A stretch of 64,000 nt of DNA, taken from assembly GCA_019637315.1 (NCBI GenBank), contig JAHBVU010000006.1, forward strand, positions 62,001 through 126,000. The letters run 5' to 3'. Below, piece after piece: positions 1 to 64,000 of this stretch. The position numbers and the translations under genes were made by a program. Source of the stretch: Gemmatimonadales bacterium (GTDB taxonomy: Bacteria > Gemmatimonadota > Gemmatimonadetes > Gemmatimonadales > GWC2-71-9). Each line of letters begins with the position of its first letter. Position 1 is the first letter of the stretch. The notes beneath the pieces are model-generated. The model made no database searches. It was not told where the DNA came from and worked only from the letters and a program-made list of their open reading frames with translations.

Positions 1-1
1 A

Positions 2-379
2 CCATCGACGGCCCAGAACCTGTCCAGCATGTTCGGGGTCCAGGTGCCCGCCGACGTCGCGCCGTCGACTGTGCTTGCCGTGCACCCGACCCAGCTCTAC
101 GAGGTGCTCGCCATGCTGGCGGTCTTCATGATCCTCTGGCGCTGGCGGCTCAACCATCGGCCGATGGGATGGCTCTTTGGTGCCTACCTGGCCTTTGCCG
201 GCGTCGAGCGATTCCTGGTCGAAATCCTGCGAGCCAAGGACGACCGATTCCTTGGCGTCTTCACTGTTGCGCAGCTGACCAGCGTGGTGGTGGCAGCCGT
301 CGGCGTCGCCTTGCTGGTCCGGTATGCCAACGCACCCAATCCGGCGCCCGGAGCATATTTGACCGCACGACCGCGCTGA
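2..379 (+). CDS. lgt: Prolipoprotein diacylglyceryl transferase, C-terminal part
   Basis: The gene runs in from the left edge, so only the last 125 residues are present. Lgt is an inner-membrane enzyme that moves diacylglycerol from phosphatidylglycerol to the lipobox cysteine of prolipoproteins. The fragment holds the signature HPTQLYE and, further on, ERFLVEILR, which matches the conserved Arg/Glu pair of the C-terminal half. Hydrophobic segments lie on either side of these motifs. It converges on acpS with only 14 bases between the stops. Several lipoproteins in the window are expected substrates of this pathway. The identity is secure; the start lies outside the window. Confidence 0.93.
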   Translation, partial: PSTAQNLSSMFGVQVPADVAPSTVLAVHPTQLYEVLAMLAVFMILWRWRLNHRPMGWLFGAYLAFAGVERFLVEILRAKDDRFLGVFTVAQLTSVVVAAVGVALLVRYANAPNPAPGAYLTARPR

Positions 380-393
380 GCGGCCGCGGTCGC

Positions 394-777
394 TCAGGAC
401 TCGAGAATCGCGGTCGCGACGGCCGACAGGTCGGAGTGGGTCAGGGACACATGGATGCGCGCGCCGACCTCAGCGTCGACAACCTGCTTGGCGAGGCCAT
501 GCAGCGCAATGGTCGGTCGACCCGATGGGGCCCGGATCACTTCGATTTCACGCCAGCCGACGCCGCGCGCATTGGGCAACGCCTGCAGCGCCTTGTAGAC
601 CGCTTCCTTGGCGGCCAGACGAACCGCCAGATGCCGGGGCGGATGCGGCATGGACAGGACGTAGGCAAGCTCGGCACTGGTCAGGAGCCGATCCAGGACG
701 CGGCGTCTATGCGCAGCGAGCATGGCTTCGGCACGTGCAATGTCGACCACATCCACGCCCAGACCGATCAGCGCCAT
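394..777 (-). CDS. acpS: Holo-[acyl-carrier-protein] synthase
   Basis: AcpS transfers 4'-phosphopantetheine from CoA to the serine of apo-ACP and so switches on fatty acid synthesis. The 127-residue length is normal. Near the N-terminus GLGVDVVDIAR carries the metal-binding aspartate, and RLAAKEAVYKAL is the second family signature with its catalytic/metal Glu. The reading frame is open further upstream, but ATG at 777 gives the canonical N-terminus and overlaps the end of the upstream membrane-protein gene by 10 bases. It is the last gene of the long minus-strand operon that begins with tamA. Confidence 0.95.
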   Translation of the reverse strand: MALIGLGVDVVDIARAEAMLAAHRRRVLDRLLTSAELAYVLSMPHPPRHLAVRLAAKEAVYKALQALPNARGVGWREIEVIRAPSGRPTIALHGLAKQVVDAEVGARIHVSLTHSDLSAVATAILES

Positions 778-1463
778 GGCAAACTCCAGAACCAGCGATG
801 GACCGGATCGAGCCAGATCGGCCGCGGCAGGTAGCCGCCCAGGACCAGACCCAGCCAGATCGCTCCGGCAACACTGACCGCAAGCGCAACGATCCAGGGC
901 CGGAGCGACGGCCGCCACTCGGCTACCTGCGCAGCTCTGCTCTGCCAGACCGCCAACTCCCGACGCACTTGCGCCTCGAGCTCGTCCCAGGCGTCCTCGA
1001 GCGCAACCGCCGCCTGGCGCACTTCATCCCACCAACCATCTCCCGCGCTGAATCCGCGCGCGACCCGTTCTTCGACCACGATGCCCGCTGCATCCAGCCG
1101 CGCGGCCAGTACCGCCCGATCCTCGGCGCTTGGCAGCAAGGCCACCAGTCGCCGGGCCGGGTAACGCGACTGATACGCGGCCCGCTCCATCTGTACACCT
1201 GCCGCAGCAATGACCGCGTCGGCAACCCGACCGGCCGCAGTTCGCCACAGCTCCAGCCAGACGTTCCGATCCAGCGCAAGCCGGGCCCCTGCCTCGTCGC
1301 CCGCCAGACGGAAGTCTCGCGCGGCGGCGGTCCGATCGAACAGCTCCGAAACGAGGTCCAGTCGAATCAGGTCGAGACCCACCGTCGGATCCTCGAACTG
1401 GCGCGTGGCGTCCGCCAGGCGCCCCAGGTACGGCCCGATCTCGGGCAGCTCGTCGGTCGCCAT
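768..1463 (-). CDS. Hypothetical protein with one C-terminal membrane helix
   Basis: I do not recognise a family. The 231-residue product is charged and mostly helical, with a central stretch rich in Glu/Asp/Arg that could be coiled coil. One strongly hydrophobic segment near residues 190-212 is followed by a short tail rich in Trp and Pro, so it is probably a tail-anchored or single-span inner-membrane protein. The start is ATG at 1463 or GTG at 1466; both overlap the stop of the CYTH gene, which indicates translational coupling. Its stop overlaps acpS. The place in an operon of envelope and lipid genes hints at an envelope role, but nothing in the sequence proves that. Confidence 0.75.
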   Translation of the reverse strand: MATDELPEIGPYLGRLADATRQFEDPTVGLDLIRLDLVSELFDRTAAARDFRLAGDEAGARLALDRNVWLELWRTAAGRVADAVIAAAGVQMERAAYQSRYPARRLVALLPSAEDRAVLAARLDAAGIVVEERVARGFSAGDGWWDEVRQAAVALEDAWDELEAQVRRELAVWQSRAAQVAEWRPSLRPWIVALAVSVAGAIWLGLVLGGYLPRPIWLDPVHRWFWSLPWR

Positions 1464-2059
1464 CACACGCGATCCCAGACCGGGCGTTCACCTGGCTCGA
1501 GCTCGGCAAGCGCCACAGCGGCGGCGTGCCCCGTCCGAGCCGCATACCGCTCCGCAAAAGCAGCCAGCGAATCGGGGGAGCAGTCGCTCCGCGGCAACCG
1601 GAGTAACTCAACTGCGGCCTCGATCGCAGCGGCGCTGCCCTCGACTTCGACCAGAACGTCCATCCTCGGGTACCACTCGAGCCTGACAACCGCGCCTGCC
1701 ACCTCGTAGTACTCGACGAAGCGATCGATGGCGTGACACTCCCGGTAGCCGAGGGCCGCGACGAGCGACTCCGCCTCGACCACGTCGTCCGTCGTCAATT
1801 CGTGCTCGGCCCGCAGCTTGTAGCCGTCCTCGACCCGAACCGGACCCTTCCAACCGAGCTGACTGCTGACCGCCCCATCTGTCGCGCTGCGGCAGGTCCG
1901 AATCCGGAGTACCTCGCCGCGGTCAGTCAGCTCGCGCTCTCGATCATAGCGCCGATCGGCCAGCCAGCCGGTAAAACCGCGGACCGCCCCCGACCGTTCG
2001 AGCACTGCGCGGATCCGCTCAGGATCGGCGACCACAGCTTTGAGCTCGCGCTCGATCAC
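1463..2059 (-). CDS. CYTH-domain (triphosphate tunnel) protein
   Basis: CYTH proteins form a beta tunnel that binds triphosphates and divalent metals; members include class IV adenylate cyclases, thiamine triphosphatases and inorganic triphosphatases. The N-terminus holds the defining ExExK pattern (E3, E5, K7 in MIERELK). Further basic and acidic strand residues follow, such as RIRTC and KLRAEHEL, as expected for the tunnel walls. At 198 residues it is a single domain. The GTG start at 2059 overlaps the stop of the HAD gene (GTGA). The substrate cannot be told from sequence. The neighbouring HAD phosphatase could belong to the same pathway, but that is inference. Confidence 0.85.
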   Translation of the reverse strand: MIERELKAVVADPERIRAVLERSGAVRGFTGWLADRRYDRERELTDRGEVLRIRTCRSATDGAVSSQLGWKGPVRVEDGYKLRAEHELTTDDVVEAESLVAALGYRECHAIDRFVEYYEVAGAVVRLEWYPRMDVLVEVEGSAAAIEAAVELLRLPRSDCSPDSLAAFAERYAARTGHAAAVALAELEPGERPVWDRV

Positions 2060-2766
2060 GCCGACGTTCCGAGGATGGCAGCGGCCACTCGTTCGGTATC
2101 GCTCAGATCATCGAACACATGGTGCGCCCCTGCTTCCGCGAGATCCTCCGGGCGGTAACTCCCGGTTGCGACAGCCACGGACACGGCGCCGATGCCGTTG
2201 CCGCACGTCACATCAGCCGGGGTGTCACCAATGATGACCACGTCAGCCCCGGAGGGCACCCTGCCAAAATGGGACAGTGCTCGCTGCGCAGCGATGGCCG
2301 GCAACTCGGCCCGAACCGCATGGTCGCAACCATAGGCGCCAACCGCAAAGCCCTCCGGCGGTATCTCCACAGCCCTGAGCTTGATGGCAGCGCCACGCGC
2401 CACGTTGCCGGTGAGTAAACCAAGCACGATGCGCGTGTCGCCGCGGAGCGTTTCGAGCAGCGGGCGGACCCCCGGCATGACGGTTGCCTGATGAGCCGTT
2501 TCGGCCAGATCGCGTTCGAGATGGAACAGATAGCGGTCGATCACCCGACCAATCCGGTCGTGGTCGCGGGAGAGCCGATCGCCGCCGGCTTCGAGCAACT
2601 CCACCACGATCTGCGGATCGGTCTTGCCGTCGAAGCGGACGTGCTCGACCGCTGCCGCACCGATCGACGTCTCCTCGGCCAGGGCAGCCAGAATCGCACG
2701 CCGCCCCGCTCCGCCGGAGAGCAGCAGAGTACCGTCGATGTCAAAGAGCACCAGGCGCTTCGTCAC
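2056..2766 (-). CDS. HAD-superfamily phosphatase (phosphoglycolate phosphatase-like)
   Basis: This 236-residue protein has the HAD motif I FDIDGTLL with the nucleophile aspartate, a helical C1 cap, a motif II threonine in LLTGN, and motif IV in GDTPADVTCG, followed by the AVATGSY strand typical of Gph/pyrophosphatase PpaX-like enzymes. It probably hydrolyses a small cytosolic phosphate ester. GTG at 2766 is preferred because it forms a GTGA overlap with the zinc-ribbon gene and puts the nucleophile about ten residues from the start; the frame is open upstream without other support. A 2-phosphoglycolate role would fit the glycolate oxidase genes elsewhere in the window, but the two are not linked. 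Confidence 0.88.
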   Translation of the reverse strand: MTKRLVLFDIDGTLLLSGGAGRRAILAALAEETSIGAAAVEHVRFDGKTDPQIVVELLEAGGDRLSRDHDRIGRVIDRYLFHLERDLAETAHQATVMPGVRPLLETLRGDTRIVLGLLTGNVARGAAIKLRAVEIPPEGFAVGAYGCDHAVRAELPAIAAQRALSHFGRVPSGADVVIIGDTPADVTCGNGIGAVSVAVATGSYRPEDLAEAGAHHVFDDLSDTERVAAAILGTSA

Positions 2767-2912
2767 GAGGTCGCGTCCGGGCTGGCATCCGCGCAGGCAC
2801 GACAGACGGTCACACCCTGAAAAGTGCAAATCAAACAGACGAACGTTCCGCAGCGCTCGCACGGATACCCCTCCGAGGCGCGTTCCTCCCGACCGCAGGC
2901 TCGGCAGATCAT
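2763..2912 (-). CDS. Zinc-ribbon microprotein
   Basis: A 49-residue protein with eight cysteines in four CxxC pairs (CRAC, CERC, CLIC, CRAC), consistent with two treble-clef or zinc-ribbon knuckles. There is no enzymatic domain; it is likely a small zinc-binding adaptor of unknown role. ATG at 2912 is used here. A GTG at 2954 would add 14 residues and overlap the stop of the upstream regulator gene as GTGA, the same coupling seen throughout this operon, so it is an equally credible start. The stop overlaps the GTG of the HAD gene. Confidence 0.7.
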   Translation of the reverse strand: MICRACGREERASEGYPCERCGTFVCLICTFQGVTVCRACADASPDATS

Positions 2913-2950
2913 GGCATCCGTTACCGGTTTCTTCTGGCTTTCCACCTGGG

Positions 2951-4288
2951 TCACTCCGTGATGTTGTACAACTTGACCTTGTTGATCAGGGTTGCCCGGG
3001 AAATACCAAGTTCCTTGGCGGCACGGGTCCGGTTGCCACCATGATAGCGCAACGTCCGGTCGATGTGCTGATGCTCGAGCGCCTCCAGGGTCATCGGTGT
3101 ATGACGACGGTCGCCCATTCCCGATCGGGCCCGGAATTCCCCTGGAAGGTGCTCGACGTTGACCGCCGGCTGTCCCTTGGCCACCATCATGGCCCGCTCC
3201 AGCACGTTCTTCATCTCGCGAAGATTTCCCGGCCACGGATAGGCGAGGAACCGCTCGTGAACATCCACAGCCAGCGACTCGGGCCCATCGGGCAGCTGAG
3301 TCCTGAGATCCGCATGCAGCAGCGCCACCAGGCCAAGCCGGTCTTCCTGACTCCGCTCCCGAACCGGCGGAAAGGCCAAGGGCATCACACTGAGCCGGTA
3401 GAAGAGGTCCTCGCGGAAGGTCTCCGCCTCGACGGCCTCCGACAGATTGCGCCGGGTCGTGACCATCAGGCGGGTGTCCACGCTGATATCGTCGGTGCCA
3501 CCCAGGCGGCGGAAGCTGCGGGTTTCCAACACTCGCAACAGCTTGGGCTGGATTTCCTCGGGCAGGTCGCCGATTTCCCGCAACAGCACCGTCCCACCGT
3601 CGGCAAGCTCGAGCAGGCCGCGACGACGCTCGGTTGCTTCGACGAAGACCCCACGCTCGTGCCCGAAGAGCAGCGACTCGAGATAGGTCGCATTCATGCC
3701 GGTGCAGTTGACTTCGAGGAACGGCTGACCCGATCGGGGACCGAGATCGTGAATGATCCGTGCGGTCCAGGCCTTGCCGACACCGGTTTCACCGTTGAGC
3801 AGAAGCGTCGTCCGGTCACTCTGCGCCAGCAGCGAGACCTGCTGGACGAATTGCTTCATGACGCTCGAGGTGCCCAGCGAATCGAGTCCGTGGGGCGACG
3901 CGGTTCGCGCCAGCAATGCCGATGCAACCCGACGAGCCTTGGTCAGCAAGGCTGCACGCGAAGCCGCGGTCAGCACCACGTCGGCATCGCCGGCGGCATC
4001 GAGCACCATGGTCGCGCCGGAGCGCATGCCGAGAGCCACTCGTTCCGACCCGGGCTGATCACCGAAGAGCACGACCGGAACCTGCCCTGCGCCAAGCGTC
4101 TGGATCGCCTCCGGGGTGCCGAGCGACAGAGCCAGCAGCACGGCGTCAGGTCGAATGCGTGGCAGCGCACCGAGGGCTGCATCGACCGACAGCTCGCGCA
4201 CCACCTCGTGCCCCGCTTCCTCGAAACGGGCGCCAATGGCACGAAGCGTGGCAGGATCGTCATGTACCAGCAGGATCGAGTCCGTCAT
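2951..4288 (-). CDS. NtrC-like regulator with degenerate receiver and AAA motifs
   Basis: The 445-residue protein has the NtrC architecture: receiver (about 1-120), AAA+ domain (about 135-375) and Fis-type helix-turn-helix (about 402-445). Several key positions are altered. The receiver keeps D10/D11 but has Ala at 53 where the phosphorylated Asp belongs. Walker A is intact (GETGVGK, 166-172). Walker B reads LLREIG, so the Asp before E238 is Arg237. The GAFTGA loop that contacts sigma-54 reads GVFVEA (213-218). FREDLFYRL, which holds the arginine finger, and the HTH are intact. It probably binds DNA; sigma-54 activation and phosphorylation control look lost. It lies 75 bases after the lipid kinase gene and starts a run of coupled genes down to acpS. 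Confidence 0.9.
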   Translation of the reverse strand: MTDSILLVHDDPATLRAIGARFEEAGHEVVRELSVDAALGALPRIRPDAVLLALSLGTPEAIQTLGAGQVPVVLFGDQPGSERVALGMRSGATMVLDAAGDADVVLTAASRAALLTKARRVASALLARTASPHGLDSLGTSSVMKQFVQQVSLLAQSDRTTLLLNGETGVGKAWTARIIHDLGPRSGQPFLEVNCTGMNATYLESLLFGHERGVFVEATERRRGLLELADGGTVLLREIGDLPEEIQPKLLRVLETRSFRRLGGTDDISVDTRLMVTTRRNLSEAVEAETFREDLFYRLSVMPLAFPPVRERSQEDRLGLVALLHADLRTQLPDGPESLAVDVHERFLAYPWPGNLREMKNVLERAMMVAKGQPAVNVEHLPGEFRARSGMGDRRHTPMTLEALEHQHIDRTLRYHGGNRTRAAKELGISRATLINKVKLYNITE

Positions 4289-4363
4289 GGTCAGGTCCCT
4301 GAAAAGATCGAACGAATCGACTGCCCGTCCCCACGGCGGGCAACCGGACGCATTCCCCTCTGA

Positions 4364-5257
4364 CTACACCAGCACCCGGATCGCCCCCGGCACCACCGTC
4401 GCCGTAAAGGGCGTTTCACCGTACAGATCACCATCGAACTGCGCCGGTTCGGCGGGGTGAGCCTCGACCCGCACCTGCCGGCCCCGCGCATAGGTCAAGT
4501 ATGGCGTCTCACCGGCGTCCAGGGCGACATTGGCCAGCGCCCGAACCAGGCTCCGCGCGGCTTCCCACGGAGTATCGGCATCGATGATCAGGACGTCGAA
4601 CAATCCGTCGTCGAGCGCCGTCTCGCGGTGGACCCGAACGAGGGGCGGAATCACCTCGCCACAATTGAGTACCATGACCAGTGCCGCATCGCGTTCGATG
4701 ACTCGTCCATCGACCGTTACGGCAAACTGGCGCGAGCGAATCTCGGGCATGACGCGAAACAACGAGTTGAAGTACCCGCCGATGCCCAGGCGGCGCTTCT
4801 CCTCTGTCCCTGTCCCGCCCATGACCCGCGCATCGGCGCCGGCCCCGCAAGCGACCCCGAAATACCGCTGTCCGACCGCATTCTCCAGCAAGCCGAGATC
4901 GATCCGCCTGGGGCGCCCGCGGAGAATCAGCTCAGCAGCCTGAACCGGGCCAAGCGGCAACCTCAGGTTGCCCGCCAGCACGTTTCCGGTACCGCCGGGA
5001 ACCAGCCCGAGCGCCACGTCCGTACCAACCAGCGCCGACGCCGCCTGCATCGTGGTGCCATCGCCGCCGAAGACGGCCACAACGTCGACCCCGCCGGCAA
5101 CCGCCTCCTTGGCGAACCGTCGGGTATCCTCGGCAACGGAAGTTTGACGCAAGTCGATCGACCACCCCGCCGCTTCAAAGACACGCCGTACCGTGTCGGC
5201 CACGTCCGGATTGGTCCGCGCCGCCACCGGATTGGCAATCAACAACGCTCGAGCCAT
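4364..5257 (-). CDS. Diacylglycerol/lipid kinase, YegS family
   Basis: The 297-residue protein matches the DAGK catalytic family, which phosphorylates diacylglycerol, sphingosine-like or related lipids with ATP at the inner membrane face. The nucleotide-binding signature GGDGT is near residue 84, followed by GLVPGGTGNVLA, which carries the second glycine-rich loop. A C-terminal beta-sandwich with ALDDGLFDV follows, as in YegS/DgkB. It starts 6 bases after the tamB stop, so it is co-transcribed with tamAB. Recycling of lipid near the transport machinery is a plausible link but is inferred. The natural lipid substrate is not readable from sequence. Confidence 0.92.
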   Translation of the reverse strand: MARALLIANPVAARTNPDVADTVRRVFEAAGWSIDLRQTSVAEDTRRFAKEAVAGGVDVVAVFGGDGTTMQAASALVGTDVALGLVPGGTGNVLAGNLRLPLGPVQAAELILRGRPRRIDLGLLENAVGQRYFGVACGAGADARVMGGTGTEEKRRLGIGGYFNSLFRVMPEIRSRQFAVTVDGRVIERDAALVMVLNCGEVIPPLVRVHRETALDDGLFDVLIIDADTPWEAARSLVRALANVALDAGETPYLTYARGRQVRVEAHPAEPAQFDGDLYGETPFTATVVPGAIRVLV

Positions 5258-5263
5258 CGCGTA

Positions 5264-8200
5264 CTAGTACTCCCGATCCCATTTGATGTCCGCGCCGAAC
5301 TGATACCGACTCGGCCGGATCAAGCTGGACGCCACCTGACTCAGGCAAGACTGCACCGGTTCCGCAGCGACCTGGACCTTCATCGTCGGGTGGAGTCGAT
5401 ATTCGAGGCTGGCGCCAAGATAGCGCCGGTTGAGTTCGACCTGGAGGCCCTCGACCACACATCCCCCAAGGCTCAGTGTCGCGAACAAGCGCCGGGTCAG
5501 CTGCCGACCGAGCGATAGTCGCGTCACCGAGCCGCCCGTGGCAAGCGCCGTGTTACCCTGAGCAAAGCCCGGGCTGATCTCGACCAGATCGAAGGGCGAA
5601 TCTTTGGAAGAAATCAGCGAGCGTTCGAGCTCCGAAGTCAGGACCTTGCTGGCCAGCGCCGCAACGACGCGACCCTGATCATCGAACGCGCCGCGTACAC
5701 CACTCGATACCGTGCCAAAGACGAGCAGCGATACCAGCTCGCGCTCCGGAAACTGCTGCCGACCAGGCTCACTCGTCAGCTGCAGGTTGGGCGCGAGCAG
5801 CGTTCCCGTAATCCGGGCAATGATCGGGTAATCGGCGGTCCCGGCCGTCGTCGATGACACCGTTCGCACCACATAGCGAGCAGTCAGATCGAGGCTGGCG
5901 TTCATGTCTGGCGTGTTGAAGTACCGGACGGTGCCCTGCTCGACTGTGAACGTCCGGGCTACCCCAAGCCCGGGCTTGAAGGTATAGGTCCCGCGCGGAA
6001 CCGTCAGTTCGCCACTGACGCGAAACTCGCTCCGGCCCGCGCGCCGACGCTCCTTGTTGACGGAGACCTGCCCTTCGAGCTGTACGTTGGCTTCGCTCGA
6101 ACGAAGCCAGACATCCTGGGCTACCCGGACGTTCAAATCACGAATCGTGAGCGAGTCGAGAAAACGGCTCTGGAACTGAGCTCCCAGACCCTCGGCCCGA
6201 AGCGCCGTCGTGTCGACGAGATCGAGGTTGGCCGGGTCCTCGAGGTTGATCACGTTCTTCGACAACAGGTCGGCAAAGTAGACCACACTGTTGGTCGCGC
6301 GGACGCTGCCACTCAGGACCGGCCGAACCAACGGCCCATCGAGCGCAACGTCACCAGTCGCCCGGAAGGTCAGATACTCGGGCACGTCGATCAGCAGGAA
6401 ATCCCGGGCGGATAGCGTGAGGCCGAGTACCGGCGTGGTCAGCCGCTCGAGCCGAACGGCGCCCCCGATCCGGGCCTCACCGATATCGCTGCGGATCACG
6501 GCCGAGTCCGCGATGACCGAGTCGCCTGCCAGACGGATTCGCCCGAACATCGGCCCGTAACTGACGCCCAGCCCGGGAACATAGACGGCCGCGTCTGCGA
6601 CGGTTACCTGTCCGCTCAAACGGGGAGCTTCCCAGGAACCCTCAACCTGCGCATCGAGCGCAAGCGTACCGACCACGCCTCGAAGATTCTGGGTCAGTGC
6701 TTCGATCACCGCGAGGTCGACGCTGTCTGCCTGACCCCGGATGACGAGTTCACCTGGAATCTGGCGGCGCGTGACGTCACCCATCGAAAGGTCCAGAGGC
6801 AGCCGCGCGTCGACGTCCAGAATCGGACGCCCGGTCCGCCAGAAACTCAGATTGCTCTGCAGCAGGCGACTGTCATAGTTGAAGACGGCCCGCACCAGCG
6901 GAGCTTTGACCTGCCCCACGACCGGTCCGGTCAGCGTAGCTGACCCCCGGAAGGTAGGCGACTCGAGCGTGCCCGCAGCGCGGAGGTCGACGCCGAGCGA
7001 GCCGCCGATCCCTGCCGTGTCACGCTGGGCCAGGGCGTAGAGGTCACGCAGCGAAATCCCGGATGCCTGCAATCGGACCCGCCCTTCGCTTCGGCCCGGT
7101 AGAACACCTTCCATTCGGATCGAACCCGAGCCGTCATCCGTGGCAATCAGCACGGTATCGGCTTCCATCACGCTGTCGACGGTAAACTGGGCTGACCGCT
7201 GCAGCTGCCACTGCCGGCCAAGCAGTCCGACGGCCAGTGAATCGACCTGCAGGATCCGTACGCTGTCCGCCCCTACCCGCCACTGTCCCCGCGCTGCAAC
7301 CCGGGCCGCCGTTCCGCTCGCCCCGCGAATGTTCCAGCCAAAGTCGGCCGGTGTGCCCAGCAACCCAGCCTCCAGGTCGGCGAAACGGAGCTTGCCATGC
7401 GCCAGCGTGTCGGCCGAGATGGTGAGCCCGAAGACCAGGCTGTCCGGGGCCGCCCCCGCGGCTTCGAGCTTGACGGTCCCGAGCCGCACCTGGTTGCGCA
7501 GCCAGGCAGCGGAATCAAGACGGATCTCGGCGAGAGCATTCCAAGCCTCGAGCGAGCCGTCGAGCGAGAACGTTCCCCGAGCCCGACCGCTCATCAGGTC
7601 TTCCTCGATCAGATCGCTCCGACGCAAACCGGCCAGTTCGGCCGCGAGACTGTCGAACGGCGCGAGATTGAGCGCCGCAATCGTGCCTTTGAGGCTGCCC
7701 CGATGCGGCTCGGACCAACCGAAGGTACCCGCCAGGTAGGCACCACCACCGGGCCAGACCACGCCAGCCGTGTCAACCGTGATGAGGCTGTCACGGATCG
7801 CGAGACGAGCCCAAGCGGAGTCGAGAATGAAGCTGCGCACCGAGCTGCGACGCAGCGCCAGATCGATCACGGCGTCCGGGGCCACCGCCGAATCGATCAC
7901 GCCGGTCAGCACCGCCTGTCCGGCCAGACTGGTGGTCGGCCCGGTCGGCGTCAGCATCGCGAGGTTGGCCCGGTCGAAGCTGACTCGGAGACCATCCGCA
8001 CCGAAACGCGGCGGCTCCAGGCTGGTACGCCCGATGAACTGATACGCACCGATTCCGCCGGCCAGACCACCTTCGACCCAGAGCGAGTCGAGATAGCCCA
8101 GCATCCTGAGGGAGCCGGCCACCATGCCCTGCAGGGTCAGCGTCGGGAAACTGCCCCGGATGCCGTCGAAGGCCAGGGTGTCGACCGTCAGGTCCGCATC

Positions 8201-9736
8201 GAGCCCCAGCGTCTCGGTTCGAGTATCCAGACGCGCCCGGCCACCGAGCACGCTGCGCGGTTTGGTCCCGTCCACGTGCTCGACCCGCCCCTGATAGGTA
8301 ACGTTCTGCCAGGGGCCGTCGAGGCTGCCCGCCAGACGCAGGCGCCCGTCGAGCGCAACCGCCGGAGTGACCAGGCGAATGGTCCGCAAATCGAGGTCCG
8401 CATACGGAATCCGCGTCTGCTGAAAGACCATGCCCTCGGCGCCTCCCATGGACAGCTCGCCTTCGATGGTGAGGCGGTTGCTTCCCCCGTCCGGCACCCT
8501 GCTGTCCTGAAAGAGCCAGTCCGCGCTGATCGTCATGGCATCGAAGAAACCGGTGGCCTGCAGCGGGCCGGACAATCGACCAGCCAGGGGGAGCGTGTCG
8601 AGGAACGGTCGCACCGCCTCCAGGTCGAGCGATTGAAGGTCGAGCGTCAGATCTCGGAAGCCGAGCCCCCGATAAACGTCCACCATTGCCACCATCCGGC
8701 CGCGGACCCGGCTGCCGTCACCCGCGACATCGAGATCCCGCACGTCGTACACGGAACGGCTCCCGGCCGGTGACGTCGCCGTCACCTGTCCCCGCCCGCG
8801 CAGCGCCGGGAAGTTGGGTGAGATCCACCGCAGGTCGACCAGGTCGAGTGTCGGCGCCTCGAGGCGGAAGTTGTAGAGGATGGTATCGCGCGGCCAATCG
8901 ATCCGGCCGCCGCCCCGCACGATCGTATTGGGCAGCGCGGCCCGCTCGACCTCAAAGAGCAGACTGTCTCTGCCTTGTGTCAGGGTAGCCTTGAGGTCGC
9001 GAACGGTAATTTCCGGATCGCTGATCGACGCCGTCAGCGAATCGATGGCCATCGAGAACGGCGCGTTGTCGGGTGACGAGATGGCCAGCAGCCGGAAGCG
9101 TGCGGTCAGCCCTCGCAACGTGCGCTCGATCATCAACGCATTGCCGGGACGTTCCGCAAGCTCGATCCGGCGGCCCGGCTTGGCTCGCTCAGCGGCGAGC
9201 GCGGAGTCTCTCTGAGCGGCGGTCCGCAGCCGGCCATCGGGGTTCCAGGGCAGCCGGATCGTCACGTGAGCGCGATCGAGCGCCAGATCCTCGATCAGGA
9301 CCAGCGGCTTGGTCCGCTTGACGGTGTCGGTCGAGGGCAAACCGAGACCGAATATCTCTTCGTAGTTGAGCCGCCCCCCACGATGCTGGACGATCTCGAG
9401 CCGGGCATCGCTGACGCGGGCATCGCGAAAGACGAAACGTCGAGCCAGAAAGTCCCCGAGCCGGTAACCAACCTCGATCTTGGAGGCATCGACCAGCAGT
9501 GCGCCAGCCGTGTCACGGATCACCACCGAATCGAGAGTCAGGTCGCCCAGGAAGTTGCCTCGAATCCCTCCGATCCGGATCGAACCCTCGACCAGCCGGG
9601 CCGACTCCTCGGTGAGCACCCGCGCCAATAAGGCCCGGCCGGGCGCCAGCGTCGTGAGCGCCGCACCCGTGCCAAGCACGGCCGCCAGTACCGAAACGGC
9701 AAACACGAAGACGGTGCGCACCAGGCTGCGGAGCAT
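5264..9736 (-). CDS. tamB: TamB-family translocation and assembly module protein
   Basis: This 1490-residue protein has one N-terminal membrane segment (about residues 6-30), a very long run of amphipathic beta-strand repeats with alternating hydrophobic residues and Gly/Asp turns, and a C-terminal DUF490/TamB domain. TamB-like proteins (AsmA superfamily) span the periplasm as a hydrophobic groove and are implicated in phospholipid transport and in outer-membrane protein assembly with TamA. ATG at 9736 is chosen because the open frame upstream lies inside the tamA-like gene and the ATG gives a clean membrane anchor; TGATG joins the two genes. Length is within the usual range for the family. 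The downstream neighbour is a lipid kinase. Confidence 0.93.
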   Translation of the reverse strand: MLRSLVRTVFVFAVSVLAAVLGTGAALTTLAPGRALLARVLTEESARLVEGSIRIGGIRGNFLGDLTLDSVVIRDTAGALLVDASKIEVGYRLGDFLARRFVFRDARVSDARLEIVQHRGGRLNYEEIFGLGLPSTDTVKRTKPLVLIEDLALDRAHVTIRLPWNPDGRLRTAAQRDSALAAERAKPGRRIELAERPGNALMIERTLRGLTARFRLLAISSPDNAPFSMAIDSLTASISDPEITVRDLKATLTQGRDSLLFEVERAALPNTIVRGGGRIDWPRDTILYNFRLEAPTLDLVDLRWISPNFPALRGRGQVTATSPAGSRSVYDVRDLDVAGDGSRVRGRMVAMVDVYRGLGFRDLTLDLQSLDLEAVRPFLDTLPLAGRLSGPLQATGFFDAMTISADWLFQDSRVPDGGSNRLTIEGELSMGGAEGMVFQQTRIPYADLDLRTIRLVTPAVALDGRLRLAGSLDGPWQNVTYQGRVEHVDGTKPRSVLGGRARLDTRTETLGLDADLTVDTLAFDGIRGSFPTLTLQGMVAGSLRMLGYLDSLWVEGGLAGGIGAYQFIGRTSLEPPRFGADGLRVSFDRANLAMLTPTGPTTSLAGQAVLTGVIDSAVAPDAVIDLALRRSSVRSFILDSAWARLAIRDSLITVDTAGVVWPGGGAYLAGTFGWSEPHRGSLKGTIAALNLAPFDSLAAELAGLRRSDLIEEDLMSGRARGTFSLDGSLEAWNALAEIRLDSAAWLRNQVRLGTVKLEAAGAAPDSLVFGLTISADTLAHGKLRFADLEAGLLGTPADFGWNIRGASGTAARVAARGQWRVGADSVRILQVDSLAVGLLGRQWQLQRSAQFTVDSVMEADTVLIATDDGSGSIRMEGVLPGRSEGRVRLQASGISLRDLYALAQRDTAGIGGSLGVDLRAAGTLESPTFRGSATLTGPVVGQVKAPLVRAVFNYDSRLLQSNLSFWRTGRPILDVDARLPLDLSMGDVTRRQIPGELVIRGQADSVDLAVIEALTQNLRGVVGTLALDAQVEGSWEAPRLSGQVTVADAAVYVPGLGVSYGPMFGRIRLAGDSVIADSAVIRSDIGEARIGGAVRLERLTTPVLGLTLSARDFLLIDVPEYLTFRATGDVALDGPLVRPVLSGSVRATNSVVYFADLLSKNVINLEDPANLDLVDTTALRAEGLGAQFQSRFLDSLTIRDLNVRVAQDVWLRSSEANVQLEGQVSVNKERRRAGRSEFRVSGELTVPRGTYTFKPGLGVARTFTVEQGTVRYFNTPDMNASLDLTARYVVRTVSSTTAGTADYPIIARITGTLLAPNLQLTSEPGRQQFPERELVSLLVFGTVSSGVRGAFDDQGRVVAALASKVLTSELERSLISSKDSPFDLVEISPGFAQGNTALATGGSVTRLSLGRQLTRRLFATLSLGGCVVEGLQVELNRRYLGASLEYRLHPTMKVQVAAEPVQSCLSQVASSLIRPSRYQFGADIKWDREY

Positions 9737-11859
9737 CAGAAGGCCTGCCCGACCGAAACCTGCAGGTTGAACTTGCCGGTCCGGGGCTTTCGGTAGTCGC
9801 TCCGCACCAGCGTCAGTTCTTCGTCCAGCAGGGAATAGAGACCACCAGCTGCGTAAGGAGCGTTGGTATAGGCGATGTCGGCACGCATCGGGCCCAGCGG
9901 TGTGCCGAAACGAATCCCGATGCCCGGGGTCACCCGGAAGGCAGCCCCCGACGCGAGCGAGCCGCCCCGCTCCCAGACCGAACCGGCATCGACAAACAGC
10001 GCCCACCGCAACCGTCCGCCCAGCAACGGCGATGGCAAACGCAGCTCCAGGTTGCCGACCGCGAGCGTGTTTCCACCGATCGGGGCCACCTGCACCGAGT
10101 CGGCATCGATCACGGATCCGTCCTCATTCAGGTTGCCTGCGGAGGTGACGTAAACCACGGGGCCAAGTTCGTTCCGGTCGTAACCCCGAACGTCATTGGC
10201 CCCTCCGGCATAGAAGCGCTGATCGGGCGGAATGAAACTGCCCTCGCCGGCACCGAGACGAAGCCGCGGCGACACTGCGGCGCCCGCCTTGACGTGCGCC
10301 GCTAGCACAACTTCGCGACCGAGGGGCGTATACCAGGAGGCCTCTCCGACCAGCCGCGTGAACTCGGACAACCGGCTCGACCCGACCAGAGGGGAACTGA
10401 CCGTTGCCTCGAGACTATAGAAGGACCCCCGGGTCGGATCGAGGGGGTTGTTGACCCGCTGCCGACTGACCGTGCCGATCAGGGATGCGGCCAGACGTCG
10501 CTCCCGGAGCTGTGCAATGTCATCCTGCCGGCACGCCAGGAAGAAAGCGCAGAAGCTGACGGCAGTTGCCTGAGTCGATCCGTAGGCCAGTCGATAGGTG
10601 AGCGAGAACGGCACCCCCCGCTGACTCTCCCGCGTGAACGTGACGCTGGTGCCAATTTCGTCGCGCAGGTAGATCCGGTACTCCGACCGTCGCTCGCCGA
10701 ATACCGTGCCCGTAATCGCGTTGGACGGCGAGAGGAATGCGGGCCGACGAATCGACGCCGAGAGGGCGTAGTTGACTCTGCTCGATCCGATGGTATCGGC
10801 TTCCAGGCCGCTGCAGACCGTCGAAGCAAGCGGGTCGAGCGCCACACCCAGCTTCGACACCGAGCCGTTGAAATCGAGCTGCCGACCGCGCCCGCCCACG
10901 TTGCGCGCAGTCCACCCGGCGTTGGCACGAAAGCAGTCGTTCGTGGCAATACCCAGCCCGGACCGGACCCGGAAATGGGGCCCCTCCTGAACCTGAATCG
11001 TAAGCGGAACCGCCGGGTCGCCCATGGTAAAACGTGTCGTGTCGATGTCGACCGTCGCGAAGCGAAAGAGACCCGACTGATAGAGATTGAGCTGGCTGCG
11101 ATAGATGTCGGCGTATCGAAAGGTCCGCCCCGGTCGCGCAGCAAGCAGCGACCGGACAAATGATGAATCGACCGATTCGGTACCCTCGATCCGAATCGGG
11201 CCGAATACCGCAGGCGCTCCGGGATCAGCCACCAGCTCGATGTCGACGATTCGCGCCTCCCGATCGAGATCACGCCGACCAAGCAGCACCGTCGCCGATG
11301 GATAGCCACGATCCCAGAGACGACTCTGGATCGTGTCGGCGGTCGCCTCGAGCCGGACATACCGGTCGTAGGGCATCCCGACCTGCAGCGGCAGATCGCG
11401 TACGATCCGGGGCCGATCCGGCAGTGAGTCCAGTCCCGAGATCGTCAGCGATCGAACCCGTACCGGCTCACCTTCCGTGATCAGGAAGGTGATGTACGCA
11501 TCCGTTTCCGTGCGGACGATCGAGGTATCGATCTGCACATCCATGAACCCGTTGAGCTGGTACAGCAGGCGCAAGCGAGCCAGGTCGACACGCAGTTCCC
11601 GCTCATTGAGACGACGGCGCTCGCCCAAGCCTAGCCAGCTGACCATCGAGTAGCGAACAAAGAAACTCGAATTGGTCGTGGCGATCGCGGCCTCGAGCGT
11701 CACCGCATCGAGCGATCGATTGCCCTTGAACGCGAGATGCCGAATCACCAATCCTTGATCCTGCGCATCGAGGTCGACCGCTGCAAATCCCAGCACCAGG
11801 GCGAGCGCCAGACCCCGGCCGATCCGGCGCAAACCCGGAACTGCCAAAATCCGCAACAT
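9736..11859 (-). CDS. BamA/TamA-family outer-membrane protein
   Basis: This is a 707-residue Omp85 protein. A signal peptide (about residues 1-33, ending near LDAQ) is followed by three to four POTRA-like domains, then a 16-strand barrel. The L6 loop motif VRGY is present in GANDVRGYDRNELGP, and the chain ends in phenylalanine, as expected for a beta-signal. Three features favour TamA over the essential BamA: direct coupling to tamB, fewer POTRA domains, and the absence here of skp, lpxD or fabZ. ATG at 11859 follows a GGCGGGG ribosome-binding site; an ATG at 11910 is also open. The genes diverge from dacB. Confidence 0.9.
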   Translation of the reverse strand: MLRILAVPGLRRIGRGLALALVLGFAAVDLDAQDQGLVIRHLAFKGNRSLDAVTLEAAIATTNSSFFVRYSMVSWLGLGERRRLNERELRVDLARLRLLYQLNGFMDVQIDTSIVRTETDAYITFLITEGEPVRVRSLTISGLDSLPDRPRIVRDLPLQVGMPYDRYVRLEATADTIQSRLWDRGYPSATVLLGRRDLDREARIVDIELVADPGAPAVFGPIRIEGTESVDSSFVRSLLAARPGRTFRYADIYRSQLNLYQSGLFRFATVDIDTTRFTMGDPAVPLTIQVQEGPHFRVRSGLGIATNDCFRANAGWTARNVGGRGRQLDFNGSVSKLGVALDPLASTVCSGLEADTIGSSRVNYALSASIRRPAFLSPSNAITGTVFGERRSEYRIYLRDEIGTSVTFTRESQRGVPFSLTYRLAYGSTQATAVSFCAFFLACRQDDIAQLRERRLAASLIGTVSRQRVNNPLDPTRGSFYSLEATVSSPLVGSSRLSEFTRLVGEASWYTPLGREVVLAAHVKAGAAVSPRLRLGAGEGSFIPPDQRFYAGGANDVRGYDRNELGPVVYVTSAGNLNEDGSVIDADSVQVAPIGGNTLAVGNLELRLPSPLLGGRLRWALFVDAGSVWERGGSLASGAAFRVTPGIGIRFGTPLGPMRADIAYTNAPYAAGGLYSLLDEELTLVRSDYRKPRTGKFNLQVSVGQAF

Positions 11860-12031
11860 GGCCCCGCCAAATGCGGGCCGAAACCGGTTCCAAGCCGAGC
11901 ATGACCGCACTCGCTAAATCTAGTCTACTGTTGACGTTACGCCATGCTGTGCTGAGATTCCACCGGCCTGACGCATGGCGGCTCGGCCGTCTGACTTCCG
12001 CGCATGCACCCCAAAACGACTGACTAGGTAC

Positions 12032-13549
12032 ATGACACTTTCCTCCGCGTCGATCCGGACAGCGATTCTCATCACCTTGCTGGCGCCAGGTCTGGCCAGC
12101 TCGCAGTCGCTGACGAAGAGCCTGACCCATCGACTCAACCAGGCTCCGTTCGATCGCCACCACTGGGGCGTTGCCGTCCTCGACGAGCGAGGCCGACTGC
12201 TGTTCGGCCACAACGCCGAGCGGCTCTTCACGCCAGCGAGCAACACCAAGCTGATCGTGACCGGGGCCGCGACGATGCTGCTCGGCCCCGACACCACGGT
12301 CAGAACCCCGGTCTATCTCGACGGGCCGGTCGAGCAGGGTACGCTGCGGGGTAACCTGATCCTCTACGGCAACGGCGATGCGACCTGGGCCCGTCGTTGC
12401 TACGCCGTGGATACCCTGGCCGCGGGGGCGTGCCTGACCGATCCGTTCGCCCCGCTCCGCCCCATTGCCACTGCGTTGAAGCGCGTCGGCGTCCGGCAGG
12501 TGAGCGGGCAGGTCATCGGTGATGGCAGTTTCTTCGAACCGATCACCTACCACCCGACCTGGGAAATCGGTGACCTGGTCTGGGGCTACGGTGCGCCCGT
12601 CTCCGGACTCGGCTTCAACGAGAATACCATCCAGGCCACCATCCGCCCCGGGCCGACGCCCGGCGCCCTGGCCTCGATTGCACTCTGGCCCGATCTCGGC
12701 GCCCTGACCGTCGAGAACCGCCTGATCACAGTTCCCGACTCGGAACGAACCGAGATCGACTGGGCCCGCGGGCCCGATGGCGTGACCGCCGTCGTCACAG
12801 GCACCATCCGGGCAAGCGAGCGCGAACGACGCAATACCCTCGCGGCCCCCGACCCGAACCGCTTCACCGCCCTGGCGCTGCACCAGGTGCTCGCCGACTC
12901 CGGCATCGTAGTGCTCGGCGGCGTCTCCGGCACCACCGACCCGCTCGCCACGCAAGCAGCTCGTCGAGGGCAACCGGTCGCCGAGATCGTATCCCGCCCG
13001 ATTCGCGACTGGGTCTTCCCGGTTCTCAATGTCAGTCAGAACTGGGTGGCCGAAATGCTGCTCAAGCTGCTGGGCAAACGATTCGAATCGGAAGGTTCGT
13101 GGCAGGCGGGACTGCGGGTCGAACGCCGCTTTCTGATCGACGTGGTCGGCGCCGACTCGACCCAGTTTTCGATTCAGGACGGTTCCGGCCTCTCGGCCCA
13201 GAACAGCGTCTCACCGCTGACCTTTGCGCGGCTACTGGCGTTCATGCAGCGGCAACCGCAGTACGCCGCCTTTGCCGCCGGGATGCCGCAAAGCGGGTCG
13301 GTAGGGTCCCTCCGCAACCGATTCCTCGCGACGCCGGTCGCGGAACGGGTCTGGGCCAAGACGGGCAGTATTGCCCAGGTCAACAGCCTCTCGGGATACA
13401 TCGGGGGCACCACCCTGGGGGAACCCCACTGCCGGATCTTCAGCGTTCAGGCCATGAATCACATTCTGGGCGGGCAGACCATGATTCGCGCCATCGACAG
13501 CGTCGTCAGCGACATCGGTGCGCAGAGCCGCTGCAACGTCAAACGATGA
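12032..13549 (+). CDS. dacB: D-alanyl-D-alanine carboxypeptidase/endopeptidase (PBP4 type, S13)
   Basis: The 505-residue periplasmic enzyme trims or cuts peptidoglycan cross-links. A signal peptide covers about residues 1-25 (ending in LASSQS). The active-site SxxK is S70-N-T-K73, the SxN motif is in NVSQNWVAEM, and the KTG motif is in WAKTGSI. The long insert between the first two motifs is typical of S13 peptidases. ATG at 12032 is chosen because the signal peptide begins there; the frame is open for a further 57 bases upstream. It is divergent from tamA and 28 bases upstream of the adenosyltransferase gene. Confidence 0.93.
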   Translation: MTLSSASIRTAILITLLAPGLASSQSLTKSLTHRLNQAPFDRHHWGVAVLDERGRLLFGHNAERLFTPASNTKLIVTGAATMLLGPDTTVRTPVYLDGPVEQGTLRGNLILYGNGDATWARRCYAVDTLAAGACLTDPFAPLRPIATALKRVGVRQVSGQVIGDGSFFEPITYHPTWEIGDLVWGYGAPVSGLGFNENTIQATIRPGPTPGALASIALWPDLGALTVENRLITVPDSERTEIDWARGPDGVTAVVTGTIRASERERRNTLAAPDPNRFTALALHQVLADSGIVVLGGVSGTTDPLATQAARRGQPVAEIVSRPIRDWVFPVLNVSQNWVAEMLLKLLGKRFESEGSWQAGLRVERRFLIDVVGADSTQFSIQDGSGLSAQNSVSPLTFARLLAFMQRQPQYAAFAAGMPQSGSVGSLRNRFLATPVAERVWAKTGSIAQVNSLSGYIGGTTLGEPHCRIFSVQAMNHILGGQTMIRAIDSVVSDIGAQSRCNVKR

Positions 13550-13577
13550 AGGGGCGGACTATACTTCCCCCGTTCCC

Positions 13578-14138
13578 ATGGAAGCGAAGGACGGCGTGAA
13601 GATCTATACCCGAACAGGCGACAAAGGGACCACCGGGCTCTTCGGCGGAGGGCGGGTCCCAAAGTCACACCCTCGCGTGGCGGCCTATGGCGACGTCGAC
13701 GAGCTCAACTCCGTCCTTGGCCTGGTCCGCGCCACCGGGCCGGATCTGTTCGACACCGAGTTGGAGCGGATCCAGCGCGACCTGTTCTCCATCGGCGGCC
13801 ACCTGGCCACCCCGGAGCCGGAGAAAGTCCGGGCCGCGCTGGCCAAAGCCGAGCTCAGCGAGGCCCGCATCGAGGAACTTGAGCGTCTGATCGACGCCGC
13901 CGACGAACAGCTCCCGGCGCTCCGGGCTTTCGTCCTGCCGGGAGGCACCCTCAAAGCCGCTCACCTCCACGTGGCGCGAACGGTCTGCCGCCGCGCTGAA
14001 CGACACGTCGTAGCCCTGGCGGCGGACGAGGAGATTCCCACCCTGTTCGTCGGCTATCTCAATCGGCTGAGCGACCTGCTGTTTACCTGGGCCCGGCTCG
14101 CCAACGCCCGCGAGGGCCGCGGCGACATTACATGGTAG
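13578..14138 (+). CDS. Cob(I)yrinic acid a,c-diamide adenosyltransferase (PduO type)
   Basis: The enzyme adenosylates cob(I)alamin to make coenzyme B12. The N-terminal IYTRTGDKGTTGLFGGGR and later VDELNSVLGL are the ATP-binding signatures of the PduO family, and the C-terminal half carries the cobalamin-site pattern (VCRRAER, YLNRLSDLLF). At 186 residues it is a single domain. ATG at 13578 gives the expected short N-terminus. Its stop overlaps the aroB start by 7 bases, so the two are co-translated. No other cobalamin genes are visible, so it may serve salvage for B12-dependent enzymes elsewhere. Confidence 0.94.
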   Translation: MEAKDGVKIYTRTGDKGTTGLFGGGRVPKSHPRVAAYGDVDELNSVLGLVRATGPDLFDTELERIQRDLFSIGGHLATPEPEKVRAALAKAELSEARIEELERLIDAADEQLPALRAFVLPGGTLKAAHLHVARTVCRRAERHVVALAADEEIPTLFVGYLNRLSDLLFTWARLANAREGRGDITW

Positions 14139-15226
14139 CCGGCCCACGAATCCTGGTCCGCCACGGTCTCGGAGAGTATCCCGTCATCATCCGCCCCGGC
14201 CTGCTCGACGACCTCGATTCGCTTGCAGAGGAAGTGCTGCCGGGACGGCGCCTCGTCGCGATAACCGACCGCAATGTCGCGCGCGCTGTTCCCCCAACCC
14301 TCAAGTGCCCGTTCCTGGTTGTGCCGCCCGGCGAGAGTTCCAAGACCCGCCGGCGCTGGGCCGACCTGACCGACCAGCTCCTGGAACTCGGTCTGACCCG
14401 TCAGGGAGCGCTGGTTGCGGTCGGAGGGGGCGTCGTCGGTGACCTGACCGGGTTCGTGGCCGCCACGTACCTGCGCGGAATCCCGTTCCTCCAGGTCCCC
14501 ACCTCGCTCCTGGCCATGGTCGATGCCTCGGTCGGCGGCAAAACCGGCCTCAATACCAAGCACGGGAAGAACCTGGTCGGCGCGTTTCATCCCCCGGCTG
14601 CGGTCGCCGTCGACCCGCTGGCCATCCGATCGCTCCGGTCGGCCCATGTCCGGGGCGGCCTGATGGAGGCAATCAAGCATGGGGTCATTGCCGATGCCGC
14701 ATACTACGATTGGATTGCCGACTCGACCCGCACCTTGCTGGCGCGCGACCCTGTCGCGGTCACCCGCCTGGTCACCACCAGCGTGACGATCAAAAGCGAG
14801 GTCGTCGGGGCCGACGAAAAGGAGGAAGGACGGCGGGCCATCCTCAACGCCGGGCACACCGTGGGACACGCGCTGGAGCGCTGGTCAGGGTACCGTATTC
14901 CACACGGCGATGCGGTTGGCATCGGCCTTCATGTGGAAACCGTGCTGGCGGAGGATCTGGGGCTCGCGCCGCCCGGAACCGCTGACCTGCTTCGGAGCCG
15001 CCTCACTGCACTCGGCTTGCCCCTGACACTGCCGCCCGCGAGCGACGACGACGCCTTGCTCGAGGCCATGCACCATGACAAAAAGGTCCGCGATCATGCC
15101 CTCCGCTTTGCGCTCCCGCGCGCGCCGGGCCTGCTGGCATCGCTGAGCGGTGCATGGACCACAGCCGTGTCGGACGACAGCGTTAGGCAATCGTTAGGCA
15201 GGGCTCGTACACTCTACCAGGCCTGA
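14132..15226 (+). CDS. aroB: 3-dehydroquinate synthase
   Basis: AroB converts DAHP to 3-dehydroquinate, the second step of the shikimate pathway, using NAD+ and zinc. The 364-residue protein shows the NAD-binding GGGVVGDLTGFVAATYLRG, the substrate-lysine region SVGGKTGLNTKHGKNLVGAFHPP, and the zinc ligands in LMEAIKHG, NAGHTVGHALE and GIGLHVE. It overlaps the adenosyltransferase gene by 7 bases. The last codons contain two copies of GTTAGGCA, part of an inverted-repeat set that continues into the following spacer. Confidence 0.96.
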   Translation: MVAGPRILVRHGLGEYPVIIRPGLLDDLDSLAEEVLPGRRLVAITDRNVARAVPPTLKCPFLVVPPGESSKTRRRWADLTDQLLELGLTRQGALVAVGGGVVGDLTGFVAATYLRGIPFLQVPTSLLAMVDASVGGKTGLNTKHGKNLVGAFHPPAAVAVDPLAIRSLRSAHVRGGLMEAIKHGVIADAAYYDWIADSTRTLLARDPVAVTRLVTTSVTIKSEVVGADEKEEGRRAILNAGHTVGHALERWSGYRIPHGDAVGIGLHVETVLAEDLGLAPPGTADLLRSRLTALGLPLTLPPASDDDALLEAMHHDKKVRDHALRFALPRAPGLLASLSGAWTTAVSDDSVRQSLGRARTLYQA

Positions 15227-15393
15227 GGTTATCCACAAATCGGGGCCAGGCACGAGCAAGGCGTAACCCCTTATCCTTCAATCGATTACGGAGATAGTCC
15301 CCGGAATTGTGGATTCCGGCTTTTGCCGTCATGTCGATGAAAACCGCAAGTCGTTGACTGCCTAACGAATCGTCATGTTGACAGCCTAACGCT
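15179..15393. repeat. Nested inverted repeats flanking the aroB-sigma factor spacer
   Basis: AGCGTTAGGC (15179-15188) and TCGTTAGGCAG (15191-15201) are answered in mirror order by CTGCCTAACGA (15358-15368) and GCCTAACGCT (15384-15393). The outer copies pair with each other (10 bases) and so do the inner ones (11 bases). The left pair lies in the last codons of aroB and the right pair just upstream of the sigma factor promoter. The two right-hand copies are also direct repeats, TTGAC(T/A)GCCTAACG at 15354 and 15378. This could be a set of four operator sites or a long-range stem; its function is unknown. Confidence 0.65.
15229..15237 (+). other. Isolated DnaA-box match
   Basis: TTATCCACA matches the DnaA-box consensus exactly, directly after the aroB stop. 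A weaker reversed copy (TGTGGATTC) lies about 70 bases downstream. There is no AT-rich unwinding region or cluster of boxes, so this is at most a DnaA regulatory site, and it may be chance. Confidence 0.3.
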
Positions 15394-15394
15394 A

Positions 15395-15424
15395 TTGACT
15401 GCTCCACCGGCCGATTCCTAGATT
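15395..15424 (+). promoter_or_regulatory. Predicted sigma-70-type promoter for the sigma factor gene
   Basis: TTGACT at 15395-15400 and TAGATT at 15419-15424 are separated by 18 bases, a good housekeeping-type promoter. It would start transcription near 15431 and give a leader of about 80 bases before the sigma factor ATG at 15515. It lies immediately beside the rightmost GCCTAAC repeat, so a protein bound there could control it. Confidence 0.55.
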
Positions 15425-15514
15425 GAATGCCGGTTTTCCTGAACCAAATCGCCGTCGTCACGAGCTCGCATCGCCGAGCCTCAAAGCAGCCGACCGTCTC
15501 CCAGCCGAGGTTGT

Positions 15515-16411
15515 ATGCGCACGTACCGCGATCGCCGGCCGCGCTCGCTTAGCCGGTCTTCCGCTGGTAGTTCCTTCGACCAGTACCTGCTGGACATCCG
15601 CAAGTTGCCGATGATCACCGATCCCAAAGAGGAGATTCGGCTGGCCAAACGCGCCCAGAAGGGTGACGTCGACGCCATGGACCGACTGGTGACCGCCAAC
15701 CTGCGGTTCGTGATCTCGTACGTGAAACGATTCCAGGGACACGGCCTCGACCTGGGCGAGCTCGTCGCCATTGGCAACGAGGGCTTGCTCAAGGCGGTCA
15801 AGAAGTTCGACCCTGCCCACGGCGTAAAGTTCATCAGCTATGCCGTCTGGTGGGTCCGCCAGTGCGTGCTCAAGGCCCTGGCAGAACAGACCCGCACCGT
15901 CCGCATCCCGCTCAATCAGAATGCCGCCCTGCTCCGAATGGCCAAAGTGGAAAGCCTGCTGTCGCAGGAGCTGGGTCGCTCGCCCACGGACGCCGAAACC
16001 GCCCAGGTCCTGGGCGAATCAGTCGACACCATCCGGTCGGCGCGACTGGTTTCGACGGTCGAGATGTCACTCGATGCACCGGTCGAACGTAGCGAATCAG
16101 GGTCAGCCACCTTTGGCGAGCGCGTCACCGGCGCCGCCGGCGGCGAGATCGAGGATTTCGTCGACACCGGGCTGCAGCGTGAGTTTCTGGCCAAGCTCTT
16201 CGAGACCTATCTGACTCCGCGGGAGCGGCGCATCCTGGCCCTCTACTATGGCCTGGATGAGGGTTCCGAGTCGCTCACGCTGGAAGGCATCGGCTCGATG
16301 CTGGGCGTTACGCGCGAGCGGGTTCGCCAGATCCGCGAGCGCGCCTTCGAGAAACTTCGCAACTCGCCGGAAGTCCGCTGTCTTCGTTTCCCGCCGGCAG
16401 AGATGGCCTGA
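15515..16411 (+). CDS. RpoD/SigA-family RNA polymerase sigma factor
   Basis: The 298-residue protein carries regions 1.2 (DQYLLDIRKLP), 2.1-2.4 (through YAVWWVRQCVLKAL, with the promoter-melting aromatic residues), 3 and 4.2 (LTLEGIGSMLGVTRERVRQI). It has no region 1.1 and no long non-conserved insert, like the short primary sigma factors of Bacteroidetes and relatives. Whether it is the primary or a group 2 factor cannot be settled from this window. It has its own predicted promoter and is followed by a Rho-independent terminator, so it appears to be a single-gene unit. Confidence 0.9.
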   Translation: MRTYRDRRPRSLSRSSAGSSFDQYLLDIRKLPMITDPKEEIRLAKRAQKGDVDAMDRLVTANLRFVISYVKRFQGHGLDLGELVAIGNEGLLKAVKKFDPAHGVKFISYAVWWVRQCVLKALAEQTRTVRIPLNQNAALLRMAKVESLLSQELGRSPTDAETAQVLGESVDTIRSARLVSTVEMSLDAPVERSESGSATFGERVTGAAGGEIEDFVDTGLQREFLAKLFETYLTPRERRILALYYGLDEGSESLTLEGIGSMLGVTRERVRQIRERAFEKLRNSPEVRCLRFPPAEMA

Positions 16412-16442
16412 CCAGCCGGCAGCCTGAACCCCGATGGAACCG

Positions 16443-16470
16443 CGGGAGCGCCATGGCGCTCCCGTTTTCT
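16443..16470 (+). terminator. Rho-independent terminator after the sigma factor gene
   Basis: A perfect 22-base palindrome (CGGGAGCGCC, AT, GGCGCTCCCG; 16443-16464) is followed at once by TTTTCT. It lies 31 bases after the sigma factor stop and 26 bases before the next gene. Confidence 0.85.
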
Positions 16471-16495
16471 CTTCGGCTCCGTCTACATTGCGGGC

Positions 16496-17140
16496 ATGGC
16501 CAGGTTTCCGCTCTTTCCGCTGCCGGTCGTCCTCTTCCCGGGGGCCCTGCTGCCACTCCACATTTTCGAGCCGCGCTACCGGGCCATGATCGCCGACTGC
16601 GCCGAGGGCAATCAGCGTTTCGTGTTGCTGCCCCCGGGCAATGACGACGAGGCGCCGGCGTCGGGAACTGTGGGAACCATCGCCCGGATCCGGGCGGTCC
16701 AGGCCCTCGCGGATGGCCGATCGAACATCGCCGTGTCGGGCGAGGAACGGGTCTCGCTGACGGCCGTGGCGGCGGCTGATCGACCTTACTTGATCGGCGA
16801 CGTCACTCCCCTCGATGACCTCGACGAGTTGCCGGTGTCACCTGCCGATACCGCCCGCTTGCTGGCGCTGGGTGAGCGGTATGTTGTCGCCCTGAGCACG
16901 ATGTCTGAGACAGATGCCGACGCCGACCTCGCGGTCGATCCGGGGACCCTCACGTTTCAGATCGCGTCGCTGACAGAGTGGGATTTCCCGACCAAGCAGC
17001 ACTTTCTCACGCTCCGCTCGCCTCGTGAACGAGTCGAGCGGTTGCTCGAGGCGCTACCGGCCCAGCTGGTCGATGTGGAAGCACGCGCGGCGACCCACCG
17101 CGGCGCCAAGCTCAACGGCAAGGGCAAGCACCCCGTATGA
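16496..17140 (+). CDS. LON peptidase substrate-binding domain protein
   Basis: This 214-residue stand-alone LON N-domain protein opens with PLFPLPVVLFPGALLPLHIFEPRYRAMI, the start of the Lon substrate-binding fold (shown in the first 35 residues), and lacks both the AAA and protease domains. Such proteins are thought to bind unfolded substrates or act as adaptors, but their role is not established. Its stop overlaps the glcD start (ATGA), so it heads a five-gene operon with the glycolate oxidase subunits. Confidence 0.88.
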   Translation: MARFPLFPLPVVLFPGALLPLHIFEPRYRAMIADCAEGNQRFVLLPPGNDDEAPASGTVGTIARIRAVQALADGRSNIAVSGEERVSLTAVAAADRPYLIGDVTPLDDLDELPVSPADTARLLALGERYVVALSTMSETDADADLAVDPGTLTFQIASLTEWDFPTKQHFLTLRSPRERVERLLEALPAQLVDVEARAATHRGAKLNGKGKHPV

Positions 17141-18558
17141 GCCTGCCGGCTGACCTTCGCGATGCGCTCGCCGCCATCGTTGGCCCGCGCTGGGTCAAGA
17201 CCGCCAATGCGGAGCGGCGTACCTACGAAACGGACGGGCTGCCGACCCATGCCTCCCTTCCCGCGCTCGCCGTGCTGCCGGGCTCGCGCGCCGAAGTCAT
17301 CGCGATCATCCGGCTCCTGGCCGAGCGAAACGTGCCCTGGGTGGTGCGTGGCGCGGGAACCGGTCTCTCGGGCGGCGCTCTGGCCGACAACACCACGGTT
17401 CTGATTCCGCTGACCCGCCTCAACCGGATCCTTTCGATCGATCCTGTGTCGCGACGCGCGGTCATCGAACCTGGCGTCGTCAACGCGAGGCTGTCGGAGG
17501 CCGCGGCCCCGTACGGGTTGTACTACGCGCCGGATCCGTCGAGTCAGGCCGCCTGCACGATCGGGGGCAACGTGGCGGAGAACGCCGGGGGACCCCACTG
17601 CCTCAAGTACGGCACCACCACCAACCACATCGTGGAAATCGAGGTGGTCCTTGCCGATGGGTCCATCGCCCGGCTGGGCAGCCGTCAGGGCGAGGCGTGG
17701 GGCCCGGATCTGGTCGGGCTCTTCGTCGGCTCGGAAGGCATGTTCGGTGTCGCACTCGAAATCACCACTCGACTGGAACCGACCCCGGCGGCGGTGCGCA
17801 CCTTGCTGTCCGCCTTCGACTCGGTCCGGGGTGCGAGCGAAGCGGTCAGCGCCATCGTCGCATCCGGGGTGGTCCCTGCCGCGCTCGAACTGCTGGACCG
17901 AGCCTGCGTAGTGGCCGTAGAGAACTCGATCTACGCCGCGGGCTACCCCACCGACGCCGAGGCTGTCCTGCTGGTCGAGCTCGACGGTACCCGCGCATCC
18001 GTCGATGCCGAGGCGCCGCTGGTCGAGGCTATCCTGCGGCAGTTCAAGGCCAGGTCGATCCGGTCGGCCGAAACCCCCGAAAGCCGGGCCAAGCTCTGGC
18101 AGGGTCGCAAGAAAGCATTCGGAGCCCTGGGCAGAATCACCGCTGACCTGGTGGTGCAGGATGCGGTGGTGCCGCGCTCGACCCTGCCCGCCGTCCTCGA
18201 CACCATCACGGCCATCGGCCAGCGGCATCGTCTGCTGATTACCAACGTCTTCCACGCCGGCGACGGCAATCTGCACCCGGTCATCTGCTACGATCAGCGC
18301 GACCCCGACCTGCGAGATCGCGCGATCCAGGCCGGCCGCGAGATCATGGAGGCGTGCGTCGCGGCCGGCGGCAGCATCACGGGCGAGCACGGTGTCGGCT
18401 CCGACAAGATCGACTACATGCCGCTGATCTTCGACGAGACGAGCCTCGCCACCATGTGCGCCACCCGGAAGGCCTTCGACCCCTCGGGTCGAGCCAACCC
18501 CGGCAAGGTCGTGCCGATCCACAGCTGCCGCGAGTGGCGCGCCGGATGGGTCGAATGA
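17137..18558 (+). CDS. glcD: Glycolate oxidase subunit GlcD (FAD-linked oxidase)
   Basis: The 473-residue FAD-binding type 4 protein oxidises glycolate (or D-lactate) to glyoxylate. The FAD site includes VVRGAGTGLSGGAL and CTIGGNVAENAGG; the C-terminal oxidase domain has NVFHAGDGNLHP and GEHGVGSDK. The order LON-glcD-glcE-glcF-ygfZ, with overlaps of 4 to 8 bases, supports a three-subunit glycolate oxidase rather than an isolated lactate dehydrogenase. Electrons would pass to GlcF and the quinone pool. Confidence 0.93.
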   Translation: MSLPADLRDALAAIVGPRWVKTANAERRTYETDGLPTHASLPALAVLPGSRAEVIAIIRLLAERNVPWVVRGAGTGLSGGALADNTTVLIPLTRLNRILSIDPVSRRAVIEPGVVNARLSEAAAPYGLYYAPDPSSQAACTIGGNVAENAGGPHCLKYGTTTNHIVEIEVVLADGSIARLGSRQGEAWGPDLVGLFVGSEGMFGVALEITTRLEPTPAAVRTLLSAFDSVRGASEAVSAIVASGVVPAALELLDRACVVAVENSIYAAGYPTDAEAVLLVELDGTRASVDAEAPLVEAILRQFKARSIRSAETPESRAKLWQGRKKAFGALGRITADLVVQDAVVPRSTLPAVLDTITAIGQRHRLLITNVFHAGDGNLHPVICYDQRDPDLRDRAIQAGREIMEACVAAGGSITGEHGVGSDKIDYMPLIFDETSLATMCATRKAFDPSGRANPGKVVPIHSCREWRAGWVE

Positions 18559-19763
18559 GCCACGCCATCCACCGCACCCTCGCTGCGCAACTGGGAGACG
18601 CCGTCACGCTCGATCCGTCCGGCCTGCCGCGAGTGGCGCCCGCGTCGACGGACGCACTGGCCACTGCACTCGGCGTTGCCAACGAGCATCGCTGGCGAGT
18701 CCGGATCGAGGGCCGAGGAACCTGGATGCCGGCCGATGCACCGGCCGACCTGGCAGTCACGACTCGGCGGCTCGATCGAATCACCTCGGTGGCCTCCGCC
18801 GATCTGGTGGCCACGGTGCAAGCAGGTGTCGGAATCGGCGCGCTGGCCCATGCGCTTGCCACGCACCGTGCCTGGCTGGCGCTCGACCCGCCCGGCGCGC
18901 CGGAACGGTCGATCGGCTCGGTCCTCGCCACCGCCACATCCGGTCCAGCCCGCTACCGCTTCGGCACCGTGCGAGACCACGTGCTCGGTACCACGGTCGT
19001 CACGGGCGACGGTCGAGTCGTTCGGGCCGGCGGTTCCGTCGTAAAGAATGTGGCCGGCTATGACCTGACCAAACTTCAAGTCGGTGGCTTCGGCGCGTTC
19101 GGCGTCATTGCCGACGTCAATCTTCGCCTCCGGACACTGCCGGCCGCCCGGCTGCTGCTGACAGCGACCGGGCAGCTCGATGCGCTCTTTCACACCGGCC
19201 GAGCGCTGGTCGATGCCTCGATCGACGCGACCTCGATCGAGTTGCTCTCGCCCGGCGTAACCAACCGAACCGATTGGATGCTGCTCGTGGAACTCGCCGG
19301 AACCGAGGCCGGCGTCGATGCGGAGCTGGCCCGCACCGCAGCACTGGCGCCAGTGCTGCGCCCCCTGCCGGAGAGCGACGCCGGCATAGCGACCGCGCTG
19401 GCTCAGGCCTTCCTCGAAGGCCCGATCTCGCTCCGTGCCGGCGCCTTGCCGCCGTCGTTGCCCGCTCTGGCCGACGCCGTCGAACTGCAGCTGGGAGCAG
19501 GACGGATGAGCCTGGGCGTTGGGGGAGGAGGCTTTCGCTGGGCCGGCAATGCATCGATCCCAGACCTGCTCGACTTCCGACGATCGCTTGCCGAGCAGGA
19601 GGTGCCGCTCACGATCGAGCGCGCCCCCTGGAGTGTCCGCCAGACGATCGGCCACTTCGGCGCTTTTCGGGAAGGAGTCGGCGCCCTGACGAACCGGCTT
19701 CGCGCCGTCTTCGACCCGAGCAACATCCTGGCCGCCCCACTCGAAGGACAGCGCGATGGCTGA
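18555..19763 (+). CDS. glcE: Glycolate oxidase subunit GlcE
   Basis: The 402-residue second flavin-binding subunit of glycolate oxidase shows VTGDGRVVRAGGSVVKNVAGYDL, the GlcE form of the FAD-binding signature, within residues 140-165. It is shorter and more divergent than GlcD, as usual. ATG at 18555 overlaps the glcD stop (ATGA); the open frame further upstream lies inside glcD and is discarded. The stop is overlapped by glcF. Confidence 0.92.
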   Translation: MSHAIHRTLAAQLGDAVTLDPSGLPRVAPASTDALATALGVANEHRWRVRIEGRGTWMPADAPADLAVTTRRLDRITSVASADLVATVQAGVGIGALAHALATHRAWLALDPPGAPERSIGSVLATATSGPARYRFGTVRDHVLGTTVVTGDGRVVRAGGSVVKNVAGYDLTKLQVGGFGAFGVIADVNLRLRTLPAARLLLTATGQLDALFHTGRALVDASIDATSIELLSPGVTNRTDWMLLVELAGTEAGVDAELARTAALAPVLRPLPESDAGIATALAQAFLEGPISLRAGALPPSLPALADAVELQLGAGRMSLGVGGGGFRWAGNASIPDLLDFRRSLAEQEVPLTIERAPWSVRQTIGHFGAFREGVGALTNRLRAVFDPSNILAAPLEGQRDG

Positions 19764-21030
19764 CGACCGCGGCGGCTTCAGCGCGCTCGATCCGTGCGTT
19801 CATTGCGGATTCTGTCTGCCCGCCTGCCCGACCTATCTCGCGACGGGCGACGAGAGCGACAGCCCGCGCGGCCGCATCCTCCTGATGCGCGCTCTGGAGC
19901 GCGGCGAGATTCCCCCCGACGACCCCGCCCTCGGTCAGCACCTCGATGCCTGCCTCGGCTGCCGGGGCTGTGAACCCGCCTGCCCGGCTGGCGTTGGGTA
20001 CGGCCGCGGGCTCGAGGCTGCCCGGGAACGCCTGGTTGCGCACCGCGGCCTCCGCCCCGCCGCGCGGGCCGTCCTGGGCGTCTTTCGGCGACCCTGGTCC
20101 TGGCGTCTGGCTATGGCAGGGGCTCGGGTCTTCCGGGCCAGCGGACTGGCCTCCCGATGGGCCGGATCCGGCCGATTAGGGTTCCTGGCCGGGATGGTAG
20201 AGGCCACCGAGGATCGTCGTCCAGCCGCCCGTTCGATGCGGTCACGGCTCCCGGGGCCCGCCCCCCGGGGCACCGTCGCGATCTTCCGTGGTTGTGTCAT
20301 GGACGGCCTCTTCGACCACGTCCACGCGGCAACCTGCCGAACACTGGAAGCCAACGGATACCGGGTCGTCGAGATCGCCGACCAGGGCTGCTGTGGCGCC
20401 CTGCACGACCACGCCGGCGATGCGGCCGGTGCCAGGGCGCTGGCCGCCCGCAATGTGCGCGCGTTCCTGGGCCAGGCCGATGCCGTCGTCGTCAACAGCG
20501 CCGGCTGCGGAGCCCTGCTCAAAGATGCGGGCCACCTGCTCGGCAGCGGGGACGCCGAGCGGTTTGGGCGCTCCGTCCGAGACGTGACAGAGTTGCTGGC
20601 CGATGCCGGGCCCCGACGCGGCGCCTCGCTCCCGCTCGAGGTGTGCTATGACGCCCCGTGTCACCTGCAGCATGCGCAGCGAATCCACAAGGAGCCGCTT
20701 GCCATGCTGCAGGCCATTCCTGACCTGACCGTCCGCGTGCTGCCCGGCGCCGATCGCTGCTGCGGCAGCGCCGGGATCTACGGCGTGCTCAATCCCGAGA
20801 TGTCCCGCCAGGTGCTCGACGACAAGATTGCTGCCATCCGGGATGCGTCGCCCCGACCGGCCTTCATCGCCACGGGCAACCCCGGTTGTCTGATGCAGAT
20901 CGGCGCCGGACTGCGGGCCGCCAACCTCGACATTGCCGCCGTCCATCCGGTCGAACTGCTCGACTGGTCGTATCGCGCGGCTGGCTTTTACGATGACCCG
21001 GCCACGGCGTCCTCAAACGGCAACGAATGA
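19756..21030 (+). CDS. glcF: Glycolate oxidase iron-sulfur subunit GlcF
   Basis: The 424-residue subunit has two 4Fe-4S motifs, CVHCGFCLPACP near residue 15 and CLGCRGCEPACP near residue 72, then two CCG domains (CYDAPCHLQH and DRCCGSAGIYG among the conserved cysteines). It passes electrons from the flavin subunits to the respiratory chain. It overlaps glcE by 8 bases and ygfZ by 4. Confidence 0.93.
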   Translation: MADDRGGFSALDPCVHCGFCLPACPTYLATGDESDSPRGRILLMRALERGEIPPDDPALGQHLDACLGCRGCEPACPAGVGYGRGLEAARERLVAHRGLRPAARAVLGVFRRPWSWRLAMAGARVFRASGLASRWAGSGRLGFLAGMVEATEDRRPAARSMRSRLPGPAPRGTVAIFRGCVMDGLFDHVHAATCRTLEANGYRVVEIADQGCCGALHDHAGDAAGARALAARNVRAFLGQADAVVVNSAGCGALLKDAGHLLGSGDAERFGRSVRDVTELLADAGPRRGASLPLEVCYDAPCHLQHAQRIHKEPLAMLQAIPDLTVRVLPGADRCCGSAGIYGVLNPEMSRQVLDDKIAAIRDASPRPAFIATGNPGCLMQIGAGLRAANLDIAAVHPVELLDWSYRAAGFYDDPATASSNGNE

Positions 21031-22022
21031 TGGATCGCGTTCCTCGCTCTCTGACCCAACTCGCTCGCCTGCGAAATGATCCGCTCCGGATTCCCGACCG
21101 GCTCGCCATCTTCCGGATTGCCGGACCCGGAGCAGAGCAATGCCTGCAGGGCCTTTTGACCAACGACGTCAGCAAGCCCGGCGTGGACACGATGCTCTAC
21201 GGCGCGCTGCTCACCCCCAAGGGTATGATCGTGGTCGACTACTGGGTCATTCGGCTGGCCGATGGCTTCCTCTTCGCTACCGATCTCTCGGCGCAGCAAG
21301 CCTCGCTCGACCTGTTTCGGCGCCAGCTTCCACCCCGGCTTGCCAAGGTGACCGACCTGACCGAGAGCTGGGCTGCCCGATGGCTGCTGGGCGAACGGAC
21401 CGATCCATGGGTGAGTCTCGCAGACAGCCCGCACCCAGAGCCGGGGCGGGCCCACCGGCTACCCGTTGGTTCGGGAGAGATCGTCGTTGGAGCACCACCG
21501 TCCAGCCGGGCCGGCTTCCGCTACCTCGTGCTCGGTCCGTCCGCAGTGCTGCCCGATGCAGACGCCATTCTCGGGGGTACCGGCGCGCTGGGTGAGATGG
21601 GCGATCTCCGTACCGCGCGAGTCCTTGCCGGGTTTCCAACACTGGGCGTGGAGATCGACGACCGGACCCTGCCTCAAGAAGTCGATTTCGACGGCATTGG
21701 CGGTATCTCGTATACCAAAGGGTGCTACGTCGGGCAGGAAACGGTGGCCCGCCTCCATTTCCGAGGACATGCAAACTGGCTGCTGCGGGGCCTGGAAGTC
21801 ACCGGCGACCGCTCAGGGCTGACCGATCCCATCGAGCGGGACGGCAAGCCTGTGGCTCGCATCGGCACGCTGATCGAACTCGGTCCTGACCACGCCATCG
21901 GGCTTGCCAAGGTCCGCAGGGAGGTGGAGCCTGGGACTACCCTGGACTTGGCGGGCGTGACGGTTCGCGTCGCAGGGCTGGAACCCGGGCCGTGGTTCAT
22001 CCCGCCGCAAAGCTTGGCCTGA
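21027..22022 (+). CDS. ygfZ: YgfZ/GcvT-fold folate-binding protein
   Basis: YgfZ is a tetrahydrofolate-binding protein that helps assemble or repair iron-sulfur clusters. The 331-residue protein has the defining KGCYVGQE motif near residue 235 with its conserved cysteine. Its position after the iron-sulfur subunit glcF suits a role in supporting that cluster protein. It is a distant relative of the GcvT-like protein at the right end of the window but clearly a different subfamily. A strong hairpin follows the stop. Confidence 0.92.
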   Translation: MMDRVPRSLTQLARLRNDPLRIPDRLAIFRIAGPGAEQCLQGLLTNDVSKPGVDTMLYGALLTPKGMIVVDYWVIRLADGFLFATDLSAQQASLDLFRRQLPPRLAKVTDLTESWAARWLLGERTDPWVSLADSPHPEPGRAHRLPVGSGEIVVGAPPSSRAGFRYLVLGPSAVLPDADAILGGTGALGEMGDLRTARVLAGFPTLGVEIDDRTLPQEVDFDGIGGISYTKGCYVGQETVARLHFRGHANWLLRGLEVTGDRSGLTDPIERDGKPVARIGTLIELGPDHAIGLAKVRREVEPGTTLDLAGVTVRVAGLEPGPWFIPPQSLA

Positions 22023-22037
22023 CCGCCGGAAAACAAT

Positions 22038-22069
22038 GAGCCCCGGCACCAGAAACGCGGCCGGGGCTC
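22038..22069. terminator. Bidirectional terminator hairpin between ygfZ and the lipoprotein gene
   Basis: GAGCCCCGGC (22038-22047) pairs perfectly with GCCGGGGCTC (22060-22069) around a 12-base loop. It separates two convergent genes and can serve both, although no clear T-run follows on either side. Confidence 0.7.
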
Positions 22070-22091
22070 TCGAACACTCGTGACGCGACGT

Positions 22092-22280
22092 TTACTGCGG
22101 CGTCTCCGCCGCGGCGGTGTCACGCGCGACCGTCGTGTCGGTCGTGCTGTCGACGGCATCCAGCGAAGGGGCCGGGGCAACGACGGCGGCGGTGTCGACT
22201 GCCGGTACTTCTTCAGCCTTCTTCTCACCGCAAGCGGCCAGCAACAGCACCGACGCGGCGGCCAACAGGTACTTGGACAT
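22092..22280 (-). CDS. Small lipoprotein, Asp/Thr/Ala-rich
   Basis: This 62-residue lipoprotein has a signal peptide and the lipobox LLAAC (Cys at about residue 17). The mature part of about 45 residues is low-complexity, rich in Ala, Thr, Asp and Val, and probably unstructured. The start is supported by a strong AAGGAG ribosome-binding site and by a good promoter further upstream. Function is unknown; it may simply be an abundant outer-membrane or periplasmic lipoprotein. Confidence 0.85.
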   Translation of the reverse strand: MSKYLLAAASVLLLAACGEKKAEEVPAVDTAAVVAPAPSLDAVDSTTDTTVARDTAAAETPQ

Positions 22281-22357
22281 TCCTACTCCTTACGGAACCG
22301 AGGGTTACTTTGGTCAGTGGTCGACAGGGGCCGGGGAGCGCTGTTCCACTAGTGTTG

Positions 22358-22385
22358 AAGATAGGGACCTGGACGCTTTTGTCAA
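22358..22385 (-). promoter_or_regulatory. Predicted promoter of the small lipoprotein gene
   Basis: Read on the minus strand, TTGACA (22385-22380) and TATCTT (22363-22358) are 16 bases apart. The start point would be near 22351, leaving an untranslated leader of about 70 bases before the ATG at 22280. Confidence 0.6.
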
Positions 22386-22510
22386 ACAGGACAACGACTT
22401 AGCGCTACAAGCATCGGTTAGAACCGTCCCGAGCCCACGGCGCGAGAGCCCACAGAAACCCAGCATGGTGTGACTTCGCCTGACGGAGTCCACCGCAGGA
22501 ATGACAGACC

Positions 22511-23956
22511 ATGGAACGACCCACCACTCTCGGCGGACTGCGTGCCAGTCCATACGTTGGCGCCCGCAGTATCCACGACGAGATCCGCGCCAATCTGCTC
22601 GCCGCTCTCGCCCGGGGCGAGACCCTCTTTCCCGGCATTCAGGGATACGAGGACACCGTGGTGCCCCAGGTCATCAACGCCTTGCTTGCTCGGCAGGATT
22701 TTATCCTGCTCGGGCTCCGCGGCCAGGCCAAGAGCCGGCTGCTCCGCGGTCTGACCCGTTTCCTCGACGAGGCTATCCCGGTCGTGGCGGGCAGCGAAAT
22801 CAACGATGACCCCTTTGCCCCGATTTCGAGGTACGCCCGCGACACTCTAGCTACGCATGGCGACGACACCCCGATCGCCTGGCTGCCCCGTGAAGCGCGC
22901 TACGTCGAGAAACTGGCCACGCCCGACGTCACCATTGCCGACCTGATCGGCGATATCGATCCGATCAAGGCCGCCAGGGGGGGACACACGTTAGGCGACG
23001 AACTCACCATGCACTACGGCCTGCTGCCACGAGCCAACCGCTGCATCTTTGCCATCAACGAGCTGCCCGACCTGAGCGGCAAGATTCAGGTCGGGCTTTT
23101 CAATATCATGCAGGAAGGCGACGTCCAGATCAAAGGATATCCGATCCGCCTGGCCCTCGACGTGGCGCTCGTCTTCACGGCCAATCCCGAGGACTACACG
23201 GCCCGGGGCAAGATCGTGACCCCGCTCAAGGACCGCATCGGCGCCGAAATCCAGACCCACTACCCCCGCACGGTCGAACTGGGAATGGCCATCACCGCCC
23301 AGGAAGCCTGGGTCGATCGGGGCGAACTCGAGGTCCGGACCCCGGAGTTCATGCGTGAACTGATCGAGCGCGTCGCTTTCGAAGCCCGCACCGATCGACG
23401 GATCGACAAACGATCTGGTGTCAGCCAGCGCCTCCCCATCAGCCTGCTCGAGAACGTAGTGTCCAACGCGGAGCGGCGCGGTATCATGCGCGGCGAGCGC
23501 ACCGTCGTCCCGCGGGTGAGCGACTGCTACGCCTCGCTTCCCGCCATCACCGGCAAACTCGAGCTCGAGTACGAGGGCGAACTGCAAGGTGCGGAAACCA
23601 TTGCCAAGGATCTGGTCCGCCGCGCGGCCCACCGGACCTTCGCGGCTCGCGCCGAGGATGTCAGCCCGGAACAGATCGACCTGGTGGTGGCGTGGTTCGA
23701 CGGCGGCGGCGCGCTGCGGATCGGCGGCGACGAGCGCACCGAGCTCTGTCTCTCGGCGTTCGAGACCGTCCCGGGACTGGTCCCGCTGGCCGCGCAGGTG
23801 GCCGGCGGGTCCGATCACGCCGGCGCGGACCTGGTCTCCGCTGCGGAGCTGACCCTCGAAGCCTTGACCGCGCAGAAACGAATCAGCCGGAGCGACGACC
23901 TGGGATGGACGGCCGCGCGGTTCGGGCGGGAACGGCGTCGCGACCCGGACGACTGA
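22511..23956 (+). CDS. AAA ATPase, ChlI/MoxR-like, partner of a VWA protein
   Basis: The 481-residue ATPase resembles the magnesium-chelatase ChlI/MoxR group. The P-loop is GLRGQAKS near residue 76, with Ala where Gly is usual. FAINELPDL stands at the Walker B position, as I recall for this subfamily, and sensor-like residues follow in [23 protein letters not shown]. Such ATPases act with a MIDAS-bearing VWA protein as a chaperone or remodelling pair. The probable partner is encoded 2 kb downstream on the same strand, beyond two opposite-strand genes. Substrate is unknown. A GCAGGAA element precedes the start. Confidence 0.85.
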
Positions 23957-23961
23957 CCGGA

Positions 23962-24615
23962 TCAGGGTCGGGTCGAACGGCGCTCGAGGGTTTCGTGAGG
24001 CCAACGGATTTTGGCCCGCCCGACGATGGTATCGACGGTCTGATCGATTCCGAGCGCTGCCGTGTTGAGTACGAGATGATACTTCGATGCGTCGCGCCAG
24101 TCGCGGCCGTAATAGAACTCGTGATACCTCGCCCGCGCCGAATCCGAGCGCGCCACCTCCGCAGCAGCCTGATCGGGCGTGCAACCGGTCCGCGATACGA
24201 TGGCGTCGATCCTGGCCTGACGCGGCGCGACGACTTTGACATGCAGCGCGTCCCGCTCACCTCCCAGTACCGCCGACGCCGCCCGACCGACCAGCACAAC
24301 CCGTCCTTCCCGACTCGCGTCGGCCACCACCGCCTCAGTCACCCGGACCAGCTTGGCCTCCTCCAGTTCGGGCACATCGTCGGATGGCGCCGCCTGAATT
24401 TCCGGCGCAGCCTTGCTCAGCGCGCGTACCAGGCGTTCCACGAAACCGGGGGCCCGCTCTTCCCGCTCGGCCACCTCCTCCGGGGTCAGGCCGGAACGGT
24501 CGGCAATCTGATCGATCAGTTCGTTGTCGACCACGCGCCAGCCCAGCGCAGCCGCAACCCGACGAGCCACCAGCCCGCCACCGGCACCGAACTCACGCGA
24601 CAGCGTAATGATCAT
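23962..24615 (-). CDS. Cytidylate kinase-like protein
   Basis: The 217-residue P-loop kinase of the cytidylate-kinase-like family begins MIITLSREFGAGGGLVARRVA, where SREFGAGGG is the variant P-loop. The LID-like region with DSARARYHEFYYGRDW and the closing LVLNTAALGIDQTVD match the family pattern. True Cmk is a different subfamily, so the substrate may be another nucleotide or small molecule. Its ATG overlaps the stop of the MFS gene (ATGA), so the two form an operon. It converges on the AAA gene with 5 bases between stops. Confidence 0.82.
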   Translation of the reverse strand: MIITLSREFGAGGGLVARRVAAALGWRVVDNELIDQIADRSGLTPEEVAEREERAPGFVERLVRALSKAAPEIQAAPSDDVPELEEAKLVRVTEAVVADASREGRVVLVGRAASAVLGGERDALHVKVVAPRQARIDAIVSRTGCTPDQAAAEVARSDSARARYHEFYYGRDWRDASKYHLVLNTAALGIDQTVDTIVGRAKIRWPHETLERRSTRP

Positions 24616-25913
24616 GGCGCACTCCCGGTCGCTGGAGCTTCCGCGTTGGCGGGAGGCGGAGGTCGGAAAAAGCCCATTCGCCAGGATACCGTCGCCGCAA
24701 CGATCAGACAAATCGCTCCACCCAGCCCGATGGCAAACGACGGCCCAAACCGCTCGCCGATCCAGGCGGCCTGCGCCGAACCGAACGGTGCCATCCCGAT
24801 GACGATGAAGGCGTAGAGCCCGACGACCTGGCCGCGGATATGGTCCGGCGCGCTGGTCTGCAGAATGGTGTTCGTCATGATTGCGTTGAGCGCCATGCAG
24901 AGGCCCGCCACGACCAGCAGCGTGGCCGACGCCACGTAGGAATGGATGATGCCGATCAGGAGCAGACTGCCACCGAGCCCGAGCCCCGCCGTAAACGCCA
25001 CCCGCTCCCGCGGAAATCGCTGACCGATCGCAGCGAGCATCAGCGCCCCGCACGCCGCACCGATACCGAAAGACGCCAGCAATCCGCCGAACCCCTCGAC
25101 CTCGACACCAAGCGTCTTTCGGGCAAAGGCGGGCAGGATGGCGGTCAATGAAGCACCGAACAGCGTGAACGTGGTCGTGAGAATCACCAGTGCGCGCGGC
25201 AACCGGAGCCCGAAAACATGATCGATGCCGGCCCGATAGCCGGTCCGCCGAATGGCCGGGGGAGCCGCTCCCAGGTGCGCATCGATCTTGTAGAGACCGA
25301 TCAGGACCGCAAGGAAGCTCGCGGCGTTGATGAAGAAGCAGGCGGCCGAGCCCAGCATCGCGCTGACGAGACTGCCCAGCGCCGGTCCGAAGACACGAGA
25401 GAGGTTGAAGGCAGAGCTGTTGAGGGCAATCGCGCTCATCAGGTGAGGCTTGCCGACCATTTCGACCAGGTACGCCTGGCGAATCGGGATCTCAAATGCA
25501 CTGATCAGCCCGGCACACACCGACAGCAGGTAAATCAAAGGAACCGTGATCCACCCCATCACCGTCAGCACGCCGAGCGCCAGCGCTTCGACGAGAAAGA
25601 GGGTCTGCAGCGTCATCAGCCAACGACGCTTGTTGACCCGATCCGCCACGATTCCGCCATAGAGCGTGAACAGCAGCACCGGCAAGGCGTTGAGCGTGAC
25701 GACGAGCCCGGTCTTGAGGGTGGAATCGGTGAGCTCGAGCACCAGCCATGAGAGCGCCACCGTCTGCATCCACGAACCGCAAAGCGAGATGAACTGACCG
25801 GAAATGAAGAGCCGGAAGTTGCGACTCTGAAGCGCACCGATCGAGAGAAGACCCCGCCCGACGGATTCGCCGGCCCGGCGTAAGAGAGGGAGCACGGACC
25901 GGAAGATAGTCAC
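24612..25913 (-). CDS. MFS transporter
   Basis: The protein has about 433 residues and 12 predicted membrane helices, with the MFS loop motif seen as YGGIVADRVNKRRWL after helix 2. The opening RNFRLFISGQFISLCGSWMQTVALSWLV is typical of the MFS_3/enterobactin-exporter-like group. Substrate is unknown; efflux is likely. The start is GTG at 25913 or GTG at 25952; no ATG is available. It is translationally coupled to the downstream kinase gene and divergent from the VWA gene. Confidence 0.85.
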   Translation of the reverse strand: MTIFRSVLPLLRRAGESVGRGLLSIGALQSRNFRLFISGQFISLCGSWMQTVALSWLVLELTDSTLKTGLVVTLNALPVLLFTLYGGIVADRVNKRRWLMTLQTLFLVEALALGVLTVMGWITVPLIYLLSVCAGLISAFEIPIRQAYLVEMVGKPHLMSAIALNSSAFNLSRVFGPALGSLVSAMLGSAACFFINAASFLAVLIGLYKIDAHLGAAPPAIRRTGYRAGIDHVFGLRLPRALVILTTTFTLFGASLTAILPAFARKTLGVEVEGFGGLLASFGIGAACGALMLAAIGQRFPRERVAFTAGLGLGGSLLLIGIIHSYVASATLLVVAGLCMALNAIMTNTILQTSAPDHIRGQVVGLYAFIVIGMAPFGSAQAAWIGERFGPSFAIGLGGAICLIVAATVSWRMGFFRPPPPANAEAPATGSAP

Positions 25914-25993
25914 GCCCGGAATTCGGGCAGGCCTCAACCCTCCACTCCGCACTTCCCGTTGCCCGGACCGTCCGGATACGGCACCTTATCTGG

Positions 25994-27286
<1,293 letters not shown>

Positions 27287-27299
27287 GCCGACCCTAGAA

Positions 27300-27328
27300 T
27301 TGCCCCAGAAACAAATCGCACATATTAT
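27300..27328 (+). promoter_or_regulatory. Predicted promoter of the toxin-antitoxin operon, leaderless
   Basis: TTGCCC (27300-27305) and TATTAT (27323-27328) are 17 bases apart. Only 9 bases separate the -10 box from the antitoxin ATG at 27338, so transcription would begin at or within a few bases of the start codon, and there is no ribosome-binding site. AGAAA (27307) and TTTCT (27328) form the tips of an imperfect inverted repeat over the promoter, a possible operator for the antitoxin. Confidence 0.6.
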
Positions 27329-27337
27329 TTCTACAGA

Positions 27338-27715
27338 ATGAGCCACCCTTTCCGATCAGCCGCCCCGCTGCCTGCCCCGACGCTTTCCAAAGCCGTCGTC
27401 CGGGCCGCGAGCCATCTCGGCCTCAATCAGAGCGAGCTCGCCCTGACCCTCGGCATCAGCCGCGCCTCGGCCTCACGACTCGTCGCCGGCCGCTATCAGC
27501 TCTCGCCGACCCGAGGTAAAGAATGGGAGCTTGGCGCTCTGCTGGTGCGGCTTTTCCGTTCCCTCGACGCCCTGGTCGGCCATGGCGACGCGGCCACGAT
27601 CTGGCTCCGGGGACCCAACCGCGATTTGAACGGAACCCCGATTGCCCTGATCGGGACGACGGAAGGCCTGGTCCGGGTCATCCACTACCTCGATGCGGTC
27701 CGTGGCCGAGTCTGA
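27338..27715 (+). CDS. Antitoxin of the Xre/MbcA/ParS type
   Basis: The 125-residue antitoxin has an N-terminal helix-turn-helix (about residues 25-55, LNQSELALTLGISRASASRL) and a C-terminal toxin-binding domain with the pattern WLRGPNRDLNGTPIALI followed by TTEGLVRVIHYLD. It is expected to bind and inhibit the RES toxin and to repress its own promoter. It overlaps the toxin gene by 23 bases. It seems to lack a leader and ribosome-binding site. Confidence 0.9.
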   Translation: MSHPFRSAAPLPAPTLSKAVVRAASHLGLNQSELALTLGISRASASRLVAGRYQLSPTRGKEWELGALLVRLFRSLDALVGHGDAATIWLRGPNRDLNGTPIALIGTTEGLVRVIHYLDAVRGRV

Positions 27716-28427
27716 ACCTGTTTCAGGCCGGCTCGAAGTGTGGCGGGCGGTCGAAGCACAGCACGTCGTGGCGACCATGGCCCTAGTGGACACGGCCGAT
27801 GAACAGCGCGTGCTGGAAGAAATCCTCGAAGCCCACAAGCCGGCGGTGCCTGCCGAGGCGTCCCGGCTCCACTATCTGCTCTTCACCCCATTCCGCTACC
27901 CGACCAGCGAGTTCGGCTCGCGCTTTCGAGCGCCGCATGATCCCGGCGTGTTTTACGGCGCCGACGCCGTCCGCACGGCCTGCGCCGAGGTGGGCTACTG
28001 GCGCTGGCGTTTCCTGATGGCGAGCCCGGCCTTGCCAGAACTCGAGCCCCGTGAGCAGACCGTCTTTCAAGTCCAGCTGCGCGGTCCCGCCATCGACCTC
28101 CGCGAACCGCCCTACTTGCGCCGCCAACGCATCTGGACCGATCCGGACGACTACACCGGCTGCCAAGCCATGGCGCGCAAGGCACGCACCAAAGGCGTGC
28201 AGATCATCCGCTACCGGTCGGTCCGCGACCCCGAGCATGGTGGCTGCGCAGCGGTACTGACCCCTGCGGCATTCGCCCGGCGAACGCCGCTGAAACTGGA
28301 GTCCTGGTACCTGGCCGTGGCCCGCGACCGGGTCCGCTGGTTCCGGGGACGACTCAGCGGACCCGGACGGCACTTCGAGTTCCTCATGTCGGCGAGTACC
28401 GGATTCGACCGCGAACCGGCGGAATGA
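27693..28427 (+). CDS. RES-domain toxin
   Basis: RES toxins are ADP-ribosyltransferase-fold proteins; studied members degrade NAD+ or modify a metabolic enzyme. The 244-residue protein has the expected active-site pattern: Arg in FGSRFR (R77/R79), Tyr in GVFYGA (Y88), Glu in CAEVGYWR (E99), and a C-terminal LMSAS serine region. The central RES block begins near residue 60. It is encoded directly after, and overlapping, its antitoxin. All key residues appear intact, so the module is probably functional. Confidence 0.9.
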   Translation: MRSVAESEPVSGRLEVWRAVEAQHVVATMALVDTADEQRVLEEILEAHKPAVPAEASRLHYLLFTPFRYPTSEFGSRFRAPHDPGVFYGADAVRTACAEVGYWRWRFLMASPALPELEPREQTVFQVQLRGPAIDLREPPYLRRQRIWTDPDDYTGCQAMARKARTKGVQIIRYRSVRDPEHGGCAAVLTPAAFARRTPLKLESWYLAVARDRVRWFRGRLSGPGRHFEFLMSASTGFDREPAE

Positions 28428-28468
28428 CTTGCCCCTGCCGCCAGCTGCCCTGCCGAACGATCCACCCG

Positions 28469-29575
28469 TTACGCCGCCCCCGCGGCAATCTCATGGCCGA
28501 AGAATTTCCGACGGAAGTAAAGACTCACGTGCACCAGCCCGATCAGCACAGGGACCTCCACCAGCGGTCCGACCACGGTAGCAAAGGCAATCGGCGACGT
28601 GATGCCGAAGACGCCGATGGCCACGGCGATTGCCAGCTCGAAGTTGTTGCCTGAAGCGGTGAAAGCCAGGGTCGCTGAGCGCGAGTAGTCCGCGCCGACC
28701 TTCCAGGCCATGAAAAAGCTGGCCAGGAACATCACCGCGAAGTACGCGCTGAGCGGAATGGCGATCCACAACACGTCGAGCGGCTGGTTGATGATCCTGT
28801 CACCCTGCATGGAAAACATCACCACGATCGTGAACAGCAGTGAGATCAGGGTGATCGGCGAGATTCTTGGAATGAAAACCCGATCATACCAGTCGCCGCC
28901 CTTCATGGGCACCAGGATGACCCGGCTGAGAATGCCGGCTGCGAAGGGAATCCCGAGGAAGATCATCACGCTCTTGAAGATCTCGCCGATGCTGACCTCG
29001 ACGACCATCCCTTCCAATCCGAACAGCGGCGGGAGGACGGTAATGAAGACCCAGGCGTAGAACCCGAACGTGACGATCTGGAAAATGCTGTTGAGTGCGA
29101 CCAGGCCCGCCGCGTACTCGGTGTTCCCTTTGGCGAGCAGGTTCCACACCAGCACCATGGCGATGCACCGAGCGATGCCCACCATGATCAGTCCGACCAT
29201 GTACAGGCCCCAGCGATCATCCGGGCCAAACAACGTCGGGGCGATCCAGCCAAAAAACGCCACCGCGAGCGCGAACATCAGGACCGGGCCGACGACCCAG
29301 TTCTGCAGCAGCGACAGGCCGACGATCCTCACGTCGGAAAACACCTTCGGCAGCATCTCGTACTTCACCTTGGCCAGCGGCGGGTACATCATCAATATCA
29401 AACCGAAGGCGATCAGCAGATTGGTATGCTCACCAACCGTTAGCGCCTGATTGAAACGATGAACGCCGACCGGAGCAAGGTAGCCGAGCAGTACTCCGAG
29501 ACCCATTGCGGCGAAGATCCAGACCGTCAGGTAGCGGTCCAGCAGCGACATCTTCCCGGCGACGCCTTGGCTCAT
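28469..29575 (-). CDS. acr3: Arsenite efflux transporter, ACR3 family
   Basis: The 368-residue inner-membrane protein has about ten helices and exports As(III) driven by the proton gradient. [13 protein letters not shown] holds the essential cysteine of helix 4 (near residue 130), and [15 protein letters not shown] is the conserved helix 9 signature with its Glu. It lies at the far end of the arsenic cluster, 139 bases after the metallophosphoesterase gene. No separate ArsR-type operator was seen just upstream, so it may be read from the arsM or arsR promoter. Confidence 0.94.
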
Positions 29576-29714
29576 GATGCGGTCCTGTTATTGGTACGTT
29601 CCATAGACTGGAGATCCGATCGTGCACGCCCTCGAGTACGGGGTGGTCTCGGGGAATCGTGCTCCTCACTATGCGTCGCGGATGACCGTCGAGATGGCCC
29701 GAACCACGATCGGA

Positions 29715-30470
29715 CTATGCGGCCCCGCCGCGACGCAGTTCCTCGGCAAAACGACCGGGCAGCTCGCTCGCCAGAATCGCGGTCGCCGCCCGGTCCAAGT
29801 CGTAGTCGACCCGGATGAGCGCAACCGTGAGTTGCTCCGCACGCGCATCGACCAGGGCATAGCCGGCGCGTGGATCGCCGTCCTTCGGGCGCCCGACGCT
29901 CCCGGTGTTGAGGTAGTGAATGCCGTCGACCACGCGATGCCACGGACGATGGGTGTGACCGAAGGCGATCAGGTCGCCGGTCCGGGCACCGGCATGCGCA
30001 GCCATCTTGCGACAGAAGTCGTCGGGACGGTCTTCGGTCCAATAGACGGTGTTGAGGGTCGGCGTGCCATGCACCAGGATCAGTCGTGGACCGGCGGCAT
30101 GGCCGCCTCGAACCCCGACGTCGATCCGAAACGGCAACGCCGCAAGGCGCCGCTTGGTCTCTGCCGACACGTGGCGGCGAGTCCAGTCGTAGCTCTGATG
30201 ACTGGCGGCCTCCTGCTCCAGATTTTCGTAGCGGCAGCCACAGTGGCTGTGATCGAACCCGACCGTCGAGTCATAGTTGCCCGCCACACCCGGCACGGCG
30301 CGGCGGTCGAGCAACGCCACCACCTCGTTGGGCCAGGGTGCGTATCCGACCAGGTCGCCGAGGTGGTAGATGGCCGCATCAGGGAAGCGGGCGTCGATGT
30401 CCGCCAGGACCGCTTCCAAAGCCGGCAGGTTGGCATGAATGTCCGAGACTAGAGCATATCGCACTGTCAC
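29715..30470 (-). CDS. Metallophosphoesterase in the arsenic cluster
   Basis: The 251-residue calcineurin-like phosphoesterase has the full set of dinuclear metal motifs: SDIHANLPAL, GDLVGY, GNYDS, VHGTP and GHTHRP. It belongs to the YfcE-like single-domain group. It sits between arsM and acr3 on the same strand, 48 bases after the arsM stop. A role in arsenic handling, for example on arsenate esters or as an accessory phosphatase, is suggested only by position. No arsenate reductase gene is present in the cluster. Confidence 0.88.
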   Translation of the reverse strand: MTVRYALVSDIHANLPALEAVLADIDARFPDAAIYHLGDLVGYAPWPNEVVALLDRRAVPGVAGNYDSTVGFDHSHCGCRYENLEQEAASHQSYDWTRRHVSAETKRRLAALPFRIDVGVRGGHAAGPRLILVHGTPTLNTVYWTEDRPDDFCRKMAAHAGARTGDLIAFGHTHRPWHRVVDGIHYLNTGSVGRPKDGDPRAGYALVDARAEQLTVALIRVDYDLDRAATAILASELPGRFAEELRRGGAA

Positions 30471-30518
30471 CTCACCATTTCCACTCCGGGCCGGTCACCC
30501 GCGTCCGTGCCTGCTCGT

Positions 30519-31406
30519 TCATCCCGCGACCAACCCCGGCTTGCGGGCTCGCACGAACGCACCCATGACACGCCCGTCGACGTCGTGTGCCAGCCGATCA
30601 GCATCGAGCCCGGCTCCGGCCAGCAACTCGCGCGCATCCTCGAAGCGGTAGATCCGGGTCGGCTCGATCGAGCTGTCCGCAAACCCAGCCTCGGCCAGCA
30701 GTCGGAGGAAGGTTTGCTCCTCGAGCGCACCGGCTACGCAGCCGACCCACAGCTCCATGCTCTGCCGGACGTCTGGCGGCACCTCGCCGCGAATCACGAC
30801 GTCCGACACGGCAAAACGCCCCCCGGGACGCAGCACCCGGAACGCCTCACGCAAGACCCGCCCCTTGTCGCCCGACAGATTGATGACGCAGTTGGAGATG
30901 ATCACGTCGACGGAGGCGTCGGGCAGCGGAATCTGCTCGATCTCACCCTTCAGGAACGTCACGTTGGTCGCTCCCGCTTCCCGCGCATTGTCGCGCGCGA
31001 GCGCCAGCATCTCGTCCGTCATATCGAGACCATAGGCGTGGCCGGTGGGACCGACCCGGCGCGCCGAAAGCAGCACGTCGATCCCTCCCCCCGAGCCAAG
31101 ATCGAGCACCGTCTCACCCGGGTGCAACTCGGCCAGTGCCGTTGGATTGCCGCAACCGAGCGAGGCCAGCAGCGCCTGCGCAGGAAGACCAGCCGTCTCG
31201 ACGGTGTCGTAGAGGTTCGAGGTAATCGGGTCGGCGCAGTCGGAGCCAGGCCCCGCTCCGCAACAGCCGTTGGCCTGGCCGGCCCGGACGCGCTCGGCGG
31301 CGGCGCCGTACTTCTCGCGAACCACGGTGCGGATCTGCCCCGGCTCAGCGGCCTTGTTGTCGCAGCATCCCGGAGGGCAGCAGGCCTCGGATGTTGGATC
31401 ACTCAT
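30519..31406 (-). CDS. arsM: Arsenite S-adenosylmethionine methyltransferase
   Basis: ArsM methylates As(III) with SAM to give volatile or less toxic species. The 295-residue protein has the SAM-binding motif [10 protein letters not shown] (residues 101-110) and the conserved arsenic-binding cysteines at C85, C173 (SNCVINL) and C223 (VGCVAGAL), plus C57. The N-terminus holds an extra cysteine-rich stretch (CCPPGCC). A strong GGGGAGG ribosome-binding site precedes ATG at 31406. A perfect inverted repeat matching the arsR operator lies just upstream. Confidence 0.95.
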
Positions 31407-31417
31407 ACGTCCTCCCC

Positions 31418-31433
31418 ATCAAGAAAACTTGAT
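31418..31433. promoter_or_regulatory. ArsR-type operator upstream of arsM
   Basis: ATCAAGAAAACTTGAT is a perfect inverted repeat of two 6-base arms around 4 bases. It has the same ATCAA-N6-TTGAT frame as the site in the arsR promoter. It lies directly before the arsM ribosome-binding site, so a bound repressor would cover the likely transcription start. Confidence 0.7.
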
Positions 31434-31450
31434 ATATCGAGCACAAAAAA

Positions 31451-31774
31451 TCAGCCACAGCACTTCGAATCGGCGGACCCCGTCGCGGTGAAGGTCGGCA
31501 CTAGGTCCTCCAGGGCCCCTTGCAGGTCGCTCAACGCTGCCGACCGAACTGTGTAGTAGACCCAGCGCCCCTCCCGACGGTCCGTAACGAGACCTGCGTC
31601 CTTGAGCACCTTGAGGTGAAACGAGAGCCGTGACTGGGCCGCATCCAGCACGCCGGTCAGTTCGCAGACGCACCGTTCCCCCCCGCGCAGCAAACCGAGG
31701 ATCTGCAAGCGGGTCGGGTCGGACAGGGCCTGGAACAAACGGGCGGTCTCAACGCCGGTGGTGGCAGCGGTCAT
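31451..31774 (-). CDS. arsR: ArsR-family arsenical repressor
   Basis: The 107-residue winged-helix repressor has the metalloid site ERCVCEL (C35, C37), matching the classical ELCVCDL motif, followed by the recognition helix AAQSRLSFHLKVLKDAGLV. A further Cys pair lies at the C-terminus (C105, C106) and may supply extra As(III) ligands. Its ATG is only 6 bases from the predicted -10 box, so the transcript appears leaderless. It heads the arsR-arsM-phosphoesterase-acr3 series. Confidence 0.94.
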   Translation of the reverse strand: MTAATTGVETARLFQALSDPTRLQILGLLRGGERCVCELTGVLDAAQSRLSFHLKVLKDAGLVTDRREGRWVYYTVRSAALSDLQGALEDLVPTFTATGSADSKCCG

Positions 31775-31780
31775 GATCTC

Positions 31781-31808
31781 AATGTATCAACAATAGTTGA
31801 TGAGTCAA
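31781..31808 (-). promoter_or_regulatory. arsR promoter with operator in its spacer
   Basis: On the minus strand TTGACT (31808-31803) and TACATT (31786-31781) are 16 bases apart. The perfect inverted repeat ATCAACTATTGTTGAT (31801-31786) fills the spacer, so a bound ArsR would block polymerase. The predicted start point coincides with the ATG at 31774. Confidence 0.7.
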
Positions 31809-31809
31809 G

Positions 31810-33024
31810 TCACCACCGGAGCAGCCCGACCCGGATCAGCCCGACGACGGCGCCGACCAGGACGAGCCAGGCCACGCCCAGCCGGAACCGCCAGAGGAGT
31901 ATGAAGGCCGCCAGCCCCAGGAAGATTGCGAATGGGTCATGGAGGGCCGTTCTCGCCATCAGGCCAGTGACCGCCGCCATCAGCGCGAGCGAGGCCAGGT
32001 TGAGTCCATCGAGCGCCGCACCAACCGTGGCCGACCGTCGCAACCGCGGAATCAGCGGACCACTCAGCGCCACGAAGACAAAGGCCGGCAAAAAGATCCC
32101 GGCGGTGCCCACGAGTGCGCCGATCGGGCCCGCAAGCCAATAGCCAATGAACGTGGCGACGGTAAAGAGTGGCCCGGGAATCACCTGGCCAATGGCCACG
32201 ATATCGAGCAACTGGCTCTCCGAAATCCACCCCAGGCGCTCGACGAAGTCGGCTCGCAGAAAGGCAAACAGGACATAGCCGCTGCCAAAGAGAACGGCAC
32301 CAATCTTTGCAAAAGTGAGGAAAAGGGTCGTCAAGCTGAAGCCGATGGCGCCTGTCGCAGTTGCGATCACGCCTGCGGCGGCCATCGCTTTGACGGGTTC
32401 TGCCGAGGCAGGTTCCGACCGCAAAACGACCAGCGACGATACGACGGGCATCGTGGGGCCGGCAACGATTCGGCGGCAGGCAACCATGACCAGCGCGGCG
32501 GCCGCGAGAACAGCCAGCTCATGCACACCTAGCAGTATTGCCACCAACGATGCCAAGCCCAGCACCGCCGCTGCGACATCCTTGACTGCGGTGCGCCCAA
32601 GCCGCCACACTGCATGAGCAACCACGGCAACGACGATGGGCTTGATACTCTCGAGCACGGCGGCCGCATCGGGAACGCTGCCGAACCGCCGGTAAAGCTC
32701 CGCCAGTCCAACAGCAATCAGCGCGGCTGGAAGGATGAAGCAGACGCCCGCCGTCAGCAGTCCACGCCAGCCGGCGCGCAGATAGCCGATATGCAGTGCC
32801 AGCTCGGTCGAGTTCGGTCCGGGAATCAGGTTGGTGGCCCCGACGAAGTCGAGGAACGTGCCGCGATCGAGCCAGCGGCGACGTTCGACGACTTCGCCTT
32901 CCATCATGGCAGTGTGGGCGGCCGGTCCACCGAAGGCGATCGTCCCGAGCTTGAGAAAGACGGTCGCCAACTCTCGAAGGTTGCCCGCGGGCTCCTGTGC
33001 CGGCCCGCCCGGTTCAGCTGCCAT
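31810..33024 (-). CDS. chrA: Chromate transporter ChrA, long form
   Basis: The protein of about 404 residues has two homologous CHR domains in tandem, each opening with a similar pattern (FLKLGTIAFGGPAAH in the first and FAKIGAVLFGSGYVL in the second). LIPGPNSTELA and VIPGPLFTVATFIGY are the paired PGP motifs. ChrA exports chromate. ATG at 33024 overlaps the DoxX stop; a GTG at 33045 with a GGTGAGG element is an alternative start. Transcription is likely coupled to the DoxX gene. The gene abuts the arsR promoter, making a metal(loid)-resistance block. Confidence 0.92.
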   Translation of the reverse strand: MAAEPGGPAQEPAGNLRELATVFLKLGTIAFGGPAAHTAMMEGEVVERRRWLDRGTFLDFVGATNLIPGPNSTELALHIGYLRAGWRGLLTAGVCFILPAALIAVGLAELYRRFGSVPDAAAVLESIKPIVVAVVAHAVWRLGRTAVKDVAAAVLGLASLVAILLGVHELAVLAAAALVMVACRRIVAGPTMPVVSSLVVLRSEPASAEPVKAMAAAGVIATATGAIGFSLTTLFLTFAKIGAVLFGSGYVLFAFLRADFVERLGWISESQLLDIVAIGQVIPGPLFTVATFIGYWLAGPIGALVGTAGIFLPAFVFVALSGPLIPRLRRSATVGAALDGLNLASLALMAAVTGLMARTALHDPFAIFLGLAAFILLWRFRLGVAWLVLVGAVVGLIRVGLLRW

Positions 33025-33514
33025 CGCCTGGTGGCGGACTGCCACCCCTCACCCCCCGCCGCGATCGAATCTCGTCCAGCGACCACGCGCCAGCGCCAAC
33101 CGCGAGCAGGTACAGCGAACCAAGCGTCATTGCAAAGTCGGTGCGTCCCTCATGCGCGAGGCCCCACCACCCGTAGTAGGGAATCTGGCGGACTCGGAAT
33201 GGTCCCAGGTCCGCACCGAGGAGGATCGGCAGCTTGGTCGTCAGAAACGCCACCGCCATGATGCCAAGCAAGGGTACCACGGCCAGGCGAACGGCCAGGC
33301 CGGCGAGCACCATTGCGCCGGCCCCAATCTCGATGGCGCCCACCAACGGACCCAGGACCTCCGGGGTGGGAATCCCGATTCGGGCAAAGCGGCCGGCCCC
33401 AACTTCCGCCGGAAACAGAAACTTCTGGATTCCTTCCGACAGAAAAACCCCGCCCACCATGATTCGAATGAGCAGGGTTGCCGGAAACTGACTCCAGCCC
33501 CGGGAGGATGTCAT
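33014..33514 (-). CDS. DoxX-family membrane protein
   Basis: This 166-residue protein has four predicted helices and the DoxX opening LLIRIMVGGVFLSEGIQKFL. The family is linked to redox and stress roles in the membrane, but the precise activity of this type is unknown. It overlaps chrA by about 11 bases and follows the M48 protease stop by 6 bases, so transcription from the protease gene may continue through it. Confidence 0.87.
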   Translation of the reverse strand: MTSSRGWSQFPATLLIRIMVGGVFLSEGIQKFLFPAEVGAGRFARIGIPTPEVLGPLVGAIEIGAGAMVLAGLAVRLAVVPLLGIMAVAFLTTKLPILLGADLGPFRVRQIPYYGWWGLAHEGRTDFAMTLGSLYLLAVGAGAWSLDEIRSRRGVRGGSPPPGDGS

Positions 33515-33520
33515 GCGGAC

Positions 33521-34990
33521 CTACTGCACTCGCTTCACCATGGTACCCGACTTGAGAACGTCAGTCGTTGCATTCGCCCCATTGATGTAGGCAACCGCGG
33601 TGACGGAAGCCTGGCTCGGGTACTGCCGGTGGAACTCGTCGACCGTCATATCCCGGGTCAGCCGCACCAGGCGAATGCGAACCGGCTGCCTGGCAAGCGC
33701 CGCCTGATCGGTCAGCCGCCCGAAACTCTGGATCGACTGACTCAGAACGTTTCGGTATGAGGCCCACTGCGCAGCAGGAGTATAGCCCAGCAACTGGAAG
33801 GTGTTCCCGCCGTGGGACACGTAGCTGACCCGCCCCGCAACCACGCCGCCTTGCGTCTGAGCTTGAAACTCGGCAGACGCCGCCGGCAAACCGTTGATCG
33901 AGGCGTTGGAGGTTGCCCCTGCCTGAATGCCCTGCTGACCGAGGAACTGGGTCAACGCCTGTGCCGGCGCCGCTTTGCCAGGTACGCTGAGCACCACCAT
34001 GGCGTCCTGCCCGCTGCTGACACCCACGACCGCCGCCGCCTGGTTCTGCGTCTGCCAGCCGTTGGGAAAGTCGAAGCGAAACGCCATGTCGGGATGATTG
34101 AAGCGGGTGCCCTCGAAGAACCCATGGCGGGGGTTCTCGCCGAAAACGAGGCCATCCATGCGCTGGATGAAGGCATCACGGTTGAGTTTGGCCTTGCTGA
34201 AATCAACCGTGACCCCTGCCAGCCGCTCTTCGGTCCTGGCAATTCGATTCTCAGGATCCGGATGAGTCGACAGCCACTGCGGCAGTCGACCCTCCGCGGT
34301 GGGGCCTCCGCTGACGCGACTCAGCATGGCAAACATGCTCTGCATGGCCCGGACGTCGTAGCCGTCATTGAGTGCGTACTTGAATCCCAGGTCGTCAGCC
34401 TGCGTTTCCGCATCGCGACCGTATTTGAGAAACATCAGTCCGAGCCCCTGGCCCGCGACGCCGGCAATCGCGGCGACTTCACTGCTCAGAATGCTCCCGA
34501 CCCCCAGCAGGCCCTGCGCCAGCTGAGTACGGGAGATCTGCTGCACGGAATGCTTGGCCGTGATATGGCCGATTTCATGGCCGAGTACCGACGCCAGTTC
34601 CGCTTCGTTCTGCATGAAGGCGAGGATGCCGCGAGTCACGAAGATCGGCCCGCCCGGCAACGCGAACGCGTTGACGGCGGCATCGTCGACGACCTCGAAC
34701 GACCATGGCAGACCGGGGCGCTCCGACTCACGGGCCAGGCGCATCCCGATGGTCCGGACATACTCCTGCAACGCGGCGTCCTGGACCAGGCCCATCGACT
34801 GACGCACCTCCTGGGCACCCTGTTGCCCCATTGCGATTTCCTGCGACTCGGAAACGAAGGAAAGCTCGCGCCGCCCCGTTACAGGATTGGTGGCGCAGGC
34901 ACCGGCAAAGCCGGCCAGCAGGGTCGACAGCACGACCGTACGCACCAGGCTTCCAGTCTGCAGCATCATCGGTTGGACTCCATTGGCCAT
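33521..34990 (-). CDS. M48-family metalloprotease lipoprotein
   Basis: The 489-residue secreted protease resembles the BepA/LoiP group that polices outer-membrane assembly. The signal peptide ends in a lipobox-like FAGAC (Cys near residue 31). The zinc motif HEIGH lies near residue 135, with the third ligand Glu in DAETQADDLG. After the catalytic part come a DUF-like domain and a C-terminal region resembling LysM-type turns (DMTVDEFHRQYPSQASV). ATG at 34990 is preferred because it starts the signal peptide; the longer open frame adds an unlikely basic stretch. Confidence 0.9.
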   Translation of the reverse strand: MANGVQPMMLQTGSLVRTVVLSTLLAGFAGACATNPVTGRRELSFVSESQEIAMGQQGAQEVRQSMGLVQDAALQEYVRTIGMRLARESERPGLPWSFEVVDDAAVNAFALPGGPIFVTRGILAFMQNEAELASVLGHEIGHITAKHSVQQISRTQLAQGLLGVGSILSSEVAAIAGVAGQGLGLMFLKYGRDAETQADDLGFKYALNDGYDVRAMQSMFAMLSRVSGGPTAEGRLPQWLSTHPDPENRIARTEERLAGVTVDFSKAKLNRDAFIQRMDGLVFGENPRHGFFEGTRFNHPDMAFRFDFPNGWQTQNQAAAVVGVSSGQDAMVVLSVPGKAAPAQALTQFLGQQGIQAGATSNASINGLPAASAEFQAQTQGGVVAGRVSYVSHGGNTFQLLGYTPAAQWASYRNVLSQSIQSFGRLTDQAALARQPVRIRLVRLTRDMTVDEFHRQYPSQASVTAVAYINGANATTDVLKSGTMVKRVQ

Positions 34991-35114
34991 GGTCGACTTC
35001 GGGTTGACCGAACATCTATCTTTCAGACGATCGTTAACCGCCGCCTGACACATCCTTCGGGTTATGATCGCGACCTCGGACAGCGGCGGCAAGGGGTCCC
35101 AACAGGGAGGACGT

Positions 35115-35633
35115 ATGGTCCGAACCGGATGGCTGCTGGCACTCGCCGGCCTGCTGTGGCTACCAGCCAGCACGGCTGCCCAGGAGGCAACGACGGTGTT
35201 CGTGGTCCGGCACGCTGAGCGGGCCTCGAGCGAGACCGACTCACCCCTCAGCGAGGTGGGGCGGACTCGCGCATCTGCCCTGGCCCACGCCCTGGCCAGC
35301 GCTCGGATCGACGCGATCTTCACATCCCAGTTCAAACGCACCCAGGAAACCGCCGCTCCGCTGGGTGCCGCGACGGGCCTGGCAGCGCAAACCGTCGACG
35401 CCCGCGATCAGGAGGCTCTGGTCAAGGCCATCGCCGCTCTGCCTCCCGGCAGCCGCGTGCTGGTCGTGAGTCACAGCAATCTGGTGCCGGTCATCGTGAC
35501 CCGGCTGTCCGGGCAACCTGTTCCGGAAATGACCGAGGCGGAGTTCGACTGGCTCTATCAGGTGACGATGACGACGCCGGGAAGGGGTACGGTCATCCCG
35601 CTTCGCTACGGCGGGCCGTCAGCGAAACATTAG
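35115..35633 (+). CDS. Exported histidine phosphatase
   Basis: The 172-residue phosphoglycerate-mutase-fold enzyme has a signal peptide (residues 1-24), the catalytic VVRHAERAS with Ala in place of Gly in the RHG motif, the phosphate-binding Arg in FTSQFKRTQET, and the second histidine in VVSHSN. It probably hydrolyses a periplasmic phosphate ester. A GGGAGG box 4 bases before ATG at 35115 fixes the start. Its 3' end overlaps the convergent VanZ gene by 41 bases. Confidence 0.9.
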   Translation: MVRTGWLLALAGLLWLPASTAAQEATTVFVVRHAERASSETDSPLSEVGRTRASALAHALASARIDAIFTSQFKRTQETAAPLGAATGLAAQTVDARDQEALVKAIAALPPGSRVLVVSHSNLVPVIVTRLSGQPVPEMTEAEFDWLYQVTMTTPGRGTVIPLRYGGPSAKH

Positions 35634-36816
35634 CCCACTCGTGCTGGCCCGCCACCCGGTGCGGGTCGGCCTTACCCAGCAAGGCCAGCACATAGGCGCG
35701 TTGCCGCCAGAAGAGCAGCGCGCCGATCCAGACGGCAAAGCCGAGGAGTAATCCTTCTATCAGGCTTGCGCCGTACCCCGGCGAGAACCCCCGCAACCCG
35801 ATCAGCACGCCCCCTGCAGCCGCGCTCGAGGTGAGAGCACCGACTCGTCCGATCGGGGCCCGATCCGCAGCCCGGCTCAGAATCTCCGCAGTGGCGTAGC
35901 CGATCACACTGCATACGGCCATCAGCTCGAGGAGCTGCAGAATCCCGGCATTGCCCAGCTCACGGACCGGACGGCTGGGCAGCACCCCGCCTTGCCAGGT
36001 CGCGGCTAGGTCTACCACCGGCCAGAGCGCCACGCAGAGGAGATAGACCGTCAAGGGAACCAGGGCCCGCCGCACCGTTGGCACTTCGTATCGTCGCCCG
36101 TCCGGTTCGGCTCGGGTCAGGTACTCGCCCAGCAAGAGCACGCCCAGCGCGACCGAAAGCGAACACGAGATCAGAAAGGTCGGTTCGAGAAACCAGCCCG
36201 GAGCAAGCCCAACGGCAAACAGCAAACCGCCGAACAACGCGACCACGACCTTTGGCACACCTCGTGGCACCAGATGATGCCGCGCAACCGAAGCAAGGAT
36301 CACCGCCACGCCGAGCCCGACGAGCCCGAGCAGCCAGCGGCGAACCGGATCACCGTCGTGACCCAGACCGGACAGCCACAGGAGCGGAATGGTGAGGTAC
36401 ACCAGCCCCATCAGCGGCAAGTCGAGGGCGAGTACCCCGACCCGAGAGCTGCGCATCAGCGTCCGCCGGATGGCTTGGTAGACGAGCCCGCCAAGCCCGG
36501 CGCCGAGCGTATTGGTCACCAAGTCGATCAGGGAGGGAGACCGCGCCGGCAGCAACTGCTGCAGCAGTTCGACCGACAAGCTGAGCCCGGCACCGATCAG
36601 GACGGGCTGCCAGCGCCCGGCAAACGCCACGACGAAGCCCAGGGGTACGAAGAGAGCGATGTTCTGCACCACGTCGGCGACGGTCGCAAAGCCGACCAGC
36701 CGGAGTCCGGTGGGCGGCTCGAAGCCAAACGGCACCAGGGTCACGACGACGATGACAACGACGAGATACCAGGTGAGGGCCAGCCCGAGGCGACGTTGGG
36801 TTCGATCGATCGTCAC
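35593..36816 (-). CDS. VanZ-family membrane protein
   Basis: The protein has about 407 residues and 10 or more predicted helices. The first 150 residues form the VanZ domain, with the conserved QNIALFVPLGF and LSVELLQQLLP followed by DLVTNTLGAGLGG. The rest is a hydrophobic region without a recognised domain. VanZ proteins are linked to glycopeptide tolerance and phospholipid scrambling, but most are uncharacterised. No ATG is available near the start: GTG at 36816 follows an AGGCTAGG element and GTG at 36846 is an alternative. It overlaps the convergent phosphatase gene at its 3' end. Confidence 0.85.
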   Translation of the reverse strand: MTIDRTQRRLGLALTWYLVVVIVVVTLVPFGFEPPTGLRLVGFATVADVVQNIALFVPLGFVVAFAGRWQPVLIGAGLSLSVELLQQLLPARSPSLIDLVTNTLGAGLGGLVYQAIRRTLMRSSRVGVLALDLPLMGLVYLTIPLLWLSGLGHDGDPVRRWLLGLVGLGVAVILASVARHHLVPRGVPKVVVALFGGLLFAVGLAPGWFLEPTFLISCSLSVALGVLLLGEYLTRAEPDGRRYEVPTVRRALVPLTVYLLCVALWPVVDLAATWQGGVLPSRPVRELGNAGILQLLELMAVCSVIGYATAEILSRAADRAPIGRVGALTSSAAAGGVLIGLRGFSPGYGASLIEGLLLGFAVWIGALLFWRQRAYVLALLGKADPHRVAGQHEWANVSLTARRSEAG

Positions 36817-36886
36817 GCCTAGCCTTCGATACAGGACACGATTCACGCTGTCGAAGTATCGGCGTCCTGGCCGGGCAACTTGAGGC

Positions 36887-38875
36887 TCAGCGGACCAGTT
36901 CGACCAGGGTCTGGTTGGTGCCCACGCCGAGGAGCCGGCCATCCGGCTGGCGGTTGAGGCCGAGCAGGAACACGCTGGTAACGGGCGTCAGCGCGGTCCA
37001 GCGAGCCCCGTGGAATCGGAGCATGACGCCCTCGTGGCCAATGGCGTAGTACTCGGTCGGCCCGACGGCCGCGATGGCCCGCAGCTCGACGTCGGCAGAC
37101 GACGGCACCGGATACCAGCTCTGCCCGTCGAAGCGAATGGCAACCCCTGCCTCGCCCACTGCCACAACATCGCGCGGCCCGGTACCGACCACCGCACGCA
37201 AGCGCAGCGCGGTCGGCGTTGGCAAGCGCTCCCAGCCGATACCGCGATAGCGCAGGACGATGCCGCTGTCGCCCACGGCAAAGACATTGCGACCGTCGAC
37301 TCCCCAGATGTGGCGGATGAAAGCGGTCGTCGGCGTCTGGTGGAGACGCCAGACACCGCCGACCCGCTGGATCACGGTGCCGCGATCGCCCGCCGCAAAG
37401 ACGGCATCGGGATCCGTCGGATCGGCCCAGACCGAGCGGAGGAGCACGCGGGTCGGCGTGAGTTCCGTCTGCCACTCCTCGCCGCGCTTGCTGAGCGCAA
37501 GGCCGCTGTCGCCCACGACCAACAGATCGCCAGACGCGGTCAGGGCCATGCCGTAGAGATCCCGACGCAGGAGCGGGCCGACCCGCTCGAACCCGGATCC
37601 GGCCCTGCGCAACAGGGTCCCCGCGCCTCCCGCCAGATAGACCCGACCATCCGCACCAACCGCGGAGGCCGTCAACAGCGGCGAAGACGCGGAGAGCTGC
37701 CAGCCTGCCATCGAGCGTTTGATGACGGTGCCGGCCCAGGCCACCGCCCAAAGCGTGCCGGAAGGATCGAAAGCAGCAGCGCGCAGATTCTCGATGGTGG
37801 CCTGCTGGGGCGCCTGGGTCCACGCCACGCCGTTGAAACTGATGACCGCCCCGGTATTGCCGACCACCACGATGTCACTCTTGTTGCGCCCGGCAATGCC
37901 GAAGAAATCGGCCTGGCTGGGTACCGCGACCGGTCGCCATCCGGTGCCGTCGTAGTGAAGCACGGTGCCGCGAATCCCGACGGCGTAGATGTCGACGGCA
38001 GAAGTGCCCCAGAGGCCGAAGAGCACCAGCCGAGTCGGCGACTCCATGGGGCGCCAGGTGGCACCGTCCCACGTCAGGATCACGCCGTTCTGGCCGCTGG
38101 TGAACAGCTGATCAGGAGCGGTACCCCAGACCGCCCAGAGTTCCGACGCCTCTGCCCCCGGCATCTCGCGCCAGGCGCCTCCTTCGCGCGCAAACGCGAT
38201 CTGCGCACCGACGATGTAGACATGATTCGCGTCGAGCCCCCAGACGGCCAGCAGCGCCTGCTCGGTATCGAGGGAGAGGTTGCGCCAGACCTGGCCGTCG
38301 AAGTGCATGGCCGCCCCGCGGGCGCCAACCGCATAGACGTCGTTTGCCGAGCTGCCCCACACCGAGGTGAGGTCCGCAGTGGTCGGCGTCGACATCTTCT
38401 CCCAGCTCACTCCCGCATCCCGGGTCACCAGCACCACGCCATCAGCACCAACCGCGAAGATGGTCGATGCGTCGGCAGCCCAGACGCCGAGCAGGCTGGC
38501 ATCCGTCAGACCCTGCGAGGCCAGCACCGGCTGGCGCGATGGCAGCGGAGCTCGCACCTCGACGATCGAGGTGCGGCGGCCGATCTGAAACAGTGCCTCG
38601 ACATCGGCGACTCCCGGAGCAAGGGCGGTCATGCGCGGTCCGGTCAGGCCGACGACACTGGGGTTCGAAACCCGCAAGCTCATCGGCTGACTCGGCTCGG
38701 CACGCAGGGTCACCGTATCGCCCGACTCGAGCCAGAGCGCGGCCGGCAGCAAGGTGGGCACCACATCGGGCAGCGGCGTCCCGTCCGGTGAGGTCGGGTC
38801 ACGATCGAGGCATCCGCTCGAGCCAACTGCCAGCAGAGACCAGGTCAGCACCGCGAACGGTCGAAGCAGCTTCAC
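36887..38875 (-). CDS. Lipoprotein with 14 beta-propeller repeats
   Basis: This 662-residue lipoprotein (lipobox near GSSGC, Cys about residue 22) has a short Ig-like region (about 40-105) and then 14 repeats of about 39 residues. A typical unit runs L-x-A-V-W-G, then about six residues, D-V-Y-A-V-G, x-x-G, two or three strand residues, D-G, x-x-W and a proline. This is the YCF48/BNR-like propeller blade, and 14 copies suit two seven-bladed propellers. There is no catalytic motif. It probably serves protein or glycan binding at the cell surface. Its start overlaps the SDR stop (ATGA). Confidence 0.85.
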   Translation of the reverse strand: MKLLRPFAVLTWSLLAVGSSGCLDRDPTSPDGTPLPDVVPTLLPAALWLESGDTVTLRAEPSQPMSLRVSNPSVVGLTGPRMTALAPGVADVEALFQIGRRTSIVEVRAPLPSRQPVLASQGLTDASLLGVWAADASTIFAVGADGVVLVTRDAGVSWEKMSTPTTADLTSVWGSSANDVYAVGARGAAMHFDGQVWRNLSLDTEQALLAVWGLDANHVYIVGAQIAFAREGGAWREMPGAEASELWAVWGTAPDQLFTSGQNGVILTWDGATWRPMESPTRLVLFGLWGTSAVDIYAVGIRGTVLHYDGTGWRPVAVPSQADFFGIAGRNKSDIVVVGNTGAVISFNGVAWTQAPQQATIENLRAAAFDPSGTLWAVAWAGTVIKRSMAGWQLSASSPLLTASAVGADGRVYLAGGAGTLLRRAGSGFERVGPLLRRDLYGMALTASGDLLVVGDSGLALSKRGEEWQTELTPTRVLLRSVWADPTDPDAVFAAGDRGTVIQRVGGVWRLHQTPTTAFIRHIWGVDGRNVFAVGDSGIVLRYRGIGWERLPTPTALRLRAVVGTGPRDVVAVGEAGVAIRFDGQSWYPVPSSADVELRAIAAVGPTEYYAIGHEGVMLRFHGARWTALTPVTSVFLLGLNRQPDGRLLGVGTNQTLVELVR

Positions 38876-39738
38876 GCCAGCTTGCGCTCCAACCGCGCCA
38901 GGACCGACCGGATCACGAAGTCGGTGACCCGGTCCGGCATGAATCGCGTCAGGGCCGCGCGCATCTTCGCATCCTTGCCGACCAGATATCTGGTCCTCGG
39001 TCGCTCCGCGCGCATCGCATCGACGACGGCATCGACGACTGCCTCGGGCGGCACCCCGCGTCGAGCGTTCAGCTCCAGCAGCTTGCCCAGGAAGCGCAAC
39101 TTGTCGCCGTATCGCGCCTCCGCGCTGGGCGGCATCGGCGGAGCAGCGGAAAGCGCGGCGAGCCCCTTCTGCCAGATCGGTGTCCGCACGGCACCAGGCT
39201 CGATCACGACGACGTCGATCCGGTCCGGCGCGAGCTCCAGCCTCAAACCATCGGTGAGCGCCTCGACCGCAAACTTGGACATGCAGTACGGCCCGACGAA
39301 CGGAGTGACCGCCTTGCCGGCAATCGACCCGATATTCACGACCCGGCCCCGGGCCCTTCGAAGCAATGGGATGGCGGCCTGCGTCACCGCCAGGAGGCCA
39401 ATCACATTGACCTCGAAGACGCGCCGGACCTCATCGAGCGGAACGACTTCGAGCGGCCCGCCGCCCGCAATCCCGGCATTGTTGATAAGACCCGCCAGAC
39501 CGGCCCCGCCGAGCTGACTCTCGATGCGAGAGAATGCGGACTCGATCTCGCCGGCATCCGTTACATCGAGTGGAATCGGCTCGAGCCGGGGCGACGCCTG
39601 ACCTCTCAGTCGGTCTCCATCAACTGATTTTCGGACACCGGCGTACACGGTGTACCCGAGACGGTCCAGTTCGAGCGCACAGGCCTCGCCGATGCCGGTC
39701 GACGCACCAGTGACGAGCACAGCAGGATGGCTTACCAT
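38872..39738 (-). CDS. Short-chain dehydrogenase/reductase
   Basis: The 288-residue SDR enzyme has the NAD(P) motif TGASTGIGEA (residues 10-19), the structural NNAG, catalytic Ser in NIGSIAG, and YCMSK with the catalytic Tyr and Lys. The GVRK stretch after the second strand, with Arg and Lys, suggests NADP preference. Length and C-terminal helices resemble classical retinol-dehydrogenase-like SDRs. Substrate is unknown. It is co-transcribed with the downstream propeller lipoprotein. Confidence 0.9.
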   Translation of the reverse strand: MVSHPAVLVTGASTGIGEACALELDRLGYTVYAGVRKSVDGDRLRGQASPRLEPIPLDVTDAGEIESAFSRIESQLGGAGLAGLINNAGIAGGGPLEVVPLDEVRRVFEVNVIGLLAVTQAAIPLLRRARGRVVNIGSIAGKAVTPFVGPYCMSKFAVEALTDGLRLELAPDRIDVVVIEPGAVRTPIWQKGLAALSAAPPMPPSAEARYGDKLRFLGKLLELNARRGVPPEAVVDAVVDAMRAERPRTRYLVGKDAKMRAALTRFMPDRVTDFVIRSVLARLERKLA

Positions 39739-39891
39739 CCGCGGAATCTAGCGGAGGCGACAGACCGTCGTTGCCAGGCCCGCCGACTGACGAAACCAGT
39801 CACAGTGCGGTATCGTATGAGGTTCGTCGCCCGCGGATGCGGGTGCCCGATGTTCCCACGGCCAGATCAGCCCTGATTGAAGGAGTTCCCG

Positions 39892-41034
39892 ATGCGTCGT
39901 GCTCCGCGACTCGTCCTCACTGCCGCGTTTGCCCTCCTCCTGAACGCCCCGATAGCGGCCCAAGGGGGGCGATTCGACCTCGATCGAACCAAGACAGTCC
40001 TGACCGGGATGATCGAGCAGATCATCAAGGAGCGCGGGGTACCGTCGATCTCGATTGCGCTCGTTCGGGGTGACTCGATCGTCTGGAAGGCGGCCTTTGG
40101 CTATGCCAATGTTCGGACCAAGACTGCGGCCACGCCTGAGACGATCTACAGCACCGGCTCGACCTTCAAGGCGGCGACGGCCACAGCGATCATGCAGCTG
40201 GTCGAGCAGGGCAAGCTGCAACTCGATCACCCGGTCAATCGGTATCTCGGTGACGACCGGATTCAGGACCGACTCCAGAGCGAAAAGGCCGTCAACTTTA
40301 CCCACATTCTCTCGCACTGGTCGGGACTGACACCCGGCGCCACTACCAAGCCGATTTGGGGGCGCGAACTGCCCAAGCCGCTGGGTGCGATGACAAGCAC
40401 GCTCTACTCGATCCGGGCACCGGAAACGAAGTACGAGTACAACAACTTCGCATACGGCATGGCGGGTCTCCTGATCGAGAAGATCTCCGGCGTCGAGTAC
40501 GAACAGTATATGGTGACCAATCTGCTCAAGCCGCTGGGCGTTGCCATCGAGCACCCGATCGCACCATCACCGGAAATGGTCGAGCTGATGGCGCTGCCCT
40601 ATATGCCGGGTGGCGCGAGCGGTAAGCCTCGTCCCGTCGCGCAGGTGCACTTCGACGTCTACCCGGCTGGCGACGTGTACCTGACCGCCGAGGACATGGC
40701 CAAGTTCCTGGCGATGCACCTGAATGATGGCATGTATCGTGGCAAGCGGATCATCTCGGAAGCGTCGGCTCGGAAGATGCGGGAGCCGCAGTTCGGCGGA
40801 AACTATGGTCTGGGCTTCGGGATCCAGAAGGATTCGACCAACGGCAACACCCTGATCCTTCACAGCGGCGGCATCCCGGGGCAGAGTTCCTGGATGATCG
40901 GCGACGTCGACGCCAAGGTGGGGGTCTACTACATGTCCAACTCCGGGGCCCCGGTCGGACTCGGCATGGCCGCGATTCGGTTGCTGCGCGGCGAGAACTA
41001 CGTCCCGCCGGCCGCCGGCGCCAGCCGCGACTGA
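39892..41034 (+). CDS. Exported serine hydrolase, beta-lactamase class C fold
   Basis: The 380-residue S12-type protein has a signal peptide (residues 1-24, ending IAAQGG), nucleophile S90 in STGSTFKA (SxxK), a Tyr-containing second motif in YEYNNFAYGM, and the third motif as HSGG in LILHSGGIPG. Such enzymes include carboxypeptidases, esterases and true AmpC lactamases; substrate cannot be told here. AAGGAG lies 7 bases before ATG at 39892, which decides the start over an ATG five codons upstream. Confidence 0.9.
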   Translation: MRRAPRLVLTAAFALLLNAPIAAQGGRFDLDRTKTVLTGMIEQIIKERGVPSISIALVRGDSIVWKAAFGYANVRTKTAATPETIYSTGSTFKAATATAIMQLVEQGKLQLDHPVNRYLGDDRIQDRLQSEKAVNFTHILSHWSGLTPGATTKPIWGRELPKPLGAMTSTLYSIRAPETKYEYNNFAYGMAGLLIEKISGVEYEQYMVTNLLKPLGVAIEHPIAPSPEMVELMALPYMPGGASGKPRPVAQVHFDVYPAGDVYLTAEDMAKFLAMHLNDGMYRGKRIISEASARKMREPQFGGNYGLGFGIQKDSTNGNTLILHSGGIPGQSSWMIGDVDAKVGVYYMSNSGAPVGLGMAAIRLLRGENYVPPAAGASRD

Positions 41035-41042
41035 TCAGCGCC

Positions 41043-41066
41043 CCGGGGCGGTCTGCGCCGCCCCGG
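41043..41066. terminator. Bidirectional terminator between convergent genes
   Basis: CCGGGGCGG (41043-41051) and CCGCCCCGG (41058-41066) form a perfect 9-base stem with a 6-base loop, midway between the serine hydrolase stop and the stop of the repeat metallopeptidase. There is no T-run on either side. Confidence 0.65.
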
Positions 41067-41078
41067 CACCGGCTGCCG

Positions 41079-44000
41079 CTACTCTACCCGCTCGACGATC
41101 GAGCGCACGCCGTCGGAAAAAGTGACGTCGAACCGCCGGCTCGAGGTCCAGATCGCAGCCGACCCGCCGCGTGCGAACGAGAGGATCTCGCCGGTTGCCG
41201 CGTCCCGCACCATCGCCACGGGATAGGTTGCCGCATCCCAGGTCAGACCGGCCTGGACCGGGCTGGGCGCCCTGAGCGCTACCGCCGGGGCCCTCAACTG
41301 GAGCTTGCCGGTGCCTGCCGCAGCCAATCCCTGCACCGAGCGACGCTCGGCCGAGCCGGCCGGGCCGACGACCCGAAGCCGGACGAGGTCGCGATCAGCC
41401 TGGGCATCGAGAGGGAGCGCGGACGAGAAGTGCTCCTCCCGTTCCTGGTCATTATGCGTTTCATGCACGGCAATCGGATAGTTGAAGAGCAGTCGTCCGT
41501 CTGCGGCATAGCCCTCGACCCGGTACGGGCTGCTGGTCGGGGCCAGGGGTGTCGGCGCGGCCAGCCGCAGGGCCGGCTCGAGCTGGATACCGTTGGCCGT
41601 GATCCGACCCCATACCAGCAGCGCACCAACCGTGTTCGCCGAGACCGCCATCGGTGGCGCATAGTTCGGATTCGACTGCCGATAGGCAATCATCGCACGC
41701 CACGTGTAGTCGCTGATCCAGTCCGGACTGCAGTAGCCCATCAGGTCGAAGTGGCCGGTCGGCGATTTGAGGCCCATCGTCGCCAGGTCGAGGCCCCAGC
41801 TGCCGATGGCGCCACCCGCATGAGGATAGTTGGCGTCCGCGCCGGAGACGCCGCCGCACGGCGCATGTGATCGGCCCATGTTGTGACCAAGCTCGTGCGC
41901 CATGACGCCCGAGCCGCTGGGCAGGTGATCCCACCCGATCGAAGCCAGCCAGCCTCCTCCGACGTATCCCATGCCTGCGATGCCGCTGCCGTAGGTCGTC
42001 TTCACCACGCCATAGTAGTAGCGACTGCTGGCATCCGCAGTGCGCAGGTTACGAACCTCGAGCAGGATCGTGCCCCAGGCCCCGTTGCCGTTGTTCGATT
42101 GCAGCACCGGCGCAGTCGTCGTGTAGACCGCCCTCACGTCGGCACTGTAGGCGGCAATCGGCAGCATCTTGAGAGACTGCGCCAGGTACTGCGCCATGTT
42201 GCCTGCCGTCACGTTGCCCTGCAATGCATTCGCCTGCTGCAGCACCGGTACGAAGCGCACTTGCCAGGTCGGCAGGGTCCGCACATCGACGGTCACGGGA
42301 GTCCCTGAGACCGGGTACTGGTTGTCGCTCTCGTTCGACTCAGGCACGGCGTCCGTCGGGTCGACGTCGGCCAGGACTCGCAGGTTGGGCTGCACCAGGG
42401 CGCCTGGGACAGCAAGGTTCCAGGAACTCGCCAGCGTGCCCTCGTTCACGCTGAGCGGTGCACTGGCACCAGGTGCCGCAATCGTCGAGGTCTGCACCAG
42501 CGAGGCCCCGTGATAGAGGCGAACCCGCACCGCGGGGGTTGCGGTATTGGCCTGGTTGGCACGCACAAAGACGCGCAGATAGGCGTCCCGTCCGGTTACG
42601 AGCGGTGTGGTTCCGTCATACTTGGCGATCGGCTGGGTCAGGTACATCCCGTCGATCGTCAGGTTGAGCGTGGCCCCCGGCGCCGACACCGAGTAGGTAA
42701 TCGCTGCGGAGCCAGTGCCACCACTCGGAACGGTAACGTTCTGCGACAGCGGCGTCGGGGCATAGGTAGTTGCCCCGGACACAACGGCCGCCGCCGCCAC
42801 GGAATAGCTGCCCGGCGTCAGCCCGCTCAGCACCTGGCTACCGGTCAGCGCCTGCGAGTAGCCTCCCGGTCCGGTGACCTGTACGCTCGCCAAGGTTCCG
42901 CCAGGCAGCCCCGAGACGGCGACCGACAGCGAGCCTAACGCAATCGTCGCATAGGTCACGGTCGCGGTGCCGGTTGCACCCGCCGTCACCGCGCGAGACT
43001 GCGATGAAGGACTCGCCAGGTAGACTTGCCCGCCTGACGAGACGTTGGACGCTGTGACGGTGTAGCTCCCTGCGGCAAGACCAGTCAGTGTCGTCGTCGC
43101 CGTAACGGCGCGACTGAACCCTCCCGGTCCACTGACCTGCACCGCAGCGCTGGCACCGCCCGGCAGGCCGGCAACGGTCACCGTCAGCGAGCCAAGGGTC
43201 GGTGCATAGGCAACCGTTCTGACTGCCGTACCGCCGATCGTGACCGAAGCGGTCTGCGACGAAGGCGTCGGTTGATATACCTGCCCGCCAGAGGAAACCG
43301 CTCCCGCAGTAATCGTATAGAGCCCCGGCGGCAGCTGGCTCAATCGACCTGTCGCAGGCACCGATTGAATGAAACCACCCGGTCCGCCAACTGTGACGGC
43401 GGCCGCGGTGCCGCCTGGCAGCCCGCTGATCGTCAGATCCAGGGAACCGACCCCCGGACTGTAGCCAACTTGCCGGACCACGGGATCGGCCGAGGCGCTG
43501 ATCGAGACCAGTTGCTGCGCAGGCGCGGCCACGTAGAGCGACCCTCCCGTGACAACATTGGCCGCGGCAATCGTGTAGACACCTGGCGTCAGACCGCGGA
43601 GCGTTTCGGTCGCGACCACCGCGCGCAGGTAGCTGCCCGGGCCACTGACCGTCACACTGCCGTCGGTGCCGGCCGGGAGTCCGTCGACCTGGACTCGCAG
43701 GGTGCCGCTCGCCAGCCGGAACTGGACCTCGGCGGTCGCAGCAACGGCGCCGGCCACGACGTCGACCTGATCCGGGCTGGCCAGCCCGGCAAAACGATCG
43801 CCGGCAACGGTCACCTCGGACGCAGCAATCCGGTAGCGTCCAGGCGTGAGGCCCCTGACAACGGTTGACACAGCAAGCGTGCGCACGAGCCCATCGGGCC
43901 CTTCGAGCCGGATCGAGGGTTCGGTCCCTGGCGGCGCATCACGAACGGTCAGCGCCAGCCGACCGGTCACCTGTCCGTAGTCGATGGCGGCAGGTGCAGC

Positions 44001-44687
44001 AACCGGACCAGGCGTGATCAGGACCAGGAGCGAGTCGACGGTCGGGGCAAACCGATCTTCGTCGATCTGCACCGAACGTGCCTTGACGAGATAGACGCCG
44101 GGGTGCAAGCCGCGCAGCTCATCCGTCCCGGTCGCGCTGCGTGCGGTGCCTTCGGGTCCAGAAACGACGATATCGGCGGCGCCATTCGGAACCCCGGCGA
44201 CCAGCAGCGCCATTCGACCAGTCGTCGGAGTGTACTCGACCGTGACGCTGGCCGTTTCGTTCGAACGAACCGCGACGGTCTGCGTCACGGGCGCGCCACG
44301 GTAGCCGTCGCCGCTGATGTTCTGATCGGCCGCAGCCACCGCATAGGTGCCGGGGGGGAGGCCGGTCAGCGTCTCAGACCCGGCGATGGTCCGGGTGAAA
44401 CCGCTTGCACCTGTAATCGTGACGCTTCCCTGCCCCCCGGTTGGCAGCCCCTCAACCGCAACCGAGAGACTGCCCGGTCGGGCCGGTTCCGGCCCCAGGC
44501 CGCCTTGCTCGGTCCCGCCGCAGCCGGCCAGGAGCGCAGCCAACAGCAGGGGAATAACCCGGGCAAGCTGCAACGGTCGACCCGCCCGGCCGGTTCGAGC
44601 CGCGCCGGCCGTCGGGCCTGTAACTCCCGCAGTGACAAGAGGATCGTCTGAGGCTGGGGGGTTGGGGGTGCGAGTGGATCGGCGCAT
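41079..44687 (-). CDS. Lipoprotein metallopeptidase with seven tandem repeats
   Basis: This lipoprotein of about 1202 residues has its lipobox in LLAALLAGC after an unusually long N-region. Seven tandem repeats of about 85 residues follow, each with G-S-L-x-V-x-V-x-G-L-P-x-G, then G-P-G-G, G-L-x-P-G-x-Y and a closing aromatic strand. A CARDB-like domain and a zinc peptidase domain come next. The zinc site is HELGHNMGRSH (H931, E932, H935, H941), with a Met-turn-like DLMGYCSP after it, so it is a metzincin-like enzyme, perhaps near M66. A C-terminal beta domain ends the protein. The start is uncertain: ATG at 44687 or 44711. It is probably displayed at the surface and degrades proteins or glycoproteins. 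Confidence 0.85.
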   Translation of the reverse strand: MRRSTRTPNPPASDDPLVTAGVTGPTAGAARTGRAGRPLQLARVIPLLLAALLAGCGGTEQGGLGPEPARPGSLSVAVEGLPTGGQGSVTITGASGFTRTIAGSETLTGLPPGTYAVAAADQNISGDGYRGAPVTQTVAVRSNETASVTVEYTPTTGRMALLVAGVPNGAADIVVSGPEGTARSATGTDELRGLHPGVYLVKARSVQIDEDRFAPTVDSLLVLITPGPVAAPAAIDYGQVTGRLALTVRDAPPGTEPSIRLEGPDGLVRTLAVSTVVRGLTPGRYRIAASEVTVAGDRFAGLASPDQVDVVAGAVAATAEVQFRLASGTLRVQVDGLPAGTDGSVTVSGPGSYLRAVVATETLRGLTPGVYTIAAANVVTGGSLYVAAPAQQLVSISASADPVVRQVGYSPGVGSLDLTISGLPGGTAAAVTVGGPGGFIQSVPATGRLSQLPPGLYTITAGAVSSGGQVYQPTPSSQTASVTIGGTAVRTVAYAPTLGSLTVTVAGLPGGASAAVQVSGPGGFSRAVTATTTLTGLAAGSYTVTASNVSSGGQVYLASPSSQSRAVTAGATGTATVTYATIALGSLSVAVSGLPGGTLASVQVTGPGGYSQALTGSQVLSGLTPGSYSVAAAAVVSGATTYAPTPLSQNVTVPSGGTGSAAITYSVSAPGATLNLTIDGMYLTQPIAKYDGTTPLVTGRDAYLRVFVRANQANTATPAVRVRLYHGASLVQTSTIAAPGASAPLSVNEGTLASSWNLAVPGALVQPNLRVLADVDPTDAVPESNESDNQYPVSGTPVTVDVRTLPTWQVRFVPVLQQANALQGNVTAGNMAQYLAQSLKMLPIAAYSADVRAVYTTTAPVLQSNNGNGAWGTILLEVRNLRTADASSRYYYGVVKTTYGSGIAGMGYVGGGWLASIGWDHLPSGSGVMAHELGHNMGRSHAPCGGVSGADANYPHAGGAIGSWGLDLATMGLKSPTGHFDLMGYCSPDWISDYTWRAMIAYRQSNPNYAPPMAVSANTVGALLVWGRITANGIQLEPALRLAAPTPLAPTSSPYRVEGYAADGRLLFNYPIAVHETHNDQEREEHFSSALPLDAQADRDLVRLRVVGPAGSAERRSVQGLAAAGTGKLQLRAPAVALRAPSPVQAGLTWDAATYPVAMVRDAATGEILSFARGGSAAIWTSSRRFDVTFSDGVRSIVERVE

Positions 44688-44777
44688 GAAAGAACTGATG
44701 GCAGGTCGCATGCCCGGGTTGCCAAGGAACCCGACCGGGCGGACATTCTATCGTATCCCCTCCACGAGGCTCCGTCG

Positions 44778-46055
44778 ATGCCGTCGCGCCGTGCCTTTGT
44801 TTCGACCGTCCTGGGCGCCGGGGCAGCGCTCCCCGCGTTCCGTCCCGACGCGTTCAGGAGCGTGCTCCGCGCAGCCGAACGCGGTACCGGGAGCCCTGGC
44901 GACGAAGCCTACTGGGGTGAAATCCAGCGGGCCTTCGATGCCGACCGAACCATGATCAACCTCAACAGCGGAGGAGTGAGCCCAACCCCGACCCATGTGC
45001 TCGAGGCAATGATTCGAGACTTGCGGTTCTCGAACGAACTGCCCGTCAACCACATGTGGACGGTGCTCGAGCCGCGCATCGAAAGTGTCCGCCGCGACCT
45101 GGCACGGGACTTCGGCTGCGACCCCGAGGAAATGGCAATAACCCGAAACGCCTCGGAAGCCAACGAGATCATGATCTTCGGGCTCGACCTCAAGCGCGGC
45201 GATGAGGTCATCGTGACCAATCAGAACTACCCGCGCATGCTGACCGCCTGGGATCAGCGTGCCAGGCGCGACGGCGTGGTGATCAAGTCGATCGGGTTCC
45301 GGGTTCCGCCACCTTCGCAGGAGTATCTGGTCGAACAGTTCCGCGCCGCCATTACGCCGCGAACCAAGGCCATCGAAGTCACCCACATTACCAACCTGAC
45401 CGGGCAGATCATGCCGGTTCGGGAAATCGTCGCGATGGCTCGGCCGCTGGGCATCGAGGTCTTCGTGGACGGCGCCCATGCCTACGCCCACTTCCCATTT
45501 CACCACCGCGACCTCGAGTGCGACTACTACGGGACCAGCCTGCACAAGTGGTTGCTGGCGCCGGTTGGGACCGGCTTCCTGTACGTCAGGAAAGCCAAGC
45601 AGCGCTCACTCTGGCCACTGATGGCGGCCAGCCGCGAGCAGGACAATGACATCCGGAAGTACGAGGAAATCGGCACCCATCCTGCCGCCAACCACAACGC
45701 CATCTCAGTCGCCCTGGCTTTCCACCGCTCGATCGGTGCCGAACGCAAAATTGCTCGCCTGCGCTACCTGCGCGATCGCTGGGCCCGCCGGCTCCTGGCC
45801 GACAGCAGTCGCGTCTCGGTTCCCACGCCACTCGACTCGCCCTATGCTGGTGCGATCGGACTCCTGAGCATCGAAGGAGCGAATGTCGACAAACTGCAGG
45901 CATGGTTGCTCGACCGGCACCGGATTCAGACGGTCGCAATCGTTCACCCGGAGTTCAGCGGACTCCGGATCACGCCGAACGTGTTCAGCACGCCGGACGA
46001 AATCGACCTGTTCGGTGATAAAGTGATGGAGGCCATCCGGAGCGGCGTGGCCTGA
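44778..46055 (+). CDS. Class V aminotransferase with Tat signal
   Basis: The 425-residue PLP enzyme resembles isopenicillin-N epimerase and cysteine-desulfurase-like proteins. It begins MPSRRAFVSTVLGAGAALPAF, a twin-arginine signal (SRRAFV), so folded holoenzyme is likely exported. The PLP lysine is K257 in TSLHKWLLAPVG, with the PLP-binding Asp-Gly-Ala-His in VDGAHAYAHF upstream. Substrate and reaction are unknown. It is divergent from the repeat metallopeptidase and converges on the MBL gene. Confidence 0.9.
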   Translation: MPSRRAFVSTVLGAGAALPAFRPDAFRSVLRAAERGTGSPGDEAYWGEIQRAFDADRTMINLNSGGVSPTPTHVLEAMIRDLRFSNELPVNHMWTVLEPRIESVRRDLARDFGCDPEEMAITRNASEANEIMIFGLDLKRGDEVIVTNQNYPRMLTAWDQRARRDGVVIKSIGFRVPPPSQEYLVEQFRAAITPRTKAIEVTHITNLTGQIMPVREIVAMARPLGIEVFVDGAHAYAHFPFHHRDLECDYYGTSLHKWLLAPVGTGFLYVRKAKQRSLWPLMAASREQDNDIRKYEEIGTHPAANHNAISVALAFHRSIGAERKIARLRYLRDRWARRLLADSSRVSVPTPLDSPYAGAIGLLSIEGANVDKLQAWLLDRHRIQTVAIVHPEFSGLRITPNVFSTPDEIDLFGDKVMEAIRSGVA

Positions 46056-46074
46056 CCCTCGACGGGAGCGGCAA

Positions 46075-47088
46075 TCAGACGGTCACGTAGCGCAACGCCG
46101 GGTTGAACTCATCGACTACCTGATCGAGGTTGGCAACCCGCAGGTGGCCGCGTTCGTAGAGGTACTCCACGTGGGCCCCGATTTCCGTCAGGGCAAGGAG
46201 GATATTCCACCCCTCGACCCCGGGGTACATCCGGTGCCGGAGTTCCTCGATCGTGGTGCCCGCCCCACCACGCAACGCGTCGGCAATCCGATCCAGCTTG
46301 CGCCGGTGATCCACCCGAATTGCCTCGATCCTCGGATAGAACTCGGCAAGCGGCGTCTCATGCCCGCCAAGCGCCAGGCGGACCCCGGGAACACGTTCAA
46401 TCTTGTCGAGCGAGTCGAGGTAGTGACCGAGCCCGGTCCAGGCCGTAATGCTCTCAGGGTTCTGGTGCGGCGTCGTCCGGGGCAGCACGTGGTCGGCTGA
46501 CAACAGAATGTCACCGATCTTGAGACAGACCTGCCCCGGGCAGTGACCCGGCGTATGAATGACCTCGATCCCGTCGAGGGTCTGCCCGTCCTCCAGCGTG
46601 AAGTCGACCGGGACGCTGCGCAGATGCTGCTTCCCGAACGTGTACATCTCGAGCAGCGCGCCACGATCCTGCTCCGGCACTCCAGCCTGCGTCAGGTAGA
46701 ACAGCAGCGCCTTGGTGGCCACCACGATGCGCTCCTCGTATCCGGCCAGCACCCAGCGGTCCAGCTCGTGGATTCCGACCTTCGCCGTGACTGGCCCTGA
46801 CAGCTGCGCAATCCCGCCGAAGTGATCCAGGTGACCGTGCGTGATGATGACCCGCTCGATCTCGGCCGGCCCTGCCCGTTCACCGTACTCGCGGCGCACC
46901 TGGTCGAGACCGGCCAGCAGTTGGGGCGTCGAATCACCGTAGCCGCTTCCGGTGTCGACCAGCGTCACCGGCCCCGCGCCGACGAGGAGGTAGCAATGCA
47001 CCACCAGACCGGGAAAGGCCTCGCTCGAGATGCGGTAGATGCGAACTCCGGTATCGCTCTCGAAACGGAGCGGAGGGGGAACAGTCAT
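46075..47088 (-). CDS. MBL-fold metallo-hydrolase
   Basis: The 337-residue protein has the metallo-beta-lactamase HxHxDH motif in THGHLDHFGG (near residue 90), a later metal histidine in HTPGHCPGQ, Asp in SADHVLPRT, and His in LGGHETPL. The C-terminal extension is helical with a winged-helix-like look (EELRHRMYP to LTEIGAHVEYL), as in the LACTB2/RNA- or ester-hydrolysing group. The substrate is unknown. No signal peptide is seen, so it is cytosolic. Confidence 0.9.
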   Translation of the reverse strand: MTVPPPLRFESDTGVRIYRISSEAFPGLVVHCYLLVGAGPVTLVDTGSGYGDSTPQLLAGLDQVRREYGERAGPAEIERVIITHGHLDHFGGIAQLSGPVTAKVGIHELDRWVLAGYEERIVVATKALLFYLTQAGVPEQDRGALLEMYTFGKQHLRSVPVDFTLEDGQTLDGIEVIHTPGHCPGQVCLKIGDILLSADHVLPRTTPHQNPESITAWTGLGHYLDSLDKIERVPGVRLALGGHETPLAEFYPRIEAIRVDHRRKLDRIADALRGGAGTTIEELRHRMYPGVEGWNILLALTEIGAHVEYLYERGHLRVANLDQVVDEFNPALRYVTV

Positions 47089-47154
47089 CCGAGGGGGTAC
47101 CAGGCGGCTCGAACCGGCCGCCGGTCCTTCGACCTGCGGCTGCGCACCCGGAGA

Positions 47155-48282
47155 TCAGGCTGGCGCGACCCGAGTCACGTCGCTGCCCCGGCGCGCCCAC
47201 GCCTCGGGGCCAAACGCCCGCAGCATCCGGTAGTGGGAGCGGACCGCCGACATCAGCGTCGGGTTCTCGTAGTACGGCACCCCGTGCTTCGCAGCAGTGC
47301 GCTGCACAATCGAGCTGATCGCCGGATAGTGGACGCTGCAGACCTTGGGAAACAGGTGATGCTCGATCTGGTGATTCAGGCCGCCAACGTACCAGGTCAG
47401 CAGCTTGTTGTTCCGAGCAAAGTTCGCCGTGGTCTCCATTTCATGGAGCAACCACTGATCCTCCATGCGTCCGTGCTCGTCGGGCGCAGGAAACTCCGGC
47501 CCCTCCACCACATGCGCCAACTGGAAGATGACGCCAAGAATGAAACCGGCAACCAGGTGCATGACTAAGAACGCCACCAGGTACTGCCACCACGCGACAT
47601 TGGTCAGCAGCACCAGCGGGATGATCAGCGCCCAGATGTAGTAAAGGCCTTTGGTCACGAACAGATTGACCCACTCCCCCGTCGGGTGCTTCTTGTCCTG
47701 ATACGGCCCCAGGTTCTTCTGGAAGAAATACTTGTAGTCCTTGCCGAAGACCCAGAACAGGGTCGAAAGCCCATACGCGAAGAAAGCGTAATAGGGCTGA
47801 AAGCGGTGAATCCACAGCAACGGCGAGTTGGGCGACAAGCGAAGCAAGGGCGAAACCGTCAGGTCCTCGTCGACACCTTCAATATTGGTGTAGGTGTGGT
47901 GGATCACGTTGTGGGTGATCTTCCACAGGTAGCCGTTCGCACCGAGCACGTCGAACAGCCGTCCGATCATCGCGTTGACTTTCGGATTGTCGGAATAGGC
48001 ACCGTGCAGCGCGTCGTGGGTCACGGCAAACCCGATCCCGGCAAAGCCGATTCCCATCAGCACCATCAGGCCCAGCAAGGGCCAAAAGGTGGGATTGAGC
48101 GCCAGCACCAGCCCATAGCTGCCGAAGGTGAGCAGGACCAGCAGCGCCGTCTTGATCACCATGCCTGCATTGGCCTTAGTCGAGATCCCGCGACTCTTGA
48201 AGTACTGGTCGACCTCTTGTTTGAGCTCGCGGACGAACGCTTCCGCGTTGCGAGCCGGGAATGTGATGCCCGAAGTGGTCAA
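47155..48282 (-). CDS. Fatty acid desaturase (front-end/acyl-CoA type)
   Basis: The protein has about 375 residues and the three histidine boxes HDALHG, HNVIHH and QIEHH, with paired membrane helices between them. The QxxHH form of the third box is typical of linoleoyl-CoA and delta-6-type desaturases, although no cytochrome b5 domain is fused. It introduces a double bond into membrane fatty acids. No ATG fits: TTG at 48282 has AGGAG with 6 bases of spacing and is the likely start, while TTG at 48297 is less well supported. Confidence 0.9.
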   Translation of the reverse strand: MTTSGITFPARNAEAFVRELKQEVDQYFKSRGISTKANAGMVIKTALLVLLTFGSYGLVLALNPTFWPLLGLMVLMGIGFAGIGFAVTHDALHGAYSDNPKVNAMIGRLFDVLGANGYLWKITHNVIHHTYTNIEGVDEDLTVSPLLRLSPNSPLLWIHRFQPYYAFFAYGLSTLFWVFGKDYKYFFQKNLGPYQDKKHPTGEWVNLFVTKGLYYIWALIIPLVLLTNVAWWQYLVAFLVMHLVAGFILGVIFQLAHVVEGPEFPAPDEHGRMEDQWLLHEMETTANFARNNKLLTWYVGGLNHQIEHHLFPKVCSVHYPAISSIVQRTAAKHGVPYYENPTLMSAVRSHYRMLRAFGPEAWARRGSDVTRVAPA

Positions 48283-48506
48283 GTCGTTCTCCTGCAACTA
48301 TTTACAGAACGGGGAACAGCAGGCCGAAATTGGCAGGGGTCTAGCCCTGACGAAAACTGCATCCGAAGCCATTGACCGGCAAGTCTCGGTAGCTCCAGGA
48401 CCGACCGGACTTGAGGCGTCGCAACTGTCGGCGGACTTCATTTGATGGCTCATTTTCGGACACTGGATCGGCCTTGTACCAGGGTCGCATCAGAGCTGAT
48501 CGGGGT

Positions 48507-49745
48507 TCAGGGACGGGACGGACTACCCGCCGCGCCCAGGCCCGCCAGGCGCCCGGTCGCCCAGGCCCAGCTGAAGTTGTACCCACCAATCGGTCCGAAG
48601 GCATCGAGGATCTCGCCGCAGAGAAAGAGCCCGGGGGCCCGGCGGCTCTCCATGGTCGCCGGGTGGACCTCCCCGAGGCCGACCCCCCCGCCCGTGACTT
48701 CTGCTTTCTTGTAGCCTTCGTCACCGGTCCAAGGCAAGGGATAGTCCGCGACCGCCTGCACCAGGATCCGACGCTCCTCCCGACTGAGTTGTGAGAGGGT
48801 CCGATCCGCTGGTACCCCCGCCTCCCCCAGGAGCCGTGCCGCTAGCCGATCCGGCAACTCGGCTCGGAGTACGGTGGCCACGGTCTGCCGGGACTGGATT
48901 CGCAACCGCTCGTCCCAGGCCGCGGGATCTGCCCCGGTCCACCGCACCCGCAGCTCGGCATCCCCCCTGCCCAGCAAGCGCGACCGGACCGCCAGATGCG
49001 AGACATCGAGCACCGTCGGACCACTGTAGCCGCGGTGGGTGAAGAGAAAACCGCCATCCGACTCCGCCGTCTCGCCCCTCCACGAGGCCACGATCCGCAC
49101 CCGCAGCGACACCCCCGCAAGCTCCGCATGAACGGACGGAGCTGCCGTCAGGGGTGTCAGCGCCGGATAGGTCGGCACCATCCGATGGCCCAGCCGCTCG
49201 GCTACGGCCAGGCCGATCCCGTCGCTGCCTGTCTGCGGAACACTGAGGCCGCCGGTCGCCAGGATGATGCGGTCTGCGCCGAGCACGGTCCCACCGTCCA
49301 GTTCTGCGTTCCACCCCGAGGCGGTCGGCACCAGGTTCCGGACGGTCACCCCGAATCGGAATGAGGCCCCCGCGGCACGGGCTTCTGACACGAGCCGGTC
49401 GCGCACCTCACGCGCCCGGTTGGATACCGGGAACAGCTTGCCGGTGTCGGGTTCCAGGGCCAGCGGAATACCCAAGGTCGCCTCGAAGAAGTGCCGCTGC
49501 GCATCGAGCGGCCAGCTCCCCAGCAGACGGCTCAAGATGCGGCGGGACGAATCGGTCACGAACCGCCGCTCCGCGGCCATCGACGGCAGCACATTGCACC
49601 GGCCGCCACCGCTGATCAGGATCTTGCGGCCACCGTCGGCCGTCCGCTCCAGTACGGTAACTTGCGCACCGACGCGGGCCGCATGGATCGCCGCCATGAG
49701 ACCAGCTGCTCCAGCACCGACCACGAGCAGGCGGGGGTCAGCCAC
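48507..49745 (-). CDS. NAD(P)/FAD-dependent oxidoreductase, HI0933/BaiN family
   Basis: The 412-residue flavoprotein has the dinucleotide-binding LLVVGAGAAGLMAA at the N-terminus, the family signature GRKILISGGGRCNV, and the closing GPIGGYNFSWAWATGRLAG, all typical of the HI0933-like group. Reactions in this group are poorly known; one member is a bile-acid reductase in gut bacteria. GTG at 49745 places the FAD motif at the N-terminus and is preferred over an upstream TTG. It is separated from the desaturase by 224 bases in which I see no further gene. Confidence 0.88.
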   Translation of the reverse strand: MADPRLLVVGAGAAGLMAAIHAARVGAQVTVLERTADGGRKILISGGGRCNVLPSMAAERRFVTDSSRRILSRLLGSWPLDAQRHFFEATLGIPLALEPDTGKLFPVSNRAREVRDRLVSEARAAGASFRFGVTVRNLVPTASGWNAELDGGTVLGADRIILATGGLSVPQTGSDGIGLAVAERLGHRMVPTYPALTPLTAAPSVHAELAGVSLRVRIVASWRGETAESDGGFLFTHRGYSGPTVLDVSHLAVRSRLLGRGDAELRVRWTGADPAAWDERLRIQSRQTVATVLRAELPDRLAARLLGEAGVPADRTLSQLSREERRILVQAVADYPLPWTGDEGYKKAEVTGGGVGLGEVHPATMESRRAPGLFLCGEILDAFGPIGGYNFSWAWATGRLAGLGAAGSPSRP

Positions 49746-49808
49746 GATCGGCGCTCGAGGAGTTCTCGGGCGGGACCCGCACGGAACACCAGGTTGATCG
49801 AACGACAA

Positions 49809-49848
49809 ACGGCCGCTCGCGCCGAATCATCCTCGGCGGGGCGGCCGT
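49809..49848 (-). terminator. Possible terminator hairpin downstream of the hypothetical gene
   Basis: ACGGCCGC (49809-49816) pairs with GCGGCCGT (49841-49848), and CGCCGA (49820-49825) pairs with TCGGCG (49833-49838), giving an interrupted 14-base stem. It lies 62 bases after the stop at 49911. A direct repeat, GCCGTACTCAG at 49844 and 49858, abuts it. No T-run is present. Confidence 0.45.
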
Positions 49849-49910
49849 ACTCAGCATGCCGTACTCAGTATCAGGTTGCCGGACGTCGAGCATCCTGGCC
49901 CGACGCATAG

Positions 49911-50429
49911 TCAGCGTCGACCGCCCCGGTCTCTGTCCCCCTTGGGTCGGGTCTTTTCCCGTTCCACCGCAGCGGCTTCCGCACGGCGGATCATCTTCTC
50001 CGGACTGATCGGGTTCGCGCCGGGACGAGGGGCCCCCATCTTGAGCGACATCTGACCCGACTCGTCGGTCGCAACCGTCACCGGCCGCCCCCCCCGAACC
50101 TCGTAGACGCCGAGCACTTCCTCACCAACGGTGGCGCCCGGCTTGATCCGGTCGACCAGGGCCTCCCGGTTGGCGAATCCTTCCAGCGACAGGAACTTGA
50201 CCCCGCTGGCCCCCTGGATCCGGATCAGGGCGGCAAAACGGGCGCCGCTGAGAGCCCGGATCGACCGAAGATCGGTGCCTTTGGCCAGTTCCCGGGCCCA
50301 CCGGGTGGCCTCCTGCTCCTGCGCCGACATGGGCTGCGCAGGACCGGCACCAGCCGCTGCGCCACGCTTTTGCTGCTTCTGCTCCTGACTCCGACGGAGC
50401 CGCTGCAGATACTCTGGTTCGTCCGACAC
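49911..50429 (-). CDS. Hypothetical charged protein
   Basis: I do not recognise a family for this 172-residue protein. It has a Gln/Lys/Arg-rich helical N-terminus, a central folded-looking region (about residues 50-125, with RFAALIRIQGASGVKFLSL) and a basic tail ending in RDRGGRR. There is no signal peptide or membrane segment. The GTG start at 50429 follows an AGAGGA element 9 bases upstream. The charged ends could suit nucleic-acid or ribosome binding, but that is a guess. Confidence 0.65.
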   Translation of the reverse strand: MSDEPEYLQRLRRSQEQKQQKRGAAAGAGPAQPMSAQEQEATRWARELAKGTDLRSIRALSGARFAALIRIQGASGVKFLSLEGFANREALVDRIKPGATVGEEVLGVYEVRGGRPVTVATDESGQMSLKMGAPRPGANPISPEKMIRRAEAAAVEREKTRPKGDRDRGGRR

Positions 50430-50495
50430 GGGGTGGTTCCTCTACCTAGTTAGTCTGGTAGGATAAGAGAACGAGAGAGTGGATGAAAGGCCCCA

Positions 50496-50525
50496 GCTAC
50501 CGCGGTAGCGGGTCACTGACCCGCT
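50496..50525. terminator. Overlapping palindromes after the M14 peptidase gene
   Basis: GCTACCGCGGTAGC (50496-50509) and AGCGGGTCACTGACCCGCT (50507-50525) are perfect palindromes that share three bases. They begin 22 bases beyond the stop of the minus-strand M14 gene, where a terminator is expected, and can form only one full hairpin at a time. Confidence 0.5.
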
Positions 50526-50547
50526 GCCCTGCCGCCAGCATCGGTTG

Positions 50548-51891
50548 TCAGCGGGCGTCGGCCGGCCCTTCGATCCGTCGTACCAGCGGGCTCGTGGGCT
50601 CTGCGCCACGGCGCACCTCGATCTCGGCGGCCGCGCCGATCCGAAGCCAGAACGCGCCTCCCCCAGGTGCAGCCCGCAAGGCTCGCGGCGTCGGGTGCAG
50701 GAACAGCCCGGTCGCATCGACCGTGTCGATCGCCACGGCGAGTTGAAGGTCGCCAACTTCGCGAATCCGCCCGCCGGTCCGTGCCACGGCATCATCAAAG
50801 TTGATCGCCAGGTCAGCGGCAAAGGGGGGCCCACCCGGGAGAACGACCTTCCCGCCCAGCACCAGCAGGTCGTTCGCTCCGCCCGCGTTGAACGGCAGAT
50901 CGTCATACCAGGCGGCGGAGGCACGGGCATACCCACCGGTTGCGATGGCGTCGAGCGCCGCGAGAATCCCGGCAACGTGCAGCGCGCGCAGCCGCTGCTT
51001 CTGCGGGTCGTCGGGCAGCGCACCGCTTTCGATCAGGACCGTGCTGGTTCCCCATTGCTGCATCAGATCGCCGAACGCACGCGGGTTGAAGCCGTCATCG
51101 TATTTGGCAACCCGACCCGGCAGCTCCGCTTCGAAGAACCGGGCGAGCGTCGCGGCCACCAGGCGGGCGCGCGTGCGCACCTCGTTGTAGCTCCGCTCCG
51201 CATCGAACGGCGGCGCCAGCAGCGCAATGCCCGCCTGGCGGCCTGTCTGACCAACCCGGCTGCGGGCGTTCTGATCATGAAGGTTGAACCCGAACTGTGG
51301 GTTGAAACGATCTCGAAAGCCCTTGAGCGCCTGCCCTTCCGGCGTCGACAGGCGGCGGGCGTCCCGATTGATGTCGATGCCCCAGGCATTCTCCCGCTGA
51401 AAAAGCTCGGCGCCATCCGGGTTGAGCATCGGAATCAGGGCAACCGTCAGCTGGCTCCGCAGTCGCTCGCGCAGTGAGTCTCCCTCGGCCTCGGCCAGAA
51501 ATCGGAGGATGTCGGCCAGGGCCATCGACGCCGTCGACTCGTCTCCGTGCATCTGCGACCACAAGAGGACCGTGACCGGCCCGCTGCCGTAGGTGACGGC
51601 CCGGATGGCACGCCCCTGCACCGACTGGCCAATCTGCTCCGTTCGGAAAACAGGGGAGGCCAGTGACGGTTCCACCGCTTTCCAGTAGCTTGCATGATTG
51701 AACCGGCGCTCGGCAATCGCGTCGACCCGATAGCGCCCGGCCAGGTCGAGCCCGACCCGCGCATCGATTGCCGTCGGCTGATCCTGAGAGCTCGTTCGGG
51801 GCGCGCCCTGGTCCGGACCGCAGGCGCCGAGCACCAGCAGCATGGCGAAGGCGGGCGCCACTGCACGAGGGAATCGACCACGAATCGGCAT
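50548..51891 (-). CDS. M14-family zinc carboxypeptidase, lipoprotein
   Basis: The 447-residue protein has a signal peptide and lipobox VLGAC (Cys near residue 24). The M14 zinc ligands are in QMHGDEST (HxxE) and the third His in FNLHDQ; the catalytic Glu is in TVLIESG. The order matches the bacterial M14 group that removes C-terminal residues or acts on peptidoglycan peptides. A beta-rich domain fills the last 100 residues. ATG at 51891 begins the signal peptide; the longer frame upstream adds unlikely sequence. Confidence 0.9.
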   Translation of the reverse strand: MPIRGRFPRAVAPAFAMLLVLGACGPDQGAPRTSSQDQPTAIDARVGLDLAGRYRVDAIAERRFNHASYWKAVEPSLASPVFRTEQIGQSVQGRAIRAVTYGSGPVTVLLWSQMHGDESTASMALADILRFLAEAEGDSLRERLRSQLTVALIPMLNPDGAELFQRENAWGIDINRDARRLSTPEGQALKGFRDRFNPQFGFNLHDQNARSRVGQTGRQAGIALLAPPFDAERSYNEVRTRARLVAATLARFFEAELPGRVAKYDDGFNPRAFGDLMQQWGTSTVLIESGALPDDPQKQRLRALHVAGILAALDAIATGGYARASAAWYDDLPFNAGGANDLLVLGGKVVLPGGPPFAADLAINFDDAVARTGGRIREVGDLQLAVAIDTVDATGLFLHPTPRALRAAPGGGAFWLRIGAAAEIEVRRGAEPTSPLVRRIEGPADAR

Positions 51892-52030
51892 CGGCACAGG
51901 AGTTTCTCGCTGCGAAGGTCGGAAGGAGGGGCCGGCCAAATGTGCGCCGATCCCCGGACCTGAGCAAGCGTGCCCCACCTGGGCTGGTCGGGGCGCTGGG
52001 GCTGGATCTCGCTGCGCCGCGAGCGGCGCG

Positions 52031-52279
52031 CTAGCGGGGCCCTCGGAGACCAGTCATAAAGTTCCGCTGCGCCTCCGCGATCGTCGCGTCCCGGGCGGCC
52101 TGATCTTCGAGTTCCTCCGGGGAAGGACTGAAGCGGAGCGAGGCCTGGAGGCGATCCCCGGGGTGGACTGCGGTATCGTCGGTGATCTCCGCCAATAACG
52201 CCGCTGCCCGACGGATCTCGTCCGAGCTCTGGCGGAGCACGTCAACGGGGCGGGTGGCGGAAACCGGTCGGATCATCAT
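52031..52279 (-). CDS. Small hypothetical protein
   Basis: This 82-residue, mainly helical protein has an acidic C-terminal half (SPEELEDQAARDATIAEAQ). It has no cysteine pair, signal peptide or membrane segment and no recognised family. ATG at 52279 has a weak ribosome-binding site, and an open frame continues upstream. Coding is plausible from length and amino-acid make-up but not certain. It lies between the M14 gene and the ABC transporter, divergent from the latter. Confidence 0.5.
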   Translation of the reverse strand: MMIRPVSATRPVDVLRQSSDEIRRAAALLAEITDDTAVHPGDRLQASLRFSPSPEELEDQAARDATIAEAQRNFMTGLRGPR

Positions 52280-52430
52280 TCCGTACTCGAAAAGGGTCGG
52301 ACTCCTGAACCCTCTACAGTATCGGCAGGCTGCAAAGAAAACTTGAGCCCCGACACCGGTCACGCCTTCCGGATCGGGAATCGATCTCCACCGGCTCCCC
52401 CTCGAGCCGAATAACCAGTGAGGACATGCC

Positions 52431-53318
52431 GTGGCACTCGTGATCGAGAATCTGACCAAGACCTATCCCAATGGTGTCCGGGCCTTGGCCGGCATCAACC
52501 TGACGATCGGAGCCGGGATGTTCGGTCTGCTGGGGCCCAACGGCGCTGGCAAGTCGTCGCTGATGCGTACCATTGCGACGCTACAGCTGCCCGACTCCGG
52601 CAGCATTCGCTTCAACGACATCGACGTGCTCCAACGCCCCGACGACCTGCGGCGCCAGCTCGGATACCTCCCCCAGGAGTTCGGACTCTATCCCAACCTC
52701 TCGGCGGAACTGACCCTGGATCATTTTGCCACGATGAAGGGCGTCATCGATCGCGGCGAGCGGCGCGACCTCGTCGCCGGCCTGCTGAACCAGACCAACC
52801 TCTACGGGGTCCGCAAGAAGCACGTGGGCACCTTCTCCGGCGGCATGAAGCAACGGCTGGGCATCGCGATTGCCCTTGCCGGCAACCCGAAGTTACTGAT
52901 CGTCGACGAGCCGACAGCCGGCCTCGATCCGACTGAGCGACACCGCTTCCTGAGCCTCCTGGGCGACATCGGCCGCGACGTGGTCGTGATCCTCTCAACC
53001 CACATCGTGGAAGACGTCCGAGAACTCTGCAACACGATGGCGATCATCAACGCCGGCAGTGTGGTCCTGTCGGGAGATCCACGCGCCGTCATCGAGGCGC
53101 TGCGCGGCAGAATCTGGCGGCGAACGGTTGCCAAGCAGGACCTCGATACCGTCAAAGCTGCCCATCATGTGATCTCGAGCCGATTGCTGGCAGGCACACC
53201 GGTCGTCCACGTCTACTCGGAGACCTCGCCCGGAGACGATTTTACGCCGGTCGAGCCCGGCCTGGAGGACGTCTATTTCCATCAGCTCGAACTCGCCGGC
53301 CGGCGAGAGGCGGCCTGA
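52431..53318 (+). CDS. ABC transporter ATP-binding protein
   Basis: The 295-residue ATPase has Walker A GPNGAGKSS (near residue 35), Q-loop in YLPQEFGLYP, signature FSGGMKQRL, Walker B LLIVDEPTAGLD and the switch His in STHIVED. A C-terminal extension of about 80 residues follows. It is 3 bases upstream of its permease partner. The start is GTG at 52431 with a GAGG element. Together with the permease-M1 fusion it forms a complete exporter-like unit. Confidence 0.93.
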   Translation: MALVIENLTKTYPNGVRALAGINLTIGAGMFGLLGPNGAGKSSLMRTIATLQLPDSGSIRFNDIDVLQRPDDLRRQLGYLPQEFGLYPNLSAELTLDHFATMKGVIDRGERRDLVAGLLNQTNLYGVRKKHVGTFSGGMKQRLGIAIALAGNPKLLIVDEPTAGLDPTERHRFLSLLGDIGRDVVVILSTHIVEDVRELCNTMAIINAGSVVLSGDPRAVIEALRGRIWRRTVAKQDLDTVKAAHHVISSRLLAGTPVVHVYSETSPGDDFTPVEPGLEDVYFHQLELAGRREAA

Positions 53319-53321
53319 TCG

Positions 53322-56300
53322 ATGCTGCGCAATGTCATGGCGTTCGAGGTCCGCTACCACCTGACCCGGCCGGTCACGTACCTCTATTTCACGGTCTTCT
53401 TCCTGCTGGCGTTCTTCATCGTTTCGACCGATGTCGCAACGGTGTCCGGAGCAGGCGGCCAGGTCAAACGCAACGCGCCCTTCTTCGTCGCCAATACCAT
53501 GATGATCCTGGTAGCCATTGGCCAGGTCATCGTCACCGGCCTGGTTGGCACCGCAGTGCTGCGCGACTACCAGTATCGGACTCACGAGCTGCTCTTTACC
53601 ACCCCGATTACCCGTTTCGCCTATCTCGGCGGGCGCTTCTCCGGGGCCTTTCTCGTCATGGTCCTGGTTCATCTGGGGATTCCGCTGGGCCTCTGGTTCG
53701 GCTCCCTGATGCCGTGGATCGACCCGGAGCAACTGCTGCCGGTCCGCACCGTTGGCTATCTTCGCCCGTTCCTCGTCCTCGTACTCCCATCGGTCTTCCT
53801 GCTCAGCGCGATCTTCTTCGCGGTCGGCGCGCTGACCCGGAGTCTCTTTGCGATCTACACCCAGGGCATCTTCCTGCTGGTGGCCTGGAGCATTGCAGGC
53901 CAACTCTTCAACGACCTGGACAATCGGGACCTGGCGGCCCTGCTCGAACCCTTCGGACTGCAGGCGTTCGGGTGGCTGACACGCTACTGGACCGTCGCTG
54001 AACGTAACACCTTGCCGGTACCACTGAGCGGCATCATCCTCAGCAACCGCTTGCTCTGGACCGGAATCGCCGCGGCCATCGTCGCGATAACCTTTGCCGT
54101 ATTCCGTTTCCGCAGCGCCCCGCCCACGTTGCGGCGCAGTCGCAAGCTGGTCGAGGAATCGGGTGAGGCGTTCAGCGGCGGAGCGGTGCTGACCGCCTCC
54201 GCACGACAGCAGTACGGAGCCTCCGCCTGGCTCCGCCAGTGGTTCAGCACGACCCGACTTTCGTTCTGGAGCATCGTTCGACAAGTCCCGTTTCTGGCCA
54301 TCGTGACGGTCGGCGTCATCAACCTGGCCATGTCCGCCCATTACGCCGACACGATCTTCGGCGCCAAGACCTGGCCCGTCACGTACAACATGCTGGAGGT
54401 CGTCGAGGGCGCCTTCCTGATCTTCTTCATCATCCTGATCACGATCTACGCAGGCGAGGCAGTCTGGCGCGAGCGCCAGCTGCACATGGACCAGATCACC
54501 GACGCGTTGCCGACACGCTCGAGCGTGTCACTCCTGGGCAAACTGTCCGGCCTGATCCTGGTGCACATCCTGCTGCTCTTCGTGATGATGGCGTCGGGAA
54601 TGGCGGTCCAGACGCTCAAGGGTTATACCAACTACGAACCGGGTCTCTACCTGACCTACCTGTTCGGAACGACCCTGCCGCAGCTGATTTTCGTCACGGT
54701 CCTGGCCGTCCTGGTCCACGTGCTCGTGAACCAGAAATTCGTGGGCCATGTGATCATGATTCTGTTCTGGATCGTGCGAAGCGTGCTCTCCGAACTCGGC
54801 CTCGAGCATCAGCTGTTCGCCTACGGCAGCCTGCCTGGCTTCACCTATTCGGACATGAACGGCTTCGGTCCATTCGTTCCGAATCTGACCTGGTCGCTCG
54901 TCTACTGGAGCGGCGTCGCGGGTCTCGTCGGTGTGCTGGCACACCTGTTCTGGATTCGAGGTACGGCCATGCCCTGGCGTGCCCGGCTTGCCGTTGCCGG
55001 ACGACGGTGGCAGGGACCAGTCCGGGTCGTGACAGTGGCCGCTGCCCTCGTCGCGGTCTTTGGCGGCGGCGTGATCTTCTACAACACCAACGTGCTCAAC
55101 CCCTACACGACGAGGGCTGAAACACGAAGCCAACGAGCAGACTATGAGCGGACCTACAAGTCGCTTGCCAGTCTGCCCCAACCGCGTCTGATTGCGGCCG
55201 ATGTCCGAGCCGACCTGGAACCGGAGCGACAGGCGTTTGCCCTGACCGGAACGCTAACATACCTCAATCGCGCCGAACGTCCGATCGACTCCATTGTCGT
55301 TACGTCGAGCGTCATCGACCTGGCAATCGATACGCTCGCATGGAGCCGAGCGGCCAGTATCCTGGTCAGCGACAGCGCGAAAGGCACCCGAATTTTCCGG
55401 CTCGAGGAGCCGCTGGCACCCGGCGACACCATCCAGCTGCGCTATCGAGCCAGTTTTGCGCAGCGAGGGTTCCCCAACTCAGGACCGTCGACGGCTATTG
55501 TCGCAAACGGGAGTTTCATCAACTCGTCGTACTACCCCGTTCTGGGCTATCAGGCGAGCGGCGAGTTGGCCTCCGACGAGGACCGCCGAAAAGAGAAACT
55601 GCCGCCCAAGGACCGGATGGCGCCTCTCGAGGACGAGCACGCGCGCCAGGATACCTATCTCGGTGTCAACGCCGATTGGATCAGCTTCCGCGCCACCGTC
55701 AGCACGGCCCCGGACCAGATCGCCATTGCCCCGGGATACCTGGTGCGCGAGTACGAGGAGAACGGACGTCGGGTTTTCGAGTACGAAATGGACCGCCCGA
55801 TGCTGGCCTTCTTCTCGTTCCTCTCGGCCCGCTACGAAGTCCGCCGCGATCGATGGAATGATGTAGCACTCGAGATCTACTACCACCCCGGGCACGAGTA
55901 CAACCTCGACCGGATGATGGCGTCGATGAAAACGTCGCTGGAGTACTTCTCAACTCACTTCAGCCCCTACCAGTTTCGGCAGGTTCGCATCCTCGAGTTC
56001 CCGCGCTACGCCGGCTTTGCCCAGGCCTTTCCCAATACCGTTCCCTACTCGGAACGGATCGGTTTCATCCTGCGCGCCGACCGAAAGGACGACCTCGATA
56101 TCCCGTTCTATGTCACCGCCCACGAGGTCGGCCACCAGTGGTGGGCGCATCAGGTCATTGGCGGCAATCTGCAGGGCTCAACCCTCTTCTCGGAGGGCCT
56201 GGCGAACTACTCTGCGCTGACGGTGATGGAAAAGGAGCTCGGTACGGAGAAGCTGCAGCAGTTCCTCTCCGAGGAACTCGACCGGTACCTCGCCGGACGG

Positions 56301-56909
56301 GCCACTGAGACCAAACGGGAAATGCCCCTGCTGCGAGTCGAGAACCAGCCCTATATCCACTACAACAAGGGCTCCCTCGCGCTCTACGCGCTCCGCGACT
56401 ACATCGGTGAAGACGCCATGAATCGCGCCCTGAGCCGCTTCCTCGCGGACAAGGCGTTCCAGGCGCCCCCGTTTACGACCAGCCGCGAGTTCATAGGGTA
56501 CCTCGAGGCGGAAACGCCTGACTCGCTGCAGTACGTACTCGAGGATCTGTTCCGCACCATTACGCTCTGGGACAACAGCGTCGAGTCCGTCCGGGCCACC
56601 CCCAGAGAGGACGGCAGGTACGACGTGAGTCTCGCGATTCGTTCGCTCAAGTTCCGGGCGGACAGCGTCGGCAATCAGACCGAGATTCCAGTCAACGATC
56701 TGATCGACATCGGTGTTTTCGGAGCTGCCGAACCCGGGAGCAAGCTGGGCCCCGCCCTCTACCGGGCCAAACACTGGATCCGAAGTCGCGATACCACCAT
56801 CACGGTCATCGTCGAGTCGGCACCGCGACGAGCCGGAATTGATCCCTACAACAAGCTGATCGATCGCGATCCAAGGGACAACGCACGAGACGTTACGACC
56901 CAACCGTAA
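53322..56909 (+). CDS. ABC permease fused to M1-family aminopeptidase
   Basis: The 1195-residue fusion has an N-terminal half (about 1-590) with some 12 membrane helices in ABC-2-like permease arrangement, and a C-terminal half forming a gluzincin M1 peptidase. The zinc motif HEVGH is at H934, E935, H938, and the third ligand Glu is in FSEGLANY 18 residues on. The peptidase domain most likely faces the periplasm. The natural substrate is unknown; it could be exported or cleaved peptides. A 14-base-pair terminator follows directly. Confidence 0.9.
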   Translation: MLRNVMAFEVRYHLTRPVTYLYFTVFFLLAFFIVSTDVATVSGAGGQVKRNAPFFVANTMMILVAIGQVIVTGLVGTAVLRDYQYRTHELLFTTPITRFAYLGGRFSGAFLVMVLVHLGIPLGLWFGSLMPWIDPEQLLPVRTVGYLRPFLVLVLPSVFLLSAIFFAVGALTRSLFAIYTQGIFLLVAWSIAGQLFNDLDNRDLAALLEPFGLQAFGWLTRYWTVAERNTLPVPLSGIILSNRLLWTGIAAAIVAITFAVFRFRSAPPTLRRSRKLVEESGEAFSGGAVLTASARQQYGASAWLRQWFSTTRLSFWSIVRQVPFLAIVTVGVINLAMSAHYADTIFGAKTWPVTYNMLEVVEGAFLIFFIILITIYAGEAVWRERQLHMDQITDALPTRSSVSLLGKLSGLILVHILLLFVMMASGMAVQTLKGYTNYEPGLYLTYLFGTTLPQLIFVTVLAVLVHVLVNQKFVGHVIMILFWIVRSVLSELGLEHQLFAYGSLPGFTYSDMNGFGPFVPNLTWSLVYWSGVAGLVGVLAHLFWIRGTAMPWRARLAVAGRRWQGPVRVVTVAAALVAVFGGGVIFYNTNVLNPYTTRAETRSQRADYERTYKSLASLPQPRLIAADVRADLEPERQAFALTGTLTYLNRAERPIDSIVVTSSVIDLAIDTLAWSRAASILVSDSAKGTRIFRLEEPLAPGDTIQLRYRASFAQRGFPNSGPSTAIVANGSFINSSYYPVLGYQASGELASDEDRRKEKLPPKDRMAPLEDEHARQDTYLGVNADWISFRATVSTAPDQIAIAPGYLVREYEENGRRVFEYEMDRPMLAFFSFLSARYEVRRDRWNDVALEIYYHPGHEYNLDRMMASMKTSLEYFSTHFSPYQFRQVRILEFPRYAGFAQAFPNTVPYSERIGFILRADRKDDLDIPFYVTAHEVGHQWWAHQVIGGNLQGSTLFSEGLANYSALTVMEKELGTEKLQQFLSEELDRYLAGRATETKREMPLLRVENQPYIHYNKGSLALYALRDYIGEDAMNRALSRFLADKAFQAPPFTTSREFIGYLEAETPDSLQYVLEDLFRTITLWDNSVESVRATPREDGRYDVSLAIRSLKFRADSVGNQTEIPVNDLIDIGVFGAAEPGSKLGPALYRAKHWIRSRDTTITVIVESAPRRAGIDPYNKLIDRDPRDNARDVTTQP

Positions 56910-56912
56910 GCA

Positions 56913-56944
56913 GAAGAGCCCGCCGCGGTCGCGGCGGGCTCTTC
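56913..56944. terminator. Bidirectional terminator hairpin
   Basis: GAAGAGCCCGCCGC (56913-56926) and its exact complement (56931-56944) form a perfect 14-base stem with a 4-base loop. It separates the permease-peptidase gene from the convergent M24 gene. The arms begin with GAAGAG and end CTCTTC, giving short A- and T-rich feet. Confidence 0.85.
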
Positions 56945-56961
56945 GCACCTCGGAAATCACC

Positions 56962-58323
56962 CTAGCGGATCAGATGGAAGCGGTCCTGGCGCTTGAGTAC
57001 CCAGCTGGGCCGACCGTCGCGCCCGACAAAGAAGTCCTCCTCCTGCGCAATCCGGACTCGCTGCCCGCCCCACTCGGGCACCGGCGTGGTCACCTGCAAT
57101 TCGCTCGAATACCACATCCCGGGAATCACCTTGTGGTCGCCCCGGCCAGGGACCCCTTCCTGGCGGTCCCAGAGGCCAATCAGCGGCCCGGCCCCATGAC
57201 CATGCATCCCGACCGGATGGCTGTACATCGTGCCATCGAGCCCCTCACGATCCATCGTCGCACGAACCGCACGGAGAATCTCGTTGCCGGTTCGCCCCGG
57301 CCGGACCTCTTCGAACAGGATATCCTGGGCCCGGTTCGCGCGCGACAAGGCACGCTTCAGTCCCTCGGGAGCATCGGTTTCGCCCTCGCGAAGGACGTAC
57401 GCATTGTGTTGCGTATCCGTATTGAGCCTGAGCGCCGTCAAGCCGACATCACACCAGATCAGGTCGCCCCGCTCGATTACCGGGTCTGCTCCCAACTGGT
57501 CGGCAGTGGCACCCCGCCTCTGCACAGCAACCGACGGCTGAAACCAGGTCCCGATTCCGAGATCGGCAACCCGCTGCCGCCACCACCAGACGAGGTCACT
57601 GGTCCGGGTTACGCCCGGCGTGATGGTCCGGGAGGAAAACATCTCCTCGATCATCGACCAGACGAGCGCAGTGAGCTCGCGGAAGAACACTTCCTCCTCG
57701 GGCAACCGGGAGGCGATGAAGTCCACCGCCAGACCCTCCGCCGGCCGGAAGCGACTCGTCCATTCCGGGCCCAGCGCCTCCGACATTCCGGCCAGCTCGC
57801 CCGATGAGAGGCCATCGGCAAAGGCAAAGGTTCGCGAGGTGTTGATGCCGATGACCTTGGGCTGCCGCGCCTCGATCACATCCTTGAGCACCAGCCACTG
57901 CTGGTCGCCCCAGAGTTCGGCCTGTTGCCCTGCAATAGCGCCCTCGACCGCTCGCGTGGAGCGGACCGCCTCGTAGAGCCCACCTTGCGACGACCCGCCG
58001 AGCGCAATCCGCTCGACCCCGCGCTCAGGGCCGCGATCGAAGAAGACGTAGATGGTCCGGCGTCGGGCCGCAAAGGTGGTCGGCGAGACCAGGCTCGTAA
58101 AGACCGGATCCTCGTTGTACTCCTGGGTCGGGATCACCCACATGTCGACCCCGTAGGCTCGCATCAGCGGTGGCAGGATCGTCTCCAGTCGCTTCGCAAG
58201 CCAGGCTTGCTGCCGCTCGGCCTGTTCACGAACGGTTCCGAACGGTCGCTGCTGCGCGGCAAGATCTGCCCGGATCCCCGAGAGAACTGCCAGCAGCAGA
58301 ACCAGGCCGATGGGTCGCCTCAT
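56962..58323 (-). CDS. Secreted M24-family peptidase (Xaa-Pro aminopeptidase-like)
   Basis: The 453-residue protein has a signal peptide (residues 1-24, ending LAAQQ), a creatinase-type N-terminal domain and a pita-bread catalytic domain. The metal ligands are present: Asp in WCDVG, Asp in NTDTQHN, His in YSHPVGMHGHG, Glu in SSELQV and Glu in AQEEDFF. It probably removes N-terminal residues before proline in the periplasm. Its ATG overlaps the Rieske stop (ATGA), so it is the last gene of that operon, although a functional link is not obvious. Confidence 0.88.
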   Translation of the reverse strand: MRRPIGLVLLLAVLSGIRADLAAQQRPFGTVREQAERQQAWLAKRLETILPPLMRAYGVDMWVIPTQEYNEDPVFTSLVSPTTFAARRRTIYVFFDRGPERGVERIALGGSSQGGLYEAVRSTRAVEGAIAGQQAELWGDQQWLVLKDVIEARQPKVIGINTSRTFAFADGLSSGELAGMSEALGPEWTSRFRPAEGLAVDFIASRLPEEEVFFRELTALVWSMIEEMFSSRTITPGVTRTSDLVWWWRQRVADLGIGTWFQPSVAVQRRGATADQLGADPVIERGDLIWCDVGLTALRLNTDTQHNAYVLREGETDAPEGLKRALSRANRAQDILFEEVRPGRTGNEILRAVRATMDREGLDGTMYSHPVGMHGHGAGPLIGLWDRQEGVPGRGDHKVIPGMWYSSELQVTTPVPEWGGQRVRIAQEEDFFVGRDGRPSWVLKRQDRFHLIR

Positions 58324-59456
58324 GCCGCCCGTCCCATCAAGTCGAGATAGGCGCGGTCCCACGCCGCCGGCATGCTCTCGCGCGCTGAGTACGGCCCAGG
58401 CTGGTAGCGCCGGGACTTGATGCCCAGCAGGCTTTCCTCGGTAATCTGCCAGTCCTGGCGGTTGGTAACATCCCACATCGCAATGGCATCCTCCGGATGA
58501 AAGTCTGGGGCGTCAAATGCCTCGGGGTGAAAGAGCCACTCGCTCTCGACCACGGTCTGCTCGGCCGAGACCGGCCAGACGGTGTAGTAGTTGACGTAGT
58601 CGGGGTGAATGCTCAGCATCAGATTGGGCATCACAGTGTAGTAGTAGGCTCGCCGCCTATCGTCCGGCGATAAGTCGGCAATCAGCCTCGCCGCGTAGCG
58701 ACCCGAGGTCGTCACGCTCTCGGCCCCATCCACGATCTCCATATAGCCGCCCAGGTACGGGCCCTCCACGAGATCGTTGGCACCACTCTGGTACGGCAGG
58801 CGACAGGACAGTTCCGGATGAATCATCGGACAATGGAGGCACTCGGAATAGTTCTGATAGATCAGTTTCCAGTTGGATCGGATCTCGTAGCGAACGCGGT
58901 GTCCGCTCCGAAGCCGATCGAGGCCGAACCGACTGAGCCGCCCGACCAGCGGCGCGGCCATCACCTCGAATGGTTGCGCCTCCGAGTCGAGGTTGACGAA
59001 GAGGAACCCTTCCCACGTGGCCACCCTCGCACTGTGCAACCCATAGTCAGACTTGACGAAGCCTTCGACATCCTGCATGTGCGGCGCACCAAGCAGCCGG
59101 CCGTCGACACCGAAGGTCCAGGCGTGGTACGGGCACTGAATCGACCCAGAGAAACGCCCGGCCTCTGCCGAGCAGAGTCGAGTACCGCGATGCCGGCACA
59201 CATTGAAGTGCGCCCGCACGTCGCCGCTCCGATCGCGAACGATGATCAGAGATTCGCCCGCTATGCTGCAGAGGTAGTAGTCTCCCGGCTCGGCAACCCG
59301 GTCCGCCCGACCGACGCAGTGCCATTGTGTCAGGCCGATCCGCTCGGACTCCTCGGCAAAGATCTCGGGCGACAGGTAATACGCCGCCGGCATGGTGAAC
59401 GACCCCTGCCGGAACGTGGTCGTGGTTCGGTGAAACTGGTTCATCTCTGTCGTCAT
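58320..59456 (-). CDS. Rieske oxygenase alpha subunit, quaternary-amine type
   Basis: The 378-residue oxygenase has a Rieske 2Fe-2S site (C87-x-H89 and C108-x-x-H111) and a mononuclear iron site with H208 and H213 in SECLHCPMIH and probably D335 in NRQDW. The bridging position is E205, where most Rieske dioxygenases have Asp; Glu is also reported for carnitine monooxygenase CntA. Size and sequence style match the GbcA/CntA/stachydrine demethylase group. No reductase partner is in the window. ATG at 59456 follows an open but unlikely upstream stretch. It lies 28 bases after the first PYROXD2-like gene and is coupled to the M24 gene. Confidence 0.88.
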   Translation of the reverse strand: MTTEMNQFHRTTTTFRQGSFTMPAAYYLSPEIFAEESERIGLTQWHCVGRADRVAEPGDYYLCSIAGESLIIVRDRSGDVRAHFNVCRHRGTRLCSAEAGRFSGSIQCPYHAWTFGVDGRLLGAPHMQDVEGFVKSDYGLHSARVATWEGFLFVNLDSEAQPFEVMAAPLVGRLSRFGLDRLRSGHRVRYEIRSNWKLIYQNYSECLHCPMIHPELSCRLPYQSGANDLVEGPYLGGYMEIVDGAESVTTSGRYAARLIADLSPDDRRRAYYYTVMPNLMLSIHPDYVNYYTVWPVSAEQTVVESEWLFHPEAFDAPDFHPEDAIAMWDVTNRQDWQITEESLLGIKSRRYQPGPYSARESMPAAWDRAYLDLMGRAA

Positions 59457-59484
59457 CGAGCATCGAGCTCCCTGCCCTGATGTG

Positions 59485-61032
59485 CTAGCTTCGCCCACCC
59501 AGCACCGCCTGTGCGGCAAGCCAGGCAGAAGCCCCGACGATACCTCCCCCCGGATGGGTACCGGATCCGGCGAGATAGAGTCCGGTCACGGGCGTGGCAT
59601 GCTGCGACCATCCTGGAATCGGGCGCATGAACAGAATCTGGTCGAGCATCATCTCACCCTGACTCAAGGCGCCCTCCCGCAGTCCGAAATCTCGCTCGAT
59701 GTCGAGCGGCGTGAGCACAGCACGATCCCGAACCAGCGCTGCAAAGCCGGGAATCCGGTCGCCGGCGACGCGGAGGGCCAGATCACCGACTGTATCGCGC
59801 AGCGCGTCCCAGTTGCCTTCTCGAAGCTGATACGGCGTGAACTGGACGTGCAGCACCGCTACATGCTTCCCCGCAGGAGCAAAATCAGGATGGGCTATGG
59901 TGGGGAATCGGACCTCCACATAGGGCGCGTCCGACATCCGCCCGTACTTGACCGCGTCATACGCGCGCTCGAGATACGGAACCGACGGAGCCAACGCAAT
60001 CCGTCCGTCGAACCCGGGCGGCAGCGGCGGCAGACCGTCGAGGGCGACCATCACCTTGGACACCGCGCCCCGGTACCGGATGTTCCGTACCGCCTGAATC
60101 ACCTCCGGGTCGAGCCAGACCGGATCCACGACCTCGAGGAGCGTGCGGTAGGGGTCCAGCGTGGAAACGACTTCCTCGCAGGCAAGCTCCTCACCGGAGG
60201 ACAGCACCACGCCGCGGACCCGATAGTCGTCGATCCTGAGGTGAGCAACCCGCGCATCCGCCCTCAGATCGACACCAACCCGCCGGGCCTGGGCGACCAG
60301 CGCGGTGATCAGCGCCGACGGGTCGGTGCCCCCACGGATCCGATAGCCACCTGGCTCGCTGCCCACCTGGCGGTGAAGCAGCGCAAACGTTGTCCCGCCC
60401 GAGCATGGCCCCTGGCACAAGTCGGTGACGGCGTCCGCCGCGACGATGCCCTTGAGGGGATCGAACTGAAATTGCTCGTCCAGCAACTCGGCAACAGCCA
60501 TCGGCACGACCCGCAGCACTTCGACCATCTCCGCACGACCGAGACTGCGCAGCTTACGCCCAAGCTTGAGCAAGCCGACCATCTCGCCCACACTGTCCGC
60601 ATCGACCCGCGGCGCAGCCGAGACATACAAAGTCCGGAGCAATCCGGCCAACCGGTGCAGCCGCCCCGCGAAGGCCGGCCAGGCTGCCGCATCATCCGGA
60701 GCGTAGCGGCGCAGACTCGCCGCTGTCTCCCCTGGGTCAGCATGGACTTCGAGCCATTCCTTGCCGTCGACGGGGGCGGCAATCCGCGCGACCGGGTCCT
60801 GAGCCGCCGGAAAGCCGAGCCCGATCCCGCGGGCCACCTCGGGCGGAAACCACCCCGGATCACCCGCCATGGGGAGCGCACGATAGCCAGGCACAAACTC
60901 GATCGGGCGGAGTACCCCGCCGAAGTCCGACCCCGCCTCGAGCAGCATGACCTTGGTACCCGCCCGGGCCAGCCCGATGGCGGCAACGAGCCCGCTCGAA
61001 CCGCCGCCGATCACGACCGTCGGAACGCTCAT
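59485..61032 (-). CDS. PYROXD2/phytoene-dehydrogenase-like flavoprotein, copy 1
   Basis: The 515-residue FAD-dependent oxidoreductase has the N-terminal Rossmann motif VVIGGGSSGLVAA and the C-terminal FAD-contact motif SGTHPGGGIVGAS. The overall fold is that of carotenoid desaturases, but the closest style is PYROXD2-like, whose substrates are mostly unknown. ATG at 61032 overlaps the stop of copy 2 (ATGA). The two copies are clearly related but divergent, which suits a heterodimer or successive steps rather than a recent duplication. Confidence 0.88.
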   Translation of the reverse strand: MSVPTVVIGGGSSGLVAAIGLARAGTKVMLLEAGSDFGGVLRPIEFVPGYRALPMAGDPGWFPPEVARGIGLGFPAAQDPVARIAAPVDGKEWLEVHADPGETAASLRRYAPDDAAAWPAFAGRLHRLAGLLRTLYVSAAPRVDADSVGEMVGLLKLGRKLRSLGRAEMVEVLRVVPMAVAELLDEQFQFDPLKGIVAADAVTDLCQGPCSGGTTFALLHRQVGSEPGGYRIRGGTDPSALITALVAQARRVGVDLRADARVAHLRIDDYRVRGVVLSSGEELACEEVVSTLDPYRTLLEVVDPVWLDPEVIQAVRNIRYRGAVSKVMVALDGLPPLPPGFDGRIALAPSVPYLERAYDAVKYGRMSDAPYVEVRFPTIAHPDFAPAGKHVAVLHVQFTPYQLREGNWDALRDTVGDLALRVAGDRIPGFAALVRDRAVLTPLDIERDFGLREGALSQGEMMLDQILFMRPIPGWSQHATPVTGLYLAGSGTHPGGGIVGASAWLAAQAVLGGRS

Positions 61033-62600
61033 TGGTCCGCCAGAATCCTGAGCGCAGCAAGCCGACCGGAGGCGCCCATGATGCCGCCTCCCGGGTGGGT
61101 GCCCGCGCCGCACTGGTAGTAGCCACGGATGGGAGTTCGGTACCGGGACCACGCCGCCGCCGGCCTGAGGAAGAAGAGCTGCTGCAACGCCAGCTCGCCC
61201 GCAAAGATGTTGCCCTCCGACAGCCCGGTGATCCGCTCGATGTCGACCGGCGTCAGGACCTGTCGATGGAGGATCGCACTCTTCAGGTTCGGCGCGTACC
61301 GGGTCAACGTATCGACCACGGCGTCCCCGAACGCCTCCCGCTTCGCGTCCGTCCAGCCGCCGTTCAGGTGGTACGGGGCATACTGTACGAAGATGCTCAT
61401 TACATGCTTACCAGGCGGCGCCATGCCCGGGTCGATCATGGAGGGGATCACGATGTCCATATATGGACTGCGGGAGAACTCGCCGTACTTGGCATCATCA
61501 TACGCCCGTTCCAGGTAGTCGAGGCTCGGGCTGATGGAAAACGCTCCCCGGTGCTGCGGGCCGATGCCCGGCATGCAACTGAAGTTCGGCAGTTCGGAGA
61601 GCGCCAGGTTCACTTTGCCGGACGAGCCGCGGAACTTGAAGCGCCGGACCGCATCGACGAGGTCGGTGGGCAACGCGGCGGGATCGACGAGCTCGAGAAA
61701 GGTCCGGCGCGGATCGAGGCCGCTCACCACCAGCGGCGCCCTGATCTCTTCCCCGCTGTCGAGCACGACCCCGGTCGCCCGGTCGCCCTGGGTCAGGACT
61801 TTGGCCACTGCGGCGTTGGTCCGGATCGTGGCCCCGAACGACTCCGCCGCGCGGCCGATGGCGTTACTGATCGACCCGGTGCCGCCCTTGGCAAAACCCC
61901 AGGCCCGAAACGCCCCGTCGATTTCGCCCATGTAGTGGTGCAACAGCACATAGGCCGACCCCGGAGAGCGCGGCCCCAGAAAGGTACCGATGATCCCGCT
62001 GGCCGACTTGGTGGCCTTGAGCGGATCGAACTCGAACCACTCGCCGAGGTAGTCGGCGGAGCTCATGGTCATGAGTTTGTACAAGGCGTGGAACCGATCC
62101 GCACCGAGCGATCGCATGTGCCTGCCCAGCTTGAGCATGCCGCGCAGATCGCTGGGGGCAAGCGACGCCGGGTCCGGCGGCATCATGCCCAGGATCGGTC
62201 GAACAGCCATGGCCATGTGGTGCATCATCCGCCCGAACTCGACCGTTGCCTCCGCATCGAGCGGCGAATGCCGGGCGATTTCCCGCCTGGTCTGGTCCGG
62301 ATCGGCCCACCCGGCGAGATAGTCGCCGTTGTCGAGTGGTGTGACCGTACTCTCGAGCGGCAGGATCTGAAGCCCGTGCCCCGGCAGGTCGAGCTCACGG
62401 ATGATCTCCGGACGCAGCAGGCTGACAACGTACGAGAAGACGGAGAAGGTGAAGCCGGGAAATACCTCCTCGCTCACCGCTGCTCCACCAATCAGATGCC
62501 GACGCTCGAGCACCAGGACCTTCCGGCCGGCACGGGCCAGGTACGCAGCCGTGACCAGACCGTTGTGCCCGCCGCCGATGACGATGGCATCGTAGCTCAC
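61029..62600 (-). CDS. PYROXD2/phytoene-dehydrogenase-like flavoprotein, copy 2
   Basis: The 523-residue flavoprotein begins MSYDAIVIGGGHNGLVTAAYLARAG (first 25 residues, quoted in part: VIGGGHNGLVTAAYL), the dinucleotide-binding motif, then VLERRHLIGGAAVSEE. The closing motif is GAGTHPGGGIMGASGR. The GTG start at 62600 overlaps the stop of the GcvT-like gene (GTGA). With copy 1 it probably forms the oxidative part of the operon's pathway. No carotenoid synthesis genes (crtB, crtE) are near, so a carotenoid role is unlikely. Confidence 0.88.
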   Translation of the reverse strand: MSYDAIVIGGGHNGLVTAAYLARAGRKVLVLERRHLIGGAAVSEEVFPGFTFSVFSYVVSLLRPEIIRELDLPGHGLQILPLESTVTPLDNGDYLAGWADPDQTRREIARHSPLDAEATVEFGRMMHHMAMAVRPILGMMPPDPASLAPSDLRGMLKLGRHMRSLGADRFHALYKLMTMSSADYLGEWFEFDPLKATKSASGIIGTFLGPRSPGSAYVLLHHYMGEIDGAFRAWGFAKGGTGSISNAIGRAAESFGATIRTNAAVAKVLTQGDRATGVVLDSGEEIRAPLVVSGLDPRRTFLELVDPAALPTDLVDAVRRFKFRGSSGKVNLALSELPNFSCMPGIGPQHRGAFSISPSLDYLERAYDDAKYGEFSRSPYMDIVIPSMIDPGMAPPGKHVMSIFVQYAPYHLNGGWTDAKREAFGDAVVDTLTRYAPNLKSAILHRQVLTPVDIERITGLSEGNIFAGELALQQLFFLRPAAAWSRYRTPIRGYYQCGAGTHPGGGIMGASGRLAALRILADQ

Positions 62601-63790
62601 GCAACCGCCTTCTTTCGGGGCGGATCGAAGAAAGGAAGTGCCGTTACCCGAGCGTGCGCCCGGCGACGATGGTGTTCGACGGTCACTTCCATCTCGACCC
62701 GCGTCTCAGGCGCGGCATGGGCGGCCTGGAGGTGCGCCAGAGCTAGATATTTCTTGAGCAGCGGCGACCAGCAGCCGCTCGAGGCGTAGCCGATCTGTCG
62801 CCCGTCGCGATAGACCGGTACGCTGGCCCGCCACGCGACCGAGGGCAACGCGGGCGGAAGACCAACCGACGCGTACAGCGCCTCCAGCGACTCCCACTCG
62901 ACTTCGATTCCGACGAAGCGCCAGGCCGCACCGCGGACCCGCTCGGTCGCCAGCGCCCGCCGACCGTTGAACGGGCCTTTCTCGAAGCTCACAGTCCAAT
63001 CGAGCGACAACTCGAACGGGGTCGACTTCTGAGGCTCGATCAAGGCCCGCTCGGCCGAGTGATAGTCGACGTCGAGCATGACGAGCCCAGCTTCGATCCG
63101 GGCCGTATCGAGCGCCCAGATGCCCGCAGGGGTGATCCCGAACGCAAATCCCTCCGCCATCAGCGCGTCCCAGACTGCCAGCGCACCGTGCGCAGGTACC
63201 CACAGCTCGTATCCGAGGTCGCCGGTGTATCCCGTCCGCGACAGGTCGACAGGAACCCCGGCAATCCGACGGGAGGTCGTCCGAAAGTACCGCAGGTCGT
63301 CGATCGGGCGATCCGCCACCCGGTTGAGGATGTCCCGCGAGAGCGGTCCCTGCAACGCCAGCGCACCGACCTGATCCGACAGGTCGGCGATGTCGACCTG
63401 CATCCCGAATGCGTTCCGATGCAACCACCGGAGGCTTGGCTCGGCCGAGGTCAGCCGGTAGGTCTCGTCGTCCAGCCGACTCACGGTTCCGTCATCGACC
63501 ACTTTGCCCCGAGCATCGCACCAGGTCGTATACATCACCTGACCGACGGCGGCAGACGCCACCTGGCGCGTTACCATCCGATCGAGCAGCCGGCCGGCAT
63601 CGCGACCCTGGATCAGGTACTTGTGAAGCGGAGAAACGTCAAAAAGGGCCGCGGCGTTGCGCACGGCCGCATACTCCCGATCAGGGGCCATGTCGTAGGC
63701 GCTTGCTACGGCGTGCCCCGCCCAGCGCCGCCATGCCTGGCCGGTAACGAGCGGTGCCGTCCGCTCGTGAAACGGAGTCGTCTTGAGCAT
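62597..63790 (-). CDS. GcvT-like folate-dependent aminomethyltransferase/demethylase
   Basis: The 397-residue protein is built like the glycine-cleavage T protein and DMSP/dimethylglycine demethylase relatives. The folate-site pattern SRTGYTGDLGYELW is near residue 195, LDTARIEAGL follows, then a C-terminal barrel with GYASSGCWSPLLKK. It is expected to pass a one-carbon unit to tetrahydrofolate. It is the first gene of the operon and lacks other glycine-cleavage genes nearby, which argues against being housekeeping GcvT. ATG at 63790 is chosen for the canonical N-terminus. Confidence 0.88.
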   Translation of the reverse strand: MLKTTPFHERTAPLVTGQAWRRWAGHAVASAYDMAPDREYAAVRNAAALFDVSPLHKYLIQGRDAGRLLDRMVTRQVASAAVGQVMYTTWCDARGKVVDDGTVSRLDDETYRLTSAEPSLRWLHRNAFGMQVDIADLSDQVGALALQGPLSRDILNRVADRPIDDLRYFRTTSRRIAGVPVDLSRTGYTGDLGYELWVPAHGALAVWDALMAEGFAFGITPAGIWALDTARIEAGLVMLDVDYHSAERALIEPQKSTPFELSLDWTVSFEKGPFNGRRALATERVRGAAWRFVGIEVEWESLEALYASVGLPPALPSVAWRASVPVYRDGRQIGYASSGCWSPLLKKYLALAHLQAAHAAPETRVEMEVTVEHHRRRAHARVTALPFFDPPRKKAVA

Positions 63791-63939
63791 CGGGATTCCC
63801 TGGCCGCGGATCGTGCGTAAGGACGATGGTCGTCGCAAGATACAGCCGCAAAGAACCCCTCGACAGATCGCCGCTCGACCCCCTTGTTCGGATTATCTAC
63901 GGTGGACATCGGGCCGTGTCGGGGCTAAATATTCCTGCT

Positions 63940-64000
63940 ATGTTGAAACGGCTCTCCCTCGCCACAATGGCGCTGCTGCTGACCTTGACCCTCCCGGTCC
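63940..64000 (+). CDS. Start of an exported protein, truncated by the window edge
   Basis: ATG at 63940 opens a frame of 20 residues that runs off the right edge. MLKRLSLATMALLLTLTLPV is a clear signal-peptide start: a basic n-region and a Leu-rich core. It is divergent from the GcvT-like gene, with 149 bases between the two starts. The mature product cannot be identified. Confidence 0.6.
   Translation, partial: MLKRLSLATMALLLTLTLPV

Follow-up and report, generated by a model that had tools for sequence, protein, structure and literature searches.

In one lineage of Gemmatimonadota, a conserved NtrC-type regulator of the tamA-tamB-yegS cluster has lost its phosphorylation residues and probably no longer works through sigma-54

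The window, by which we mean the whole 64-kb stretch of a Gemmatimonadales genome that was analysed, contains a complete open reading frame with an ATG start that encodes a 445-aa regulator, lying in a cluster with tamA-like, tamB-like and lipid kinase genes (Table 1). The protein matched the Pfam families Sigma54_activat (1.8e-54), AAA+ lid and HTH_8 (4.2e-13). A receiver family was not reported in this Pfam search of the 445 residues; in the AlphaFold model (mean pLDDT 88.6), the five strands of the first domain follow the order seen in the alpha/beta fold of receivers. The solved folds nearest to the model were those of NtrX, NtrC1, FleQ and VpsR.

Table 1. Features of the regulator gene and its cluster, with positions in the window
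Feature	Position	Strand	Basis
tamA-like Omp85 gene, first in cluster; true start probably downstream of that listed	9736..11910	-	NCBIfam BamA/TamA, synteny
Conserved promoter-region element upstream of tamA, TGGCGTAACGTCAACAGTAGACTAGATTTAG...GGTCATG	11900..11945	-	Identity in 11 genomes
tamB-like gene; overlaps tamA, listed start probably too far upstream	5264..10006	-	NCBIfam TamB 4e-17, synteny
YegS/diacylglycerol-kinase-family lipid kinase, directly upstream of regulator	4364..5257	-	Pfam DAGK_cat 1.7e-26, synteny
Degenerate NtrC-type regulator (REC-AAA+-Fis HTH)	2951..4288	-	ORF, Pfam, AlphaFold model
Receiver domain, aa 1-118; fold predicted intact, phosphorylation residues lost	3935..4288	-	Alignment and model
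A53 codon (phosphorylatable Asp in kin)	4130..4132	-	Alignment
A98 codon (conserved receiver Lys in kin)	3995..3997	-	Alignment
AAA+ core, aa 139-304	3377..3874	-	Pfam and model
Walker A GETGVGKA, aa 166-173, intact	3770..3793	-	K172 conservation
Loop 1 GVFVEA, aa 213-218, replacing GAFT[G/D]A	3635..3652	-	Alignment; T4V inactive class
R237 codon (Walker B Asp in kin)	3578..3580	-	Fixed in ten-species clade
R279 codon (sensor-I Asn in kin)	3452..3454	-	Alignment
Arginine-finger segment TFREDLFYRL, intact; R292, D294, R298 conserved	3392..3421	-	Alignment
Fis-type HTH, aa 400-439, near-invariant NRTRAAKELGISRATLINKVK	2972..3091	-	Pfam and within-genus identity
Cys-rich zinc-ribbon-like protein, ~60 aa, directly downstream of regulator; start codon inferred	2763..2945	-	Homologues in syntenic loci
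HAD-family hydrolase, next in cluster	2056..2862	-	Pfam, synteny

Most orthologs of the regulator share its neighbours, namely tamA, tamB, the YegS-type lipid kinase, the small zinc-ribbon-like protein, the HAD hydrolase and further genes. An earlier reading of the DNA, made from the sequence alone, had placed the gene in an envelope operon, and this location holds in three families; these neighbours are missing in deeper relatives from other families. Across the Gemmatimonadota, a histidine kinase gene, where it occurs, has its place between the lipid kinase gene and the regulator (tamA-tamB-yegS-[kinase]-EBP-Zn ribbon). Homologues of the zinc-ribbon-like protein, which gave no family match, lie directly 3' of the regulator in nearly all syntenic loci. 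The regulator is probably inherited vertically within this cluster. The same conserved cluster also encodes, at 1463-2059 on the minus strand of the window, a CYTH-type protein with weak similarity, below the cut-off, to the class IV adenylate cyclase CyaB.

The sequence-only reading had described A53 for the phosphorylatable Asp, R237 for the Walker B Asp and GVFVEA for GAFTGA in loop 1, alongside an intact Walker A, arginine fingers and HTH. The three changes are exactly as claimed, and the intact elements were found as well (K172, R292, R298 and the HTH_8 match), as was an intact sensor II (R357). Two further losses became apparent, since the conserved receiver lysine is replaced by A98 and the sensor-I asparagine by R279. 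Walker B reads R237-E238, so that its glutamate is kept. In the loop, the change of Thr to Val at position 4 belongs to an inactive class (PMC3162934). Among 55 intact orthologs and relatives, D53, K98 and D237 are each present in 55/55 sequences and N279 in 52/55; the changes in the regulator are thus not due to chance.

When set beside group I of the sigma-54-dependent bacterial enhancer-binding proteins (bEBPs) of the NtrC family, the regulator retains the Walker A lysine, the arginine fingers and HTH_8, with rpoN present in the genome, and lacks a functional GAFTGA loop, the Walker B aspartate, the sensor-I asparagine and the receiver Asp and Lys. Its bEBP architecture without a functional GAFTGA is that by which sigma-54-independent bEBPs are recognised in sequence, and a receiver fold (in the model) with A53 and A98 is that of a pseudo-receiver.

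Orthologs were usually present in one copy per genome and separated from paralogs by a wide score gap. We compared 121 sequences, comprising orthologs and relatives and about a dozen outgroup paralogs, from genomes that were mostly draft assemblies, largely metagenomic. The genomes were grouped into the window's family (f1) and other families of its order (f2, f3). Three states were distinguished. In the intact state (55/121), D53, K98, the Walker B aspartate and a loop of GAFTDA or a similar sequence are present; GAFTDA was scored as functional because Gly-to-Asp at position 5 occurs in validated activators (PMC3162934). In the second state (51/121), the loop is lost while the receiver Asp and the Walker motifs are kept. 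This state takes in nearly all f2 sequences, which carry varied substitutions and indels, with an acceptable loop in one f2 sequence only. The third state consists of the window's clade, with changes in receiver, loop and Walker B alike, plus a few isolated sequences with other losses. On a quick ortholog tree, built with the trait columns left out and containing long branches (L161, L149 and L158), the loop state changes at least eight times, a count that depends on a cut-off largely following PMC3162934. The lysine K172 is present in all but one of the 121 sequences. In the second state, the Walker motifs and arginine fingers are nearly fixed and the sensor-I asparagine is found in 4/51 sequences; loop loss is followed by relaxation in the loop-coupled portion of the ATPase. 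L161, L158 and L148 are isolated orthologs on very long branches with more losses (Pro in Walker B of L161, no Walker A lysine in L148), and are possibly independent decays.

By a motif search, 25 loop-lost loci have a histidine kinase ORF whose end lies immediately upstream of the regulator; the receiver is intact in 24 of them. Pfam searches with seven kinase ORFs, drawn from loop-lost loci, intact loci and loci of the R237 clade, classed each as a GAF/PAS or hybrid kinase. Judged from gene order and motifs, loop-lost loci with an intact receiver and an adjacent kinase resemble full two-component systems that lack the sigma-54 loop. In the window's clade, a search for an adjacent kinase found none except in G006 (L136), where a GAF histidine kinase (6794-8842) lies directly beside a regulator whose receiver is without the phosphorylatable Asp.

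An alignment across the Gemmatimonadota, which had been suggested as a check of the changes, showed that they are common to the whole genus of the window (six genomes) and to a sister genus (G007), and that R237 is present in ten species, namely the six genus members, G007, G006, G022 and G033. R237 is the only position at which the ten share one fixed residue and the intact sequences another. E206L, T216V and N279R are fixed in 7/10 species of the clade, and in 7/10 the glutamate-switch asparagine N194, equivalent to PspF N64 (PMC4132715), has become Arg; the window's protein keeps Asn here. Retained in the clade are K172 (10/10), R298 (10/10) and R292 (9/10). Loop 1 is altered in all members of the genus with its length and Phe kept, and related clades have deletions in it.

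Within the genus, the HTH is 94-100% identical, with a dN/dS of 0-0.055, the AAA+ domain has a dN/dS of 0.07-0.18, and the receiver one of 0.14-0.24, as compared to 0.03-0.08 in intact sisters; these values are well below 1, and the ratios are rough because several pairs have a dS near or above 1. The reading frame is open in all six genus genomes and in four further genera. Neither the relaxed selection over the whole protein nor the broken frames that mark a pseudogene were found. It had been argued beforehand that intact motifs in close relatives would point to a recently decaying copy or to sequence errors. The sister genera are indeed intact; however, the changes are clade-wide and under purifying selection, and recent decay or sequence error is thereby excluded. 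Because the loss is common to the whole lineage and recurs in relatives, it appears from these comparisons that the gene encodes a re-purposed DNA-binding regulator and not a broken one.

Sigma-54 itself has not been lost from these bacteria. The window's genome encodes rpoN, which was among the points proposed for checking, as do 160/163 genomes of the order, and it encodes seven other NtrC-type proteins with acceptable loops and one other degenerate member. Loss of rpoN as the cause of loop loss was therefore ruled out. The other degenerate protein (L009, G000:C18:39763-43245) has no GAFTGA-like loop, EE in Walker B and an abnormal arginine-finger motif (VDLAERI).

We also considered the sequences from which the cluster and the regulator might be transcribed. 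The gap between yegS and the regulator showed no conserved site when inspected by eye, and a promoter site upstream of the regulator in f2 was rejected, as a histidine kinase ORF abuts the regulator there in many loci. Upstream of tamA, no -24/-12 element was found in 36 loci, and a sigma-54 promoter at this position was accordingly rejected; TGGCAC-N5-TTGC with one mismatch allowed was absent from the 64-kb window. Most f1 and f3 loci have a TTGAC box upstream of tamA, which in f1 lies ~48 bp upstream of a conserved GTCAAT; in f1 loci such as L140, L144 and L145, TTGACA is followed by GTCAAT 48 bp downstream at fixed spacing. In one f1 clade, tamA may start at the TTG of GTCAATTG, which would give a nearly leaderless message.

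The window's clade and its sister clade share instead a rebuilt element (window 11900-11945), with the consensus TGGCGTAAC-N-C-N2-TCA-N4-AC-N-AGATTTAGA-N3-TG-N-GGTCAA, in which the second C and a few other positions hold in at least 9/11 genomes. Identity over the element is 74%, versus 28-30% in the flanks (11 genomes, two sister clades). The rebuilt promoter of the window has no match to the sigma-70 consensus. With up to 3 mismatches allowed, the genome contains a single copy, and this ruled the element out as a genome-wide promoter class. The ortholog tree had suggested a convergent promoter change in two loop-lost clades. This was withdrawn, because a YegS-TamB-TamA tree joins the two clades, both without the loop, as sisters (support 99), and the promoter rebuild is then one event. 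Promoter rebuild and loop loss may thus be one ancestral change, and as a single event their link is a correlation only. Elsewhere, the loop-lost pair L274 and L275 has kept the TTGAC box.

NtrC proteins that act independently of sigma-54 have been described in R. capsulatus and Caulobacter, and VpsR is a further case (PMC10274813). R. capsulatus NtrC, like the regulator, is a REC-AAA+-HTH protein without the GAFTGA loop; it acts on sigma-70 polymerase and needs ATP binding but not hydrolysis (PMC10274813). However, it is a nitrogen regulator with the kinase NtrB and a phosphorylated receiver, whereas the regulator is without the receiver and Walker B aspartates. Caulobacter NtrC, which also has its GAFTGA loop deleted, acts at and represses sigma-70-type promoters (PMC10274813). 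It depends on both Walker motifs and, for full activation, on D56; in the regulator, the Asp is gone from the D56 and Walker B positions. VpsR, without GAFTGA, acts at sigma-70 promoters and needs neither phosphorylation nor ATP (PMC10274813). The regulator matches VpsR at the level of structure, but they are only 22-23% identical, and VpsR has its own Asp for phosphate sensing, binds c-di-GMP and lies in a different operon. By analogy, the regulator may work most like R. capsulatus NtrC and VpsR. TyrR and DhaR have N-terminal input domains that differ from that of the regulator, and neither these proteins nor HupR are expected to be members of its syntenic family. All three are homologs of bEBPs for which dependence on sigma-70 following changes in the loop has been reported (PMC3162934). 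Other pseudo-receivers share the receiver fold without phosphorylation residues (PMC12632262); in contrast to these, the regulator has undergone the loss within an otherwise phosphorylatable ortholog family, some members of which have a kinase gene adjacent. A literature search, conducted mostly outside subscription journals, found no paper on this regulator family.

We consider it probable that the regulator no longer works via sigma-54, that in the window's lineage it has also lost control by phosphorylation and most likely ATP hydrolysis, and that it acts on sigma-70-type promoters. The sequence-only reading had likewise proposed lost sigma-54 coupling with retained DNA binding, and the altered loop and conserved HTH support this. 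The protein would bind DNA via its near-invariant Fis-type HTH and form ATP-bound oligomers, for which Walker A, the arginine fingers and sensor II are kept, without hydrolysing ATP; it is possible that the Walker B Arg abolishes ATP binding as well, and a sigma-54 route by way of hetero-oligomers with paralogs keeps some probability. Its effect on sigma-70-type promoters, whether activation or repression, would come about through direct contact or through occlusion, as with R. capsulatus NtrC and VpsR. The best candidate target is the promoter of its own tam operon, through which we infer autoregulation. Control of envelope or lipid genes may follow from this, the one hint being the rebuilt tam operon promoter; this link goes back to one event in evolution, and the promoter change could be tied to a different regulator. 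A more specific and, in our judgement, unlikely variant is that the AAA+ pocket, once a site of Mg-ATP hydrolysis, has become a hydrolysis-dead site for a ligand, with new arginines lining it. Arginines were gained in the pocket of the ten-species clade at Walker B (10/10), sensor I (7/10) and the glutamate switch (7/10, the window's protein not among them). In place of phosphorylation, the regulator would thus sense a bound nucleotide or another anionic ligand, and the tam/lipid-kinase envelope operon would be under its control via a promoter rebuilt in the same ancestor.

Among the alternatives, a DNA-occupying repressor or anti-activator, which would engage no polymerase productively and would block other regulators or compete with them, is a reasonable though lesser possibility. 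Constraint on the protein is strongest in the DNA-binding domain; erosion has affected both loop 1, as the activation surface, and the residues for ATPase coupling; and Caulobacter NtrC provides a precedent for repression of sigma-70 promoters without GAFTGA (PMC10274813). However, purifying selection still acts on the AAA+ core, arginine fingers and Walker A, which exceeds the needs of a mere blocker. The same retained interface residues could serve in mixed oligomers, in which the regulator would be an inhibitory or regulatory subunit of an intact sigma-54 activator of the same cell, and seven such activators are available. We think this improbable, and the dominant partner of another activator envisaged from the sequence alone likewise found no support: even the nearest paralog of the same genome shares only ~36% identity and carries another HTH. 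Moreover, the family occurs in single copy and in synteny, and no gene for a partner activator lies alongside.

It is very unlikely that sigma-54 activity is retained via an unusual loop. This has been suggested for Desulfovibrio DVUA0100, an activator with GVATGV for which a sigma-54 regulon was predicted (PMC4641369), and loop length and Phe are kept in the window's genus. Nevertheless, the Walker B Asp and sensor-I Asn are also gone, the operon has no -24/-12 element upstream, and related clades carry loop deletions. Least credible of all is a decaying gene or sequencing artefact. Intact motifs in sister genera and a receiver that evolves faster than theirs could be read in this way, but the frame is open throughout the genus (six genomes) and in four further genera, ten species have R237 fixed, the HTH is nearly identical within the genus and dN/dS lies far below 1 over the protein.

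Enhancer-binding proteins that lack GAFTGA and act on sigma-70 polymerase were already known. What is new is the fixed Walker B Asp-to-Arg change, the joint occurrence of all losses in a protein that selection still maintains, and the recurrence of losses across the phylum within one mostly syntenic family. The automatic annotation 'sigma-54-dependent regulator' is probably wrong for about half of the family. Within a single ortholog family, all stages are found, from intact proteins, through those that have lost the loop with receiver, ATPase motifs and often the kinase kept, to those in which loop, phosphorylation site and hydrolysis site are gone and DNA binding is kept. The family thus forms a naturally graded set on which the departure of enhancer-binding proteins from sigma-54, so far known from scattered examples, could be tested.

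Follow-up and report, generated by a model that had tools for sequence, protein, structure and literature searches.

Operon and oxygenase gene

The window, a stretch of 64,000 nucleotides from a Gemmatimonadales bacterium, carries a minus-strand operon that opens with the gene of a GcvT-like protein and closes with that of an M24 metallopeptidase-like protein; the genes of two flavoproteins, FAD2 and FAD1, and of a Rieske oxygenase lie between them (Table 1). The GcvT-like gene overlaps the FAD2 gene by 4 nt, which in turn overlaps the FAD1 gene by 4 nt. A 28-nt gap separates FAD1 from the oxygenase gene, whose end overlaps the M24 gene in an ATGA. Among the open-licence PMC papers listed in literature searches, no title or abstract describes this operon or its oxygenase subfamily.

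Table 1. Features of the operon and codons of the oxygenase active site, in window positions
Feature	Positions	Strand	Evidence
GcvT-like (folate-binding) stand-alone protein, 398 aa, first operon gene	62597..63793	minus	Pfam GCV_T 211 bits
FAD2, CrtO-like flavoprotein, 523 aa	61029..62600	minus	Pfam Amino_oxidase 72 bits
FAD1, CrtO/CrtI-like flavoprotein (amine oxidase superfamily), 515 aa	59485..61032	minus	Pfam Amino_oxidase 50 bits; NCBIfam CrtO 157 bits
Rieske oxygenase alpha subunit, group V type, 378 aa	58320..59456	minus	Pfam Ring_hydroxyl_A and Rieske matches; AF2 model
M24 metallopeptidase-like protein, last operon gene	56962..58323	minus	Pfam Peptidase_M24 61 bits
Rieske [2Fe-2S] motif, residues 87-111 (C87, H89, C108, H111)	59124..59198	minus	C87-R-H89 ... 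C108-P-Y-H111
Catalytic motif N202-Y-S-E-C-L-H-C-P-M-I-H213 (bridging E205, Fe ligands H208/H213, C206/C209, aromatic Y203)	58818..58853	minus	Sequence and alignment
Glu205 codon, bridging residue	58842..58844	minus	Residue count; column common to CntA Glu205
Asp335 codon, third mononuclear-iron ligand	58452..58454	minus	Aligned column, 97/97 rows
Trp328 codon, place of Stc2 Trp353	58473..58475	minus	96/97 rows; register taken from Stc2 alignment

Among solved structures, the GcvT-like protein is most closely related to the C-terminal part of trimethylamine N-oxide demethylase (9q5a, E 7.6e-53). In that enzyme (PDB 9q59, 9q5a) the GcvT-like part is C-terminal, whereas in the window GcvT is a separate gene beside the flavoproteins and the Rieske oxygenase. 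We set aside a carotenoid role of FAD1 and FAD2, since their scores against the NCBIfam CrtO model (157 and 297 bits) are far below its cut-off of 1000. The M24 gene was also considered as part of the pathway and rejected: it was found in only 4 of 101 loci (L005-L105), many of them short, and is probably a passenger.

The oxygenase scores 148 bits against PF00848 (Ring_hydroxyl_A; Pfam cut-off 24.9) and 64 bits against the Pfam Rieske model. Of the structure check with both metal sites that the first-pass annotation had proposed, the monomer fold was covered: the model has high confidence (pLDDT 95.5), and its fold is closest to those of Stc2 and CntA. The best matches are 3n0q (Z 41.1) and Stc2, the stachydrine demethylase of Sinorhizobium meliloti (PDB 3vca, 4qup, 4quq, 4qur; Z 41.0 over 356 residues, 30% identity), which is the closest fold of known function; CntA reaches Z 38.2. 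All of the ten top matches are entries of these three proteins (Z 41.1-35.9), and the best other Rieske oxygenase, TPADO, follows at Z 35.5, a narrow margin to the lowest CntA row. The C-terminal half of the protein aligns with Stc2 (E ~1e-10) and 3n0q (E 8e-13), but not significantly with CntA.

Active site and class assignment

The first-pass annotation had placed the Glu of SECLHCPMIH at the position that bridges the Rieske and mononuclear iron sites, and our alignments agree. By count this Glu is residue 205; it falls in the Glu column of CntA/YeaW and Stc2/3n0q, and in the alignment with these named proteins no other Asp contests the bridging place. The same column holds Asp in HcaE and in the other Rieske oxygenase of the source genome. 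The mononuclear iron ligands are, by alignment, H208, H213 and D335 (2-His-1-carboxylate). Neither these three ligands nor E205, C206 and C209 vary across the aligned set of 90 (the window protein plus 89 sequences 47-72% identical to it); hence E205 is not a chance substitution. A broader alignment of 97 rows sets the window protein against 96 sequences, a handful of which are more distant second oxygenases (e.g. L128_13095, L131_11416, L132_11275, L072_2004). The Rieske CxH...CxxH motif is kept in every row of it, residue 203 is always aromatic (Tyr in 90, Phe in 7), and Cys206, Cys209 and Trp328 are each found in 96 rows.

What the Glu means is a separate matter. It had been described as an exchange from the usual Asp, as in carnitine monooxygenase, and as a mark of methylated-amine oxygenases. 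CntA does have Glu there, but so do YeaW, Stc2 and all 90 aligned orthologs, so that the residue is normal within its own group and the Glu bridge itself is already known. Related genomes also contain a second type of oxygenase with the motif EGYH and without the Cys pair (eight loci, L106-L113; the alignment used plus-strand frames and covers six of them, without L112 and L113). The bridging residue is Glu in 6 of 6 aligned rows of this type, and their residue 203 is likewise Tyr or Phe; therefore, Glu alone does not mark a methylated-amine substrate class. The protein is nonetheless best filed as an oxygenase of the methylated-amine type (group V). Better evidence for this filing than the Glu is the Cys206/Cys209 pair, the aromatic residue 203, Trp328 and the predicted fold. 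PMC10952381, which also reports a peroxide shunt with H2O2 for CntA, calls a Cys-X-X-Cys pair by the mononuclear iron ‘unique to some Group V’.

Within group V the assignment is less simple. According to PMC7948474, CntA has E205 as its bridge and Y203 as the residue that holds the ammonium group. In the same source, Tyr or Phe at 203 marks group Va (CntA, choline monooxygenase, OxyBAC), none of whose named members is a demethylase, and group Vb (GbcA, BmoA, Stc2) has Asn at this position. The Va mark is present in 97 of 97 rows and the Vb mark in none, Asn being seen in Stc2, 3n0q and a Sinorhizobium relative. The window protein shares with CntA and YeaW (PDB 6y8j, 6y9c; E. coli yeaW) the motif NYxECxHC with Glu205, Tyr203 and Cys206/Cys209 in identical numbering, but has Trp328 where YeaW has Arg. 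With Stc2 it shares the Glu bridge, the Cys pair and the Trp at the place of Trp353, but differs in having Tyr203 where Stc2, like the rest of group Vb including GbcA, has Asn. Judged from sequence, the active site thus appears to mix group Va and group Vb marks. In a tree of the oxygenases, which has few named references and in which long branches meet, CntA and YeaW group with the EGYH-type rows, away from most of the family. Most likely, the protein stands for an N-demethylating subfamily of group V that is new.

Partner genes and electron donor

To compare genomes, we called ‘oxygenase-bearing’ those 22 (the source genome included) whose best match had E < 1e-100, leaving out weaker matches, which are other oxygenase types. 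Relatives (E <= 1e-80) of FAD2 or of its paralog FAD3 (best matches ~50% identity) occur in 21 of these 22 genomes, as against 10 of 39 without the oxygenase; inside one family the counts are 18/19 and 7/18. The link to the complete GcvT-FAD module is looser. Of 61 genomes, 10 have the module but no oxygenase (G015 and G050, where the contigs end, being counted as module genomes from FAD2 alone) and 9 have the oxygenase but no module; inside one family the association of the two is not significant (p = 0.19). Among the 46 of 80 loci that extend 2.5 kb on both sides, a flavoprotein lies within 3.5 kb of the oxygenase in 15 and GcvT in 11.

By record titles, the subfamily spans Gemmatimonadota, Verrucomicrobiota, Chloroflexota and other phyla, and its gene settings vary. 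In Verrucomicrobia the gene lies among genes of tryptophan degradation (tryptophan 2,3-dioxygenase-like, 3-hydroxyanthranilate dioxygenase and Amidohydro_2); it adjoins fumarylacetoacetase-type genes in some Gemmatimonadota and an MFS transporter in others, and in three loci it is followed by a tyrosine-decarboxylase-like gene that scores under its curated cut-offs. Other relatives are found near methyl-group genes. A RACo-type protein is encoded nearby in L061, together with a pterin-binding protein, and in L068, beside DUF1638; at L128, N-methyl-L-tryptophan oxidase adjoins the second, more distant oxygenase; and a 35% relative in Priestia is surrounded by SolA, an FAD-dependent oxidoreductase and a BCCT transporter. 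As the settings differ between lineages, one shared pathway is not evident.

The first-pass annotation was right that no reductase gene is adjacent: none lies in the operon or beside the oxygenase gene, and neither PF00970 nor PF00111, searched across the whole genome, had a match inside the window. This sets the locus apart from CntAB, whose reductase CntB is encoded beside the oxygenase, and from E. coli, where the reductase gene yeaX adjoins yeaW; here the neighbours are GcvT and the flavoproteins instead. Nor was a YeaX-like or HcaD-like reductase found in 101 loci, many of them short. This set (L003, L005-L084, L114-L133) differs from the 101 loci of the M24 count, and some places in it are doubled and counted twice (e.g. 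L005 and L114).

The further claim that the oxygenase must borrow a reductase fared less well. A genome search for a GbcB/CntB-type enzyme did find one, 38% identical to E. coli YeaX, on contig C33, and a review (PMC12445004) describes Rieske reductases as moderately promiscuous. That the oxygenase draws on this reductase nevertheless seems unlikely to us. Its gene lies near another oxygenase, which has Asp at the bridge; C33 is a small contig of deviating base composition that may be foreign or misbinned; and no YeaX-like reductase was found by protein search in the four sister species that carry the same oxygenase (G001-G004). Such a reductase was seen in only 2 of the 22 oxygenase-bearing genomes, the source genome and G027. 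The protein search behind this count was complete; the Fer2 profile results are those among the matches listed, where a reductase with a weak Fer2 domain might be missed. Given this distribution, the usual electron donor is probably something other than a GbcB/CntB-type reductase.

We examined other donors in the source genome. A stand-alone [2Fe-2S] ferredoxin was rejected: by eye, all five above-cut-off PF00111 matches look like other proteins, namely the C33 reductase, a xanthine-dehydrogenase-type small subunit, and complex-I-, formate-dehydrogenase- and succinate-dehydrogenase-type subunits. Of the three PF00355 matches in the search for a Rieske-type ferredoxin, one is the window protein, one the C33 oxygenase and one a 167-aa open frame. 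Two of 18 Fer4 matches fall in one 117-aa open frame (C1:23090-23215), which could be a free ferredoxin. Two oxygenase-bearing genomes, G052 and G057, encode a PF00970 protein without a Fer2 pattern, which could serve there as donor in a three-component system. It is also conceivable, though we give it very little weight, that the system has no dedicated NADH:[2Fe-2S] reductase and that FAD2/FAD3, acting itself as an N-methyl-amine dehydrogenase, would hand electrons from its substrate to the oxygenase, directly or via the 4Fe-4S ferredoxin of the cell, while GcvT collects the carbon. If this were true, the oxidation of one methyl group would pay for the oxygenation of the next.

Proposed function

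The target of the enzyme is probably a methylated nitrogen compound, which it would attack with oxygen. With slightly more confidence than doubt, we infer that it supplies the oxygenase component for a group V Rieske monooxygenase oxidising an N-methylated, probably quaternary, amine, and that the reaction is an N-demethylation. This proposal is based on sequence, motifs, conservation, the monomer fold, the operon and the co-occurrence with flavoproteins. In such a reaction, electrons would enter the Rieske cluster of one subunit and cross the subunit border via Glu205 to the H208/H213/D335 iron of the neighbouring subunit, where oxygen would be used to hydroxylate a carbon attached to the nitrogen of the substrate. 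The ammonium group is probably caged by the aromatic side chains of Tyr203 and Trp328, and the Cys206/Cys209 pair may help to keep the iron reduced. The GcvT-like protein would pass the released one-carbon unit to tetrahydrofolate, and the CrtO-like flavoproteins may oxidise the remaining methylated amine. In favour of the proposal we count the GcvT-like protein and the two flavoproteins encoded in the same operon, as well as the methyl-group genes near relatives. Against it we count the frequent separation of module and oxygenase, the varied settings, the group Va residue at 203, the GbcA score below its cut-off and the long branches of the tree.

Two of these adverse points, the aromatic residue 203 and the frequent separation from the GcvT module, would suit an enzyme like CntA or choline monooxygenase (group Va), which hydroxylates the carbon beside the ammonium group and yields C-N cleavage or an aldehyde without demethylation; the GcvT-like protein and the flavoproteins would then act on the product or be unrelated. 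We consider this unlikely rather than remote. Trp328 stands at the place of Stc2 Trp353, which is Arg in YeaW, the C-terminal half aligns with the Stc2 type, the best Z to Stc2 is ~3 above that to CntA, and the neighbouring genes include one for a folate-binding GcvT-like protein.

Quite improbable, in our view, is that a breakdown product of an aromatic amino acid (e.g. tryptophan or tyrosine) is hydroxylated and that the group V appearance reflects ancestry only. The tryptophan-degradation, fumarylacetoacetase-type and tyrosine-decarboxylase-like neighbours fit this reading, but in the tree such settings cluster in single lineages, the Cys pair and the conserved aromatic residues suit an ammonium substrate, and the iron-site motif is unlike those of HcaE and the C33 oxygenase. 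It is very unlikely that the oxygenase is the glycine betaine monooxygenase (GbcA) of these bacteria: GbcA (NF058607) is its best NCBIfam model at 218.2 bits, but this is far under the 670-bit equivalog cut-off, position 203 carries Tyr instead of Asn, and 20 of the 22 genomes show no YeaX-like reductase.

In summary, an N-demethylating group V oxygenase is the reading that we prefer, one whose partner genes, and probably electron source, differ from those of known group members. A subfamily of this kind, with no CntB-type reductase seen in the majority of the related genomes searched, would matter for the question of how group V oxygenases obtain their electrons in these bacteria. It would also tie Rieske chemistry, in a testable way, to CrtO-like flavoproteins and folate one-carbon metabolism.

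The bridging residue and the group V marks

By position count, residue 205 of the Rieske oxygenase is the Glu of the motif SECLHCPMIH, which the first-pass annotation had placed at the bridging position. This placement is borne out by an alignment with YeaW and HcaE of E. coli and other relatives, in which E205 shares the bridging column with the Glu of CntA, YeaW, Stc2 and 3n0q (CntA, Stc2 and 3n0q being represented by aligned stretches of their sequences) and of the Priestia, Leisingera and Sinorhizobium relatives. The same column holds Asp in HcaE and in a second Rieske oxygenase of the same genome, encoded on contig C33. A rival Asp at the bridging position of the window protein, sought as the refuting outcome, was not found. 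Furthermore, E205, H208, H213, D335, C206 and C209 are all invariant across an alignment of 90 sequences, made up of the window protein and 89 relatives of 47-72% identity. In CntA, Glu205 is described as the electron carrier between subunits in PMC7948474, which also cites the E205D and E205Q variants as inactive.

The annotation had also read this Glu as the mark of a candidate methylated-amine oxygenase. The filing with group V is the best supported one, but the Glu alone is no proof of it. Related genomes also encode another kind of Rieske oxygenase, with an EGYH motif. All six of its aligned rows (loci L106-L111, out of 8 fetched loci) have Glu at the bridge, no Cys pair and Tyr or Phe at position 203. 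Because these enzymes have the Glu too, it characterises a broader section of the superfamily and does not prove a methylated-amine substrate; inside the oxygenase's own group it is ordinary.

Other residues are more telling of group V. The window protein has a Cys-X-X-Cys pair at 206/209, which PMC10952381 describes as confined to certain group V enzymes and as a likely means of holding the iron ferrous. Residue 203 is aromatic in all 97 aligned rows (Tyr in 90, Phe in 7); according to PMC7948474, the CntA residue at this place makes a pi-cation contact with the ammonium group and defines group Va, and group Vb (GbcA, BmoA, Stc2) has Asn there. Position 328 carries Trp in 96 of the 97 rows. 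In the register of the Stc2 alignment it corresponds to Stc2 Trp353, a residue that a figure legend of PMC10952381 describes as drawn at the product proline; YeaW, in contrast, has Arg at this position. The family therefore combines the aromatic residue of group Va with a Trp known from Stc2. The AlphaFold2 model (pLDDT 95.5) matches 3n0q (Z 41.1), Stc2 (41.0) and CntA (38.2 to 35.9) ahead of the ring-hydroxylating enzymes (35.5 and lower). The best curated NCBIfam match is the GbcA model, at 218 bits far under its cut-off of 670.

Operon and gene neighbours

The GcvT-like, FAD2, FAD1 and oxygenase genes are spaced by 4-nt overlaps and one 28-nt gap, with start codons picked by us. The gene beyond the GcvT-like gene, at the window's end, lies on the opposite strand.

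Features of the oxygenase operon (window coordinates)
Feature	Position	Strand	Remarks
GcvT-like protein	62597-63793	minus	upstream of oxygenase; nearest solved structure is the C-terminal part of trimethylamine N-oxide demethylase
FAD2	61029-62600	minus	upstream of oxygenase; distant CrtO/CrtI relative
FAD1	59485-61032	minus	upstream of oxygenase; distant CrtO/CrtI relative
Rieske oxygenase, 378 aa	58320-59456	minus	Rieske domain and Ring_hydroxyl_A catalytic domain
M24 peptidase	56962-58323	minus	downstream of oxygenase; joined by ATGA overlap

Convergent with this operon, window 52431-56909 (plus strand) reads by eye as an ABC ATPase followed by a 1195-aa fusion of a membrane part and an M1-type peptidase (HEVGHQWW).

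Of the best 80 of 375 oxygenase relatives in genome contigs, 46 have flanks of 2.5 kb on either side; a FAD1/FAD2 relative lies within 3.5 kb in 15 of these loci and a GcvT relative in 11. The other settings group by lineage. In Verrucomicrobia (L084, L080, L066, L077 and other loci) the neighbours include a tryptophan 2,3-dioxygenase-like gene that scores 249.6 bits where the curated cut-off is 390.7, together with an Amidohydro_2 protein and a 3-hydroxyanthranilate dioxygenase that passes one curated cut-off out of two; some of these loci add a gene that by eye resembles kynurenine monooxygenase. In some Gemmatimonadota the neighbours are either fumarylacetoacetase-type genes or a cupin together with an MFS transporter. 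In two Chloroflexota loci (L061 7127-9939, L068 7266-9862) a RACo-type protein, its Pfam domains confirmed for L061, is encoded directly upstream of the oxygenase ortholog, partnered by a pterin-binding protein in L061 and DUF1638 in L068. The 35% relative in Priestia is surrounded by SolA, an FAD-dependent oxidoreductase and a BCCT transporter. L128 (11138-16595), L131 and L132 each carry a pair of Rieske oxygenases separated by a few kb, along with a SolA-type flavoprotein gene and a CrtO-like flavoprotein. The second and more distant oxygenase of L128 is next to N-methyl-L-tryptophan oxidase (305.8 bits, cut-off 257) and agmatinase (185.7 bits, cut-off 174.3). Such neighbourhoods indicate a link to the metabolism of methyl groups and amino acids but do not single out a substrate.

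FAD2 or its roughly 50%-identical paralog FAD3 is present in 21 of the 22 oxygenase-bearing genomes (oxygenase match with best E below 1e-100) versus 10 of the 39 others (Fisher p 8e-8), and inside one family in 18 of 19 versus 7 of 18 (p 4e-4), both p-values being inflated by shared ancestry. FAD3 is the best match in 8 genomes, all of which have the oxygenase; in 3 of these 8 it lies on a different contig. Evidence against a tight unit is that 10 genomes have the GcvT-FAD module but lack the oxygenase and 9 have the oxygenase but lack the module; tested against each other inside one family, oxygenase and module give p 0.19. In two loci from genomes without the oxygenase (L173, L180), the module's FAD1 relative lies near an amino-acid-transporter-like gene, as read by eye.

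Electron supply and proposed reaction

The first-pass annotation held that the oxygenase must borrow a reductase. The genome does encode one YeaX-like reductase (C33:8293-9534, a 413-aa frame with 38% identity to YeaX across 337 aligned columns). Two IclR-type regulators and the Asp-type oxygenase are encoded nearby; C33 (L148) further carries a GMC-type oxidoreductase, the GMC and IclR names being given by eye. The tetranucleotide correlation of this 13.6-kb contig with the window is 0.895, which is lower than for any window piece of equal length (minimum 0.945); this yardstick is biased toward those pieces because they belong to the window itself. The corresponding values are 0.860-0.893 for loci of related genomes and 0.78-0.87 for shorter pieces from other contigs in the same genome. 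C33 may be foreign or misbinned.

A reductase with an FAD part and a C-terminal Fer2 domain in one frame was found in at least 3 of 61 genomes (the organism's own, G027 and G043, among its own and 60 relatives). At least 2 of these belong to the 22 oxygenase-bearing genomes, and the matches listed include none from the four sister species. PF00970 exceeds its cut-off in 3 of these 22 (G027, G052, G057), and the G052 and G057 frames have no Fer2 pattern; this model can miss true reductases, as that of C33 scores 20.7 bits, just under the cut-off of 21.1. No YeaX-like or HcaD-like reductase was found in 101 fetched loci, many of them short, by queries that did find the controls; the sole weak match was the RACo-type protein of L061. 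The Fer2 domain of this protein (L061, L068) could be asked about as an electron donor. Borrowing of a CntB-type reductase can hold in the organism's own case, but most of the family shows no sign of it.

The explanation with the best support is a group V type oxygenase acting on a methylated amine. Because of the GcvT neighbour, we propose that the reaction would be a demethylation, with the carbon captured by folate. Of greater interest than the ordinary bridging Glu are this oxygenase subfamily and its electron supply.
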